Shown here: positions 1 to 64,000 of the stretch, piece after piece
Numbering within the stretch: position 1 is the stretch's first letter
Layout: every line of letters starts with the position of its first letter
Origin: Gordonia spumicola
Lineage (GTDB): Bacteria > Actinomycetota > Actinomycetes > Mycobacteriales > Mycobacteriaceae
Length of the DNA: 64,000 nt
Assembly (NCBI RefSeq): GCF_009932475.1
Contig: NZ_BJOV01000005.1
Coordinates: 1,054,001-1,118,000, forward strand
Direction of reading: 5' to 3'
Position numbers and translations under genes: made by a program
The notes under the pieces: model-generated
Databases searched by the model: none
What the model was told of the DNA's origin: nothing
What the model saw: the letters and a program-made list of their open reading frames with translations, nothing else

Positions 1-935
1 TGTCGATGTTCACCCAGCGCGACCCGTGGGTGAACATGCTGCGCAGCACCATCGCCGCGTTCGGCGCCGGTGTCGGCGGAGCCGATCAGGTGACGGTCCA
101 CACCTTCGACGCCGCGATCCCCGTCGACGCCCGCACGTCGCGGTCGTCGTTCACCCGTCGCATCGCACGGAACACCCAGCTGCTGCTGCTCGAGGAGTCG
201 AACCTCGGTCGAGTCCTCGACCCGGCGGGCGGTTCCTGGTACGTCGAGTCGCTGACGTCCGACCTCGCGGCCGCCGCATGGGGCGTCTTCACCGACGTCG
301 AGAAGCAGGGCGGCTATCTCGCCGCCCTCGAATCGGGCTCGATCGCCGAGCAGATCGACGCGTCCCTCGCGGCACGCGAAACGGCCGTCGCACGACGCAA
401 GGCCCCGATCACCGGTGTCAGCGAGTTCCCGAACCTCGGCGAGCCGACACTGGCCGCGGGTTCGGCGGACGCGGGCGACGTCCCGACGGCGTCGCCGCGA
501 CTGGCTCGAGTGGCGCGCAGCTTCGAAGCGCTGCGTGACCGCGCCGACGCGCAGGCCGCCCGTCCGCGAATCCTCCTGCTGCCGCTCGGCCCGGTCGCCG
601 AGCACAACGGCCGGACCACCTTCATCGCCAATCTGCTCGCTGCGGGAGGCATCGACGCCGTGAATCCGGGTCCGCTGAGCCCCGACACCGTCGCCGACGC
701 GGTGGCCGCGAACCCGGCGTCGATCGCCGTGCTCTGCGGCACCAAAGCGCGGTACGCCGAGGAGGGCCCGGCCGCGGCCGACGCGGCCCGAGCCGCGGGC
801 GTGGGACGCGTCTTGCTCGCCGGTCCGGAGAAGGAATGGCCCGCCTCGGACGGGGTCGACGGATCGCTGCGCGTCGGGATCGACGCCGTCGCGGTTCTCA
901 CCGAACTGCTCGACTCCCTTACGACAGGAGCGTGA
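1..935 (+). CDS. mutA: methylmalonyl-CoA mutase small (beta) subunit, 5'-truncated by window edge
   Basis: C-terminal part (about 310 residues) of the non-catalytic subunit of the heterodimeric B12-dependent mutase that interconverts succinyl-CoA and (R)-methylmalonyl-CoA; the start lies outside the window. The segment with the arginine-asparagine-threonine-glutamine stretch ([15 protein letters not shown]) and the [10 protein letters not shown] motif mirrors the same region in the downstream large subunit. The C-terminal Rossmann-like domain is present, but the cobalamin-binding DxHxxG motif is degenerate (AEHNGR replaces GHDRGQ), which is normal for the small subunit. It stops 4 bases before the large-subunit ATG, so the two are co-transcribed. 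Confidence 0.93.
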
Positions 936-939
936 ATCC

Positions 940-3176
<2,237 letters not shown>

Positions 3177-3180
<4 letters not shown>

Positions 3181-4166
3181 CGGGCCACCGCCCGGTCGAC
3201 GTCGACGCGCTCGCCGAGGGCGTCCTCGCCGGTCGTCGCGCCGACCTCGCGCGAGCGATCACGCTCGTGGAGTCGACGCGCGACGACCACCGCGAGGCGG
3301 CTCAACGACTGCTGTTGCAGTTGACGCCGCACGCGGGGCGGTCGTTCCGCGTCGGCATCACCGGTGTCCCCGGCGTCGGGAAGTCGACCACGATCGAAGC
3401 GCTCGGCATGCACCTGATCTCGCTGGGGCATCGGGTGGCGGTGCTCGCCGTCGACCCGTCGTCGACCCGGACCCGCGGCTCGATCCTCGGCGACAAGACG
3501 CGCATGGGTCAGTTGTCGGCGGCGCCCGAGGCGTACGTCAGGCCGTCGCCGACGTCCGGCACGCTCGGCGGTGTCACCAAGGCCACGCGCGAGACGATCG
3601 TGCTGGTCGAGGCCGCGGGCTACGACGTGGTGCTCGTCGAGACGGTCGGCGTCGGGCAGTCGGAGGTGAGCGTCGCGAACATGGTCGACACGTTCTCGTT
3701 CCTGACTCTCGCCCGAACCGGCGACTCGCTCCAAGGAATCAAGAAGGGCGTCCTGGAACTCGCGGAGATCGTCGTCGTCAACAAGGCAGACGGCAAACAC
3801 GTGAACGAGGCGCGCGCCGCGGCCCGCGAACTGCGGAACGCGCTCGGGTTCATCTACCCGCACGACGCGCTGTGGACACCTCCGGTGCTGACCATGAGCG
3901 CGGCGGAGAAGACCGGCGTCGACGAGTACTGGAACGCCATCCTCAAGCACCGCGACGTGCTGACGCAGGCCGGCGAGTTCGCGCGTCGCCGCGCGCAGCA
4001 GCAGGTGGACTGGATGTGGACGATGGTGCGGGAGACCGTCCTGCACCGCATCGAATCCGCTCCCGACGTCCGGGCCGCCCGCGCCGAGGTCGAGGCGGGC
4101 GTCCTCGACGGTTCGCTCACTCCGACCCTGGCCGCGGAACAGATCGTCCGGACCGCGGGGTTCTGA
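3177..4166 (+). CDS. meaB: MeaB/ArgK-type GTPase, mutase chaperone
   Basis: 329-residue G3E-family P-loop GTPase that guards and reloads methylmalonyl-CoA mutase with adenosylcobalamin. Walker [10 protein letters not shown] lies near residues 62-70. The switch segment [13 protein letters not shown] and the NKAD guanine-specificity motif (VVNKADGKH) are intact. ATGA overlap with mutB implies translational coupling. Older annotations call this ArgK or LAO transport ATPase, but the context supports the mutase chaperone role. Confidence 0.95.
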
Positions 4167-4173
4167 CGAATCC

Positions 4174-4190
4174 CCCGCTCAAGGAGCGGG
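4174..4190. terminator. short hairpin between convergent genes
   Basis: CCCGCTC, AAG loop, GAGCGGG: a 7-bp stem between the convergent meaB and permease genes. No clear T-run follows on either strand, so termination is only plausible. Confidence 0.4.
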
Positions 4191-4195
4191 ACGGA

Positions 4196-4993
4196 TCAGC
4201 GGAGCTGGGCGCGGGAGCGGACCCGGCCGAGGATCCCCAAGATGACGACGGTCACCAGGACCAGCAGCAGGGTGTTGGCGGCGGCCGTGAACAGCTCGCC
4301 GCGGTCGGACTGGGTGAAGATCGTGACCGGCAGGGTCCGCCACGACCCCGGGTACACCATGATCGTCGCGCCGAGTTCGCCCATGCAGAGCGCCAGAGAC
4401 AGGCCTGCGGCCGCGGCGATCGCCGGGGCGAGCAGCGGAAGCGTGACCTTCGCCAGGATGCGGGCGCCCGACGCTCCGAGCGAGCCCGCGACCTGGTCGA
4501 GTGCCGGGTCGAGCGACTTCGCGGCCGCCGACACCATCGAGAACGCGAACGACAGCACGAGCAACGACTGCACGACGATCACGATCGACGGTGTCCCGTT
4601 CAGAAGGACCGGTGGACGGGAGAACGCGATCAGCACAGCGAGACCGACGACCACGGACGGCACCGCCACGGGCACGTGGTAGGCGGCGTCGAGCAGGCCG
4701 CGCAGTCGTGGCGGAGCCTTGCGGACGGCGAGGGCCGCCCACGTGCCGACCGCGACGGCGATCGCCGACGCGATGATCGCCGTCTGGACCGACACGGTCA
4801 CGCTCTCCAGGTTGTCGGCGGCGAGAACCTCCGACACGTGGTCGGTGGTCAGCGCGGACGGGAGCACCGACGTCCACGAGTCGGCGAACGCGGTGATCGC
4901 CGTGACGAGGATCGGTGCCACGATCAGCACCCCGACGACGAGGGCGAACACCAGCCAGATCAGGGCGCGCGATGCGCGACTTCGGACGAGCAT
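4196..4993 (-). CDS. ABC transporter permease (aminophosphonate-type), second permease
   Basis: 265-residue inner-membrane permease with about six hydrophobic segments and the binding-protein-dependent transport loop (GASGARILAKVTLPLLAPAI, an EAA-like motif). It is the last gene of a five-gene minus-strand operon. I chose the ATG at 4993 (MLVRSRASRA) because it lies 2 bases after the stop of the upstream permease; the open frame further upstream is out-of-frame shadow. The family resemblance is to putative 2-aminoethylphosphonate transporters of the PhnU/PhnV kind. The substrate is inferred mainly from the neighbouring FAD oxidoreductase and phosphonatase-like hydrolase. Confidence 0.85.
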   Translation of the reverse strand: MLVRSRASRALIWLVFALVVGVLIVAPILVTAITAFADSWTSVLPSALTTDHVSEVLAADNLESVTVSVQTAIIASAIAVAVGTWAALAVRKAPPRLRGLLDAAYHVPVAVPSVVVGLAVLIAFSRPPVLLNGTPSIVIVVQSLLVLSFAFSMVSAAAKSLDPALDQVAGSLGASGARILAKVTLPLLAPAIAAAAGLSLALCMGELGATIMVYPGSWRTLPVTIFTQSDRGELFTAAANTLLLVLVTVVILGILGRVRSRAQLR

Positions 4994-4995
4994 GA

Positions 4996-5877
4996 TCAGG
5001 CTCCCGTCGTGTCGAACCGGCGCACGACGGCCCGGTACAGCAGGTAGGCGCTCAGCGACAGCATGAGCTGGATGGTCGCGAGGACGGCGGCCGTCGCGAA
5101 GTCGGAACTGATGATCGACGTCGTGTAGATCAGCATCGGCAGCGTCACCACGTCCTTCGCGCCGGTGAAGAGCACGATGCCGAACTCGTTGAGCGTCAGC
5201 AGGAACGTCAGCGACGCCGCGGCGGCGAGGGCGGGCCACACGGCGGGCAGGATCACGCGGGACGCGATCCGCAGCGGCCGCGCGCCCAACGACGACGCGA
5301 CGTCGATCTGCGCCGTCGGGAACTGGCTGAACGCGGCGAGCAGCGGTCGGACCACGAACGGTGTGTAGAAGGCGACGGTCGCCAGGACGACGCCGAACAC
5401 CGAACTCATGAACGTGAACCGGTGGCCGGTGCTCGACGAGACCACTCCGACGGGCCCGAAGAGCACGCCGAGCGCCAGCGGGATGAGGAACGACGGCAGC
5501 GAGACGACGGCTTCGATGATGCGGACGACGACCGACGATCCGGAGAACGGGATGAACGCGAGCACGAACGCGACGAAGGTGCCGACGACCACGCATCCGA
5601 CGGTGGAGAGCGCCGACACCTCGAGGGTCCTGACGAACGCCTTCTGGACGGAGGCCTCGGAGACGGCGTTCGCCCAGGTCCGGGTGCCGACGTAGTTGTC
5701 GTCGCGGTCAGTGAACGACCTCGACACGGCGAGCGCGAGCGGATAGCCGAGGCTCAGCGCGAGGACCACGAGCGGTCCGATGAGGAGGGCTCCGTCGCGC
5801 AGGCGCGACAGGGTCGGGCGCGCGACCGACGTCGTGGTGGCTGCGGGCGTCGCCGATGCGACTGCGGTGCTCATCAT
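4996..5877 (-). CDS. ABC transporter permease (aminophosphonate-type), first permease
   Basis: 293-residue permease starting MMSTAVASATP, with a hydrophobic segment at about residues 30-55 and several more after it. The EAA-like loop SSLGARPLRIASRVILPAVWPAL couples it to the ATPase. The ATG at 5877 overlaps the ATPase stop (ATGA), which fixes the start region; a second ATG lies one codon later. It pairs with the 4196-4993 permease to form the transmembrane channel. Confidence 0.86.
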   Translation of the reverse strand: MMSTAVASATPAATTTSVARPTLSRLRDGALLIGPLVVLALSLGYPLALAVSRSFTDRDDNYVGTRTWANAVSEASVQKAFVRTLEVSALSTVGCVVVGTFVAFVLAFIPFSGSSVVVRIIEAVVSLPSFLIPLALGVLFGPVGVVSSSTGHRFTFMSSVFGVVLATVAFYTPFVVRPLLAAFSQFPTAQIDVASSLGARPLRIASRVILPAVWPALAAAASLTFLLTLNEFGIVLFTGAKDVVTLPMLIYTTSIISSDFATAAVLATIQLMLSLSAYLLYRAVVRRFDTTGA

Positions 5878-7025
5878 GCGCTCTTGTCCGCGGGGACCAT
5901 GTGGACGTCGTGCGGTGCGACGTCCACGTACAGGCGATCGCCCGGAGCCGGCGCGTGCTCGAGGACGGGGACGTCGACGCCGAGTCGCTGGTCGGTCGCG
6001 ATGATCCTGACCCGGACGTGCCGGGTGGACCCGCGCCACTGGACGTCGTCGACCTCCACTTCGAAACCGTTGGACGGCGAGGTCCGAGTGAACCGCCACG
6101 CCCACGGGCGGATCGCCAGGGCCACGTGACGGTCGGCGGCGACACCGTCGACGCTGCGCGCCCGGACGGGGAGTCCACCGTGGTCCAGGACGCCGATCTC
6201 ACCCGCCGCGATGTCGGCGACGGCGCGGACCGGGAGGATGTCCGCCCCGCCGAGGAAGGTGGCCGCGAACTCGGTCGGCGGCGTGTGGAACAGTTTCTCG
6301 GACGTGTCGATCGACTCGAGGCGGGCGTTGCGCATGAGCGCGATCCGGTCGGCGAGCGCGAGCGCCTCGGCCTGGTCGTGTGTCACATGGACGATCGCGA
6401 CGTCGGGGAGGTCGCGCCGGAGCTGCTGCAGCTCGACGAGCATGTCTTGACGCAGCCGCGTGTCGAGCGCCGACAGCGGCTCGTCGAGCAGCAGGAGGTC
6501 GGGTCGACCCGCGAGTGCACGGGCGATCGCCACGCGCTGCTGCTGGCCGCCGGACAGTTCCCGCGGGAGACGGTCGGCGTAGGAGAACATGCCGACCATG
6601 CGGAGGACCTCGTCCACCCGCGGCTTGATCTCGGCGCGAGGAGTGCGCCGAGCCTGGAGACCGAACGCGACGTTCTTCCGGACCGTCATGTGCGGGAAGA
6701 GCGCGTACTGCTGGACCACGAAACCGACGCCGCGGGCCGACGGCGGCAGCGCAGTCACGTCCCGACCGTCGATCTCGACGCGGCCCGCGACGACGTTCTC
6801 GAAACCCGCGATGGCCTTGAGCGCCGTCGACTTGCCCGAGCCCGACGGGCCGAGCAGGGCGAGCGTCTCGCCGCGCGCCACCTCGAACGAGCAGTCCTGC
6901 AGTGCGACGGTTCCGCCGTAGGCCACCGACACCGAGCTCAGACGGACGGCGGGCACGGCTCCCGTCGACGTCGTGGCTCCGGTGACCTCGACGGTCCGGC
7001 GTGCGCGTCCGGTCTCCGTGCTCAC
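5874..7025 (-). CDS. ABC transporter ATP-binding protein (aminophosphonate-type)
   Basis: 383-residue ATPase of the PotA/FbpC-like subfamily. Walker A GPSGSGKST is near residues 55-65, the Q-loop segment is FVVQQYALFPHMTV, the signature is LSGGQQQR and Walker B is LLLLDEPLSALD, followed by the conserved H-loop histidine (VTHDQAEAL). A C-terminal TOBE-like regulatory domain follows residue 240. GTG start overlaps the stop of the binding-protein gene (GTGA). This is the energising subunit of the uptake system. Confidence 0.9.
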   Translation of the reverse strand: MSTETGRARRTVEVTGATTSTGAVPAVRLSSVSVAYGGTVALQDCSFEVARGETLALLGPSGSGKSTALKAIAGFENVVAGRVEIDGRDVTALPPSARGVGFVVQQYALFPHMTVRKNVAFGLQARRTPRAEIKPRVDEVLRMVGMFSYADRLPRELSGGQQQRVAIARALAGRPDLLLLDEPLSALDTRLRQDMLVELQQLRRDLPDVAIVHVTHDQAEALALADRIALMRNARLESIDTSEKLFHTPPTEFAATFLGGADILPVRAVADIAAGEIGVLDHGGLPVRARSVDGVAADRHVALAIRPWAWRFTRTSPSNGFEVEVDDVQWRGSTRHVRVRIIATDQRLGVDVPVLEHAPAPGDRLYVDVAPHDVHMVPADKSA

Positions 7026-8056
7026 TGGCCGGTCGCCTTGTTGTACGCGGCGACGATCTCGTCGAAGCGGTTGTTGACGTCGGTCCAGTCGGGCTGCCAG
7101 ATGTCGACGCCGGCCAGCGCCTTGGTGAAGGCGTCGGCGTTCGGACCGGTCGCGGTGATGTCGGTGCGGGCCGAGACGCCGAACGCTGCGCCTGCGAGTT
7201 CCTTCTGAGCGTCTGCCGACATGAGGAAGTCGATCAGTTTCTGTGCGTTGTCCGCATGCGGGGCGTTGGCGGCCTTGCCCATGAAGTAGGGGAGTGCGAG
7301 CGTGGTGCGCTTGCCGTCGGGACCGGCCGGAGCGAAGGTCTCGTACGCCATCTTGTCGTTGGCGATCGCGGCGAGCGCCATCTGGACGTCGCTGTTGGCG
7401 ACCGAGAGCTCGCCGGTGCTCACCTTGGGGCCGAGCTTGCCGGTGGACGCCGACGGGCCGACGTTGTTGGTCTGGAGCTTGGACAGGTAGTCCAGGCCCG
7501 CGTGCTCACCGAACACATGCTGGACTAGCAGGAGCAGGGCGGTTCCGTCTCCGGCCTGGCCGGGCGTCGAGTACTGGATACGCTGCTTGAAACGAGGGTC
7601 GAGGAGGTCGTTCCACGACTGCGGCTTCGGGTTCACCGACGTGCCGCGGATCATCGTGAAGTAGTTGTTCGCGAGAGAGACGTAGTGCGGGGCCTTCGCG
7701 GTGTCGGGCAGCTTGTCGGCGTCGGCGGGCACGGTGTCGCCGAGGATGCCCTTCTTGTCCGCCTGCTGAATGAACGGCGGCAGCGTGACGATGACGTCCA
7801 TCTGCGGGTTCGACTTCTCCTTGTCGGCGCGCGAGACGACTTCGCCCGAGCCGCCCTCGACGTAGTTCACCTTGACGCCGGTCTTGGCTTCGAAGGCCTT
7901 GAACTGCGGGGTGTACCAGTCGGCGAGGCCGTCGGCGCTGTACAGGGTGACGGTGTTCGGGTCGTCCGAGCTGCCGCCGGTGCCGCCGCACGCGGCGACC
8001 GAGGCGAGGGAGACGGCGGCGACGGCGATGGTCGCCGCCTTCACGAAACGCTTCAT
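7022..8056 (-). CDS. ABC transporter substrate-binding lipoprotein (2-aminoethylphosphonate-type)
   Basis: 344-residue extracellular binding lipoprotein of the iron/phosphonate (type 2 periplasmic) fold. The N-terminal signal peptide ends in a lipobox (SVAAC, Cys at about residue 23), and the domain then begins NTVTLYSADGLADWYTP. An ATG start with AAGGACT upstream is credible. It is the second gene of the operon after the FAD oxidoreductase (52-base gap) and overlaps the ATPase. Ligand identity is inferred from context. Confidence 0.88.
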   Translation of the reverse strand: MKRFVKAATIAVAAVSLASVAACGGTGGSSDDPNTVTLYSADGLADWYTPQFKAFEAKTGVKVNYVEGGSGEVVSRADKEKSNPQMDVIVTLPPFIQQADKKGILGDTVPADADKLPDTAKAPHYVSLANNYFTMIRGTSVNPKPQSWNDLLDPRFKQRIQYSTPGQAGDGTALLLLVQHVFGEHAGLDYLSKLQTNNVGPSASTGKLGPKVSTGELSVANSDVQMALAAIANDKMAYETFAPAGPDGKRTTLALPYFMGKAANAPHADNAQKLIDFLMSADAQKELAGAAFGVSARTDITATGPNADAFTKALAGVDIWQPDWTDVNNRFDEIVAAYNKATGQ

Positions 8057-8108
8057 GGGAGTCCTTCTGGTGGGGTTGTCAGGGGATACGGGGCTTATCG
8101 GGGATGGG

Positions 8109-9233
8109 TCATGCGAGGTCGCCGGCGACGTGCCGGGCGGCCAGTTCGAGTCCGACAGTCATGCCGACGCCGGTGGTCACCGAGCAGGCCCGGACGCCGG
8201 GTGCGAGCTCGGCGGTCAGATAGGGGCCGCCCGGGCGGGACGCGTACACGCCCTGCCAGCGGCCGATCACGGTGAGCGGACGACCCAGGATCGTCTCGAT
8301 CTCCCGTCGGATCAGGTCGGCGACCGACTGGTCGAGGAACGGGTCGAGGGTGCGGTCGAGGTGATGCGAGTCGCCGATCAGCAGGGTGCCGTCGGGTCGC
8401 TGGGTGAACATGATGTTCGTGTCGGCGGCCCGCAGGTCGGGGCGCTGCTCGTCGATCCGGGCGGCGAGGGCGGCGACGGCCGTCGTGTCGGCGAACGCTC
8501 CGTACCGAAGGAACGACGTCGCAGTCAGGACGGCCGGGTCGATGCGGACGCCGGGATCGGCGGTCTGCATCATCGACAGGCCGCAGCGGTGTACGTCGTT
8601 GTCGTCGGCGAGGTCGGGCGCGGTGTAGTCCAGGTCGTGTCCGACGCACACGAAGACGCGGCCCGCGCGGATCGTCCCGCGCGACGTGCGGACTCGGACG
8701 TCGCCGCCCGACGCGTCGTTGACGCCCTGGTATGCGGTGGCCCACCGGAACGACACACCGTCGCGCTCGGCGAGCCACGCGGCGATCGTCGGCGCGGTGA
8801 CGCGCGGATCCACGCGCAGGTCGTCGAGCAGTCGTGCACCGCCGACGATGTCGCTCGCGCCAGCACCGCCCAGCGCGGCGCGGGTCTGTGCGGCGTCGAT
8901 CCGGACCACGGATTCGCGGGTCGAGGCGAGCTCGTCGATCACGGCGATTTCGTCCGCGGCGCGGGCCACAGCGAGTCCGGCTCCGGTCCGAACCGACAGC
9001 CCGGTGCGGGACGCGACGTCGAGCCAGCGCTCGCGACTGCCCACGGCCAGATCGCGGAGGACGCCCGACTGCCCGGTGGCGCACACGTGCCCGAAGTTGC
9101 GGATCGATGCGCCGACGGGCCGACGGTCGCGGTCGATGACGATGACCTGCTGGCCGGCGTCGGCCGCGGCGAGCGCATGGCCGAGGCCGACGATGCCCGC
9201 GCCCACGACGAGGACGTCACATTCGGTGTTCAC
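8109..9233 (-). CDS. FAD-dependent oxidoreductase of the phosphonate-linked DAO family (TIGR03364/HpnW-like)
   Basis: 374-residue D-amino-acid-oxidase-type flavoprotein with the N-terminal dinucleotide fold DVLVVGAGIVGLGHALAAADAG. The family named TIGR03364 is known to sit beside phosphonatase-like hydrolases and phosphonate transporters and is proposed to deaminate aminophosphonates oxidatively. Here it heads the transporter operon and faces the phosphonatase-like gene, and no PhnW-type transaminase is seen. I chose the GTG at 9233 (VNTECDVLVV), just before the nucleotide-binding fold. The ATG at 9311 would place 26 unlikely residues across the divergent regulatory region. Confidence 0.85.
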   Translation of the reverse strand: MNTECDVLVVGAGIVGLGHALAAADAGQQVIVIDRDRRPVGASIRNFGHVCATGQSGVLRDLAVGSRERWLDVASRTGLSVRTGAGLAVARAADEIAVIDELASTRESVVRIDAAQTRAALGGAGASDIVGGARLLDDLRVDPRVTAPTIAAWLAERDGVSFRWATAYQGVNDASGGDVRVRTSRGTIRAGRVFVCVGHDLDYTAPDLADDNDVHRCGLSMMQTADPGVRIDPAVLTATSFLRYGAFADTTAVAALAARIDEQRPDLRAADTNIMFTQRPDGTLLIGDSHHLDRTLDPFLDQSVADLIRREIETILGRPLTVIGRWQGVYASRPGGPYLTAELAPGVRACSVTTGVGMTVGLELAARHVAGDLA

Positions 9234-9282
9234 ACCGGAGAGTCCACCGCTCGACAGCGGCGGCCGCAACTCGTAGAAGACG

Positions 9283-9294
9283 TTGTATGTACAA
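9283..9294. promoter_or_regulatory. palindromic operator half of divergent phosphonate promoter
   Basis: TTGTATGTACAA is an imperfect 12-bp palindrome (TTGTA/TACAA arms). Read on the minus strand, its surroundings give ACAACTTGTACATACAA, closely matching TCAACTTGTATACTCAA at 9377-9393 in front of the GntR gene. Two similar boxes bracketing the divergent intergenic region fit autoregulation by the GntR protein. Inference. Confidence 0.55.
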
Positions 9295-9376
9295 GTTGTC
9301 GTCGAGTTCACCTACTGTTTCCGGTAGTTCGGACCGTTCACCGCACGTTCATTCCGCGTCCTCGGCGAAGTCGAGT

Positions 9377-9396
9377 CAACTTGTATACTCAACGAC
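9377..9396 (+). promoter_or_regulatory. leaderless promoter overlapping a second operator box, GntR gene
   Basis: TATACT at 9384-9389 is a good actinobacterial -10 element and ends 7 bases before the ATG at 9397, so the transcript probably starts at or beside the A of the start codon. The -10 lies inside an operator-like box (CAACTTGTATACTCAA) that resembles the one at 9283, so a bound regulator would block RNA polymerase. No strong -35 is visible. Confidence 0.6.
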
Positions 9397-10140
9397 ATGT
9401 CGGCACCGATTCATCAACGTCTCGCTGACGAGTTCCGCTCGCGCATCTCCACCGGTCGATGGCCGGAAGGGGTGCGGGCGCCGAGCGAATCCGTCCTCTG
9501 CGACGAGTTCGGCGTGTCCCGAGGTCCGGTGCGTCAGGCGCTCGCCACGCTGCGAGCCGAAGGGCTGCTCGTCGGCGGCCAGGGCCGCCCGCCGCTGGTC
9601 CGCACGAGCGTCCCTCTCCACTCGGCCACCGCGCTCGGCTCGCTCACCGCATGGGCGCTCGATGTGGGACGAACCCCCGGCCAGCGCACCATCCTGCAGT
9701 CGCGGCACGGCGCGGACGCCGACCTCGCGCGACGTCTCGAGGTGTCCGAAGGCGATCCCGTCCTGACGATCGTGCGCGCACGATTCCTGGACGACGAGCC
9801 TGCCGTCCTCGAACGGATGTCGTTCGTGTGGGACGTGGGACGCCTGCTCATGGAATTCGACCCCGACTCCGGTTCGATCAACGGATTCATGCTCGACCGC
9901 GGGATCGACCTGTACAGCTCCCGCCACGAGGTCGACGCGGTCGCCGCGGGCGACGACGACGCCGAACATCTCGACATGACGGTGGGCACGCCGATGCTCC
10001 GCGTCCGTCGAACCACCGAGGACTCCACCGGACGCGTCATCGAGTTCGCGGAGGACCGCTATGTGCCCGGCCAATGCGCCATCAGCATCACCAATCGCCT
10101 GACCGCCGCCGGCGGCAGGAGCCACATCCGCCTGGCGTGA
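9397..10140 (+). CDS. GntR-family regulator with UTRA ligand domain (PhnR-like)
   Basis: 247-residue regulator. The N-terminal winged helix-turn-helix (residues 5-70, with the GntR core APSESVLCDEFGVSRGPVRQALATLRAEGLL) is followed by a UTRA-type effector domain ending in an EFAEDRYVPGQCAISI segment. It is transcribed away from the aminophosphonate operon and is immediately followed by the phosphonatase-like gene, so it probably controls both sides of the locus in response to a phosphonate or its breakdown product. The effector is unknown. Confidence 0.88.
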   Translation: MSAPIHQRLADEFRSRISTGRWPEGVRAPSESVLCDEFGVSRGPVRQALATLRAEGLLVGGQGRPPLVRTSVPLHSATALGSLTAWALDVGRTPGQRTILQSRHGADADLARRLEVSEGDPVLTIVRARFLDDEPAVLERMSFVWDVGRLLMEFDPDSGSINGFMLDRGIDLYSSRHEVDAVAAGDDDAEHLDMTVGTPMLRVRRTTEDSTGRVIEFAEDRYVPGQCAISITNRLTAAGGRSHIRLA

Positions 10141-10172
10141 CGCCGGGTCGCCTCCCGAGGAGAGCACCTTTC

Positions 10173-10856
10173 ATGATCAAGCTCGCTGCATTCGACATCG
10201 CAGGGACAACCGTCGACGACGGCGGAGCCGTGTACGAGGCTCTCCGGGGCTGTGTGGAGGAACTCGGCGCGACCGTCGCCGACGCCGACCTGTCGCACTG
10301 GATGGGCACCGACAAGGTCGCCGCGATCGAGAACCTGGCCCGCTTGGGTGGAGTCACACTCGGCCGCGACGAGGTCCTCGGCGCGTTCGCGCGATTCCAG
10401 GAGATCCTCGCCGAGCGGTACCGGATCGACCCGCCGCGCGCCATCCCCGGCGTCGAGGAACTCATCGCCCGCCTGCGCACCGCTGGCGTCAAGGTCGCGC
10501 TGACCACGGGCTTCGATCGTGCCGTCGCCGTGCCGCTGCTCGCCTCGCTCGGCTGGTCGACGGGGGGAGGCGACGGGGTGGTGCTCGACGCCGTCATCAC
10601 CACCGACGACGTGCCCGCGGGCCGTCCTGCGCCGTACATGATCTTCCGCGCGATGGAGGCGACCGGAGTCGTCGATACCGCCGCGGTCCTCGCCGCGGGC
10701 GACACCGCCGTCGACGTCCAGGCCGCCGACAACGCCGGCGCGATCTCCGTCGGCGTCCTCACCGGTCAGACCCCGGCGGAGACCCTCGAAGCCGTCGGGG
10801 CCGATCACGTCCTCGACAGCGTCGTCGACATCGTGAAACTCCCCGGCATCCTCTGA
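10173..10856 (+). CDS. phosphonatase-like HAD hydrolase (PhnX-related, TIGR03351-like)
   Basis: 227-residue HAD-superfamily hydrolase related to phosphonoacetaldehyde hydrolase. The nucleophile motif is DIAGTTVDD (Asp8). In WMGTDKVAAI, Lys48 aligns by eye with the Schiff-base lysine of PhnX (MGLLKID). The phosphate-binding Thr is in ALTTGFDR and the acidic motif is GDTAVDVQAADNAG. It starts after a GAGGAGAG ribosome site, 32 bases behind the GntR gene. With the opposite FAD oxidoreductase it would complete C-P bond cleavage of an aminophosphonate. The exact substrate is not determinable here. Confidence 0.85.
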   Translation: MIKLAAFDIAGTTVDDGGAVYEALRGCVEELGATVADADLSHWMGTDKVAAIENLARLGGVTLGRDEVLGAFARFQEILAERYRIDPPRAIPGVEELIARLRTAGVKVALTTGFDRAVAVPLLASLGWSTGGGDGVVLDAVITTDDVPAGRPAPYMIFRAMEATGVVDTAAVLAAGDTAVDVQAADNAGAISVGVLTGQTPAETLEAVGADHVLDSVVDIVKLPGIL

Positions 10857-10876
10857 CCGCGCACTTCACGACGGAG

Positions 10877-10928
10877 TGTTGACACTGCTCACATGGGGCT
10901 CTACGCTCTCGTGTGAGCAGTGTAAACA
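10877..10928 (+). promoter_or_regulatory. promoter flanked by twin 17-bp operator boxes
   Basis: Two inverted 17-bp boxes (10877-10893 and 10912-10928) differ at one base when one is reverse-complemented. Each fits the pseudo-palindrome TGTNNNCANTGNNNACA. The first overlaps a consensus -35 (TTGACA, 10879-10884). TACGCT at 10902-10907 lies exactly 17 bases further and serves as -10. The second box covers the start of the transcript. This is a strong repressor-controlled architecture for the 10954-12980 operon; the cognate regulator is not in the adjacent genes. Confidence 0.75.
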
Positions 10929-10953
10929 TCTATCGTCTCGCGAGGAGCGAAGC

Positions 10954-11880
10954 ATGCCGTCAGCATCCAGGACCACCGTCGACGTCCAACTCGGGGAGCG
11001 GACGATCGCCGTCCCGGCGGGCGGTCTGTTCGACCGCTTCCGCATGCAGACCGATCTCGACGAGGTGGCCCGCGACCCGCGCGTCGCGTCCGTCGACTTC
11101 TTCCGCAACCTCCGCAAGACGCGCGTCGACTCGCCGATCGGCCCGACACACACGCCGAACTTCTACTACGCGATGTCGTCGGCGCGCTTGACGATGCTCG
11201 CGCCGACATCGGCCATCCGGAGTCGTATACCGGGCGAGCTCGACCCCGTCGAAGTGGTTCCCGGCGTCGGTATCGCATCGGTGATGTTCTTCAGGTACGA
11301 CGTCTGCGACATCGACTTCTACACCGAGGCCGCGGTTGGCGTCGCGGTGCGGCCCGCTCGCCACGGTGGTCCGGGACTTCTCGACCTGACGACCGCCCTC
11401 CTCGACGATCATCTGCACTCGTACGTCCTGTCGCTGCCCGTCAACACCGACATCGCTCAGGTCCGCGGCCATGACGGCTACGGATTCCCCAAGTGGGTCA
11501 CCGATCTCGACGTCGACATCGACGACACCGCGGCATCTGCGCGGGTCGCCGCAGACGACGGGCGAGTCGACGTGGCATTCCGTGCACGCACGCCGCGCCA
11601 GAGGTCGGCCGCGACGGGCACGCGCGTGGGGAGCCTGACCTCGTACACCCGCCTCGACGGCGTCTGGCAGTCGACGCTCAACCAGACCAATGTCCTCGCG
11701 ACCGGGTCGTCGATCTTCCCGCGCGGCGTCGAACTCACTCTCGGCGAGGGCCGCATGGCCGACGACATCCGCTCGTTGAAGCCGATCCGCACCATTCGGC
11801 TCGACGTGACCACGCGCGCCCAGGCCGCGCTGCACATGCCCGTCCCGATCTCCGTCGCCACGGCGGGAGACGCCCGATGA
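10954..11880 (+). CDS. acetoacetate decarboxylase-like (ADC superfamily) protein
   Basis: 308-residue protein of the acetoacetate decarboxylase fold, recognisable from MFFRYDVCDIDFYTEAAVGV and the YGFPKWVTDLDVDI segment. The lysine in GFPKW corresponds in position to the family's conserved GFPK motif. ADC homologues in actinobacteria are diverse and many are not true acetoacetate decarboxylases. It starts after a GCGAGGAGCG ribosome site and overlaps the saccharopine-dehydrogenase-like gene (ATGA), so the two proteins act in one unidentified, tightly repressed pathway. Confidence 0.75.
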   Translation: MPSASRTTVDVQLGERTIAVPAGGLFDRFRMQTDLDEVARDPRVASVDFFRNLRKTRVDSPIGPTHTPNFYYAMSSARLTMLAPTSAIRSRIPGELDPVEVVPGVGIASVMFFRYDVCDIDFYTEAAVGVAVRPARHGGPGLLDLTTALLDDHLHSYVLSLPVNTDIAQVRGHDGYGFPKWVTDLDVDIDDTAASARVAADDGRVDVAFRARTPRQRSAATGTRVGSLTSYTRLDGVWQSTLNQTNVLATGSSIFPRGVELTLGEGRMADDIRSLKPIRTIRLDVTTRAQAALHMPVPISVATAGDAR

Positions 11881-12980
11881 GGTCCTCGCGGATCGTCGTC
11901 CTCGGCGCCACCGGCTACTCCGGCGGCCTCGTCGTCGACGCCCTCGTCCGGCGAGGGGCTCGTCCCGTGCTCGCCGGACGGTCCGCGGACAAGCTGCAGG
12001 CTCTCGCCGACCGCCACGGTGGACTCGACATCGCCGTGGCCGACGTGACCGATCCCGCGAGCGTCCACGCCCTCGTGTCGGCCGGTGACGTCCTGGTGAC
12101 CGGTGTGGGGCCTTTCGAGCGCGTCGGCTGGGTGGCCGCCGAGGCTGCGGTCGCCGCGGGCGCTCACTACATCGACTCGACGGGCGAGATCGGCTTCGTC
12201 CGCGAACTCGTCCGCAGGCACGATGCGACCACTCGGGAGAAGGGCGCCGTGATGCTCTCGGCATTCGGCTACGACTTCGTCCCCGGCATGCTCGCAGGCC
12301 ATCTCGCAGCCGTTGAGGCGGGGGAGACGGCGACGTCGATCGACGTCGGCTACTTCGCCACCGGATCGCTTCGCAAGGGGCTCAGCCAGGGCACCCGAAC
12401 CACCGTCACCGACGGCCTCACGCTGCCGATGACGGTCCTGGACGACGGTGTGCTCGCCGACCGCCGGATGGCGCAGGACATCGTGTCGTTCCCCGTCCGC
12501 GGCAGGGCGACGAACGCGGTGCTGGCGTCGGGCACCGAGATTCTCCAGCTGCCCGCGACTCATCCGCACCTGCGCAACGTCCGCGTGTTCAACGGCTGGT
12601 TCCCGTCGCTGGCGCGGCTGACGCAGTTCGGTGCGCTCGCGGCCACGACGATCGCCCGGTCGTCGGCGGGCAAGCGGGCCTTGGACGCGGTGCTGTCCAC
12701 GGCTGTCGGCCCGGCAGGCGGCCCCGACGCGGCCGAACGTGCACGCACTCGCAGCGTCGCCGTCGCCGTCGCGCGCTCGGCGTCGGGTGCGGTGCTCGCC
12801 GAGGTTGAGGTCGAGGGTCCGTCGCCGTACTCGGTGACGGCGGAGCTGATGGCTGTCGCCGCCCAGCGGTTGGCGAGGGGCGAAGGCGCACGGCCCGGCG
12901 TCGTCGGGCCGATCGACGGGCTCGGACCGGACGGATTCGAATCACTCTGCGTCGAAACCGGCCTCCGCCGAACCCGCTGA
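11877..12980 (+). CDS. saccharopine dehydrogenase-like NAD(P)-binding oxidoreductase
   Basis: 367-residue oxidoreductase with an N-terminal Rossmann fold (IVVLGATGYSGGLVVDALVRRG, residues 6-27) typical of saccharopine dehydrogenase-like and trans-acting enoyl reductase proteins of mycobacteria. It is not expected to be a lysine-pathway enzyme: the actinobacterial members known are in lipid metabolism. Translationally coupled to the ADC-like gene by ATGA. Substrate unknown. Confidence 0.78.
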   Translation: MRSSRIVVLGATGYSGGLVVDALVRRGARPVLAGRSADKLQALADRHGGLDIAVADVTDPASVHALVSAGDVLVTGVGPFERVGWVAAEAAVAAGAHYIDSTGEIGFVRELVRRHDATTREKGAVMLSAFGYDFVPGMLAGHLAAVEAGETATSIDVGYFATGSLRKGLSQGTRTTVTDGLTLPMTVLDDGVLADRRMAQDIVSFPVRGRATNAVLASGTEILQLPATHPHLRNVRVFNGWFPSLARLTQFGALAATTIARSSAGKRALDAVLSTAVGPAGGPDAAERARTRSVAVAVARSASGAVLAEVEVEGPSPYSVTAELMAVAAQRLARGEGARPGVVGPIDGLGPDGFESLCVETGLRRTR

Positions 12981-12982
12981 AC

Positions 12983-13028
12983 ACAGCAATGAACCCCACC
13001 ATCGAAGGATGGTGGGGTTCATTGCTGT
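12983..13028. terminator. perfect 21-bp stem hairpin
   Basis: Two perfectly complementary 21-base arms (12983-13003 and 13008-13028) around a GAAG loop lie between the plus-strand operon and the minus-strand tRNA gene. The position suggests a bidirectional terminator. There is no poly-T tail, as is common in actinobacteria. Confidence 0.8.
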
Positions 13029-13036
13029 GAAGAGTG

Positions 13037-13120
13037 TCCGAGGGGGGACTTGAACCCCCACGTCCGTTAATAGGACACTAGCACCTCAAGCTAGCGCGTC
13101 TGCCATTCCGCCACTCGGAC
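13037..13120 (-). tRNA. tRNA-Leu (anticodon GAG)
   Basis: 84-nt class II tRNA. The acceptor stem is GTCCGAG paired with CTCGGAC, with discriminator A at 13037 and no encoded CCA. The anticodon stem CTAGC/GCTAG holds the loop TTGAGGT, giving anticodon GAG (Leu, CUC/CUU). A long variable arm (TGTCC-TATTA-GGACG region) and a T-loop GTTCAAGTC are visible. Confidence 0.95.
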
Positions 13121-13209
13121 TCGTTCAAATATTCAGTTTGTCGCGCTCGCTCTCGCTTGCGCCGCATAACCATAACCAAGGTTGCCGCGAGAACCCAAAT
13201 CGCCTAGTA

Positions 13210-14550
13210 ATGGGTGGTGTGACGACCCCTCAAGCAACCGAAGAAGTAGTCGATCTCGTCAGCCGCCTCATCCAGTTCGACACGTCGAACACGGGAGTGT
13301 CCGAGACCACCGTCGGCGAGGCCGACTGCGCCCGCTGGGTGGCCGACCGACTGCAGGAGGTCGGGTACGCCACCGAGTACGTCGAGTCGGGGATGCCGGG
13401 CCGCGGCAACGTGTTCGCCCGCCTCGCCGGATCCGATCCGACTCGCGGCGCGCTGTTGGTGCACGTCCACCTCGACGTGGTGCCCGCGCAGGCGGAGGAC
13501 TGGAGCGTCCATCCGTTCTCCGGTGCGGTCCGCGACGGATTCGTGTGGGGTCGCGGCGCCGTCGACATGAAGGACATGGCCGGGATGGTGCTGGCGCTCG
13601 CCCGGCAGTTCAAACGTGACGGGACCGTCCCCCCGCGCGACATCGTGTTCGCGTTCCTCGCCGACGAAGAGGCCGGCGGCACGTGGGGCTCGCATTGGCT
13701 CGTCGAGCATCGCCCGGACCTGTTCGAGGGCGTCACCGAGGCCGTCGGCGAGGTCGGCGGCTTCTCGTTGACGGTCGACCGGCCCGACGGCACGGTCCGC
13801 CGTCTGTACCTCGTCGAGACGGCCGAGAAGGGCCTGTCGTGGATGCGCCTGACATGCGACGCCACCGCGGGCCACGGGTCGTTCCTGCACACCGACAACG
13901 CCGTCACCGAGATCGCGGCGGCCGTCGCGCGCATCGGCGCCCACAAGTTCCCGCTCGTCATGACCGAGTCGGTGGCGCAGTTCCTCACCGCCCTGTCGGA
14001 GGAGACGGGACTCGACTTCAGTCCGGAGACGCCCGACCTGGAGACGGCGCTGTTCAAGATCGGCAACCTCGCCCGGATCATCGGGGCCACGCTCCGGGAC
14101 ACGGCCAACCCGACCATGCTGTCCGCGGGCTACAAGGCCAACGTGATCCCGCAGCAGGCGGAGGCCGTCATCGACTGCCGCGTCCTGCCCGGCAGGCAGA
14201 AGGAGTTCGAGGCCACGATCGACGAACTGATCGGCCCGAACGTCACACGCGAGTGGATCACGCATCTCGACGCGTACGAGACCACGTTCGACGGGGACCT
14301 CGTCGATGCGATGAACGACGCCGTCGTGGCCCACGACGCCGACGGTCGCACCGTCCCGTACATGCTGTCCGGCGGAACCGACGCGAAAGCGTTCGCCAAG
14401 CTCGGCATCCGCTGCTTCGGCTTCGCGCCGCTGCAATTGCCGCCCGACCTCGACTTCGCGGCCCTGTTCCACGGAGTCGACGAACGGGTCCCAGTAGAGT
14501 CGATCGTGTTCGGCACCAGAGTTCTTGACCACTTCCTGCGACACTGCTGA
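13210..14550 (+). CDS. M20-family zinc dipeptidase/deacylase (Rv2141c-like)
   Basis: 446-residue M20/M25/M40 metallopeptidase. Metal and catalytic signatures are [10 protein letters not shown] (first His and Asp), [12 protein letters not shown] (bridging Asp), FLADEEAGG (catalytic Glu pair) and the C-terminal [11 protein letters not shown] dimerisation domain sits between about residues 215 and 335. I chose the ATG at 13210 ([12 protein letters not shown]); a GTG lies three codons later, and the frame upstream to 13138 overlaps the tRNA promoter region. It is the Rv2141c counterpart, next to the PEBP gene as in M. tuberculosis. Substrate unknown. Confidence 0.88.
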
Positions 14551-14572
14551 CGCAGGGGAGAAGGAGACGCAC

Positions 14573-15115
14573 GTGACCGCTTTCGACCCGTACTCGGTAC
14601 TCCCGGCGCTGCCCGAGATCACCCTGACGTCCACCGACTTCGCCGACGGCGACACCCTGCCGACACCGCAGGTGTCGGCGATCTTCGGTGCGGGCGGCGA
14701 CGACGTCTCACCTCAGTTGAGCTGGTCGGGATTCCCCGCGGAGACGAAGAGCTTCGTCGTCACGTGTTATGACCCGGATGCGCCGACCGGGTCCGGATTC
14801 TGGCACTGGGCCGTCGCCGACATCCCCGCGTCGATCACCTCGCTCTCGACGGGTGCAGGTGCGCCCGACTCGAACGCGCTGCCGAGTCAGGCGGTGACCC
14901 TGCGCAACGACGCCGGGCTGGCCCAGTTCGTCGGTGCCGGTCCGCCGCCCGGCCACGGTCCGCACCGCTACTTCTTCGTCGTCCACGCGGTCGACGTGGC
15001 GAGCCTCGACCTACCGGACGGTGCGTCGCCCGCGTTCCTCGGATTCAATCTGTTCTCGCACGCGATCGCCCGCGGCACGCTGACCGCGGTGTTCGAACTC
15101 CCCGGCGAGCAGTAG
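14573..15115 (+). CDS. PEBP / YbhB-YbcL family protein (Rv2140c-like)
   Basis: 180-residue phosphatidylethanolamine-binding-protein-fold protein. The signatures are [21 protein letters not shown] and [18 protein letters not shown], which form the anion-binding pocket of this family. It starts at GTG 14573 with GGGAGAAGGAG upstream, overlapping no other gene. M. tuberculosis homologue Rv2140c (TB18.6) occupies the same position. Ligand unknown. Confidence 0.92.
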
Positions 15116-15118
15116 GTC

Positions 15119-16219
15119 TCAGCGGTTCTCGGAACCGACCGCGTCGGAGAGCGATGCGAACCCGCCCGCGTGGAGGCGCTGCGCGATGCCGTCGTGCAGT
15201 TCCTTCAGGCGGACGGGTCCGCCGTAGATGAACCCGGTGTACATCTGCAGAAGGTCGGCGCCCGCGACGATCCGCTCCCATGCCTGGTCGACGGTCTCGA
15301 TGCCGCCGACGCTGATCAGGGCGGTCCGACCACCCACGCGGGCGTACAGGCGACGCAGCACCTCGAGTGAACGGTCGGCGACGGGCGGACCCGACAGGCC
15401 GCCCGCACCGATCGCCTCGACGTCCGCGGCGGGCGTGGTGAGGCCGCCGCGGCCGATGGTCGTGTTGGTGGCGACGATGCCCGCGAGGCCGAGTTCGAGC
15501 GCGAGGTCGGCCACCGCGTCGACGTCGTCGTCGGACAGGTCGGGCGCGATCTTCACGAGCACCGGAACCGTCGCGACCTCGAGCACGGCGGCGAGGACGG
15601 GCCGCAGCGACTCGACGGCCTGCAGGTCGCGCAGACCGGGGGTGTTCGGCGAGCTGACGTTGACGACCACGAAGTCGGCGAGCGGGCCAAGCAGACTCGC
15701 CGACAGCCGGTAGTCGTCGACGGCGCCGTCGAGCGGCACCACCTTCGTCTTGCCGATGTTGGCCCCGATCGGTGCGCGCACCGGGCCGGGTCGAGGCTCG
15801 CGCAGCTTGGCGGCGGCGGCCTCAGCGCCCGGATTGTTGAAGCCCATCCGGTTGATCAGTGCACGGTCGGCGGGCAGGCGGAACAGTCGCGGCGTCAGGT
15901 TGCCGGGCTGCGCCCGACCGGTGATCGTGCCGACCTCGGCGTACCCGAATCCGAGCTGACCCCACGCGTTGACGCACGACGCGGTCTTGTCGAAACCCGC
16001 CGCGAGACCGATCGGGGCGGGAAAGTCGACGTCGAACACCCGGCTGCGCAGCACCGGATCGGTCGGCGCGAACATCGTCGCGAGGACCGAGCGGATGACC
16101 GGCGTCCGGCCCGCGACGCCGATCGCGGAGTGGATCAGGGTGTGGATCCGTTCCGGCGACACCAGGAACATGATCTTGAGGACGAGCGGGTACACGAGTC
16201 GATTGACGGTGCTCAGCAT
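15119..16219 (-). CDS. pyrD: dihydroorotate dehydrogenase, quinone-dependent (class 2)
   Basis: 366-residue membrane-associated flavoprotein of pyrimidine biosynthesis, oxidising dihydroorotate to orotate with quinone. The N-terminal amphipathic helices (about residues 1-40) mark class 2, followed by the FMN barrel. [23 protein letters not shown] and [14 protein letters not shown], with the catalytic Ser, are present. The C-terminal [13 protein letters not shown] segment binds FMN phosphate. Convergent with the PEBP gene, with only 3 bases between stops. Confidence 0.96.
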
Positions 16220-16240
16220 GATGCGGTTCTCCTGGCGGGT

Positions 16241-17278
16241 CTACGGGGTGAGTTCGGCGGGGACGGACTGCAGACCGTCGCCTCGCGCGGAGACCAGCAG
16301 CAGCCTGCCGGTCACGGGGTCGACCGCCATCGCCGACACCTGTCCGACCGTCGCGATGCGGGCGCGTTCCTTCGCGTCGCCGCGGGACAGGTCGTAGGCG
16401 ACCGCCTCATTGGAACTCGTCGACGACACCCACAGCAGGTCGCGTCTGTCGTCGTAGGCGAGCGCGTACGGGCTGGCGGCGACCGGTCGGCGCAGTCGCT
16501 GCACGATCGGCGCACCGTAGTACGCGTAGATCTCGTTGTCGCGGGTGCCGGTGACGAGGATGCGACCGAAGTGATCGACGACACCGTTGGTGCCGCCGTT
16601 CCCGGCGCGCAGCGCCGCCTTGTGCTCGCCGGAGTCGATGTCGACGGGCAGGATCGCCGATTGCGCGCGGTCCAGGACCGACACCTGACCGGCCACATCC
16701 GGTGACGTGTCCGGTGCCACCAGGATCTGATCGACCCGGACGAACCCGCCGATGGTCTTCGACGGCGCCTTCCGGTCGGCTGGGAACACGAGGATCTTGC
16801 CGGTCGAGGTGCCGACGAGCGTCTTGTCGCCGGTCACCGCGAGCGACAGCGGCGAATCGATCAACTGGCGCCACTGGGTGACCGCGCCGTCCGCGGCGAT
16901 GGCGATGAGTCCGTCCGGGCCGACGCCGAGGAATCCGTCGCCGTCGGCGATCAACGCCACCACGTCGGACATCGGGAGTTGGACGACCTTCGGCCCGGGA
17001 GCGTCGGCGGCGCCGACACCGCTGTGGAGGGTCACCGAATGCCCGTCGACGCCGAGCACCGCAGTCGTCGCTCCCGAGACGGCGAGTGCGGAAGCGGGGC
17101 CCTGCGGCTCGACTGCCCCGACGGGCTGCGCCGTGCCGCGCGGCGACACCGCGGCCGTCGCCGGGGGCACCGTCTGCGCGTTGGACGCGTTCTCCTCGCT
17201 GTTGTCGCCACATGCGGCGAGCGTGACGGTCATCGTCGTCGCCAGCAGGGCAGCCATCACTCTTGTTCGCACACGCAT
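16241..17278 (-). CDS. LppL-like lipoprotein with beta-propeller-like repeats
   Basis: 345-residue secreted lipoprotein. The signal peptide ends in the lipobox TLAAC (Cys near residue 23 from the chosen ATG), followed by an Asn/Gln/Thr/Pro-rich linker and repeated beta-strand segments resembling a seven-bladed propeller. It lies between pyrD and uppP as lppL (Rv2138) does in M. tuberculosis, which is the main basis for the name. I chose the ATG at 17278 ([12 protein letters not shown]) over one three codons upstream, since it begins the positively charged signal N-terminus. Role unknown. Confidence 0.8.
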
Positions 17279-17321
17279 GTCCTCCATTTTGCGCGACCGG
17301 CACCGGGAGCGGGTTCATGGG

Positions 17322-17327
17322 TAGCAT
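17322..17327 (+). promoter_or_regulatory. -10 element of probable leaderless uppP transcript
   Basis: TAGCAT ends 8 bases before the GTG at 17336. The spacing matches a leaderless actinobacterial promoter, and there is no ribosome site, so it supports the GTG rather than the ATG at 17348 as start. Confidence 0.45.
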
Positions 17328-17335
17328 CAACGCCC

Positions 17336-18175
17336 GTGACCGAAACGATGAGCTGGCTTCAGGCAGTGGTCCTTGGCGCGCTGCAGGGTTTGACCGAATT
17401 CCTTCCGATCTCGTCCTCCGGGCACCTGCGCATCGTGTCGCAGATCTGGTTCGGCCAGGACGCCGGAGCCGCATTCACCGCGGTCACCCAGCTGGGAACC
17501 GAGCTCGCGGTGCTGATCTTCTTCGCCAAGGACATCTGGCGGATCGTCCTCGCGTGGTTCGGCGGCCTCCGGGACCCGGCACGCCGCGGCGTCGACTACC
17601 GCATCGGCTGGTACGTGATCCTCGCCACCATTCCGATCGGCGTCCTCGGATTCGTCTTCCGCCACCAGATCAGCACGGCCGCCCGCAACCTGTGGCTAGT
17701 CGCCATCATGCTCATCCTCTTCTCCTTCGTGTTCATCGCGGCCGAACGTGTCGGCAGCCGGTCCAAGTCGCTGGAGACGATGACCCGCCGCGACGCGATC
17801 GCGATGGGTCTGGCGCAGTGCCTCGCGCTCATCCCCGGCGTGTCCCGGTCGGGATCCACCGCGTCGGCCGGACTGTTCGTCGGCATGGAACGCGCCGCGG
17901 CGTTCCGCTTCTCGTTCCTCATCGCCATACCCGCGGTCCTCGCGTCCGGGCTGTTCAGCCTCAAGGACGCGTTCGAACCGAGCGACGGCGTCACTGCGTC
18001 CGGCGCCCAGATCTTCGTGGCGACCGCGATCGCGTTCGTCCTCGGTTACGTGTCGATCGCGTGGCTGCTCAAGTTCGTGTCCCACCACTCGCTCGCCTGG
18101 TTCGCCGGCTACCGGATCGCGTTGGGCCTGTTCGTCATCGCGCTGCTCGCCACCAACACCATCTCGGCGACCTGA
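17336..18175 (+). CDS. uppP: undecaprenyl-diphosphate phosphatase
   Basis: 279-residue integral membrane phosphatase that recycles undecaprenyl (here decaprenyl-type) pyrophosphate for cell-wall synthesis and confers bacitracin tolerance. Both family motifs are present: the glutamate-rich loop [14 protein letters not shown] near residue 20 and PGVSRSGST near residue 165. About eight transmembrane segments are evident. The GTG start (VTETMSWLQ) is preferred because of the leaderless promoter; ATG 17348 is the alternative. Confidence 0.95.
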
Positions 18176-18179
18176 GAAG

Positions 18180-18854
18180 ATGACAGTCATCCTGGTCCGG
18201 CACGGACGATCGACCGCGAACACGTCCGGCGTGCTCGCCGGCAGAACTCCGGGCGTCGCCCTCGACGACGTCGGGCGCGCTCAGGCGCAGTCGCTCGTCG
18301 ATCGCCTCGGCGAGACGGCGGGGCGGCTCACCGCGGTCGTCCGTTCGCCGCTGCAGCGGTGCGGGGAGACCGTGGCACCGCTCCTGGAACGCCTCGACGG
18401 CATGGATGCGAGCACCGACGACAGGCTCGCCGAGGTCGACTACGGCGACTGGTCGGGTCGTGCGCTGTCCGAACTGGTCTCCGAGCCGTTGTGGACGACG
18501 GTCCAACGGCAACCGTCGGCGGCGGTCTTCCCCGGCGGGGAAGGCCTGGCGGACGTGTCGCGGCGAGCGTCGTCGGCCGTCCGTGAACTCGACCGCGTCC
18601 ATTCCGGCGACGACGGGAACGGCGTGTGGCTCGCGTGCTCGCACGGCGATGTGATCAAGAGCATCGTCGCCGACGCGTACGGGATGCACCTGGACGCGTT
18701 TCAGCGGATCGTCGTCGATCCGGCCTCGATCACGGTGATCAGATACACCCGCGACCGGCCGTACGTGCTCACCGTCAACAATCCGGGCGACCTCGTGCTG
18801 CCCGCGCCGCGCAGGCGCACCGACGCGGACGTCGGCGGCGGTTCGGGCGCGTAG
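18180..18854 (+). CDS. histidine phosphatase-family phosphomutase (MSMEG_4193 family)
   Basis: 224-residue phosphoglycerate-mutase-fold protein. The catalytic RHG motif is at the N-terminus (ILVRHGRSTANTSG), with EVDYGDWSG and the second histidine in CSHGDVIKS. It is the counterpart of Rv2135c, in the conserved block uppP-phosphomutase-DUF3090-SCO1664-mshC. ATG lies 5 bases after the uppP stop. The true substrate is not established. Confidence 0.88.
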   Translation: MTVILVRHGRSTANTSGVLAGRTPGVALDDVGRAQAQSLVDRLGETAGRLTAVVRSPLQRCGETVAPLLERLDGMDASTDDRLAEVDYGDWSGRALSELVSEPLWTTVQRQPSAAVFPGGEGLADVSRRASSAVRELDRVHSGDDGNGVWLACSHGDVIKSIVADAYGMHLDAFQRIVVDPASITVIRYTRDRPYVLTVNNPGDLVLPAPRRRTDADVGGGSGA

Positions 18855-18886
18855 CGTGGAACACATCGACAGGAAGGCGGACGGCA

Positions 18887-19567
18887 GTGTCGCGCAGCAT
18901 CCATGAATTCCGCACCCCGGGGCGGTTCGTCACGGGGACCGTCGGCGTGCCCGGCGACCGGACGTTCTTCCTCCAGGTGTCGCAGGACCAGCGCCTGATG
19001 ACCGTGGAACTGGAGAAGCAGCAGGTCTTGATCCTGGCGGACCGCCTCGGTTACCTGCTCGACGAGGTCGCCCGCCGATTCGGGACGCCGGTGCCGCCCG
19101 AGAGCGACCGGGTGGTCGACTCCGACCCGTTGCAGACGCCGATCGACGCCGAGTTCCGGGTGGGATCGATGGGTCTCGGCTGGGACGCCGACGCGTCGTC
19201 CGTCGTGGTCGAACTCCTCGCGATCACCGAACAGCCGCTCGACGAGAGCGTCATCCTCGACGACACCGAGGAGGGGCCGGACACCATCAGGGTCTTCCTC
19301 ACCCCGGACGCCGCGCGGCAGTTCAGCGCGCGATCGATGCGGGTCGTCGCGGCGGGCCGTCCGTCGTGCCCGCTGTGCGGGATGCCGCTCGACGCGAGCG
19401 GCCACATCTGTGCGCGCAGCAACGGGTACAAGCGCGACGTCGCGTTCTCCACGTCCACCGAGTTCGTCGACCCGGACGTCCTCGCCGCCCTCGGCCGGGT
19501 GTCGCCCGCGTTCGACGCGTCGTTCCAGGTGGACGATCCTGACGACGAGGACGATCGCGACGAGTGA
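18887..19567 (+). CDS. DUF3090 family protein (Rv2134c-like)
   Basis: 226-residue actinobacterial conserved protein. The C-terminal half carries a probable zinc knuckle, CPLCGMPLDASGHIC (two CxxC-like pairs), and an acidic tail. GTG start preceded by AGGAAGG. It always neighbours the SCO1664-family gene and mshC in actinobacteria. Function unknown. Confidence 0.85.
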   Translation: MSRSIHEFRTPGRFVTGTVGVPGDRTFFLQVSQDQRLMTVELEKQQVLILADRLGYLLDEVARRFGTPVPPESDRVVDSDPLQTPIDAEFRVGSMGLGWDADASSVVVELLAITEQPLDESVILDDTEEGPDTIRVFLTPDAARQFSARSMRVVAAGRPSCPLCGMPLDASGHICARSNGYKRDVAFSTSTEFVDPDVLAALGRVSPAFDASFQVDDPDDEDDRDE

Positions 19568-19576
19568 CCTTCTCAC

Positions 19577-20371
19577 ATGATCGAACTCCTCACCTCGGGT
19601 GAGCTGACCCTGCTGGGACGCGTCCCCACCGCGAGCAATCTGACCCTCGCCTGTGCGCTCGACGGCGACACGATGTGCGTGTACAAACCGGTCCGCGGCG
19701 AGGCTCCGCTGTGGGACTTCCCGGACGGGACGCTCGCGGGCCGCGAGGTCGCGTGCTTCCTGATCAGCGAAGCGTTGGGGTGGGGGATCGTCCCCGAGAC
19801 CGTGCTGCGCGACGACGGGCCGCCCGAGGCCGACCTCGGGCCGGGGATGCTGCAGCGCTGGATCCACTCGCCCGACGAGCCGGCCGGACCGGACCCCGTC
19901 GACCTGGTGCCGGTCGACGCCGTCACCGACGACGTGTTCGCGATCCTCCGCGCCTACGACGAGGACGGGTCCGTCGTCGCGCTGGTGCATTCCGACACGG
20001 CCGAACTGCGTCGACTGGCGGTGTTCGACGTCGTCGTGAACAACGCCGACCGCAAGGGCGGCCACATCCTGGTCGACGACGACGGGCGGCTGTACGGCAT
20101 CGATCACGGCGTGTGCCTGCACGCCGACGACAAGTTGCGCACCGTCCTGTGGGGCTGGTCGGGGACCGACGTGCCCGACGATCTCGTCCCCGATCTGGCC
20201 CGACTCGCCGAGCGGCTCGCCGACGTGGACGATCCGCTGACGGCCGGACTGCGGACGTTGATCACCGACGCCGAGGTCGCCGCGCTCGCGGCGCGGACGC
20301 GACGGCTCGCCGACGGCGGTCCGATGCCGTCCCCGCCCGGCGAGCGCGCCATCCCGTGGCCGCCGTTCTAA
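19577..20371 (+). CDS. SCO1664-family PI3/4-kinase-like protein (Rv2133c-like)
   Basis: 264-residue protein of the TIGR03843/SCO1664 family. It has a kinase-like fold related to phosphatidylinositol 3/4-kinases: the lysine in [18 protein letters not shown] could bind nucleotide, and [13 protein letters not shown] followed by GIDHGVCLH looks like a catalytic and metal loop. It lies 9 bases after the DUF3090 gene. No biochemical role is established. Confidence 0.83.
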
Positions 20372-20402
20372 GGCCCTCCGACGACCGTTCCGGTGGGGGA
20401 CA

Positions 20403-20408
20403 TAGAGT
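20403..20408 (+). promoter_or_regulatory. -10 element upstream of mshC
   Basis: TAGAGT ends 7 bases before the mshC ATG, with no ribosome site between. This is consistent with a leaderless transcript, although mshC can also be read through from upstream. Confidence 0.45.
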
Positions 20409-20415
20409 TGTGGGC

Positions 20416-21666
20416 ATGCAGTCGTGGCCGTCGCCCCAGATCCCGCGCGTACCAGGCGCCTCACCGGCTCTCCGCCTCTTCGACACCTCGTCGAAGCAGG
20501 TGACGCCGCTCGCACCGGGGCCGGTCGCGACGATGTACGTGTGCGGCATCACCCCGTACGACGCGACGCATCTCGGCCACGCCGCGACCTACGTGACGTT
20601 CGACCTGATCAACCGGGTCCTGCGCGATCAGGGCCACGACGTGCACTACGTCCAGAACATCACCGACGTCGACGATCCGCTGTTCGAACGCGCCGAACGG
20701 GACGGCGTCGACTGGCGCGACCTCGGCTCCCGCGAGATCGACCTGTTCCGCGACGACATGACCGCGCTGCGCGTGATCCCCCCGCGCGACTACATCGGCG
20801 CGATGGAGTCGGTCGACGAGGTGATCGCCGCCGTCGGACGACTCCTCGACAACGGGTCGGCCTATGTGGTCGACGATCCGGAGTTCCCCGACGTGTACTT
20901 CAGCGTGGACGCGACCACGCAGTTCGGTTACGAGTCCGGGTACGACGCCGACACGATGGCCCGCTTCTTCGCCGAGCGCGGCGGCGACCCGGACAGGGTC
21001 GGCAAGCGGAATCCGCTCGACGCGCTGCTGTGGCGCATCCAGCGGCCCGGCGAGCCGTCATGGGAGTCGCCGTTCGGTTCCGGTCGCCCCGGCTGGCACA
21101 TCGAGTGCTCGGCGATCGCCCTCAACCGACTCGGCATGGCGTTCGACGTTCAGGGCGGCGGAAGCGACTTGATCTTCCCGCACCACGAGTTCTCCGCCGC
21201 GCACGCCGAGGCCGAGACGGGGGAGCGCCGTTTCGCGCGGCACTACGTGCACACCGGAATGATCGGGCTCGACGGCGAGAAGATGTCGAAGAGCCTCGGC
21301 AACCTCGTCAAGGTGTCCGTGCTCCGCCGGGAGGGCGTCGACGTCGGAGCGGTGCGCCTCGGCCTGATCAGCGGCCACTACCGCGCGGACCGGATGTGGA
21401 CCGACGCGGTGCTGGCCGACGGGGAACGTCGTCTGGCGACGTGGCGTCGTGCGGCCGCGCTGTCGACCGGCCCCTCCGCCGACGACACCGTCGCTCGTCT
21501 GCGACAGCATCTCGCGGACGACCTTGACACTCCCAAGGCGCTCGCGGCCGTCGACGCGTGGGCCGCAGACGCTATCGTCGGGATCGGATCGTCCACCGAG
21601 GCGCCCGGACTGATCGCCGCCGCCGTCGACGCCCTGTTGGGCGTCGACATCGCACCGACCACGTAG
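20416..21666 (+). CDS. mshC: L-cysteine:1D-myo-inositol 2-amino-2-deoxy-alpha-D-glucopyranoside ligase
   Basis: 416-residue ATP-dependent ligase joining cysteine to GlcN-Ins in mycothiol biosynthesis. It descends from cysteinyl-tRNA synthetase: the HIGH-like motif is THLGHA (near residue 53) and the KMSKS loop is intact (GEKMSKSLG, near residue 290). Zinc ligands are the Cys in [10 protein letters not shown], the Cys in [10 protein letters not shown] and the His in PHHE. It is shorter than CysS because the anticodon-binding domain is reduced. Presence of mshC marks an actinobacterium. Confidence 0.96.
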
Positions 21667-21674
21667 GACAGCCG

Positions 21675-21983
21675 ATGACCCGCGTCACCCATATCCCACC
21701 CGCGACGTCCGACGGTGTGTGGACCGTCGTCACGCACACGTCCACGTACGTCCTCGACTTCGAGGAGATGACCCTCCTGCGGGCGCCCGGCGTCGGCCGC
21801 AACGACGATCAGCGTTGGGAGGTCAGCGAACTGCGACGCGACTCCCAGGACATCCCCCTCCTCGGCGTCAAACAGTGCACGATCGGCGAGCCGGCCCAAT
21901 TCTGGGTGTCCGCCGCCGACGATCCCGACGTCCGCACGTGGCGCATCACCACCCCGGTCGTCGAGATCGAACGCATCGGCTGA
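21675..21983 (+). CDS. small conserved hypothetical protein
   Basis: 102-residue soluble protein starting MTRVTHIPPATSDGVWTVVT, rich in beta-strand pattern, with no signal peptide or known motif that I recognise. It lies 8 bases after mshC and converges on the PAC2 gene (3-base gap). A conserved expressed gene is likely given the spacing. Function unknown. Confidence 0.65.
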   Translation: MTRVTHIPPATSDGVWTVVTHTSTYVLDFEEMTLLRAPGVGRNDDQRWEVSELRRDSQDIPLLGVKQCTIGEPAQFWVSAADDPDVRTWRITTPVVEIERIG

Positions 21984-21986
21984 GCG

Positions 21987-22859
21987 TCAGTCGGAGTCCT
22001 CCGAGCGCCTGCGAAGGTACTTCTCGAACTCGGCGGCGAGTGCGTCCCCGTCCACTTCGACCATCTTGTCGCCGGTCGCGTCGTCCGAGTCCACGCGTTC
22101 CTCGAGGTCGCGAACGTACGCGGACATGTCGTCGTCGTCGGACATCATCTCGTCGACGTCCTCCTGCCAGTCGGCGGCCTGCTGCTCGAGCCTGCCGTAG
22201 TCGACCGGCAGCCCGACGATCGGTTCGAGTCGGCGCAGCAACGCCAGCGTCGCCTTGGGGTTCGGCGGGTGCGCGATGTAGTGCGGCACGGCGGCCCACA
22301 ACGAGATGGACGGCACGCCGTGGCGGACGAACGCGTCCTGCAAGACCCCGGTGATGCCCGTCGGCCCGTCGTACGTGCTCGGCGACAGCCCGAAACGCGC
22401 GGCGGCCTCGCTGGTCTCCGCCGACGCCGACACCGGGACCGGCCGGGTGTGGGGCGAGTCGTCGAGGAGCGCGCCGAGCGTCACGACCAACTCCACGCCG
22501 AGCGCGTCGGCGAGGTCGACGATCGTCGAACAGAACGTCCGCCACCGCAGATTCGGCTCGGGACCGAGGACGAACACCACGTCGCGGTCAGAATCGGACA
22601 GTTTTGCGTACGAGACAGATGTCACAGGCCACGATATGCGGCGCGTCACACCGGAGACGTGAGCGATCGTCGGACGGTTCGACTGGTAGTCGTAGAAGTC
22701 GTCGGCGTCGATCTCGCGCAGATCGGTCGCGTCCCAGGTCAAAGCGAGATGTTCGACGGCTGACGTGGCCGCGTCGCCCGCGTCGTTCCAGCCGCCGAAC
22801 GCGGCGATCAGGACGGGACGACGCAGCGCGGGCAGTCCGGACGGGCGTGGCGAGTTCAT
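21987..22859 (-). CDS. PAC2-family protein (Rv2125-like)
   Basis: 290-residue protein of the proteasome-assembly-chaperone-2-like fold (AFGGWNDAGDAATSAVEHL near residue 20, LGALLDDSPHTRP near 130). The C-terminal tail is strongly acidic. Homologue Rv2125 is likewise next to metH and in the wider proteasome neighbourhood; a link to proteasome biology is only suggestive. ATG 22859 chosen (MNSPRPSGLP); the longer frame would cross the divergent metH promoter. Confidence 0.88.
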   Translation of the reverse strand: MNSPRPSGLPALRRPVLIAAFGGWNDAGDAATSAVEHLALTWDATDLREIDADDFYDYQSNRPTIAHVSGVTRRISWPVTSVSYAKLSDSDRDVVFVLGPEPNLRWRTFCSTIVDLADALGVELVVTLGALLDDSPHTRPVPVSASAETSEAAARFGLSPSTYDGPTGITGVLQDAFVRHGVPSISLWAAVPHYIAHPPNPKATLALLRRLEPIVGLPVDYGRLEQQAADWQEDVDEMMSDDDDMSAYVRDLEERVDSDDATGDKMVEVDGDALAAEFEKYLRRRSEDSD

Positions 22860-22897
22860 CGAGAAGAGCCTACGGCGGACGGCGTTCGACGGCGAAC

Positions 22898-22903
22898 TAC
22901 GCT
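22898..22903 (+). promoter_or_regulatory. -10 of probable leaderless metH promoter
   Basis: TACGCT ends 6 bases before the metH ATG. The 50-base gap between the divergent PAC2 and metH starts holds no ribosome site and is too short for a cobalamin riboswitch. Confidence 0.5.
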
Positions 22904-22909
22904 GGACAC

Positions 22910-26521
<3,612 letters not shown>

Positions 26522-26558
26522 CACTAAAAACGCTTTGACCTGCTGATATGTCCACGAA

Positions 26559-26612
26559 GACTAGCCAAATTGGAGGCTAAGCGGGTCGGCAATGGCTAAA
26601 GATTGGCTAGTC
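26559..26612. repeat. candidate integrase arm-type sites, left end
   Basis: GACTAGCCA (26559-26567), GGCTAA (26575-26580), TGGCTAAA (26593-26600) and GGCTAGTC (26605-26612) are related words in both orientations. The same words recur at the right end (39163-39205), as expected for recombinase arm-binding sites flanking the core. Inference from repetition. Confidence 0.6.
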
Positions 26613-26632
26613 CTCGGCCACCTTGCGAGCAC

Positions 26633-26667
26633 GAAACAGCCCCCGGCTGTGAACCGGGGGCTGTTTC
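26633..26667. terminator. 14-bp stem hairpin
   Basis: GAAACAGCCCCCGG, 7-base loop, perfect complement. It lies just downstream of the minus-strand Lsr2-like gene and just inside attL, insulating the element from metH transcription and the reverse. Confidence 0.8.
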
Positions 26668-26688
26668 GCTGTCTGTGCAGGTCAGGGG

Positions 26689-27105
26689 CTACTTGTCTGC
26701 GGGAATCTTGTTCTCCGTCACATAGTCCCGGACCTTCTTCGCGGTGTCGTTCTTGAGGCGGGGCGTCGTAGCGATCTTGGCGACCTCCACCGACGTGATG
26801 CCTGCGCTCCTTGCAGCCTCTTGCAGTGTCTCACGCTTGTAGCGATTCAGTAGCCAACTCGAATCGTTCTCACTCGGGGTGGCCTCGGCGGGAAGAACGG
26901 CATTGAGCAGTGCTTTCACGGTATCGACGGGGGTACCTTCGGTCGGACTGAACTTCCCCTCTTCCAGGGCCTTCTTGGCGGCGTCCTTGTCAGCGAAGAA
27001 AAAGACATACTCCTTGCCGAACAGAGTGAAGACCTCTACAGAGGCTTCTACGTCTTCAAGCGGAATAGCCTTCTTGGTCAGGTCGTCGGTGATACTGATA
27101 GCCAC
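26689..27105 (-). CDS. small DNA-associated protein, possibly Lsr2-like N-terminal fold
   Basis: 138-residue protein from a GTG start at 27105 (VAISITDDLTKKAI), chosen because a strong AGGAGG site lies 5 bases upstream; an ATG 16 codons earlier lacks one. The N-terminal pattern (ITDDL, then VFTLFGKEYVFFFADKDAAKKAL) loosely resembles the Lsr2 dimerisation domain, in which a DD-dipeptide is followed by a GxEYEIDL strand. The C-terminus is Lys-rich (LKNDTAKKVRDYVTENK). A silencer carried by the element would make sense, but the match is by eye only. Last gene of the leftward unit behind the relaxase. Confidence 0.5.
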   Translation of the reverse strand: MAISITDDLTKKAIPLEDVEASVEVFTLFGKEYVFFFADKDAAKKALEEGKFSPTEGTPVDTVKALLNAVLPAEATPSENDSSWLLNRYKRETLQEAARSAGITSVEVAKIATTPRLKNDTAKKVRDYVTENKIPADK

Positions 27106-27166
27106 TGGTTCCTCCTGTGGTTGGTTCGATTGCCTGTAGGTGCTGCCTACCATAGGTCATACGCCT

Positions 27167-30100
27167 TTAGGCTGCACGTCCCCGGCCCTGCTGTCGTCGC
27201 TGACGCTGCTCCTGACGCTGCTTCGCCGCCTCCCGAAGCGCCTCCTGAGCCTCGTCGGTAGACCGTAGCGCCTCGGCTCGGCTAGCCGCATGGCCCTGGG
27301 CCACCGACTGCTTTCGAGCCATCGCAGCGGCTCTAACCTCCTCATCGGAACTACCGAACGGCATCGTTCTACGCTCCTTCGCCACGTCGCCGGGGCTGAC
27401 TCGCAACAGGGCCTTGTCGAGCGCTGGCGCGTCCTTGCCAGACTTCAAAGCCTGCTCCCGTAGGGCCTCCTTGGCCTCGCTACGGCTCAGACCAACATCG
27501 GGGATATAGGCAAGGTTGTTCTCTGCCTTGCCTCGTGTGAGGCCGGGATAGAGTGCCTCACGCTCCATCCGACTATCGGCTAGCAACCAGGCTTTCTCGA
27601 CCGTTCGGCCCTGTGCTGCATGGGCAGTGGACGCTCCGTAGGTGAGCACTCCGTCATCGATTGCGGCCTTCGGAACAGTCGTCTCCTTCATGCTTCCGCC
27701 AGGTCCAGAGGGGAGGAGAACCACAGCATCTCCGTCCGCGGTGAACGATTGAATTTGACCGATCCAGCCATTCTGAAACCTGTCAGTTTCGCCCTTGCCG
27801 GGCTGAGAGTTGCGCGTAATCCGAATTTGCTCGCCGGTGTGGAGAACACCCATCGTCTTCGTCGGCTTGTCGATGACGACCTCCGTTGCGGTCTCCGCGT
27901 CCAGGTGACCACTGTCCACTAGACGTTGCTGAATCGCTTCACCGAGACGCCGTGAATCGGCCCTCGTTGCAGCCATCGCGAGCAAGTCCTTCGGGTCATC
28001 TCCGGCCTCTACGGCTGCCACATAAGCGTCGGCAATGCCGTCGATAGCGAGGCTCTTCGCCAAGTCCTTCGGCATAGATGCGTCAGGATTCTCTTCGATC
28101 CACCGCTCCATCTGAGCGTCGTCAATGATGTTCAGTCGCCCGTTGGAGTCCTGAAGGTCGAGGTACTTGTCTACCGTCTCTCGACCTTCAGGAGTAGCGG
28201 TAGATGACCACCAACCCTCTTGCAATCGACGCTCTTCCTCGTCGCGCGCCCTGTAGGTAGTCGTGAGTTCGACAGCGCCAGACTGCCTGCTGACAACCTC
28301 AAAGCCGGTTGACTTTCCAATGCCCTGCAACTGGCGCTCATCACCCACCAAAATGACCTTCCAGCCGCGCCCGGCCGCCGTGCTCAATACGTTCTCCAAG
28401 TCGTCGTTGTTCGTCATGGCTGCCTCATCCACCACCAGAACCACCTTCTCCGTGTCGGGCACACTGCGAGCCCCTAGGCGCGCCTCTAGCGCCTCGCTGG
28501 CCTCGACGGCCTCCTGCATGGCCTGCTGCCGTTCTGGTCCCTGGGGGAGCCGTTTGGCCGTGTTCCATTGCCGCTCTACACGTCGAAAGTCGGCCTCCAG
28601 CGGAGGATGCGCCGCTTCGATTTCTTCCAAGATGTGCTGCATAGATTCATCGGCTCCCGGCGTCTTCGCGGCTATTGCTTGCTGTGCAGCGCGGATGCGG
28701 TCGACCTCCTCGTTCGATAGGCCTTCCTCCCATTTTCCGCCCTCCATAGCCATGCCGAAACGCGTCAGGCTCATCGTTCTGTTGACGTGGGCCTCGCGCA
28801 GACTATCGGCTGTTCGTGCTGCTGTAGCGAGTCCCACGACCTCATATCCAGCGTCCTGATGCACCGCCACAACGGGAGCAAGGCTGTACGTCTTGCCGGA
28901 ACCGGCAGGCGCTCTCACGACAGTGAGAGAGGATCGAGTCAGCGTTGCAGCGGCCAGCATCTCCTCCTGCTCTGGCGTCAGATTGGCACTCTCCGAAGCG
29001 GTCAGCACCTCCTCGATGTTCATGGGCTGATGCGCCTTGCCCGTAGCCAGGTCCTCGGCCAATTGCCTCAGGTTCTCCTCCTGGGCGAGAACATCAGTCG
29101 TAGTCAGAGTCTGGCTCTTCGCAGCCAGCACCCAATCGCCGATTTGCTGATCTGGGGCGTCGGTGAGCGCGAGAACTCGTTCATCCTGCAACGCCGCGTA
29201 GAAGGCCTCATCGATCTCTGCTGCCGTCATATCGGCGTGAGCAGCGGCGGTGGTGGCCTTCCGCAAATCCTTGGCCGTGAACGACGATTGGTTGGCCGTA
29301 ACGTTCGTCAGCGCCGTGTCCACGATGGTTGACCGGACCTCGGCAACGTCCACTGAACGGCTATCGTGTGCGGCCTGCGCGCGTACCTCATCGAGGATCG
29401 CGGGCCCGTTTGCAGGCCGTTCCTGCGCCCATCGTTCGAACAATTCGGCCTCCGATTCTTCTTTGCCTACACGCGAGGCGAGGTTGGCGGCTTGCCGTGC
29501 AGTGCGCAAACCACTGGGGCTCTGTCCGTGGATCATTGCCGCGTATTTGCGATAGTCAGCCACCTTCGCTTGCTCGGCCTTCGTCAGAGTTTGACCGCTC
29601 GAATCTAGAGCGAAAAGCCTCTCGTACTCGTGGGGATCGCCCTCGATCTTGCGGCGCAAGATGTTGTCCGCCGCTTTCATTTCTCCAAGAGTTTCCGCGA
29701 TCTGCTGGGACCGTTGGGAGTACCGTTCTAGAACCTCGTCAGAGAAGCCCGCGACCTCCCGCAAACGGTTGTCCTTCGTGTAGAAGGCCAGCCCGAATCG
29801 TTCGCTCAACTTGTGCGCGAGACGTTGCTCATAGACCGTTCCAATGGTCGCTGCCCCATGAAACAGATGGCCGCCCGAGAGCGTAGAAGAGCGCCCATCG
29901 GACCCCATCGCAGCCGCCGAGATGAGAGTGTGAGAGTGAAGGTGAGGGTCACCGGCTCGGCTAGAAAACTCCGTCTTTGCGGCGATCTGCTGGGGTGTGG
30001 CGACGATAGATTCAGCGCCATCCCGGCCTCTTCGGGCAACCATAATGCCCTTCTCTTCGGCCCAATCAAGAGCCTCCTTGATCGCCTCATTGTGGGCCTT

Positions 30101-30649
30101 CACGAGAGCCTCGCGAGTGTCAGAGTCCGAGTAAGCAGCGATGACCGATACCCCTTTAGGTGCCGAAAAAGTCAAGTCGTAGGAGGTCACTTCGGCAGTC
30201 GTTGCAGCCTTTGCGGCCCACTCTTGATTGAACGACTCACTGAGCAAACTGCCATCGTTCGGATGTAGTCCAGAGCGCAGAAAGCCTAGCGCCTGCTCGT
30301 CTAGCGGACCGTTGTAATCGATCGAACGGGCCAATTTCTCGATCGATTGGAGACCAGGATCGAGCAGTGTCCGACCGTCGAACTGTCGCCCCGCGAGGTG
30401 ATTTTCAAGGTCGCTTTGATCGAGGCTGTCGCCGGTTCGGATATCGACTAGCCGGTCTGGTGCCTCCTCCGATGAGTAATAGGCCTGAGCACCCATAGAG
30501 GTATCGAGGTCCAAGCCCTGCGCTTCGAACCCCGCTTCCGAGAGTTCCAGGGCCTCCTCACGGCTGATTTTGCCCTCGCTAAGTTGCTTGGCGTAGTACT
30601 CGGACAAGGCGCTGGCTTGGCTGGCTTTGATTGGTGAGATTGAAAGCAT
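27167..30649 (-). CDS. MobF-family conjugative relaxase-helicase (TraA/TrwC-like)
   Basis: 1160-residue DNA-transfer initiator. The N-terminal TrwC relaxase domain has tyrosines close to the N-terminus (EYYAKQ near residue 18, QAYYSS near 57) and the metal-binding three-histidine motif DPHLHSHTLI near residues 232-241. A RecD/UvrD-type helicase follows, with Walker A APAGSGKTY near residue 585, Walker B VVDEAAMTNNDDL and a C-terminal TAHAAQGRT motif. I chose the ATG at 30649 (MLSISPIKASQ), which has GGAGGTAG upstream. It nicks oriT, becomes attached to the strand and unwinds it; oriT should be in the adjacent 30650-31000 region. Confidence 0.93.
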   Translation of the reverse strand: MLSISPIKASQASALSEYYAKQLSEGKISREEALELSEAGFEAQGLDLDTSMGAQAYYSSEEAPDRLVDIRTGDSLDQSDLENHLAGRQFDGRTLLDPGLQSIEKLARSIDYNGPLDEQALGFLRSGLHPNDGSLLSESFNQEWAAKAATTAEVTSYDLTFSAPKGVSVIAAYSDSDTREALVKAHNEAIKEALDWAEEKGIMVARRGRDGAESIVATPQQIAAKTEFSSRAGDPHLHSHTLISAAAMGSDGRSSTLSGGHLFHGAATIGTVYEQRLAHKLSERFGLAFYTKDNRLREVAGFSDEVLERYSQRSQQIAETLGEMKAADNILRRKIEGDPHEYERLFALDSSGQTLTKAEQAKVADYRKYAAMIHGQSPSGLRTARQAANLASRVGKEESEAELFERWAQERPANGPAILDEVRAQAAHDSRSVDVAEVRSTIVDTALTNVTANQSSFTAKDLRKATTAAAHADMTAAEIDEAFYAALQDERVLALTDAPDQQIGDWVLAAKSQTLTTTDVLAQEENLRQLAEDLATGKAHQPMNIEEVLTASESANLTPEQEEMLAAATLTRSSLTVVRAPAGSGKTYSLAPVVAVHQDAGYEVVGLATAARTADSLREAHVNRTMSLTRFGMAMEGGKWEEGLSNEEVDRIRAAQQAIAAKTPGADESMQHILEEIEAAHPPLEADFRRVERQWNTAKRLPQGPERQQAMQEAVEASEALEARLGARSVPDTEKVVLVVDEAAMTNNDDLENVLSTAAGRGWKVILVGDERQLQGIGKSTGFEVVSRQSGAVELTTTYRARDEEERRLQEGWWSSTATPEGRETVDKYLDLQDSNGRLNIIDDAQMERWIEENPDASMPKDLAKSLAIDGIADAYVAAVEAGDDPKDLLAMAATRADSRRLGEAIQQRLVDSGHLDAETATEVVIDKPTKTMGVLHTGEQIRITRNSQPGKGETDRFQNGWIGQIQSFTADGDAVVLLPSGPGGSMKETTVPKAAIDDGVLTYGASTAHAAQGRTVEKAWLLADSRMEREALYPGLTRGKAENNLAYIPDVGLSRSEAKEALREQALKSGKDAPALDKALLRVSPGDVAKERRTMPFGSSDEEVRAAAMARKQSVAQGHAASRAEALRSTDEAQEALREAAKQRQEQRQRRQQGRGRAA

Positions 30650-30728
30650 CGTGGCTACCTCCGATGGTCGGTGTGCAGGGCTGGTCCCTTGCATCCCTAG
30701 CGACCGTGGGCGCGCTGGGTCGATCCGC

Positions 30729-30760
30729 ATTGCATTAGGTGCGCAGCAACCTAATGCAAT
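30729..30760. other. candidate oriT inverted repeat
   Basis: Perfect 12-bp inverted repeat (ATTGCATTAGGT and ACCTAATGCAAT) with the 8-base loop GCGCAGCA, about 80 bases upstream of the relaxase start and followed by TGCGTGTGTTTATTT. MobF origins carry such a hairpin next to the nick site in front of the relaxase gene. The nick position is not determinable here. Confidence 0.6.
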
Positions 30761-30763
30761 TGC

Positions 30764-30922
30764 GTGTGTTTATTTATGTGAGTTGTTGAGGTGTGTTGTA
30801 GTGAGGTGATGTAGGTGAGGTAGGTAGAGGTAGATGGAGGTATGAAGAGGTAGGTAGAAGGAGTTGAGAGAGGTGATTGAGGTGATTGAGGTGAGGTATG
30901 AAGAGTAGGGGATAAGTAGTTA
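30764..30922 (+). repeat. 159-base C-free, G/A/T-only low-complexity tract
   Basis: Not one C occurs between 30764 and 30922 on the plus strand. The tract is built from loosely repeated GAGGT and AGGTAG words with many closely spaced GG pairs. It lies directly beside the candidate oriT hairpin. No convincing gene occupies it. With 30650-30728 and 30923-31066 it makes up the 417-base divergent control and transfer region. Confidence 0.9.
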
Positions 30923-30970
30923 CTGATATCGAGGTGCGGACGTATACGGTCCGCATAGAACTATGTGAGG

Positions 30971-31013
30971 CAACTCACACGCCATATATTTGGTTCGCCA
31001 TATATGGCGCCGA
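30971..31013 (+). promoter_or_regulatory. element promoter motif copy A with 14-bp palindrome
   Basis: GTGAG GCAA CTCAC (30965-30978) is followed by GCCATATAT (30981-30989) and the perfect palindrome CGCCATATATGGCG (30996-31009). AACTCACA to CATATA has a 19-base spacing, identical to copy D at 34850-34880. It lies about 60 bases before the ribbon-helix-helix gene and may be that protein's own operator. Confidence 0.6.
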
Positions 31014-31066
31014 TGGTTGTAAGTAGAGCAGGTGGAGGGTCCACCAACGCTCGGGAGGTATACATC

Positions 31067-31396
31067 ATGGCTTACGAAACAACCATCAGCCTGCGTCTAA
31101 CCCCGGCGCTAGCCGATGAGGTACGACGCATTGCGAAACGACGCAACGAATCCGCCGCGTCCGTCTATCGCACAGTGATCGACCGGCTGCCGCTGGGGGG
31201 CCTATGTGAAGACGGAGAGCCACTGAGCACGTCGGCCAATCCAGGCCGAGTGGTCGTGCCGATCTTCGCGACACAGGAACAGTACCGCCGTCTGCGCGTA
31301 GCCAAGGCAATGTCGATGGCAACGACGCTACAACTGTTTGAGTCGATCGACATTGAGAGTCTGCTAAACGACGGAGGAGGTGAGTTCAATGACTGA
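31067..31396 (+). CDS. ribbon-helix-helix (CopG/Arc-like) protein, probable relaxosome or operator-binding protein
   Basis: 109-residue protein. The N-terminal beta-strand plus two helices (TTISLRLTPALADEVRRIAKRRNESAASVYRTVI) form a ribbon-helix-helix DNA-binding domain. ATG at 31067 follows TCGGGAGGTATA. Its position next to the oriT region and opposite the relaxase fits an auxiliary nicking or oriT-binding protein, an autorepressor, or both. Its stop overlaps the next start. Confidence 0.8.
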   Translation: MAYETTISLRLTPALADEVRRIAKRRNESAASVYRTVIDRLPLGGLCEDGEPLSTSANPGRVVVPIFATQEQYRRLRVAKAMSMATTLQLFESIDIESLLNDGGGEFND

Positions 31397-31739
31397 CCTA
31401 ATCGTCCAAGTCGTGAACACCATCGCGTGGCTGCTAATCGGTGCCTACGTCATTGCGTGTGCGGTTGGCGCATGGAAGACGCGCCATCAGTTTGCTCGGG
31501 CAGTCGGAGCGGTGACCATCGCAATCAGTAAGACTCTCAGCCTTCTGCTGCTGTCGTTGATCGGACGACGCGGTGGAGCAACGCGGCGGGCCCTATCGCG
31601 GTCGTGGTCACAACTCGGGGCTGCAATCGGGCAGATGCTCAAGTGGATGTTCCAGACCGTCACCGGAGGCATGGCGGTATCGATCCGTGGCGTGCTGTGG
31701 GTGTATCGAAAGGCGCGACCGGCTGCCGTCATCAAGTAA
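31389..31739 (+). CDS. small membrane protein of the transfer operon
   Basis: 116-residue protein with hydrophobic segments at about residues 12-28 and 42-58 and a third weaker one near 88-105; basic C-terminus. The ATG at 31389 is spaced correctly from GGAGGAGG. It overlaps the RHH gene by 8 bases and precedes the coupling protein gene. No family recognised; a coupling-protein partner in the membrane is possible. Confidence 0.7.
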   Translation: MTDLIVQVVNTIAWLLIGAYVIACAVGAWKTRHQFARAVGAVTIAISKTLSLLLLSLIGRRGGATRRALSRSWSQLGAAIGQMLKWMFQTVTGGMAVSIRGVLWVYRKARPAAVIK

Positions 31740-31767
31740 CAACAATCAAGGAACGGAGGAGAAGAAC

Positions 31768-33513
31768 ATGAAAACAATCATCATCCTGCTAATCGTGCTG
31801 GCGGTCATCGCCGTAGCAGCGTGGAAACTGTGGAAGTCGATCCATCGCCGACCGTCCACCGTATCGGCCACCACGTCAATGGCGGGCAAGAAGGACTTGG
31901 CGACTGTCAAGAGGGGCGACCGGCACACCGCCGAAGCAGACTTCGTGCTAGGTCGTCTCGTGGACGATGGGAAAGTCACCCGTGACTTCGTGACGGCGGA
32001 CGGTACCGGCGGCATCGTCGTCGGACCCACCGGCTCGGGAAAGACTCAGGGGATTGTCATCCCGACGATCGTGCGGCACAAGGGGCCGTTGCTCGCCACG
32101 TCAACCAAGTCGGAATTGGCCGACCTCACTATGTCGGCCCGCAGTCGGATCGGCTCGGTGGCTGTGATCGACCCGGCAGGCGTTGTAGATGGTCCTGCGG
32201 CGGCCTACGTGCGCCTGTGGACCCCTCTGCAAGCATGCAAGACGTTTAACGAGGCTGCCTTGACCACAGCCCTGCTAGTCGAGGCAGGCGGTAGTGACAG
32301 CGGCAGGACTGGCTCGTCGGTCTGGACCACCGCAGCAAAATCGCTTCTGACAACAGTTCTTTGGATGATGCGGCAGTACGACGGAACGGCCCTGTCGGAT
32401 GTGCAGGTGATGCTGACGGCGCTCATGTCAGAGGGAAGCGAAGAACTCGATGCTGAGGTACCGCCTGTGCCTACCGATTTCGGCCACCTGGTCACCTGGA
32501 TTGCCACTCATCCGCTAGGCGGCTGGGATGCTGGCATCGCCGTATGCGAGGCGCTGGCTGAGAACGGCAAGGCGGCGATCCTCGACGCGCAGCGAGCGGC
32601 TGGCGGCCTGCGGGCAGTGCAGCAGATCAGTGGGGCATCCGAGACGGTTGCGGGTGTGGTTTTCGGTGTCCAGGGGGCGCTGCTCTCTCTGGTCGGCTCT
32701 GAAATCGTGTGGTACGCCCGATGGGACGATCCGGGGTTGATCGATCTAGCGGCGTGGGCGTCCGAACCTGCGGGCACAATCTACGTTGTCGCGCCCGACC
32801 AAAGCGATCCGTTCCGTGGACTCTTCTGTGCATTCGTGACTGCGGCGATGAGTGCGCTCGACCAGGAGGCATGGAGCCATCAGGACAAGCGTCTGCCGAA
32901 TCCTGCACTGTTCATGCTCGACGAACTGGCGAACGTCTGCCCGCTGCCACAACTTCCGCGCTGGCTTGCCACCAAGCGCTCGCAAGGCGTGAAGTTTGTG
33001 TTGGGCCTTCAAGGCCTCGGGCAACTTTGGGGACTCTGGTCGGACTCCGATGCGGAGGCCATCATCAACAACGCGGATGCTTTTATCGTCGTACTATCTG
33101 GTACGCAGGACGATAAGACAACTGACCGCGTAGAGAAGTATTCCGGGGAGTACTTGGATCGCATTGAAACCGTCTCTCGGTCGAAGTCCAGGGGGACCTC
33201 GCGGTCAATGGGCATGAGCAAGGGCGACTCCCGGAGCGAGACCGATAGCACGAACTGGAACACAAGCGCTTCGTACCGGTCCTTGGTCAAACCGGCTGGG
33301 CTCTTCCAGATGGCCTACGGTCGCGCAGCGGTGCTAATGCCACGCAAGAAGTTTGCCCTCGTGGAGATGGTCCCTGCACATGCAGACAAGGAGTTGCAAG
33401 TGCTGATGCTCCCGGCTCCGCCGCCGCCTGCACCGCCGGTCTATCGGCCAACTGCACCACGGTCACGCAAACTCGGAGAGGACGCGACGGCTGATTTCTT
33501 TACCGCCTCCTAG
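31768..33513 (+). CDS. type IV coupling protein (TraG/TraD/VirD4-like ATPase)
   Basis: 581-residue hexameric DNA-pump family ATPase that would deliver the relaxase-DNA complex to a secretion channel. One N-terminal transmembrane helix (residues 3-20) is followed by Walker A GPTGSGKT near residue 86, TKSELADLT, Walker B ALFMLDELANVCPLPQLP near residue 380 and a QGLGQLWGLW motif. The C-terminus is proline-rich. Start has AACGGAGGAG upstream. Pairing with a MobF relaxase without VirB4 suggests reliance on a resident conjugation channel. Confidence 0.9.
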   Translation: MKTIIILLIVLAVIAVAAWKLWKSIHRRPSTVSATTSMAGKKDLATVKRGDRHTAEADFVLGRLVDDGKVTRDFVTADGTGGIVVGPTGSGKTQGIVIPTIVRHKGPLLATSTKSELADLTMSARSRIGSVAVIDPAGVVDGPAAAYVRLWTPLQACKTFNEAALTTALLVEAGGSDSGRTGSSVWTTAAKSLLTTVLWMMRQYDGTALSDVQVMLTALMSEGSEELDAEVPPVPTDFGHLVTWIATHPLGGWDAGIAVCEALAENGKAAILDAQRAAGGLRAVQQISGASETVAGVVFGVQGALLSLVGSEIVWYARWDDPGLIDLAAWASEPAGTIYVVAPDQSDPFRGLFCAFVTAAMSALDQEAWSHQDKRLPNPALFMLDELANVCPLPQLPRWLATKRSQGVKFVLGLQGLGQLWGLWSDSDAEAIINNADAFIVVLSGTQDDKTTDRVEKYSGEYLDRIETVSRSKSRGTSRSMGMSKGDSRSETDSTNWNTSASYRSLVKPAGLFQMAYGRAAVLMPRKKFALVEMVPAHADKELQVLMLPAPPPPAPPVYRPTAPRSRKLGEDATADFFTAS

Positions 33514-33519
33514 CGGATG

Positions 33520-33547
33520 AGGGCCCCATCGATTGAGGTGGGGCCCT
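33520..33547 (+). terminator. hairpin after the coupling protein gene
   Basis: AGGGCCCCA, 10-base loop, TGGGGCCCT, followed by TGT. Closes the first transfer operon before promoter copy B. Confidence 0.75.
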
Positions 33548-33598
33548 TGTCGTAGCGCCGAGGTACGTATGGGTATAGGTGGCGATCGACACACTTGT

Positions 33599-33630
33599 GT
33601 TCTACATATGCGCCCCAACAGTAAGTAGCA
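33599..33630 (+). promoter_or_regulatory. element promoter motif copy B
   Basis: GTTCTACATATGCGCCCC followed by CAGTAAGTA. It is placed about 55 bases before the 33667 gene and shares the CATATG core, GC-rich discriminator and downstream GTA box with the other copies. Confidence 0.55.
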
Positions 33631-33666
33631 AGACATTCAGCACGATAGACACAAGGAGGTATTGGC

Positions 33667-33891
33667 ATGAACCGCACAGCGATGGTCGACAGGATCATCA
33701 AGAATCTTGATAGGGGTGGTCGTCCACTGACGACTGCACAACTCGCTACAAGAGAAGCCGCCAAAGCGGCCGCCCAGCGAGCAGACGAGAAGGAGGCGCG
33801 ACAGATCGCGGCGGACAAGGAGCATTTCGACCGCCAGGATCGCAGGAGAGCCGAGCGCAAGGCACAGAGAAGCAGCGGGAGGGGGTTCTGA
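33667..33891 (+). CDS. small highly charged protein
   Basis: 74-residue protein starting MNRTAMVDRIIKNLDRGGRP; the second half is a continuous Ala/Glu/Lys/Arg helix. Strong AAGGAGG ribosome site. Stop and next start overlap (TGATG). Small basic helical proteins are common in transfer operons; no function can be assigned. Confidence 0.65.
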   Translation: MNRTAMVDRIIKNLDRGGRPLTTAQLATREAAKAAAQRADEKEARQIAADKEHFDRQDRRRAERKAQRSSGRGF

Positions 33892-34400
33892 TGTTGACAA
33901 TCGGAGGCAATAACCACATCAACTTGGTAGGACTATTCATGCTCCTGCTGCTCCTGGCGTTGGCTGGATTTGTGATCTGCGCGCTACTGGGGAGCGTGCT
34001 CGGGATGTTCCGCGCGATCCCACGGCGGCTGATCGAACGTGAGAAGCGCCGTCAACGGCTCGAACGGCTCCTAGAAGAGCCCACAGAGGCTCCTACGCCT
34101 ACAAACGACCCTGGACTACCGGAAACAGCCACAGAGCGCTCAGAGAGCCAGTCAGAGGCCAATACGGCGGTGCAAGAGGTCGTTGAGGAGCCGGAAGACA
34201 TCTTCGAGCGGCTGACTCGGGGGATGTCTGCGACGGCCAAGACTGACGCTCAGATTTTCGACACGCTGGCTCGCACCGGCGGTCTGACCGGGGACGGATT
34301 CGAGAAGCGGCCAGAGACGCGGCGGCGGGCTCAGGAGACCATTCAGGAGATTCAACGACTAGCAGAGGAGGGGGCGAGGAAGCATGGCTACAACGGGTGA
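33891..34400 (+). CDS. membrane-anchored coiled-coil/acidic protein
   Basis: 169-residue protein. One strongly hydrophobic segment (residues 14-42) is followed by a basic stop-transfer stretch (RRLIEREKRRQRLERLL), an acidic Pro/Thr/Glu linker and a helical C-terminal domain. Overlaps both neighbours (TGATG upstream, 17 bases downstream). No family recognised; probably part of the transfer or maintenance machinery. Confidence 0.65.
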   Translation: MLTIGGNNHINLVGLFMLLLLLALAGFVICALLGSVLGMFRAIPRRLIEREKRRQRLERLLEEPTEAPTPTNDPGLPETATERSESQSEANTAVQEVVEEPEDIFERLTRGMSATAKTDAQIFDTLARTGGLTGDGFEKRPETRRRAQETIQEIQRLAEEGARKHGYNG

Positions 34401-34602
34401 CGGGTTTGTAATTCTGTCAGAGGCTGAGCAGCAACGGCGGGCCCGGTGGGCTGCGGCAAAGGCCCATCGAGAGGCCAAGGTCGCGCTCCAAGATGCGAGA
34501 GAAGGTTTCCCAGAGGAACTGAGCAAGCAGTTGAGCGGCATTGCTGACTTGTTGGGAGGCGATTTTGAGGACTTGGCAGCAAGCCTTGCTGCATTCGATT
34601 AG
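34384..34602 (+). CDS. small helical hypothetical protein
   Basis: 72-residue protein starting MATTGDGFVILSEAEQQRRAR; Ala/Glu/Arg-rich helix then a short acidic helix. Overlaps the preceding membrane protein gene by 17 bases, with GGAGGGGGCGAGG upstream, and is followed by a terminator. Function unknown. Confidence 0.6.
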   Translation: MATTGDGFVILSEAEQQRRARWAAAKAHREAKVALQDAREGFPEELSKQLSGIADLLGGDFEDLAASLAAFD

Positions 34603-34610
34603 CCAACCAA

Positions 34611-34651
34611 GACCAAGCCCCTACCTCGTAACGTGAGGTAGGGGCTTGGTC
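34611..34651 (+). terminator. 17-bp stem hairpin, first of a duplicated pair
   Basis: GACCAAGCCCCTACCTC, 7-base loop, perfect complement, ending the 33667-34602 operon. It is the start of a roughly 200-bp module repeated at 35313-35512. Confidence 0.85.
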
Positions 34652-34814
34652 ATTGTTACAGAACCGTTATCAAATCACTTGCGTTCGTCATATGTGCGCC
34701 CACAGTAGTAGGTAAGACAACCGGCACTATAGAGAGGAGGTGAGGCCAAGGACAACCAGTAACAGAAGCAACCGACTGCGGGGATCGCACTCGGGCAACG
34801 AGGGCTGCCCAAAA
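34649..34814 (+). repeat. duplicated non-coding module, copy 1 (promoter plus 45-nt box)
   Basis: 62 bases (34649-34710) are identical to 35348-35409 and include promoter motif copy C (TTCGTCATATGTGCGCCC). Then come a shared AGAGAGGAGGTGAGGCCA and a 45-base box (34770-34814) identical to 35468-35512. The box can fold as CTCG-GGCAA-CGAG or, exclusively, as GGGCA/TGCCC. No open frame with a credible start follows the ribosome-site-like GGAGG, so this may be a small RNA or leader. The rest of the 34603-34951 gap holds promoter copy D. Confidence 0.75.
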
Positions 34815-34849
34815 ACAGATAGTCAATCTACCGACTAGAATGTGGCGTA

Positions 34850-34900
34850 ACTCACATGGAGTATATGTTGTTTGTCATATAGCGCGCCCAAGGTATCTAG
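34850..34900 (+). promoter_or_regulatory. element promoter motif copy D
   Basis: AACTCACA, 19 bases, CATATA, then GCGCGCCC and a GTATCTAGTA box, before the 34952 gene. Spacing from AACTCACA to CATATA is the same as in copy A. Confidence 0.55.
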
Positions 34901-34951
34901 TACAAGGCCAATACAAGAGGTTGAGGCCACCTTAGTTGGAGGATGGGTTAA

Positions 34952-35299
34952 ATGAGTACAAACTTTGAAGAGATCTGCATGAGCACAAAGTTGGAAGAGT
35001 TTCAGAAGCACTGGCAGATGGCTATCGAGCAGGTAGGAGACGAATACTTCGGAACTGAGCAGCCGGGCTACGTTCTCCCCCGGCCAAATTTCCAGATGTT
35101 GGAACAGCGTGCCTGGTCGTCTTACCCGTCTGAGCAGAACGCGCTGTTGCGCCTAATGATCGGCCTCGTGACATCCGGCGCGCACCCTCAGTCGGGGACG
35201 ATTGCTGACTACGCCGATTTGGTTTACACAGATTTTGAGCCGATCGTACGCGTACTGATGGCCTACTACTGTCCTCACTTTTTTTACCGGGAACGGTAA
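34952..35299 (+). CDS. hypothetical protein bracketed by the duplicated modules
   Basis: 115-residue acidic soluble protein (MSTNFEEICMSTKLEEFQ). AGTTGGAGG precedes the ATG; an internal ATG nine codons later repeats the MST start and could be used instead. Rich in Tyr, Phe and Glu, with no transmembrane segment. Not recognised. Single-gene unit with its own promoter (copy D) and terminator. Confidence 0.6.
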   Translation: MSTNFEEICMSTKLEEFQKHWQMAIEQVGDEYFGTEQPGYVLPRPNFQMLEQRAWSSYPSEQNALLRLMIGLVTSGAHPQSGTIADYADLVYTDFEPIVRVLMAYYCPHFFYRER

Positions 35300-35312
35300 G
35301 CAACCAAGCCAG

Positions 35313-35345
35313 AGCCCCCTACCGCACGCTATGAGGTAGGGGGCT
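35313..35345 (+). terminator. hairpin, second of the duplicated pair
   Basis: AGCCCCCTACC, 11-base loop, GGTAGGGGGCT followed by TTGT. Homologous in position and flanking sequence to the 34611 hairpin. Confidence 0.8.
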
Positions 35346-35347
35346 TT

Positions 35348-35512
35348 GTCATTGTTACAGAACCGTTATCAAATCACTTGCGTTCGTCATATGTGCGCCC
35401 ACAGTAGTAAGTAAGAGACAGGCACTATAGAGAGGAGGTGAGGCCATAGACAGAGACCACAGACATGAACCGACTGCGGGGATCGCACTCGGGCAACGAG
35501 GGCTGCCCAAAA
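35348..35512 (+). repeat. duplicated non-coding module, copy 2
   Basis: Second copy of the module, with promoter motif copy E (35383-35400), AGAGAGGAGGTGAGGCCA and the identical 45-base box at 35468-35512. Here an ATG at 35465 opens a 22-codon frame (MNRLRGSHSGNEGCPK...), while copy 1 lacks that ATG, so coding is doubtful. A hairpin at 35563-35605 would end the transcript. Confidence 0.7.
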
Positions 35513-35562
35513 GCAGGCAGGCTGTTTTCATAGTTGCACTACTAATACGCTATGGTTATCAA

Positions 35563-35605
35563 TAGCAGACCCCCCGTAAGCGCAGTGTTTACGGGGGGTC
35601 TGCTA
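35563..35605. terminator. 17-bp stem hairpin after module copy 2
   Basis: TAGCAGACCCCCCGTAA, 9-base loop, perfect complement (TTACGGGGGGTCTGCTA). No T-run. It separates the duplicated module from the AT-rich region. Confidence 0.75.
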
Positions 35606-36430
35606 TCTGAGCCGGAGGAGGCTAGGGCTCATCTGCCCTGCTTTTTACCGTCGGCGCGCCAAATTTTTCTGGCTCATCTATGGCTATATGGCGGTCTACA
35701 TATGGTGGTCTACATATGTAGGGGTATGTCGGTATATCTGTCCATACTAGGTTATCTATTGATTGGTAACACTTATCGGTTACCTGTACGTTACGTCGTT
35801 CTTACGTTCTTTGGTCGCTACGCTCCTAGAGCCCTCATTCTTCGGTCTCTTTATCTGCTTACTATTGTAAGCATCTATTCTTACGTTTCGTACGATTGAA
35901 TTGGTTAATGTTATCTAAACAACTGATTCATCTAACTACTGATGATAGGTAGAAGTACTGAAGTACTTATCATCTGAGCGCTTCGCGCACTGTGTTTACT
36001 ATCTGACCGTCACCTCACCGACTCAAAAGAATCATTGAAACTCGATTGAGGGGCTGCATCTTCACCGCAGGGCCACACGCCGTTGTGTGGTTGCCGAATG
36101 TTTAACTTCGTAGGCACGACTTTCTGCCACCCTCTGACGGCGGTAGTTCCCATTGCGTAGATCTTGGGGCCCGGAAAATTGAAGGCTTTCCAGTGACCTG
36201 TTGTTCACAGTGTCGGCCCACAGCAACTCGACAAGCGGGAGAGCGCCCCTGGCGGCAGATTGGGCCCTGTGGCGCCCCTCGCGTCCGTCCTGCGTAGTTG
36301 TGTCGGAAATGGGAGAAAGTCGCTCAGCGTTCGATTTAGAGGCCTTTACGGGCGTCCTGGGGGCCCCGGCGCGGCGTCGATCCGGCCAATTGGTCCTGAA
36401 TTAGCCTCGAATGTGAGTTGTGTCACACAC
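35606..36430. other. 825-base AT-richer region without a credible gene
   Basis: Frames here are short, cysteine/tyrosine-rich and lack ribosome sites. It contains direct repeats GGTCTACATATG (35693-35704, 35707-35718), a palindrome CTACATATGTAG (35710-35721), an inverted repeat GGTAAC/GTTACC (35765-35784), a hairpin TGCTTAC-TATT-GTAAGCA (35856-35873), GATGATA/TATCATC arms (35941-35947, 35968-35974) enclosing two AAGTACT words, and a CCACAC/GTGTGG hairpin (36073-36090). It could be a maintenance or replication region; unproven. Confidence 0.6.
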
Positions 36431-36470
36431 CTGGTGTTCGCCGTATATGCGCCCACGGTATCGAGTACGG
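36416..36470 (+). promoter_or_regulatory. element promoter motif copy F
   Basis: TGTGAGTTGTGTCACACA (inverted-repeat-rich) then TTCGCCGTATATGCGCCC (36437-36454) and a CGGTATCGAGTA box, about 60 bases before the 36511 gene. Weakest CATATG match but the best-preserved discriminator. Confidence 0.5.
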
Positions 36471-36510
36471 CGCGGGAAAGGCCCATGCCAACTAGTTGGA
36501 GGAGATTTAC

Positions 36511-37230
36511 ATGAACGAGAAGACCAAGAAGCGGCTGCGACTAGCAGCGAACGTTGTCGTTATCCCAACGGTGTTCGCTGGCATCATCGCAGGTCCGTGG
36601 GCCGTCGCCCATGCCGACGCTGCCGAACTCACCCGCAACAAGCGCACCGGCCTACCGGAGACGAGCAAGGTCGTCCTGGCCGAGGTCACCCCTGGTGTGA
36701 AAACGGCAGGCCCCTACATGCCGTCTGTCAATGCTCCTGCGCCCCTTGCGATTTCGGAGACACAGATCAAGGAGAAGATCGTCGAGACGATCCGCTACCG
36801 CGAGAATCACCACGACACCGTGTCCATCTCCGCCGACTGCTCAGGCCAGTGGGGGCAGACCGTCACCGTCGAGCAGGTGGAGGACGGCGAGACCATCCAG
36901 GTGGACAAGTGGAAGGTCGAGGGCCGAGGCGGCGATATCGGTCTGCACTATCAGCCGCTCGCTGACAAGATCGCCGGTGTCCTCGGTGCTGCCGTCCGGA
37001 AGGATGGAGGATTCGGCTACCCCGAACTCACGGTCTCTCTGCCGATCGAGGCCGTGGCTGCGAAGGCAGACGCCCTGCACGCTGTGCTGCCGAAATGTGG
37101 GCCAGACGGTGAGGCACGCTGGAAGGACGACCTGGACGATTACGTCCACCCAGAGACGGGTAAGGCGTACCGCGACATGACTGATGCTGAGAAGGCTGAC
37201 CTGCCCATTTGGGGCCCTGGCCTGCACTGA
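36511..37230 (+). CDS. secreted or membrane-anchored hypothetical protein
   Basis: 239-residue protein with a basic N-terminus (MNEKTKKRLRL), a hydrophobic segment (residues 12-30) and a possible signal peptidase site after AHA. The mature part is hydrophilic with two cysteines (SADCSGQWG and LPKCGPDG). Excellent AGTTGGAGGAG ribosome site. Expressed from its own copy of the element promoter and ended by a hairpin. Not recognised; a surface or entry-exclusion role is only a guess. Confidence 0.65.
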   Translation: MNEKTKKRLRLAANVVVIPTVFAGIIAGPWAVAHADAAELTRNKRTGLPETSKVVLAEVTPGVKTAGPYMPSVNAPAPLAISETQIKEKIVETIRYRENHHDTVSISADCSGQWGQTVTVEQVEDGETIQVDKWKVEGRGGDIGLHYQPLADKIAGVLGAAVRKDGGFGYPELTVSLPIEAVAAKADALHAVLPKCGPDGEARWKDDLDDYVHPETGKAYRDMTDAEKADLPIWGPGLH

Positions 37231-37246
37231 TAGTCAGTCTCCTAGC

Positions 37247-37288
37247 GAACGATCCCCCTGTATCGCATCAGATACAAGGGGATCGTTC
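37247..37288. terminator. bidirectional hairpin between convergent genes
   Basis: 17-bp stem with one mismatch (GAACGATCCCC... and ...GGGGATCGTTC), placed between the secreted protein gene and the integrase gene on the other strand; followed by TTTGT. Confidence 0.8.
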
Positions 37289-37354
37289 TTTGTCCGGCAG
37301 GGGCGTCCACATGGCAAGGAAGGATGAGCGGAGCGATTCCTTTCGCGGCAGCCG

Positions 37355-39151
37355 TCAGAGCATGATCGGCGTTGCAGAGCCTGGTCGCATAACCTTCGTG
37401 TAGCGCTGCAATGTCGTTGCGGAGTTGGAGTGCCCCAACTGTGCGCTGATGATGCTGACCGGTGTACCGGTGCGGAGAGCCTGCGTTGCGAACGTATGGC
37501 GGAGGTTCCGCATGGTTCGCGCTTGTCCGTTGAGACCCTTCGGGTTTGAGATACCGCTTTGGTCAACAATCTGCTGCCAGAGGCTCCGGCTGGCGGAGTA
37601 GGCGATGTGGCATCCGTTTGGGTTGAGGTACGGCAGGCTGATCGGTAGTCGTGTGTTCGAGCGAGGAGGCCGTACAGATGCCCACATGAGGGCTGTCTCT
37701 GCTGGGCCCACTTGGTGGTTGTCGGTGTGCGGGGGCTTCCAGAACTCGGGTGTGGAGGCTAGCAGCGCCTTGATGTGAGTGTCGATCATCTCTCTCACTG
37801 GTTGAATCGCGCCGTCGTCCCACAGGTCGATGAACTCCTTGGTGTGGAGGCGACGCGGCAAAGTGCGGACCCGTTGTAGAGGCTCGCCGCCAATCACTGC
37901 GAGATTGCCATCATCATCGACTCGCATGAGACGCCTGCTGACGTCCCGTAGCGCCTCGTATGGGTCGCTCATGTCGGCTGGTAGGAGATTGTCAGGCACC
38001 TTCCAGAAGTAGGTCGAGGGGCCGGGTGTTCGGTGCCTGATCGTTCTGAGGTCGGCCAGGAAGCCGCGCCGTATCGCGAGCAGATTGACGGCACGGGCCT
38101 TCGCGTGCCGTAGACCGTCCTCGGTCGCCAAATCGCTTGGTGCGCCATACTTTTCGAGGATGTCCCGTGAACTGCGTGGCCTGTGATCGGGGCCGTCGAT
38201 TGGGGCTGTCCACGTCGGGACATAGATTGTTCGGGACTTCCCACCTTTCGGACGGCGAATCTCTTTGAAGCCACCGGCGTGCTCCCTGTAGGAGCGCGAT
38301 ATGTGTGCGTTGGCGAGTTCGCGGTATGGCTCTCCGTGGCCCGTCGTTGAGGTGTTATCCGCTCGGAAGTCGCCTACCTCTAGCGCCCGCATCTCTCCCT
38401 GTCGCAGGCCAGTGGAGGCGGTGAGGAGGATGGCTAGATGGGTGGAGCGGCCAAACGTCGCGTAGTCCCAGTTCCTGGCGTTGCCGCCCTCTCGCCGTCG
38501 CCGCTCGCATACCGTGAGGGCAGCCTCAGAGATTCTGTAAACCTCTTCCATCGTGAACACATGGTCGGGCTGAACGGTGCTCCCGCGTGTGTCGTCCTGC
38601 CGCGCATACTGTTGTGTGACAGAGAACGTCAGTCGCTCCGTGTACTCGATGGGCGCGCGTGGCAGAAGTTTCTCCACATAAGACCATTTCAGGAACGGAT
38701 TCAGTTGGGAGACAACGCGTTTCTGTGTCTTCGCGGTCCCACCGGCAGCGGTTATATCGTCCAAGACTCTCTGGATGTGCTGGTACCGAAGTTCTCTGAG
38801 TTGTGTGGAGCGCAGAGGAGCGAGTTTGGTCTTCATTGCCCGCTCCAACTGGGCTGTGTACTCCAAGGAGATGTTGGGGGCCTTGGCCTGCACATACTGC
38901 GCCCAAGCGGTGCCGAAGGTGACGGTCGAGGAGCGCACGGCTGTTCCTGCCGTGAGCGCTGCATCGATGGCATGAGCCCTATCGAGCGCCTTCCCGTAGT
39001 CCTTGGTGGCGCTACTGCGCTTCACGGCTCCGTACTCGTCGGTGTAGGTGATCCGGTAGTACAGGTAGTTCTCGGTGGGTGCCGTGAGCCACACCTGGCC
39101 GATCTGCCTGCCCTCGCCGGGGGCCATTTGGGACACTCGTTTCGCTGCCAT
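37355..39151 (-). CDS. int: tyrosine recombinase / integrase of the element
   Basis: 598-residue phage-type integrase. The N-terminal arm-binding and core-binding regions (to about residue 190) precede the catalytic domain. Catalytic residues seen are Arg in TGLRQGEMRAL (near residue 249), His and Arg in RNLRHTFATQAL (near 549), His in QLGHSNSATTLQ (near 571) and the nucleophile Tyr in LQRYTKV (near 582). The region between the first Arg and the HxxR box is unusually long (about 300 residues), as in several actinobacterial element integrases. Its start is about 95 bases from attR. No excisionase gene is recognisable. Confidence 0.93.
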   Translation of the reverse strand: MAAKRVSQMAPGEGRQIGQVWLTAPTENYLYYRITYTDEYGAVKRSSATKDYGKALDRAHAIDAALTAGTAVRSSTVTFGTAWAQYVQAKAPNISLEYTAQLERAMKTKLAPLRSTQLRELRYQHIQRVLDDITAAGGTAKTQKRVVSQLNPFLKWSYVEKLLPRAPIEYTERLTFSVTQQYARQDDTRGSTVQPDHVFTMEEVYRISEAALTVCERRRREGGNARNWDYATFGRSTHLAILLTASTGLRQGEMRALEVGDFRADNTSTTGHGEPYRELANAHISRSYREHAGGFKEIRRPKGGKSRTIYVPTWTAPIDGPDHRPRSSRDILEKYGAPSDLATEDGLRHAKARAVNLLAIRRGFLADLRTIRHRTPGPSTYFWKVPDNLLPADMSDPYEALRDVSRRLMRVDDDGNLAVIGGEPLQRVRTLPRRLHTKEFIDLWDDGAIQPVREMIDTHIKALLASTPEFWKPPHTDNHQVGPAETALMWASVRPPRSNTRLPISLPYLNPNGCHIAYSASRSLWQQIVDQSGISNPKGLNGQARTMRNLRHTFATQALRTGTPVSIISAQLGHSNSATTLQRYTKVMRPGSATPIML

Positions 39152-39162
39152 GCGACCGACTG

Positions 39163-39205
39163 TAGGCTAAAATGGTGGCTAAATCGAGTGTGGAGACTAG
39201 CCAGA
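39163..39205. repeat. candidate integrase arm-type sites, right end
   Basis: AGGCTAA (39164-39170), TGGCTAAA (39176-39183) and GACTAGCCA (39195-39203) repeat the words present inside attL, at comparable distance from the core. Confidence 0.6.
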
Positions 39206-39241
39206 ACTGCCGTGACCTGGGAAAAGATGGGGTCGGGTGCC

Positions 39242-39266
39242 GAGGCGAAGTACTTCAACACGTAGC
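39242..39266 (+). repeat. attR: right attachment-site repeat
   Basis: Direct repeat of 26498-26522 with one mismatch. The sequence to its right resumes the chromosome. The terminal TAGC also forms part of the TAGCCT element in front of the HAD gene. Confidence 0.93.
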
Positions 39267-39268
39267 CT
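39263..39268 (+). promoter_or_regulatory. -10 of the HAD hydrolase gene overlapping the att core
   Basis: TAGCCT ends 7 bases before the ATG at 39276 and begins with the displaced metH stop codon. It fits the leaderless pattern seen elsewhere in the window. Confidence 0.5.
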
Positions 39269-39275
39269 GGACGAT

Positions 39276-39950
39276 ATGACGACGCAGAGCGACAGGCTGC
39301 CCGGAGCGGTCTTCTGGGACATGGACGGAACGCTGCTCGACACGGAGCCGCTCTGGGAGCGGGTGCTCGTGGAGTTCGCGCGGGGGCTCGGCATCGAGAT
39401 GTCGGAGTCGTTGCGTCACGCGACGATGGGGAACAGTTCCGTCGACGCGATGACCAAGGTGTACGACGCCGCGCTCGTCCCGGAGTCGGGCCGCGACTTC
39501 GACGCGGACGAGGCGTGGATGGTCCAGCGGGTGATCGATCTGTTCTCCGAGGGCACCCCGTGGCGCCCCGGCGCGCTCGACGCGCTCGGGTTGATCGCGG
39601 CAGCCGACATCCCGATGGTGCTGGTCACCAACACGATGCGCGAGGTGACCGACGTCCTGCTGGAGACGATCGGCCGCGACCGTTTCGTCGCGACGGTGTG
39701 CGGTGACGAGGTCGCGGCGGGAAAGCCCGAACCGCACATCTATCGGCGGGCAGCCGAACTCGTCGGACTTCCCGTGAGTCGATGTCTGGCGGTCGAGGAT
39801 TCGCCGACCGGAGCGGCGGCGACCTTCGCTGCGGGGGTCAAGTCGATCGTCGTCCCGTCCGCGATCGACGTCCCGCCGCGTCCCACGTACACGTACCGGG
39901 ACTCCCTGGTCGGGCTCACGCTCGACGACCTCGCCGCAGCTCTGGCCTGA
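39276..39950 (+). CDS. HAD-superfamily phosphatase (beta-phosphoglucomutase-like)
   Basis: 224-residue HAD hydrolase. Motif I is DMDGTLLDTE (nucleophile and acid/base Asp), motif II VLVTNT, motif III Lys in AGKPEPHIY, motif IV VEDSPTGA. A helical cap lies between about residues 30 and 90. In an element-free chromosome it would follow metH directly. Substrate unknown. Confidence 0.9.
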   Translation: MTTQSDRLPGAVFWDMDGTLLDTEPLWERVLVEFARGLGIEMSESLRHATMGNSSVDAMTKVYDAALVPESGRDFDADEAWMVQRVIDLFSEGTPWRPGALDALGLIAAADIPMVLVTNTMREVTDVLLETIGRDRFVATVCGDEVAAGKPEPHIYRRAAELVGLPVSRCLAVEDSPTGAAATFAAGVKSIVVPSAIDVPPRPTYTYRDSLVGLTLDDLAAALA

Positions 39951-39951
39951 C

Positions 39952-40590
39952 ATGCGTCCCGCGGTGCGCGACGCGAAGGGCTCGACGCGGTACCTGACAG
40001 GTCTCGGCGTCGGCCTGCTGATCGGCGCGGCGATCGGTTTCGCGACGCAGCGGTGGGCGCTCGCCGCCCTGTCCGTGATGGTGACGGCCGCCGTCGTGTA
40101 CCTGGTGTGGTCCATCGGGCTGCGGTGGCCCGCGGATGCGGAGGAGACCAGAGCCCATGCGACCGCGGTGTCGGAGGACGACGAGATCGGCGATCTCGCC
40201 GTTCTCGCCATGCTCGGGGCGACACTCGCGACGATCATCGTCCTGCTGCTCGCCGCGGACGGAGCCGACGCGAACGTGTACGCGGGCGTCGCCGTCGTCG
40301 CTGTGGTGTCGGCGTGGGCGATGCTCCACACGTTGTACGCGGAGAAGTACGCCCGGATGTACTACCAGGGCGGGGTCGGCGGAATCGACTTCAACTGCGA
40401 CGCGCCGCCGCGCTACGTCGACTTCTTCTACTTCTCGTTCAATCTCGGCATGACCTACCAGGTGTCCGACACTTCGGTCACCGACACCGCCTTCCGCGCC
40501 GTGACGCTCAAGCACTGCCTGGCGAGCTACGCGTACGGCACCGTCATCATCGCCTGCACCATCAACCTGGTCATGAACCTGTTGAGTTGA
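39952..40590 (+). CDS. DUF1345 family membrane protein
   Basis: 212-residue integral membrane protein with about five or six hydrophobic segments and the conserved C-terminal DFFYFSFNLGMTYQVSDT motif of DUF1345. ATG is one base after the HAD stop, so the two are co-transcribed. Function unknown. Confidence 0.85.
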   Translation: MRPAVRDAKGSTRYLTGLGVGLLIGAAIGFATQRWALAALSVMVTAAVVYLVWSIGLRWPADAEETRAHATAVSEDDEIGDLAVLAMLGATLATIIVLLLAADGADANVYAGVAVVAVVSAWAMLHTLYAEKYARMYYQGGVGGIDFNCDAPPRYVDFFYFSFNLGMTYQVSDTSVTDTAFRAVTLKHCLASYAYGTVIIACTINLVMNLLS

Positions 40591-40620
40591 GAAATGCGAT
40601 TGTCACCGGGGCACGATGTC

Positions 40621-41023
40621 TCAGCGTTGCTTGGCGACCTTCACCGCACCGACCGCCAATCCGAGGAACCGCTGATAGCTCGGTTCCGCCTCCCTCCACA
40701 GCATGTCCGCATTGGTGATCGCCTGACGTGCATCATCCACATAGGCGAGAGCCGACGCCCTGTCGATCACGTAGTCGTCGTCGTAGTCTGCGCCGTGCCG
40801 TTGATCCTGCAGGCCCACGAATGCGTCCCCGATGGCGGCAAGTTTGGGGTCGACAGTGCCGAGTGCGACCTTCAGCGCTTGTTTGCCGCCGTTGCCCCCG
40901 CTCGCGGCCTTCGACAGTTCGGCCAGATCCGTATGGGTCATCTCGACCAGGCCCACTCCGTCGTCCAGCCAATTGATCGGCGAGTTCGAGCAGTTCGTAA
41001 CTCTGTATGGGGCGGCTCGCCAC
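40621..41023 (-). pseudogene. degraded HEPN-like gene
   Basis: The reading frame ending at 40621 encodes FVGLQDQRHGADYDDDY, a signature common in HEPN-domain proteins, but lacks the N-terminal helices. The plausible start (GTG 41023, VASRPIQSYELLELAD) is in another frame, and the frames meet near 40970. The expected central segment is missing, so a deletion plus frameshift is likely. Sequence error is an alternative. The gene would follow the 41023-41199 frame with a one-base stop/start overlap. Confidence 0.45.
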
Positions 41024-41199
41024 TACGAGCCCTCGCCGGGTGCCGTCTGGTCTTGATACGGCGCGAGGACGACACGCACGGTTTCGTCCGAACCGAACAC
41101 GTCGGTGGCAATGTTTCGGGAGCGGAACCGAATCTCCCGAAACTCATCTGCGTCCCATACCTCTGTGTCAGCGAGCGACTCGACGATGACCGAGACCAT
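41023..41199 (-). CDS. small hypothetical protein upstream of the HEPN-like remnant
   Basis: 58-residue frame starting MVSVIVESLADTEVWDADEF and ending at a TAG that overlaps the GTG of the remnant. It may be the partner of the HEPN-like gene (two-gene toxin-antitoxin layouts are common), but the protein is not recognised and could itself be a fragment. Confidence 0.4.
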   Translation of the reverse strand: MVSVIVESLADTEVWDADEFREIRFRSRNIATDVFGSDETVRVVLAPYQDQTAPGEGS

Positions 41200-41294
41200 G
41201 ACGGCGTCGCCACGAGGGTCGGAGTCGTAAGTCCGTCTGACGTGGGAACAACCCGACCGGGCCGCGGTCGGGCAGGCGTGGAACAATACGTCCC

Positions 41295-41558
41295 GTGAAG
41301 ACCTTCGACGAACTGTTCGCTGAGCTGGCCGAGAAGGCGCAGACGCGCCCCGAGGGGAGCGGCACCGTCGTCGCACTCGACTCCGGCATCCATACGCTCG
41401 GCAAGAAGATCATCGAGGAAGCAGGCGAAGTGTGGCTGGCCGCCGAGCACGAGTCCGACGACTCCCTCTCCGAGGAGATCTCGCAGCTCGTCTACTGGCT
41501 CCAGGTGATGATGATCAAGCGCGGTCTCACGCCTGCCGACGTCTACAAGTACCTCTGA
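41295..41558 (+). CDS. hisE: phosphoribosyl-ATP pyrophosphatase
   Basis: 87-residue MazG-like enzyme for the second step of histidine biosynthesis (phosphoribosyl-ATP to phosphoribosyl-AMP). The helical core [18 protein letters not shown] contains the metal-binding acidic residues. GTG start at 41295 ([19 protein letters not shown] as expressed). Length is typical of actinobacterial HisE, which is separate from HisI. Followed by the tandem repeat and hisG. Confidence 0.95.
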
Positions 41559-41630
41559 GCCGACCCAAGTACCTCTGAGCCGACCCAAGTACCTCTGAGC
41601 CGACCCAAGTACCGCTGAGTCGACCCCGCT
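41551..41630 (+). repeat. 20-bp tandem repeat at the hisE stop codon
   Basis: Unit ACCTCTGAGCCGACCCAAGT occurs three times perfectly (41551-41610), then a fourth, diverged copy (41611-41630), and the motif starts again at 41631. Each unit copies the hisE end (Tyr-Leu-stop). It fills nearly the whole hisE-hisG gap. Confidence 0.95.
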
Positions 41631-41649
41631 ACCTCTAGGAATTCCCCAC

Positions 41650-42498
41650 ATGTTGCGTGTCGCAGTCCCCAACAAGGGCGCGCTGTCCGAAGCCGCCGCC
41701 GCCATCCTCTCCGAGGCCGGCTACCGCAAGCGGTCGGACCCGAAGGACCTCTCCGTCATCGACGTCAACAACGACGTCGAGTTCTATTTCCTGCGCCCGA
41801 AGGACGTCGCGATCTATGTCGGCGCGGGCACCCTCGACCTGGGCATCACCGGTCGCGACCTGGCGGCCGACTCGGGCGCCGAGGTGATCGAGGAGGTCGC
41901 GCTCGGCTTCGGATCGTCGACGTTCCGCTACGCGGCCCCCAACGACCAGACGTGGACCGTCGACGATCTCGCGGGCAAGCGGATCGCGACGTCGTACCCG
42001 AACCTGGTCCGTCGTGACCTCGCGTCCCGCGGCATCGACGCGGAGATCATCCGCCTCGACGGCGCCGTCGAGATCTCCATCCAGCTCGGTGTGGCCGACG
42101 CGATCGCCGATGTGGTCGGCTCCGGACGCACCCTCCGCCTGCACGATCTGGCTGCGTTCGGCGAGTCGCTGTGCGACTCCGAGGCCGTGCTGATCCGGAA
42201 TCCGGAATCGGTGGAGGCGTCGAAGGCGGCCAAGCAGTTCATCGCCCGTGTCCAGGGCGTCGTATTCGGTCAGCAGTACGTGATGATCGACTACGACTGC
42301 CCGAAGCCGCTGCTGGAGCAGGCCGTCGCGATGACCCCGGGCCTCGAATCGCCGACAGTGTCGCCGATGCTCGACCCGGAGTGGCTCGCGGTTCGGGCGA
42401 TGGTCCCGCGCAAGTCGCACCAGTCGCTCATGGACGACCTGTCCGAGCTCGGCGCCCGCGCGATCCTCGCGTCGGACATCCGTTCCTGCCGGTTCTAG
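41650..42498 (+). CDS. hisG: ATP phosphoribosyltransferase (long form)
   Basis: 282-residue first enzyme of histidine biosynthesis, joining ATP and PRPP, feedback-inhibited by histidine. N-terminal [16 protein letters not shown], central [12 protein letters not shown] (PRPP-binding region) and a C-terminal regulatory ACT-like domain (from about residue 210), which defines the long form that needs no HisZ. ATG follows CTAGGAATTCCCCAC. Confidence 0.97.
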
Positions 42499-42539
42499 TC
42501 GGTCGGGCCGGACCCTTCGAGTCGAAAGGCGAGGCCTGC

Positions 42540-44292
<1,753 letters not shown>

Positions 44293-44339
44293 CGTAGGAA
44301 CACGGAGCGAAGAAGCACGTAGCGACGAAGGAGGCCCCG

Positions 44340-46025
44340 ATGACCCCGCCAGTGCAGTCCGGTGCGAATGGGGAGTCCGGTGCGAGCGGCGACTCTCCGC
44401 AGGAGCGGATCGACAAGCTCACCACCCGGAACACCAAGCTGACCGAACTCCTCAAGGAGGCGCGGCAGCAGCTCATCGCACTGCGCGAAGAGGTGGAGAA
44501 CCTCGGTCAGCCGCCGAGCGGGTACGGCGTGCTCCTCGGAGTCACCGACGGCGACACCGTCGACGTGTTCACGTCGGGCCGCAAGATGCGACTGACGGTC
44601 TCGCCGAACATCGACACCGAGACGCTCCGGCGCGGGCAGTCGTTGCGGTTGAACGAGGCGCTGACCGTCGTCGAAGCCCTCGGGTACGACGAAGTCGGCG
44701 AGATCTCGACGCTCCGCGAGGTGCTCGCCGGCGGACGTCGAGCGCTCGTCGTCGGGCACACCGACGAGGAGCGGGTCGTCCACCTGGCCGACGCCCTCGT
44801 CCACACCGAGGACGGCGGCGACCGCGACCGCAAACTCCGCCCCGGCGACTCGCTGCTCGTCGACGGCAAGGCCGGCTATGCACTCGAGCGGATCCCGAAG
44901 GCCGAGGTGGAGGATCTGGTCCTCGAAGAGGTCCCGGACGTCGACTACGAGGACATCGGCGGTCTGCGCCGTCAGATCGAACAGATCCGAGACGCCGTCG
45001 AGCTGCCGTTCCTGCACAACGACCTGTTCGCGGAGTACTCGTTGCGCCCGCCGAAGGGCGTCCTCTTGTACGGGCCGCCCGGCAACGGCAAGACGTTGAT
45101 CGCGAAGGCTGTCGCCAACTCGTTGGCCCGTCAGATCGCCCAGGTCCGCGGTGACGACTCGAGTGAGGCGAAGAGCTACTTCCTGAACATCAAGGGTCCG
45201 GAACTGCTCAACAAGTTCGTCGGTGAGACCGAACGGCACATCCGCCTGATCTTCCAGCGGGCGCGCGAGAAGGCGTCCGAGGGCACGCCGGTGATCGTCT
45301 TCTTCGACGAGATGGACTCGATCTTCCGGACCCGTGGCTCGGGTGTCTCGTCGGACGTCGAGACGACGGTCGTCCCGCAGTTGCTCAGCGAGATCGACGG
45401 TGTCGAGGGCCTCGAGAACGTCATCGTGATCGGTGCGTCGAACCGCGAGGACATGATCGACCCGGCCATCCTGCGGCCGGGGCGTCTCGACGTGAAGATC
45501 AAGATCGAACGGCCAGACGCGGAGTCGGCCGTCGACATCTTCACCAAGTACTTGACGACGGATGTGCCGCTGCACGCCGACGAGGTCGCCGAGTTCGGCG
45601 GCGACCCGCAGGCGTGTGTCGACGCGATGATCCAGCGCGTCGTGGAGCGGATGTACGCCGAGACCGACGACAACCGGTTCCTCGAGGTCACCTACGCCAA
45701 CGGCGACAAGGAGATCATGTACTTCAAGGACTTCAACTCGGGCGCGATGATTCAGAACATCGTCGACCGTGCCAAGAAGTACGCGATCAAGGCACATCTG
45801 GAGAGCGGTCAGCGCGGCCTGCGGATCGGGCATCTGCTCGATTCGATCCTCGACGAGTTCGCCGAGAACGAGGACCTGCCCAACACCACCAACCCGGACG
45901 ACTGGGCCAGGATCTCCGGCAAGAAGGGCGAGCGGATCGTGTACATCCGCACACTCGTCACCGGCAAGGGCAGCGGGGCCAGCCGCGCGATCGACACCGA
46001 GTCGAACACGGGTCAGTATCTCTAG
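44340..46025 (+). CDS. mpa: proteasomal ATPase (Mpa/ARC)
   Basis: 561-residue AAA+ ring ATPase that recognises Pup-tagged proteins and threads them into the 20S core. The N-terminal coiled coil (residues 20-60) binds Pup, followed by two OB-fold segments. The AAA domain has Walker A GPPGNGKT near residue 244, Walker [10 protein letters not shown] near 318 and the arginine finger region GRLDVKIKI. The C-terminus ends Gln-Tyr-Leu, the motif that docks into the proteasome alpha ring. GAAGGAGG ribosome site. Separated from dop by the accessory block. Confidence 0.97.
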
Positions 46026-46082
46026 GAGCGAGTCGTTCCAGCGACCGAATGAGGCGGGTCTGACCGGCTAGTGTGATTCCCG

Positions 46083-48677
46083 ATGAGTACTCCAGGAATC
46101 ACCCCGCCGCTCAAGGTCCGTGTCGGCCAGGGCACGACACAGATCGTGCGGGTGTCGCCCGCGTCCGTCGGGCGGACGCCGGACAACGAGATAGTGGTGA
46201 ACCATCCGCTCGTGTCGCGGCGGCACCTCTCCGTCGAATGGTCGCCGGGCGCGGGATGGCAGGTGATCGACGCGGGCAGCACAAACGGGATGTACGTGGA
46301 CGGGGTCAGGCAGAACGTCGTCACCGTCGGCGCCGGGGCGCGGGTGCTGCTGGGCGACGGTCAGACCGGCCCCGCACTGGAACTGACGCCCCAGGCTCCC
46401 GCGGCGGCGACGTTGATTCCGCCGCCGTCGGACGGTGTCGCCCGGGCCCGGTCGGTCACCCCGCCGCCGCACCCGCCGAGCGGCCCGATGCCGGAGCAGC
46501 CGCGGCCCACGATCCGCACGCCCATCGCGCAGCAGCCGCAGTCCCAACCGTTCCCGTCCGCGCCGATGCCCTCGCAGCCGATGCCGCCGCAACCGATGCG
46601 ACAGCAGGCTCCCCGGTTCGGCGAGCTGCAGGACGCTCCGCATCTGGCGGCGTTGCATCAGAACGCCTCGGCGATCTTCCAGGTGCCCGGCGAACTCCGT
46701 GACGGCGGCCGCGAGACCATCTCGCTGTCGGGTGTGCAGACGATCGGCCGTACGCCGGACAACGACATCGTCGTCAACGACGTGCTGGCGTCCCGCCACC
46801 ATGCGCGGATGTCGTCGTCGCCCCAAGGGCTCCTCCTCGAAGACCTCGGCAGCGTCAACGGGACGTTCGTCAACGGTCAGCGGGTGTCGGCGCATCGGCT
46901 GAGCGAGAACGACGTCGTCACGATCGGCAACTCCGACTTCGTGATGTCGGGCGGAGCCCTCGTCCGTGGACGACCGCAGGTCGACGTGGCAGGCGGTGTC
47001 CAGGTCGATGGCGTGAGCCTCACGATCGACGGGAAGACGCTCCTCAACGACATCTCGTTTGCCGCGGCGCCCGGTTCGTTGACGGCGATCATCGGCCCGT
47101 CGGGTGCCGGCAAGTCGACGGTGTCGAAGATCGTCGCGGGTTTGAACAGCCCGACTGTCGGTGTGGTGACGTTCGAGGGCCGGGGTGTGCACACCGAGTA
47201 CGAGGCGTTGCGCACCCGTATCGGGATGGTCCCGCAGGACGACGTCCTCCACCGCAGGCTGACCTTGCGTCAGGCGTTGCGGTATGCGGCGGAGCTTCGG
47301 CTTCCGTCGGATCTGAGCACTGCCGACCGCGATCAGGTGATCGACGGTGTGCTGTCGGAGTTGCAGTTGACCGAGCACGTCGACACGCGGGTGGACAAGC
47401 TGTCGGGTGGTCAGCGTAAACGCGCATCGGTGGCGATGGAGTTGTTGACCGGTCCGTCGCTGCTGATCTTGGACGAACCGACCTCGGGCCTCGACCCGGC
47501 ACTCGACCGCCAGGTGATGCAGACACTGCGGCGGTTGGCCGACGCGGGCCGTGTGGTCCTCGTGGTCACGCACTCGCTGACCTACCTCAACCTGTGCGAT
47601 CAGGTGCTGCTCCTCGCACCCGGAGGCAAGACCGCATACTGCGGCGCCCCGAGGGACGTCGGAGCCGAACTCGGGACCACCGACTGGGCCGAGATCTTCG
47701 CGTTCACCGCCGACCGGCCGGACGAAGCGTGGGCGCGCTATCGGCAACGTCATCCGCACACGTCGAAACCGCAGGCGGCGCCACCGTCCGGACCGCCGAT
47801 CACCGTGCCGAAGGCATCGGGTGGACGTCAGGCGAGCACCGTCTTCCGGCGTCAACTCAGGCTCATCCTCGCCGATCGCGGCTATCTCGTCTTCTTGTGC
47901 GTGCTTCCCGTCGTCCTCGGACTCCTCACCCTCGTGATTCCCGGTGAGCTGGGATTCGGCATCGCCGAACAGGGGGTCGGCGCGTCGCCGGGCAGCGCCA
48001 AGGTACATGTCGAAGCAGTCCAGCTCCTCGTCGTCCTGGTGATCGGCGCGGCGTTCATGGGCGCCGCGTTGACGGTCCGCGACCTCGTCGGCGAACGCGC
48101 GATCTTCGAACGCGAACGTGCTGTTGGCCTGCGACCGGGCGCCTATCTGTTCGCGAAGGTCGTCGTGTACTTCCTGCTCACGGCGGTGCAGTGCGCAATC
48201 ATGCTCGGCCTCACGTACGGCTTGCGGGACGTCCCCGAGGAGGGCGGCGTCTTCCTGCCTCCGGCGATAGCCCTCTATCTGGCGATCACCGCCCTCGCGT
48301 GTGTCAGCACACTCGTCGGCCTGGCGATCTCGTCGATGGTCAAGTCGAACGAGCAGACGATGCCGCCGCTCGTGATCGCGATCATGGTGCAGCTCGTCTT
48401 CTGCGGCGGCTTGTTCCCGATCACCTCGGCCGGGGCGGCCCAACTCGGCTGGCTGTTCCCGGCGTATTGGGGATACACGGCCGCAGCCCAGGCCGTCGAC
48501 GTCCCCACGATCAACCCCGACGCGGCCCAGGTGAAACTGAACGACGCGGGGGAGATGAAGTACCCGCTGTGGGAGCCGACGGCGTCGCACATGCTGCTCG
48601 CCTACGGTGTCCTCGCACTCATGGCCGTACTCCTCGCGGCTCTCGTGTTCTCTCGCCTGCGCCTGCGCCGCCGGTAG
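46083..48677 (+). CDS. FHA-domain ABC transporter (Rv1747-like), paralogue 1
   Basis: 864-residue fusion. FHA1 (about residues 20-95, GRTPDNEIVVNHPLVSRRH) is followed by a Pro/Gln-rich linker, FHA2 (about 195-290, GRTPDNDIVVNDVLASRHH), an ABC ATPase (Walker A GPSGAGKST near 338, signature LSGGQRKR, Walker B LLILDEPTSGLD) and an ABC2-type membrane domain with about six segments (from 590). In M. tuberculosis the related Rv1747 is phosphorylated by PknF and exports a cell-envelope component; the same logic is inferred here. A TAGTGT element ends 8 bases before the ATG. Very similar to the 55066 gene. Confidence 0.92.
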   Translation: MSTPGITPPLKVRVGQGTTQIVRVSPASVGRTPDNEIVVNHPLVSRRHLSVEWSPGAGWQVIDAGSTNGMYVDGVRQNVVTVGAGARVLLGDGQTGPALELTPQAPAAATLIPPPSDGVARARSVTPPPHPPSGPMPEQPRPTIRTPIAQQPQSQPFPSAPMPSQPMPPQPMRQQAPRFGELQDAPHLAALHQNASAIFQVPGELRDGGRETISLSGVQTIGRTPDNDIVVNDVLASRHHARMSSSPQGLLLEDLGSVNGTFVNGQRVSAHRLSENDVVTIGNSDFVMSGGALVRGRPQVDVAGGVQVDGVSLTIDGKTLLNDISFAAAPGSLTAIIGPSGAGKSTVSKIVAGLNSPTVGVVTFEGRGVHTEYEALRTRIGMVPQDDVLHRRLTLRQALRYAAELRLPSDLSTADRDQVIDGVLSELQLTEHVDTRVDKLSGGQRKRASVAMELLTGPSLLILDEPTSGLDPALDRQVMQTLRRLADAGRVVLVVTHSLTYLNLCDQVLLLAPGGKTAYCGAPRDVGAELGTTDWAEIFAFTADRPDEAWARYRQRHPHTSKPQAAPPSGPPITVPKASGGRQASTVFRRQLRLILADRGYLVFLCVLPVVLGLLTLVIPGELGFGIAEQGVGASPGSAKVHVEAVQLLVVLVIGAAFMGAALTVRDLVGERAIFERERAVGLRPGAYLFAKVVVYFLLTAVQCAIMLGLTYGLRDVPEEGGVFLPPAIALYLAITALACVSTLVGLAISSMVKSNEQTMPPLVIAIMVQLVFCGGLFPITSAGAAQLGWLFPAYWGYTAAAQAVDVPTINPDAAQVKLNDAGEMKYPLWEPTASHMLLAYGVLALMAVLLAALVFSRLRLRRR

Positions 48678-48696
48678 GGCCGCGGGCGGGGCGCAT

Positions 48697-49263
48697 ATGT
48701 TCACATCTGTAGACCCGATTCCGATTCGGCCACGGCGCATACTTGTTGCGGGAGTGTCCGGAGTCGGAAAGACCACGCTCGGGCGACGCATCGCTCAGGT
48801 CGTGGACGCGCCGCACACTGAGATCGACGGGCTCTTTCACGGGCCGAACTGGACGCCGCGGACGACGTTCCTTGAGGATGTGGCAGACCTTGCGTCCACA
48901 GAGGCGTGGGTCACCGAGTGGCAATACGCGGGTGCGCGCCCGGTACTGGCGGCTCGCGCGGATCTTCTGGTCTGGCTAGATCTGCCGTTCTGGACGACGA
49001 CTTTCCCGAGGGTGGTGCGTCGTACTGTGCTGCGGCGTGTTCGACGCGAGGCGCTTTGGAATGGCAATGTAGAACCGCCGTTCCACCAAATTCTGACCGA
49101 CCCCGACTACATCGTCCGATGGGCGGTGTCGACGCGGCACAAGTATCGCGATCAGATTCCACAGCTGGACCATGATTCGTTCGGTCTCTCGGTGGTGCGC
49201 TTGACATCGACCCGTGAGGTCGATCGATGGCTGAAGGGACCGCTCGCTCGCGCGGTCTCGTGA
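48697..49263 (+). CDS. P-loop kinase-like (topology-modulation/adenylate-kinase-like) protein
   Basis: 188-residue cytoplasmic NTPase with Walker A AGVSGVGKTTLGRRIA near residue 18 and a lid-like basic region RRTVLRRVRREALWNGN. Resembles FlaR-like DNA topology modulation proteins, a name of uncertain meaning. ATG at 48697 is 19 bases after the FHA-ABC stop. Sequence from about 48960 has fewer G/C-ending codons than its neighbours. Role unknown. Confidence 0.78.
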   Translation: MFTSVDPIPIRPRRILVAGVSGVGKTTLGRRIAQVVDAPHTEIDGLFHGPNWTPRTTFLEDVADLASTEAWVTEWQYAGARPVLAARADLLVWLDLPFWTTTFPRVVRRTVLRRVRREALWNGNVEPPFHQILTDPDYIVRWAVSTRHKYRDQIPQLDHDSFGLSVVRLTSTREVDRWLKGPLARAVS

Positions 49264-49332
49264 GCCCGGCGGGATTCCACAACGTCGCCGACCTTCCGCA
49301 GGGCCCGGATCTGCCCAGGAGCACACGAACAC

Positions 49333-49362
49333 GAAGGCCCGCCGCAGGAGGGGCGGGCCTTC
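49333..49362. terminator. 11-bp GC-rich hairpin between convergent genes
   Basis: GAAGGCCCGCC, 8-base loop, GGCGGGCCTTC between the P-loop gene and the LprG-like gene. No T-run. Confidence 0.75.
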
Positions 49363-49379
49363 GCGTCAGAGCGGTGGGG

Positions 49380-50174
49380 TCACGGCTTCGTGATCGTCAC
49401 CGGCTCCTCCCACTTGGACGTGGTGAGCGTGATGTCGCCGTCCTTGGTGTTCAGGCTGATCTCGACGAGGTTGTTCGGCGAGTCGTAGGCGATCCACGCG
49501 GTAGCCGGATGCTCGCCCTTCAGAGCGCCGGGGCCCTGGGTCGGGAAGATCGAGTCGAAGTCGGCGGAATCGAGGGTTCCGGTCACCTTGACGGCCTTCA
49601 CACCGTTGTGCGTGGCGGTCTCGCCGACCTTCGGGTTGTGGAACTTCGTCAGGAGGTTCGCCAGACCCTTGTCCTCGGAGAGGACGACCGACGGGTCGTA
49701 GGTCCGCTGACCCGACGGAGCCTCGGTGAACGACGCGGCGCCCTTCTCCTTCGTGTACAGGCGGCCGCCGATGATCACGAACTCGTACTCCTTGAACGAG
49801 TCCGTCAGGCGGAACTCGCCGGTGCCCTTCGCGGCGGGGGCGGGCTTGGTCACGACGTCGCCGTCGAGGCTGTTGACCGGAAGGCCCTTGAAGTTCTTGT
49901 CGACGGTCATGTTCAGGTGGACCGCGGTGGTGAGGCGAGTGGTCTTCGCAGCCTGCTCGAGCAGGGCGTTGGCATCGGTCACATCCACGGACGGCGCGGT
50001 GCCCGACCGGGGCGAATCGCTCATCGGGGGAGCGGACTGCGCGGCCGTCGTGTCGTCGCTCTTCTTCTCCGTGGAGCAACCGGTCAGCACCACAGCGCCT
50101 ACGGTCAAGAGAGCGACTGCGGGCGCGGCCCACTTCCTGGTGACGGATGAGCCCGCCTGCTTGGGTGTCTTCAT
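49380..50174 (-). CDS. LppX/LprAFG-family lipoprotein (LprG-like)
   Basis: 264-residue exported lipoprotein. The signal peptide ends in the lipobox VLTGC (Cys near residue 33), followed by an acidic low-complexity linker and the half-barrel LppX/LprAFG domain (LEQAAKTTRLTTAVHLNMTV onwards), which binds acylated lipids such as triacylglycerides or lipoarabinomannan precursors in mycobacteria. It is not next to a P55-type exporter but borders an FHA-ABC and lipid-related genes. Transcribed opposite to the desaturase. Confidence 0.88.
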   Translation of the reverse strand: MKTPKQAGSSVTRKWAAPAVALLTVGAVVLTGCSTEKKSDDTTAAQSAPPMSDSPRSGTAPSVDVTDANALLEQAAKTTRLTTAVHLNMTVDKNFKGLPVNSLDGDVVTKPAPAAKGTGEFRLTDSFKEYEFVIIGGRLYTKEKGAASFTEAPSGQRTYDPSVVLSEDKGLANLLTKFHNPKVGETATHNGVKAVKVTGTLDSADFDSIFPTQGPGALKGEHPATAWIAYDSPNNLVEISLNTKDGDITLTTSKWEEPVTITKP

Positions 50175-50322
50175 AAAAGGAGACCGTAGCGTAAAACCTG
50201 CGGCGGATGGTCTCGGCGAACCGGTTCTCTATCAACTGAATGATCGGGTGACACGGGCGTAGGAGAGCGGTGGTTAAGATCCATTGGAATCTCATCCACG
50301 TTCTTTTTCACGGAGGCCGACA

Positions 50323-51810
50323 ATGTCAGCGGACAACGCAGCCACGACAGGGGTCGACGGCGAGTCCGACATCGGGCCGGACCTCGGCAGGAGGGCGGCG
50401 CCGGACGGCGGGCCACAGTTGTCGAACGTGTGGGTCTACAACGGTCGCGCGTACGATCTCACCGACTGGATCTCGAAGCATCCCGGCGGCGAGTTCTTCA
50501 TCGGTCGCACCAAGAACCGCGACATCACGTCGATCATCGGCGCTTACCATCGCGATCCCGAGCGCATCGGGCGGATGATCGAGCGATTCGCGCTCGATCG
50601 AGACGCCGTCATCGAAGACGTCCACCCGAAGGCGAACGCCCCGGCGTTCCTGTTCGACAAGGACTTCGACAGCTGGCGCGACACCCCGCACTACGACTTC
50701 TCGCAGTCGACGGATCTGCTGCACGCGGTGAAGGGACGACTGTCCGAACCGACGATGGCCGCGAAGATCAAGCGGATGGACCGGATCTTCGACGCCGTCG
50801 CGATCACCTTGTTCATCGCGTACTTCGCGGTGATGGGTCTGCGCCTGTACGACACGTCATGGATGCCGCTGCCCGCGTTCGTGCTCGCCATGGTGCTCCT
50901 GCGCAGTTCGCTCGCGGGCGTCGGGCACTACGCGATCCATCGTGCGCAGAAGGGGTTCACCAAGATCGCGGTCAACGCGTTCGACATGAATTACGTCGCG
51001 TTGTCGTTCGTCACCGCCGACGGTCATGCGCTGCTGCACCATCCGCACACGCAGAGCGACGTCGACATCAAGAAGAACGTGTTCACGTTCATGATGGATC
51101 TTCCGCGTCTGTATCGGGTGCCGATCCACACGCTCCACAAATTCGGTCACACGGTGACCGGGATGACGATTCGTCTCCTCGAGATCTGCAAATTGACTCG
51201 ACAGGTCGGCATCGCCGACATGTACGGATCGTGGAAGGGCGGACTGCCGCACTTCATCGGTTCGTTCGGCATGCGTTTCCTGCTGCTCGGCGAGATGATC
51301 GTGTTCATCGTCGCGGGCGACTTCTGGGCGTGGCTGCTGCAGTTCGTCGTCACGATGTGGGTGTCGACGTTCCTCGTCGTCGCCAGTCACGACTTCGAGA
51401 TCGACACCGATGAGATCGAGGCGAACACCGACGACTGGGCCGTCAACCAGGTGGAACAGGCCTACGACCTGAAGGTCGTCGGCAACCGGTACGTCGACTG
51501 CTTCCTCTCGGCCGGCCTCAGCTCGCATCGCGTGCATCACGTGCTGCCGTTCCAGCGGAGCGGATTCTCGAACATCGCGACCGAAGACCTCCTCCGTGAG
51601 GAGGCCGCGAAGTTCGGTGTCGAATGGGAGAAGTCCAAGTGGTTCCTCACCGACCGGTTCCCGAAGCAGCTGTCGACGTATCTGGGCGCGAAATCGCGTA
51701 CCGCGGTCGAGAACGACTGGGGATTCTTCCGTGAGCATTTCTCGCCGACTGCATTGAAGACGTGCGGTGAGTACACGGTCAAGGGATTCACCGGCATAGG
51801 CACCGTCTGA
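50323..51810 (+). CDS. cytochrome-b5-fused membrane fatty acid desaturase
   Basis: 495-residue enzyme. The N-terminal cytochrome b5 domain (residues 35-105, haem motif SKHPGGEFF) is followed by a membrane desaturase with histidine boxes GHYAIH, HALLHHPH and SSHRVHHVLP and several hydrophobic segments. It introduces a double bond into an acyl chain using a fused electron donor. ATG after CGGAGG; TAAGAT at 50275-50280 is a candidate -10. The adjacent type III polyketide synthase suggests it may tailor an acyl starter. Regiospecificity unknown. Confidence 0.88.
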   Translation: MSADNAATTGVDGESDIGPDLGRRAAPDGGPQLSNVWVYNGRAYDLTDWISKHPGGEFFIGRTKNRDITSIIGAYHRDPERIGRMIERFALDRDAVIEDVHPKANAPAFLFDKDFDSWRDTPHYDFSQSTDLLHAVKGRLSEPTMAAKIKRMDRIFDAVAITLFIAYFAVMGLRLYDTSWMPLPAFVLAMVLLRSSLAGVGHYAIHRAQKGFTKIAVNAFDMNYVALSFVTADGHALLHHPHTQSDVDIKKNVFTFMMDLPRLYRVPIHTLHKFGHTVTGMTIRLLEICKLTRQVGIADMYGSWKGGLPHFIGSFGMRFLLLGEMIVFIVAGDFWAWLLQFVVTMWVSTFLVVASHDFEIDTDEIEANTDDWAVNQVEQAYDLKVVGNRYVDCFLSAGLSSHRVHHVLPFQRSGFSNIATEDLLREEAAKFGVEWEKSKWFLTDRFPKQLSTYLGAKSRTAVENDWGFFREHFSPTALKTCGEYTVKGFTGIGTV

Positions 51811-51924
51811 CCATTCCGCGAACGTCTTCATTCGATCGACAGACGACGTATTCCCATTCGGAGCCGCAACCGTAGATCATCGATTGTGAGCACACCGACT
51901 CCCGGCACAGAAAGGGGCGACGAC

Positions 51925-53130
51925 ATGTCGCACACCACCGGAGCACACTCCACCAACCCCTTGGCGCGCGTAGCGGTCGCCGCACCGGGGTTCGGGGCCG
52001 ATGCCCTGCCGTCGCCGCCCACCACCGTCGCCGTGATCGAATCGCTCGCGACCGGTGCACCGGCGAGGATCGTCGACCAGACGACCGCAGCGGGTCAGGT
52101 CGCCGCCCTGTTCGACGATCCGGCGGTCGCCGAGCGCATCGTCCGGGTGTACGACAAGACCCGGATCGCGACTCGACACTTGGCGATCGACCCGATGGCT
52201 CCGGAGTTCCTGGAGTACAGTCGCCGTCCCGGCACCGTCCGTGAGCGGATGAACATGTACTTCGAGCACGCCACACCGCTGGCGGTGGACGTGGCGGGCC
52301 GCGCGATCGCAGGCATCGCCGATCCCGCCGCCGAGATCGGAATGCTGATCTTCGTCACCAGCACGGGATTCATCGCACCCGGCGTCGACGTCGCCGTCAT
52401 CAAGCAGCTGGGCCTGTCGCAGACGATCAGTCGTGTCGTCGTCAACTTCATGGGATGCGCCGCCGCCGTCAACGGCCTGCGGACCGCCACCGACTACGTC
52501 CGAGCGCACCCGGACAGCAAGGCCCTGGTGGTCTGCCTGGAACTGAGCTCGGTGAACGCGGTGTTCGGTGAGGATCCCGTCGAGGTCGTCACCCACAGCC
52601 TCTTCGGCGACGGGTGCGGCGCGATGGTGGTCGGAGCCAGCGAGGTCGGTCGCCAACTGCCCGCAGGCCGGATCGTCGTCCGCGACACGTTCAGCCACCT
52701 CTTCGACGACGCCGAGGACGGCATCGTGCTCGGCGTGAACGACGACGGCATCACCTGCGATCTGTCACAGCAGCTGCCCGACTACATCTACCGCGGTGTC
52801 GGGCCCGCGCTCGACGCCGCGATCGCCCGGTCGGGCCTGGGGCGCGACGACATCGACCTGTGGGCCATCCATCCGGGCGGGCCCGCGATCCTGCACCAGT
52901 CGGCTCGCTCGCTCGGCCTGTCCGAGGAGCGGTCCCAGCCGAGCTGGGACGTCCTGCGCGACTACGGGAACATGCTCAGCGTCTCGCTGGTGTTCGTGCT
53001 CGAGCGCATGCTGGCCGACGAGGCCGCACGCGACCACGCCGAGCCGGTGCCGCCGTCGACCGGTGTCGCGTTCTCCTTCGCACCCGGTGTGACCCTCGAA
53101 GGCATCCTGTTCGACGTGGTCCGCGGATAG
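51925..53130 (+). CDS. type III polyketide synthase (chalcone/stilbene synthase family)
   Basis: 401-residue condensing enzyme that extends an acyl-CoA starter with malonyl-CoA. The catalytic triad is intact: Cys178 in NFMGCAAAVNGLR, His316 in AIHPGGPAIL and Asn349 in YGNMLS. Mycobacterial relatives (PKS10/11/18) make long-chain alkylpyrones or alkylresorcinol-like compounds. ATG 51925 chosen because of the AAAGGGG site; the in-frame GTG at 51886 would add 13 residues. Followed 10 bases later by the exporter gene, so product and exporter are linked. Confidence 0.92.
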   Translation: MSHTTGAHSTNPLARVAVAAPGFGADALPSPPTTVAVIESLATGAPARIVDQTTAAGQVAALFDDPAVAERIVRVYDKTRIATRHLAIDPMAPEFLEYSRRPGTVRERMNMYFEHATPLAVDVAGRAIAGIADPAAEIGMLIFVTSTGFIAPGVDVAVIKQLGLSQTISRVVVNFMGCAAAVNGLRTATDYVRAHPDSKALVVCLELSSVNAVFGEDPVEVVTHSLFGDGCGAMVVGASEVGRQLPAGRIVVRDTFSHLFDDAEDGIVLGVNDDGITCDLSQQLPDYIYRGVGPALDAAIARSGLGRDDIDLWAIHPGGPAILHQSARSLGLSEERSQPSWDVLRDYGNMLSVSLVFVLERMLADEAARDHAEPVPPSTGVAFSFAPGVTLEGILFDVVRG

Positions 53131-53140
53131 GGGACCCGCC

Positions 53141-55069
53141 ATGAAGCTGATCCGATTCCTGTTCTCGGTGTCGTGGCGGGGGATCGCCGCGGCCGTACTG
53201 ATGGGTCTGATCGGTGGTGCGGCCAACGCCTTCCTCGTCACCCAGATCAACGCGGCCGTCGCCCCGCCGGACGCCGGACGCCACGCCTCGTGGCAGATGT
53301 TCGCGCTCACCGTCGCGGTCGTGATCGTCAGCGGTCTCGCGTCGCAGCTGCTGCTGATCCGGCTCGCGCAGCACGCGATCTACCGACTCCGCGCGCGCCT
53401 GAGCGCCGGCGTGGTCTCGGCGCCGTTGGAGCATCTGGAGAGGCTGGGCTCGCATCGGCTGCTGGCCACGCTCACCGAGGACGTCCGCTCGTTGTCGATG
53501 GCGGTGTCGGCGATCCCGTCGATGTGCGTCGACATCGCGACCATCGTCGGGACGCTGACGTTCCTCTTCGTCCTGTCTGGACCGCTGTTCGCGATCCAGG
53601 TCGCGGCGACGCTCGCCGCCATCGGAATCGTCGAATCGTTCCTCAAGCACGTCCGCGGCATCTTCCGGGCCGCGCGTGAACGCGAGGACGACCTGCTGAA
53701 CTCCTTCACCGCGGTCAGCGTCGGCATCAAGGAACTCAAGGGGCACCGCGGCCGCCGCCGCCAGTTCATGGACGAGAAGCTGCTCGGAACCGCCGCCGAC
53801 CTGCGGGACATGAACGTCTCCGCGGGCTCGAAGTTCGCGATCGGCCAGAACCTCGGCCAGATTCTGCAGCTGTCGACGATGGCCGTGATCCTCTTCGGTG
53901 TCGCGGCGTGGATGACGATGCCGCAGGAGACGATGGTCGGCTACGTCATCATCACGACGTTCCTCGCGATGCCGATGCAGAACTTCATGAGCCGGATCCC
54001 CGACCTCGTGCGCGGTGGCGTGGCACTCGACAAGATCAAGGCCATCCAGCTGTCGATGGAGGCCCTGCACGACGAAGAGCTGCTGCCGTACGAGGAGCGT
54101 CCGGTCACGGCGGACCCGCGACTGGTCCTGGCCGGCATCGAATACACCTACCTCGGCGAGCCCGCCCCGGCCGGGCCGCCGCCGCACGGCGAACGTCCCG
54201 AAGCCGGGCCGCCGCATCGTCCGCCGCCGCCCACCACGCGCCCCGACGTCGACTGGTCCGATCGCGGACGCGACGAGGACGTTCCCGACGGCAGGCTCCC
54301 GCAGCGTCCCGGCGACGTCGGAGCCCGCGGCCATCGCGGACCGCCGCCCGGCGGCCCCCCGCCCGGACCACGGGGCCCCCGACCCGGTCGCCCCGGCGAT
54401 CAGGCTCCGCCCCCGCCGCCGTCCGGTTTCCACCTCGGACCGATCGACGCGACGTTCGCGCCCGGCACCGTGTCGTTCATCGTCGGCGGCAACGGCAGCG
54501 GCAAGTCGACCCTGGCGAAGCTGCTCACCGGCCTCTACGTGCCGCAGCGCGGCACGATCTCTCTCGGCGGTGAGCGGATCGACCACGACAACATCGAATG
54601 GTTCCGGCAGAACACGGCCGCGGTCTTCACCGACTTCCACCTGTTCGAGGAGTACCTCGGATTCGACCGGCCCGACCTTGACGACGAGGTCCGCAGGTAT
54701 CTGCGCATGCTCCGCATCGACGACAAGGTGTCGGTGTCGGGCGGACGCCTCTCGACCGTCGCCCTCTCACAGGGGCAGCGCAAACGCCTCACGCTCGTCA
54801 CCGCGCTCCTGGACGACCGGCCCATCTACTTGTTCGACGAGTGGGCGGCCGATCAGGAACCGCAGTTCCGTGACACGTTCTATCGTGAGATCCTGGCCGA
54901 CCTCGCCGCACGCGGCAAGACGGTCATCGTCATCACACACGACGACCGCTACTTCGACATCGCCGACCAGCTGATCAAACTCGACTTCGGCCGGATGGAC
55001 GTCGAGCAGAGCCGCACGCTCGTCGCCGACCCGCAGGCCCGACGTCTCGAAGGAGAACCGACCAGGTGA
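53141..55069 (+). CDS. cyclic-peptide-export-type ABC transporter with proline-rich insert
   Basis: 642-residue half-transporter. The N-terminal membrane domain has about six segments (to residue 320). The ABC domain has Walker A GGNGSGKST near residue 449, Walker B LFDEWAADQEP and the histidine of VITHDDRYF; DEWAADQDP-like Walker B and a weak signature (LSQGQRKR) are typical of SyrD/PvdE-like cyclic peptide exporters. Between the first beta-strand of the ABC domain and Walker A lies an unusual insert of about 85 residues (about 342-428) made almost only of Pro, Gly, Arg and Asp. Stop overlaps the next start (GTGA). Confidence 0.88.
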   Translation: MKLIRFLFSVSWRGIAAAVLMGLIGGAANAFLVTQINAAVAPPDAGRHASWQMFALTVAVVIVSGLASQLLLIRLAQHAIYRLRARLSAGVVSAPLEHLERLGSHRLLATLTEDVRSLSMAVSAIPSMCVDIATIVGTLTFLFVLSGPLFAIQVAATLAAIGIVESFLKHVRGIFRAAREREDDLLNSFTAVSVGIKELKGHRGRRRQFMDEKLLGTAADLRDMNVSAGSKFAIGQNLGQILQLSTMAVILFGVAAWMTMPQETMVGYVIITTFLAMPMQNFMSRIPDLVRGGVALDKIKAIQLSMEALHDEELLPYEERPVTADPRLVLAGIEYTYLGEPAPAGPPPHGERPEAGPPHRPPPPTTRPDVDWSDRGRDEDVPDGRLPQRPGDVGARGHRGPPPGGPPPGPRGPRPGRPGDQAPPPPPSGFHLGPIDATFAPGTVSFIVGGNGSGKSTLAKLLTGLYVPQRGTISLGGERIDHDNIEWFRQNTAAVFTDFHLFEEYLGFDRPDLDDEVRRYLRMLRIDDKVSVSGGRLSTVALSQGQRKRLTLVTALLDDRPIYLFDEWAADQEPQFRDTFYREILADLAARGKTVIVITHDDRYFDIADQLIKLDFGRMDVEQSRTLVADPQARRLEGEPTR

Positions 55070-57561
55070 CCGTTCCGCCCCGCTCCGGTGTCCCCCCGCT
55101 GCAGGTCCGAGTGGCGCAGGGGCGGCCGCAGATCGTCACGGCGACGCCCGCGACACTCGGCCGCACGCCAGACAACGCGATCGTCGTCAACCATCCGCTC
55201 GTATCGCGGCGCCACCTGTCGATCGAGTGGACGCCGCAGACGGGCTGGCAGGTGATCGACGCGGGCAGCACCAACGGGATGTACGTGAACGGGGTGCGGC
55301 AGAACGTCGTGTCCGCCGCGGGCCCGATCGCGGTCATGATCGGCGACGGCCAGACCGGTCCGCTGCTGGAACTGGCGCCCGCGGTCGCCGCACCACCCGC
55401 GTCCGCGCCGTTCCCGGGTCGACCGGGGCCGCCGCCGTCGGCGCCGTTCCAGGCACAGGCTCCCCGATTCGGCGAACTGCCCGATGCTCCGCATCTGGCG
55501 GCGTTGCATCAGAACGCCTCGGCGATCTTCCAGGTGCCCGGTGAACTGCGGAACAGCGGTCGCGAGCAGATCGTCCTGTCGGGTGTGCAGACGATCGGCC
55601 GTACGCCGGACAACGACATCGTCGTCAGCGACGTGTTGGCGTCCCGTCATCATGCGCGGTTGTCGTCGTCTCCGCAGGGTCTGCTGCTGGAGGACCTCGG
55701 CAGTGTGAACGGGACGTTCGTCAACGGTCAGCGGGTGTCGGCGCATCGGCTGAGCGAGAACGACGTCGTCACGATCGGCAACTCCGACTTCGTGATGTCG
55801 GGCGGAGCCCTCGTCCGCGGACGCCCCCGCGCGCAGGCCGCCGGGGGACTCGAAGTGTCCGGCGTCGGTCTGACGATCGACCGGAAGGAACTGCTGACCC
55901 AGGTCTCGTTCCGCGCGGCGCCCGGTTCGTTGACGGCGATCATCGGCCCGTCGGGTGCGGGCAAGTCGACGGTGTCGAAGATCGTCGCGGGCCTGAGCAG
56001 CCCGACGGTCGGACTCGTCACCTTCGAGGGTCGCGGCGTGCACACCGAGTACGAGGCGTTGCGCACTCGTATCGGCATGGTCCCGCAGGACGACGTCCTG
56101 CATCAGCGGCTCACCCTGCGTCAAGCACTTCGTTACGCGGCCGAGCTGCGTCTGCCGTCCGATCTGAGCACTGCCGACCGCGACCAGGTGATCGACGGTG
56201 TGCTGTCCGAGCTCCAGCTGACCGAGCACGTCGACACCCGCGTGGACAAGTTGTCGGGCGGCCAGCGCAAACGCGCATCGGTGGCGATGGAGTTGTTGAC
56301 CGGTCCGTCGCTGCTGATCTTGGACGAACCGACCTCCGGACTCGACCCGGCACTCGATCAGCAGGTGATGCGCACCCTGCGCAGGCTCGCCGACGCGGGC
56401 CGCGTGGTCATCGTCGTCACCCATTCGCTCACACACCTGACCCTCTGCGATCAGGTGCTGCTGCTCGCGCCGGGCGGCAAGACCGCGTTCTGCGGGTCGC
56501 CGCACAAGGTGTCCGACGAACTCGGCACAACCGACTGGGCCGACATCTTCGCGTTCGTGGCCGACCGGCCGGACGAGGCCTGGAACCGGTACCGGCATCG
56601 CCACCCCGACTCGGGGGCCCCGCCTGCGGCCCCGGCTCTCGGTCCGATCCCGGCCATCCCGCGCAAGAGCATGGTCCGGCAGATGAGCACCGTCGCCAGG
56701 CGGCAGTTCCGCCTGATCCTCGCCGATCGCGGGTACCTCGTCGTGCTGTTGGCGATGCCCGTCATCCTCGGCGTCCTGACGATGGTCCTGCCCGGCGAGA
56801 AGGGTTTCGCCGTCAGCACCGACCCGCCGGGGGCGCAGCCGAGCGATCCGAGCGAAGCTCTCCAGATCTTGACCGTCCTGGTGATCGGCGCCGCGTTCAT
56901 GGGTGTCGCGCTCACCGTCCGCGATCTCGTCGGCGAACGCGCGATCTTCGAACGCGAACGGGCCGTCGGACTGCGTCCCGGTGCGTACCTGTGGGCGAAG
57001 GTCGTCGTGTTCTGCCTGGTGGCGACCGTGCAGGTGGCGGTGATGCTCGGATTGGCGTTCGCGCTGCGCGCATTCCCGACCCCGGACGGCGTCACCGAGC
57101 CGGGCACCGACTATCCGCTAGTGCCGCCCGCGGTGTCGTTGTTCCTCGCGGTCGCCGCGACCGCGTGGGTCAGCGTCTTCGTCGGGTTGACGATCTCGGC
57201 GTTGGTCCGTTCGAGCGAGCAGACGATGCCGCCGCTGGTGATCGTCATCATGGTGCAGCTCGTGCTCTCCGGCGGACTCATCGCGATCGGCTCGGCATTC
57301 GTCAAACCGATCACGTGGCTGCTGCCGACCTACTGGGGATACGCGAGCGCCGCGCAGGCGGTGAATCTGCCGTACGTCGCCCCGCAGGCGTACGTCGAGC
57401 AGGTCAGGCCGATCGACTCCAATGACCCGTCGAGCCCGATCATGTACACGTTCTGGGATCCCACACCCGCCCACACCGCCATGACGTACGGAGCACTCGC
57501 CGTACTCGCGTCGATCCTGGCGGCCGTCGTCTACTCGCGCCTGCGCCTGCCCAAACGGTGA
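55066..57561 (+). CDS. FHA-domain ABC transporter (Rv1747-like), paralogue 2
   Basis: 831-residue paralogue of the 46083 gene with the same order: FHA1 (GRTPDNAIVVNHPLVSRRH), a shorter Pro-rich linker, FHA2 (GRTPDNDIVVSDVLASRHH), ABC ATPase (Walker A near 293) and ABC2-type membrane domain. GTG start overlaps the stop of the proline-insert exporter, so it is translated with the polyketide synthase unit. The two FHA-ABC genes share blocks of perfect DNA identity. Probably a kinase-regulated exporter, possibly of the cluster's product. Last gene before dop. Confidence 0.92.
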   Translation: MTVPPRSGVPPLQVRVAQGRPQIVTATPATLGRTPDNAIVVNHPLVSRRHLSIEWTPQTGWQVIDAGSTNGMYVNGVRQNVVSAAGPIAVMIGDGQTGPLLELAPAVAAPPASAPFPGRPGPPPSAPFQAQAPRFGELPDAPHLAALHQNASAIFQVPGELRNSGREQIVLSGVQTIGRTPDNDIVVSDVLASRHHARLSSSPQGLLLEDLGSVNGTFVNGQRVSAHRLSENDVVTIGNSDFVMSGGALVRGRPRAQAAGGLEVSGVGLTIDRKELLTQVSFRAAPGSLTAIIGPSGAGKSTVSKIVAGLSSPTVGLVTFEGRGVHTEYEALRTRIGMVPQDDVLHQRLTLRQALRYAAELRLPSDLSTADRDQVIDGVLSELQLTEHVDTRVDKLSGGQRKRASVAMELLTGPSLLILDEPTSGLDPALDQQVMRTLRRLADAGRVVIVVTHSLTHLTLCDQVLLLAPGGKTAFCGSPHKVSDELGTTDWADIFAFVADRPDEAWNRYRHRHPDSGAPPAAPALGPIPAIPRKSMVRQMSTVARRQFRLILADRGYLVVLLAMPVILGVLTMVLPGEKGFAVSTDPPGAQPSDPSEALQILTVLVIGAAFMGVALTVRDLVGERAIFERERAVGLRPGAYLWAKVVVFCLVATVQVAVMLGLAFALRAFPTPDGVTEPGTDYPLVPPAVSLFLAVAATAWVSVFVGLTISALVRSSEQTMPPLVIVIMVQLVLSGGLIAIGSAFVKPITWLLPTYWGYASAAQAVNLPYVAPQAYVEQVRPIDSNDPSSPIMYTFWDPTPAHTAMTYGALAVLASILAAVVYSRLRLPKR

Positions 57562-57578
57562 GCCCGCACCGCGTCTCC

Positions 57579-57584
57579 TAAGCT
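57579..57584 (+). promoter_or_regulatory. -10 of probable leaderless dop promoter
   Basis: TAAGCT ends 6 bases before the dop ATG. No ribosome site; fits a leaderless start. Confidence 0.55.
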
Positions 57585-57590
57585 GAGGAC

Positions 57591-59096
57591 ATGGAGCGCA
57601 TCATCGGAACGGAAGTCGAGTACGGCATCTCGGCTCCCGGAGACCCCTCGGCGAACCCGATCATGACCTCGACCCAGGCGGTGCTCGCCTACGCCGCGGC
57701 TGCGTCGGTCCCGCGGCGCGACCGTCGCACGCGGTGGGACTACGAGGAGGAGTCGCCGATGCGCGACGCCCGCGGGTTCGACCTCGGACGCCATTCGGGT
57801 CCGGCGCCGATCATCGACGCCGACGAGATCGGCGCCGCCAACATGATCCTGACCAACGGCGCTCGCCTGTACGTCGATCACGCCCACCCCGAATACTCGG
57901 CGCCCGAGGTCACCGACCCGCTGGACGCCGTCATCTGGGACAAGGCGGGGGAGCGGGTGATGGAGGAGGCCGCGCGCTACGTGGCGAGCGTCCCCGGAGC
58001 TCCGCGCTTGCAGTTGTACAAGAACAACATCGACGGCAAGGGCGCGTCGTACGGCACGCACGAGAACTATCTGATGCGGCGTGACACGCCGTTCGACGCC
58101 GTCATCACCGGACTGATCCCGTTCTTCGCGTCCCGTCAGGTGATCACCGGATCGGGGCGTGTCGGCATCGGGCCGCGCGGCGAGGAGCCGGGCTACCAGC
58201 TGTCGCAGCGCGCCGACTACATCGAGGTCGAGGTCGGTCTGGAGACCACCCTCAAGCGCGGGATCATCAACACGCGCGACGAGCCGCACGCCGACCCCGA
58301 CAAGTACCGTCGCCTCCACGTGATCATCGGCGACGCGAACCTCGCCGAGACGGCCACCTACCTGAAGGTCGGCACCACATCCCTGGTCCTCGATCTGATC
58401 GAGGCCGGCGTCGATCTGTCCGACCTGGCACTCGCCTGGCCGGTCGACGCGGTCCACGCGATCAGCCACGATCCGACCCTGCGAGCCACCGTCGCGCTCA
58501 CCGACGGCCGCGAACTGACCGGGCTGGCCCTGCAACGGGAGTACCTCGCCCGCGTGTCGGCCTTCCACGAGGCGAATCACGCCGACGACGAGCGCGCGGC
58601 GCACGTGATCGCCACGTGGGCCGACGTGCTGGACAAGCTCGAGCGCGATCCGATGGAGTGCGCGGACATCCTCGACTGGCCCGCCAAACTCCGCCTCCTG
58701 GAGGGCTTCCGGCAACGCGAGGGGCTCGGATGGGCCGCGTCGCGTCTGCAGCTCATCGACCTGCAGTACTCGGACGTCCGCCTGGACAAGGGCCTGTACA
58801 ACAGGCTCGTCGCCCGCGGGTCGATGAAGCGTCTGGTCACCGAGGAACAGGTGCGTGCGGCGGTGTCGACGCCGCCGGAGTCCACGCGCGCGTACTTCCG
58901 AGGCGAGTCGGTCCGCCGGTTCGGCGGGGAGATCACCGCGGCCAGCTGGGATTCGGTGATCTTCGACGTCGGCTCGGACAACCTGGTCCGCATCCCGATG
59001 CCGGAACCGTTGCGCGGCACCAGAAGCCATGTCGGCGACCTGCTCGATTCGGCGAGTTCCGCCGAAGACCTCGTCGAACGTCTCACGGCGCGGTGA
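57591..59096 (+). CDS. dop: deamidase/depupylase of Pup
   Basis: 501-residue carboxylate-amine-ligase-fold enzyme that converts the C-terminal Gln of Pup to Glu and removes Pup from substrates. The N-terminal metal/nucleotide residues are in [10 protein letters not shown]. The Dop-specific loop region (about residues 42-65, [21 protein letters not shown]) is present, as is the shared [23 protein letters not shown] strand also found in PafA. Pup here ends in Gln, so Dop is required for pupylation. Confidence 0.97.
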
Positions 59097-59172
59097 ACCG
59101 GCGATTCGCGTCCGCGCCTCACCTGCCGCCCCGGTAGGGTTGATCGCACAACGATCCTTCAAGGAGGCGATG

Positions 59173-59364
59173 ATGGCGCAGGAGCAGGCACACCGCGGTG
59201 GCGGCGCAGGCGACGACGATGCGATCGGTGGCGGAGCCGCCGGTCAGGAGCGTCGCGAGAAGCTGACCGAGGAGACCGACGATCTGCTCGACGAGATCGA
59301 CGACGTGCTGGAAGAGAACGCCGAAGACTTCGTCCGCGCCTACGTTCAGAAGGGCGGGCAGTGA
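59173..59364 (+). CDS. pup: prokaryotic ubiquitin-like protein Pup
   Basis: 63-residue intrinsically disordered tag. The C-terminal half ([17 protein letters not shown]) is nearly the mycobacterial sequence and ends Gly-Gly-Gln, the deamidation substrate. Start: ATGATG at 59170-59175; I chose the second because AAGGAGG is then 5 bases away and the protein begins MAQEQ as in mycobacteria. Confidence 0.97.
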
Positions 59365-60179
59365 TCGCCGGTCGCGGCGGTCTCCCCGAGCACGACATCT
59401 CGTCGTTCACCGAATTCCTGCGTGTCGCGGCACCCGACCGGTTGCCCGGCGCGACGGTTCCCACGGCGACCGCGTTCGACGCCGAGCAGATCCCGCACGG
59501 CACGACAATCGTCGCGATCGCGTACCGGGGCGGTGTGATCCTCGCGGGCGACCGTCGCGCGACGATGGGCAACCTGATCGCCAACCGGGACGTCGAGAAG
59601 GTGTATCAGACCGACGACTATTCGGCGGCCGGCATCGCCGGGACCGCGGGCATCGCGATCGAGATGGTGCGGTTGTTCGCCGTCGAACTCGAACACTACG
59701 AGAAGATCGAGGGGATCCCGCTCACCCTCGACGGCAAGGCCTCGCGCCTGGCGTCGATGGTGCGCGGCAACCTCGGAGCCGCCATGCAGGGTCTGGCCGC
59801 CATCCCGCTGCTCGTCGGATACGAACCCGCTCCCGGCGGCGACCGGCCGCGCGGACGGATCTTCTCGTTCGACGTCGCGGGCTCGCGCCATGAGGAACGC
59901 GGTGGATACGAGGCGATCGGTTCCGGTTCGGTGTTCGCCAGGTCGTCGTTGAAGAAGCTGTACACCGCCGAACTCACGGCGGACGAGGCGCTGTCGGCGG
60001 CCGTCGAGGCCCTGTACGACGCCGCCGACGACGACACCGCGACCGGCGGGCCCGACCTGGTGCGGCGGATCTTCCCGACCGCGGTGCGGATCGGCGACGA
60101 CGGGGCGTCCCATGTGCCCGACGACGAGATCGCGGCGGCCGCGCAGGCGGTCGTCGACCGAAGGAGCGCGACCCGATGA
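59361..60179 (+). CDS. prcB: proteasome beta subunit
   Basis: 272-residue precursor of the catalytic subunit. A propeptide of about 47 residues precedes the nucleophile Thr48 ([14 protein letters not shown]), exposed by autocleavage. Lys in GDRRATMG region and the [14 protein letters not shown] helix are conserved. GTG start overlaps the pup stop (GTGA), giving tight coupling. Confidence 0.97.
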
Positions 60180-60895
60180 CGTTCCCGTACTACGCGAGCG
60201 CAGAGCAGATCATGCGCGACCGGTCGGAGCTCGCGCGCAAGGGCATCGCCCGTGGACGCAGCGTGGTCGCGATGACCTACGCCGACGGCGTCCTGTTCGT
60301 GGCGCACAACCCGTCGAACACGCTGCGCAAGATCAGCGAGATCTACGATCGCATCGGATTCGCGGCGGTCGGCAAGTACAACGAGTTCGAGGGGCTCCGG
60401 AAGGCGGGCATCCAGCTCGCCGACCTGCGCGGCTTCTCGTACGATCGCGCGGACGTGACGGGTCTGTCGCTGGCGAGCGCCTATGCGAACACTCTCGGCA
60501 CCGTGTTCACCGAGCAGGCCAAGCCGTTCGAGGTCGAGTTGTGCGTGGCCGAGGTCGGCGCGCCGGGCGCCGCGACGCCGTCGCAGCTGTACCGCATCGG
60601 CTACGACGGGTCGATCGTCGACGAACGGTCGTTCCTCGTGATGGGCGGGTCCACCGAGCCCGTCGTCGCCTCGATGAAGGACGCCTACCGCCCGGACATG
60701 ACGCTCGCGCAGGCGCTGCAGGCCGCCGCACGCGCCTTGGCGTCGCCCGCCGACACGAAGGACGGCGACGCGGCGGTCGCCGCCGCGCTCACCGCAGACG
60801 ACATCGAGGCGGCCGTCCTCGATCGCACGCGGCCGAGGCGGGCGTTCAAACGCCTCGCCGTCGACCGGGTCACCGCACTCCTGGGAGAGGACTGA
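60176..60895 (+). CDS. prcA: proteasome alpha subunit
   Basis: 239-residue gate-forming subunit. Starts [29 protein letters not shown], with the N-terminal gating tail and the alpha-subunit H0 helix. Overlaps prcB (ATGA). Assembles as heptameric outer rings that receive the Mpa C-terminus. Confidence 0.97.
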
Positions 60896-60896
60896 C

Positions 60897-62255
60897 GTGG
60901 AACGCCGCATCATGGGCATCGAGACCGAGTTCGGTGTCACGTGCACCTTCAAGGGGCAGCGCCGCCTGAGCCCGGACGAGGTGGCTCGCTACCTGTTCCG
61001 CCGCGTGGTCGCGTGGGGGCGCTCGTCGAACGTCTTTCTCGAGAACGGTGCGCGCCTGTACCTCGACGTCGGCTCGCACCCCGAGTACGCGACGGCCGAA
61101 TGCGACTCGGTCGCCCAACTCGTCGCCCACGACCGTTCGGGTGAACGCATCCTCGAGGAGCTCATCGTCGACGCGGAGCAGCGCCTCGCGGACGAGGGCA
61201 TCGGCGGTGACATCTACCTGTTCAAGAACAACACCGACTCGGCGGGCAACTCCTACGGGTGCCACGAGAACTATCTGGTCAGCCGCATGGGCGAGTTCGG
61301 CAGGGTCTCCGATGTGCTGCTGCCGTTCCTGGTCACCCGCCAGTTGATCTGCGGCGCAGGCAAGGTGATGCCTGTCGGTCAGGAGACCAGGCTCTGCCTG
61401 TCGCAGCGCGCCGACCACATCTGGGAGGGCGTGTCGTCGGCGACGACCCGTTCACGACCGATCATCAACACGCGCGACGAGCCGCACGCCGACGCCGAGA
61501 AGTACCGACGCATGCACGTCATCGTCGGCGACTCCAACATGTCCGAGACGACGACCATGCTCAAGGTCGGGTCGGCGCTGCTCGTCCTGGAGATGATCGA
61601 GTCGGGCATCTCGTTCCACGACTTCGCCCTGGACAACCCGATCAGGGCGATCCGCGACATCAGCCACGACATCACCGGCCGACGTGAGGTCCGTCTGGCG
61701 GGCGGCAAGACGGCGACCGCGCTGTCGATCCAGCGGGAGTACCACGCCCGCGCCGTGACCCACCTCGCCGGTCGTGCGCCGGACCCGACGATGGACCGCG
61801 TCGTCGACCTGTGGGGACGGACGCTGGACGCCGTCGAATCGGGCGATTTCAGCGGTGTCGACACCGAGATCGACTGGGTGATCAAGCAGAAGTTGTTCCG
61901 GCGCTATCAGGACCGTTACTCGATGGATCTCGGCGACCCGAAGATCGCCCAGCTCGATCTCGCCTACCACGACATCCGTCGGGGACGCGGCGTCTTCGAC
62001 CTGCTGCAGCGCAAGGGGCTCGCGGCGCGCGTCGTGACCGACGAGGAGATCGACGCGGCCGTCACGACTCCGCCGCAGACGACACGCGCGAAACTGCGCG
62101 GCGACTTCATCGCGGCCGCGACCAAGGCGCAACGCGACTTCACCGTCGACTGGGTCCATTTGAAGGTCAACGACCAGGCGCAGCGGACAGTCCTGTGCAA
62201 GGATCCGTTCCGAAATGTGGACGAGCGCGTCGATCGGCTCATCTCGTCGCTGTAG
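60897..62255 (+). CDS. pafA: Pup-protein ligase
   Basis: 452-residue ligase that joins the C-terminal glutamate of deamidated Pup to substrate lysines with ATP. Begins [16 protein letters not shown]; the Glu in IETEFG is a metal ligand. [23 protein letters not shown] is shared with Dop, from which it differs by lacking the Dop loop. GTG start lies 1 base after the prcA stop. Confidence 0.97.
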
Positions 62256-62259
62256 CCTC

Positions 62260-62265
62260 TACGAT
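62260..62265 (+). promoter_or_regulatory. -10 of probable leaderless pafB promoter
   Basis: TACGAT ends 6 bases before the pafB GTG, inside the short pafA-pafB gap. Suggests pafBC can be transcribed apart from pafA. Confidence 0.5.
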
Positions 62266-62271
62266 GGCGGC

Positions 62272-63264
62272 GTGACAACCGGAAAGAACGAGCGGCTGCT
62301 CAATCTCGTCATCTGCTTGATGTCGGCGCGTCAGTACGTGACGGCCGACTACCTGCGCAAGCACGTGATCGGGTACATGGACCTGGCGGGGCAGAGCGAC
62401 GACACGTTCAAGCGCATGCTCGAACGCGACAAGAACGAGCTGCGCGAGATGGGCATCCCCGTCGAGACCGGCCGCAATCGGCTGTCCGCCGATGAGGGCT
62501 ACCGGATCAAGCCCGCCGACTACGCACTGCCCGCGATCGCGCTCGAGGCCGACGAGGCCGCGGCCGTCGCCGCCGCCGCGGCGGTGTGGCGCGATCCCGA
62601 CGTCAGCGTCGTCTCGCAGACCGCGGTGTTGAAGCTCCGGGCCGCGGGTGTCGAGGTGGCGTCGTCGGACGAGCTCGCCGTCATGTCGGGCGGCGCGACC
62701 CGGTCGATGGGATCGGAGTCGACGATCCGCGGCCTGCTCGGCGCGATCGAGGCGCGGCAGTCGGTCACGTTCACGCACCGGACTCCCACCGGTCGGAACG
62801 CGCGCAGGCTTGAACCGTGGGGCGTGATCGGCAACCGCGGACGCTGGTACGTGATCGGTCACGATCTGGACCGGGACGCGACGCGCACGTTCCGCCTGTC
62901 CCGGGTGGACGATGTGGCCGTGGCCTCCGACCGCGGTCAGGTGCACGTCCCGACGGACGTCGATCTGAACGCTCTGGTGGACGCCGCCGTGTCGGGCGCG
63001 AACGGCGGGTCGGGTGCGGTGGCGACGGTGTGGCTGGCCGCCGACCGCGGACACCTCCTGCGGCGGATGGCGACCCGGACGGTCGCGAGCGACCTCGACG
63101 GCGATCGGGGCGATGTCGTCGACATCGAGATCCGCTCCCGGTCGGCGCTGGTCCGAGCGGTGCTGGAGGCCGGAGCCGACGCCGTCGTGCTGACCCCGGA
63201 CGATCTGCGCGCCGAGGTGATCGCCGAGCTCGACCGGCTGATCGACGCGGAGGCGGTCCGATGA
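62272..63264 (+). CDS. pafB: PafB, WYL-domain transcription activator
   Basis: 330-residue protein with an N-terminal winged helix-turn-helix (LLNLVICLMSARQYVTADYLRKHV), a WYL domain containing the strand GVIGNRGRWYVIGHDLDRDATRTFRLSRV, and a C-terminal extension. In mycobacteria the PafB-PafC heterodimer activates the LexA-independent DNA damage response in response to single-stranded DNA. GTG start. Confidence 0.93.
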   Translation: MTTGKNERLLNLVICLMSARQYVTADYLRKHVIGYMDLAGQSDDTFKRMLERDKNELREMGIPVETGRNRLSADEGYRIKPADYALPAIALEADEAAAVAAAAAVWRDPDVSVVSQTAVLKLRAAGVEVASSDELAVMSGGATRSMGSESTIRGLLGAIEARQSVTFTHRTPTGRNARRLEPWGVIGNRGRWYVIGHDLDRDATRTFRLSRVDDVAVASDRGQVHVPTDVDLNALVDAAVSGANGGSGAVATVWLAADRGHLLRRMATRTVASDLDGDRGDVVDIEIRSRSALVRAVLEAGADAVVLTPDDLRAEVIAELDRLIDAEAVR

Positions 63265-64000
63265 GCACAGCGGCGCCGACTCGACTCTCGCGACTGCTCG
63301 CGATGGTCCCGTACTTCCTCGCCAGGCCCGGTATCAGACTGTCCGTCGCGGCGGCCGACCTCGGCGTCAACGAGCGGCAGCTCACCAAGGACCTCGAGCA
63401 GCTGTTCGTCTGCGGTCTGCCCGGCTACATGCCCGACGACCTGATCGACATCGAGTTCTCGAGCGGTTGTGTCCACGTCGGCTTCACCGCGGGCATGGAC
63501 CGCCCGCTGCGGTTGACCGGCGCGGAGGCGAACGTGCTGATCATCGCCCTGCGGATGCTGCTCGACGCCGGCGCGGTCGACTCCGACGCGGTCCGTCGCG
63601 CGATGGCGAAGATCGAGGCCGCCGTCGGGCTGACGCTGACACCGGTCGCCGCGACCACTCCGGCGTCGGACGATCCGGTGCGCAAGTCGATCCGCGACGC
63701 CGTCGCGGCGGGCCGAGCACTCGCGATCCGCTACTACACGCCGAGCCGTGACGAGGTGACCGACCGCGTCGTCGATCCGATCCGGATCCAGGCGATCGAC
63801 TCGCAGAGCTATCTCGAAGCGTGGTGTCGTACGTCCGGCGGAGTGCGGCTGTTCCGCTTCGACCGCGTCTACTCGGCGAATGCCCTCGACGAGCCGTCGA
63901 GCCCGCCGCCGGAGGCAGCGGCGGCGTCGGAGCCGCTCGCGGGCTCGTCGACGCTGACCGGTGATCTGCCGACCGTGCGGGTGGAGATCGATCCGGATTC
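63261..64000 (+). CDS. pafC: PafC, WYL-domain transcription activator, 3'-truncated by window edge
   Basis: First about 246 residues visible: helix-turn-helix LSVAAADLGVNERQLTKDLEQLF, middle helical domain, then a WYL domain (IRYYTPSRDEVTDRVVDPIRI... SYLEAWCRTSGGVRLFRFDRV). ATG overlaps the pafB stop (ATGA), so PafB and PafC are made together as partners. The gene continues beyond the window. Confidence 0.93.
   Translation, partial: MSTAAPTRLSRLLAMVPYFLARPGIRLSVAAADLGVNERQLTKDLEQLFVCGLPGYMPDDLIDIEFSSGCVHVGFTAGMDRPLRLTGAEANVLIIALRMLLDAGAVDSDAVRRAMAKIEAAVGLTLTPVAATTPASDDPVRKSIRDAVAAGRALAIRYYTPSRDEVTDRVVDPIRIQAIDSQSYLEAWCRTSGGVRLFRFDRVYSANALDEPSSPPPEAAAASEPLAGSSTLTGDLPTVRVEIDPD

Follow-up and report, generated by a model that had tools for sequence, protein, structure and literature searches.

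The 64,000-nucleotide (nt) stretch of Gordonia spumicola DNA analyzed here, referred to as the window, harbors an element in which an integrase, a relaxase, a coupling protein, and two copies of a 19-bp direct repeat are all present (Table 1). The repeats likely represent the ends of the element, which would then be approximately 12.7 kb long and appears to be integrated in metH. Judged from its sequence, the element is probably integrative and mobilizable; no mating-pore families were recognized among the nine proteins scanned. No tRNA was found within positions 22000 to 44000, and a simple scan of the window for sigma-70-type promoters returned none. The relaxase gene starts 115 nt from a tract that lacks cytosine on the plus strand, and on the other side of this tract lies a gene for a 109-aa protein, which had no Pfam match and no match among plasmids and whose structural model (pLDDT 55) shows the order strand-helix-helix twice. 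A further inverted repeat separates the tract from this gene. Inverted matches of 9 to 10 nt were also observed between positions 30759-30785 and 30971-30985, at about chance level by a rough count.

Table 1. Features of the element, in order along the window
Feature	Position	Strand	Basis or remark
19-bp direct repeat AAGTACTTCAACACGTAGC, candidate att, 3′ end of metH	26504..26522		repeat
MobF (TrwC-type) relaxase-helicase, 1160 aa	27167..30649	-	TrwC PF08751 (E value 1.1e-46), AAA_30 (9.5e-28), AAA_19 (3.6e-13)
Perfect 12-bp inverted repeat, candidate relaxase-binding hairpin	arms 30729-30740 / 30749-30760, 8-nt spacer	+	repeat search, fold
Candidate nic motif TGCGTGTG	30761..30768	+	likeness to R388 TGCGTATTG/T and F TGCGTGGGGTGT/G
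C-free tract	30764..30922	+	putative 5′ leading end of the transferred strand, reaching 154 nt past the presumed cut
Inverted repeat CGCCATATAT / ATATATGGCG, possible operator of the 109-aa gene	30980..31009		repeat search; role suggested by position
109-aa protein, possibly a ribbon-helix-helix accessory protein	31067..31396	+	low-confidence model
Type IV coupling protein	31768..33513	+	T4SS-DNA_transf PF02534 (E value 1.2e-27), TraG-D_C, TrwB_AAD_bind
Tyrosine integrase	37355..39151	-	Phage_integrase PF00589 (E value 3.6e-12)
19-bp direct repeat AAGTACTTCAACACGTAGC, second copy, candidate att, beyond the integrase	39248..39266		repeat

The tract begins inside the octamer TGCGTGTG, just 3′ of the hairpin, and is bounded by C residues at positions 30763 and 30923; a base count of the 159 nt in between yielded 69 G, 48 T, 42 A, and 0 C. 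After it, the longest stretches without C anywhere in the window measure 31, 27, and 21 nt, and the longest run in sequences simulated with Markov models of order 1, 2, and 3 (100 each, trained on the element minus the tract) did not exceed 37 nt. The absence of C over 159 bases, which an earlier sequence-only reading of this DNA had pointed out, is real and lies far beyond chance expectation. That reading had also described a perfect 12-bp hairpin directly before the tract and a repetition of the word GAGGT within it. Both descriptions held, as the hairpin arms form a perfect inverted repeat in a region with a predicted fold energy of −15.1 kcal/mol (z of −5.0 against dinucleotide shuffles) and GAGGT occurs 10 times within the tract, with some copies 9 to 10 nt apart. 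The closely spaced GG pairs of the same description proved to be the reverse of what was claimed, since GG pairs are depleted in the tract (18 versus 29.4 in shuffles, z of −3.8), as are GGG triplets (2 versus 12.4, z of −3.2). The predicted fold energy of the tract itself is 0, its complement is G-free and C-rich, and the tract is present as a single copy in its own genome.

Two of the features expected of a MobF-type oriT, namely, an adjacent gene for a MobF relaxase and an inverted repeat just 5′ of a nic-like motif, are found in the window. In the R388 and F motifs to which the octamer was compared, a slash (Table 1) marks the cut position. From this likeness, the cut on the plus strand was placed between positions 30768 and 30769, and 154 nt of the plus strand downstream of this presumed cut are without C. 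If the plus strand is cut, the transferred strand would have the tract at its 5′ end; the coupling protein gene and the gene starting at 31067 would enter early and the relaxase gene last.

The relaxase of the window had no close relatives in a search of 301 genomes of the family, in which the matches in 44 genomes (own genome included) covered parts that were 25 to 37% identical. In a search of 296 genomes of the class, the identity of the matched part was at most 38%, the genome contig database yielded 0 matches, and phages yielded only 2 weak ones. In 29 distantly related loci (L003-L031), approximately 1.5 kb upstream of the relaxase (3 kb for L030) was scanned for stretches without C on the strand that, relative to the relaxase, corresponds to that of the window tract. 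Runs of 134 nt (L011) and 97 nt (L021) were found, two other loci contained runs of 41 and 35 nt, and the runs in the remaining 25 did not exceed 22 nt. An alignment of five of these relaxases then led to the best 80 of 529 loci, most of them from Nocardia, a genus of the same family as the host. Sixty-four of the 80 were aligned on the motif ATGCAAGAGGTSTGC and its variants, and 59 were retained after removal of near-duplicates. Five loci were left out for too little upstream DNA (L054, L063, L064, L078, and L083) and four for a displaced motif (L040, L053, L090, and L094), and in seven the motif was not matched by the patterns used (L050, L056, L069, L097, L102, L109, and L111).

In the 59 non-redundant loci, C directly 3′ of the motif amounted to only 4 to 12% over approximately 120 nt, with a mean of 4% at +20 and of at most 12% up to +139; it reached 25 to 34% from +160, and on the 5′ side of the motif it stood at 18 to 30%. 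The depletion thus has a limited length and lies on the motif strand, beside the nic-like motif. Among all 64 aligned loci, the 120 nt after the motif contained at most 3 C in 13 loci, at most 6 in 26, and at most 12 in 43 (median, 8.5), and the 100 nt beyond contained 19 to 41 C. No C at all was found across the 120 nt in 7 of the 64, and since the longest run among these was 150 nt, the 159 nt of the window is the longest that we have seen. In 55 of the 59 loci the C content of the tract was lower than the C or G content of any other 120-nt window of the locus, and in 58 of the 59 it fell below the 1% point. Two loci, L081 and L082, count against the tract rule, with 25 and 24 C of 120, and the first motif match in them may be the wrong place. 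Looked at from the other direction, the 695 kb of the 80 loci contained 25 runs of at least 45 nt lacking C or lacking G on the motif strand. Twenty-three of them lay at most 130 nt from the motif, all C-free on the motif strand, and the other two were one L040 tract split by a single C, located 3.3 kb from the relaxase and right after a perfect motif. The recurrence of the pattern in many other genomes speaks against an assembly artifact as the source of the C-free tract.

In Nocardia, 38 of the 118 genomes contained an exact form of the motif, at 41 places in total, compared with 3 for the reversed control, and 30 of the 41 places were read. The 20 that adjoined a relaxase gene had 2 to 15 C of 120, and one with the relaxase 1,364 nt off had 6. 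Nine places had no relaxase within 1.5 kb; five of these, with 42 to 47 C, look like chance matches, and the other four had 5, 7, 16, and 22 C. One of the four (L152/L182) has its relaxase at a distance of 4.1 kb; the longer stretches around the other three yielded no relaxase. The tract could also be followed where motif and gene are separated. The distance from the motif to the relaxase start is 1,364 nt in L053, 2,570 nt in L094, 3,249 nt in L090, 3,284 nt in L040, and 4,126 nt in L182, and the 120 nt after these displaced motifs contain 6, 6, 12, 1, and 5 C, respectively. Different genes intervene: in L040 and L090 an integrase gene, an HTH gene, and a third gene, in L182 an integrase gene plus one other, and in L094 genes for a phosphatase, a formyltransferase, and an acetyltransferase. 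The sequence-only reading had considered a G-free leader of the relaxase mRNA. As the tract stays with the motif although the intervening DNA differs, this role is disfavored, and the tract is linked to the motif, not to the relaxase gene. In L040 (772-3829) and L090 (1011-3831), the genes between the oriT motif and the relaxase gene form a trio of integrase, HTH_26, and large protein, the last of which has a weak integrase match in L040.

C depletion was observed in more than one MobF clade. A motif from another relaxase branch, TTGTGCAAATGTGCC, was matched 52 times in 37 of the 198 genomes from genus g29, which belongs to the same family as the host and which we take to be Mycobacterium; the reversed control gave 0. 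Thirty of the 52 places were read, and the 27 that were non-redundant showed a C fraction of 0.47 to 0.49 just 5′ of the motif, of 0.10 to 0.15 at +20 to +159, and of more than 0.30 from +180, which corresponds to a low-C zone approximately 140 nt long. Single loci had 5 to 31 C of 120, and the two exceptions among the 30, L193 and L212 with 30 and 31 C, count against the tract rule. A hairpin 5′ of TTGTGCAAATGTGCC was indicated (z below −1) in 24 of the 30 loci; for the Nocardia type no such hairpin signal was obtained (4 of 59 loci). L148, a locus of a third type with the motif ATGCACATGTCTGC, is likewise C-poor (7% in 100 nt).

Loci without such a tract were found as well. In 24 of 28 loci from across the class (a sample that leaves out L125), no 100-nt window with less than 12% C was present in approximately 1.5 kb upstream, in a scan that was not anchored to a located oriT. 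MobF loci of Rhodococcus, on plasmids and chromosomes, carry the Nocardia-type motif ATGCAAGAGGTSTG upstream of the relaxase gene, but the four genome loci have 17 to 20 C of 120, nearer to ordinary composition. No long C-free run was present in six named plasmids of Corynebacterium, Rhodococcus, Dietzia, and Tomitella, in which the runs near the relaxase were at most 25 nt. One Rhodococcus plasmid, pRZP4 (L115), has a long tandem array of GGCACGAAGCAGAGCGAA upstream of mobF, beside the relaxase start.

What appears to be kept is a rule that bars C from the motif strand along a stretch of limited length, and not a sequence. The tracts of close relatives differ by many insertions and deletions and by replacement of A, G, and T with one another. 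For five pairs of loci with strict tracts, only 3 of 43 substitutions in the tract involved C, compared with 221 of 420 for the relaxase gene (Fisher p of 2e-9), and a conservative test of C-T against A-G exchanges in the same pairs still gave a p of 0.013. Over all 12 pairs, the figures were 35 of 174 in the tract and 723 of 1,318 in the relaxase gene; these pairs were picked by eye, L062 and L043 were used twice, L081/L085 consists mostly of gaps, and repetitive tracts are difficult to align with certainty. A tandem repeat in L036 is absent from relatives with approximately 90% relaxase identity, yet the L036 tract extends over 150 nt without C. The comparison proposed along with the sequence-only reading, which was whether related elements conserve the absence of C rather than the sequence, therefore came out positive, both in the profile of the 59 loci and in the substitutions of the strict pairs.

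The predicted fold of the tracts is weak (−4.8 kcal/mol per 120 nt, versus −27.5 for the flank, in the 59 loci). The residual C residues of the relatives show no placement that would avoid pairing (mean z of −0.28), so that folding itself may not be the target; the quantity kept seems to be the C count more than the fold. Runs of G were compared with shuffles in 25 tracts, namely, that of the window and those of 24 relatives having no more than 6 C in 120 nt, and yielded a mean z of −2.1 for GG, −1.4 for GGG, and −0.1 for the G-quadruplex motif. With GG and GGG depleted and quadruplex motifs not enriched, the two-tier G-quadruplex that had been suggested for the tract is disfavored.

The window shows the extreme case of a recurrent feature beside the nic-like motifs of actinobacterial MobF elements, and the tract is very probably a constrained part of the oriT. 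Among the roles named in the sequence-only reading, a region kept single-stranded and free of structure during transfer fits best, as the tract starts at the candidate nic, lies on the expected strand, has a predicted fold energy of 0, and recurs in relatives. Our main reading, to which we assign a probability of roughly one-half, is that the tract constitutes the first approximately 150 nt of the transferred strand within oriT and is held single-stranded for the entry of the relaxase-helicase. The relaxase would nick the plus strand at 30768/30769, so that the tract would become the 5′ leading end; a second MobF molecule would enter in helicase mode on this non-folding segment, and unwinding and export would start there. 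In a GC-rich genome, a segment without C can form no G-C pairs and would therefore stay single-stranded after nicking. In the F system, one TraI binds 5′ of nic, and a second loads 3′ of nic, the same side as the tract, in helicase mode once this DNA is single-stranded (PMC5422253).

On balance, we favor a wider version of this proposal, in which many actinobacterial MobF oriTs carry a C-excluding zone of approximately 120 to 155 nt 3′ of nic, across clades whose relaxases are approximately 25 to 38% identical, and in which this zone helps strand opening, export, or single-strandedness in the recipient. The known systems agree with the window in part. The R388 oriT has a hairpin followed by a TGCGT.. 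nic motif, the leading end 3′ of nic, and in TrwC a MobF relaxase with a helicase; F shares the TGCGTGGGGTGT motif and the MobF relaxase (TraI). Unlike in the window, C makes up 26% of the first 120 nt past nic in R388 and 15% in F, and the longest C-free runs within 200 nt are 13 and 31 nt, respectively. The inability to form G-C pairs would be expected to have more effect in GC-rich DNA than in either of these two plasmids. Nevertheless, the main reading has against it that R388, F, the Rhodococcus loci, the six plasmids, and most class-wide loci are without such a tract, that the Nocardia-type motifs lack a hairpin signal, and that the residual C is not positioned to avoid pairing.

Other explanations remain, in falling order of probability insulation by Rho, exclusion of priming, an R-loop, biased mutation, and protein binding. 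RNA that is G-free and C-rich is the kind of region that Rho binds, and a leftward transcript of the tract would have just this composition, as in a rut region; it could act as a Rho-type site, an insulator or attenuator that stops transcription into the nic and relaxase region. In many Nocardia loci, the open reading frames to the right of the tract appear, by crude calls, to read leftward toward it. We nonetheless regard this role as unlikely, since the tract, unlike a rut region, abuts the nic-like motif, stays there when genes separate the motif from the relaxase, and has a limited length. In the window it is divergent from the next gene, the rightward gene at 31067, and a leftward transcript would need a promoter of its own, none of the sigma-70 type having been found in the simple scan. 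Somewhat less probable is that the lack of C concerns priming: a primase that needs C in its template site would find no start on the transferred strand, and in the recipient the 5′ end would stay single-stranded until its ends are rejoined by the relaxase. Position and strand fit this proposal, as does the apparent retention of the C count rather than of folding.

We see little likelihood that a rightward G-rich RNA pairs with the C-rich strand and, as an R-loop, leaves the transferred strand open at nic. The strand that would be displaced is rich in G (47 to 57%, with C below 13%, on the motif strand in the 59 loci), but clusters of GG and GGG, which help R-loops start, are fewer than in shuffles, and the simple scan revealed no promoter to the left of nic in the window. 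Slightly more doubtful still is a mutational by-product, arising either by deamination of C on a strand exposed near nic or by expansion of C-free repeats. The many insertions, deletions, and repeats in the tracts are in line with such an origin; however, T shows no proportionate increase and G exceeds its level in both flanks, so that a change of C to T by deamination alone fails as an explanation, and the unrelated repeats of L036 are likewise C-free. The least probable of these explanations, and a very improbable one, is that an accessory protein, for example, the product of the gene at 31067, binds the tract at an array of sites. The ten copies of GAGGT within 159 nt, several of them spaced by 9 to 10 nt, would suit an array, but the words differ among relatives and the GG autocorrelation showed no clear phase, which weakens a fixed protein-binding array.

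A composition rule of this kind would provide a sequence-independent signature for transfer origins where such origins are hard to find; in a Mycolicibacterium survey (PMC8190616), for example, the predicted plasmids had no match to the known oriT sequences of oriTDB. Among the titles and abstract openings listed in searches of open-licence PMC papers, none describes such a rule. The rule makes it testable what the first approximately 150 nt of the transferred strand need for a MobF relaxase-helicase to start, and also whether composition by itself can conserve a cis element. A separate observation concerns L185 (G586:C5), in which a long hairpin, CCTCTTGCACT / AGTGCAAGAGG, has the motif at oriented position 5979 as its 3′ arm and lies near a gene with a relaxase domain of the MobA/VirD2 type, not MobF.
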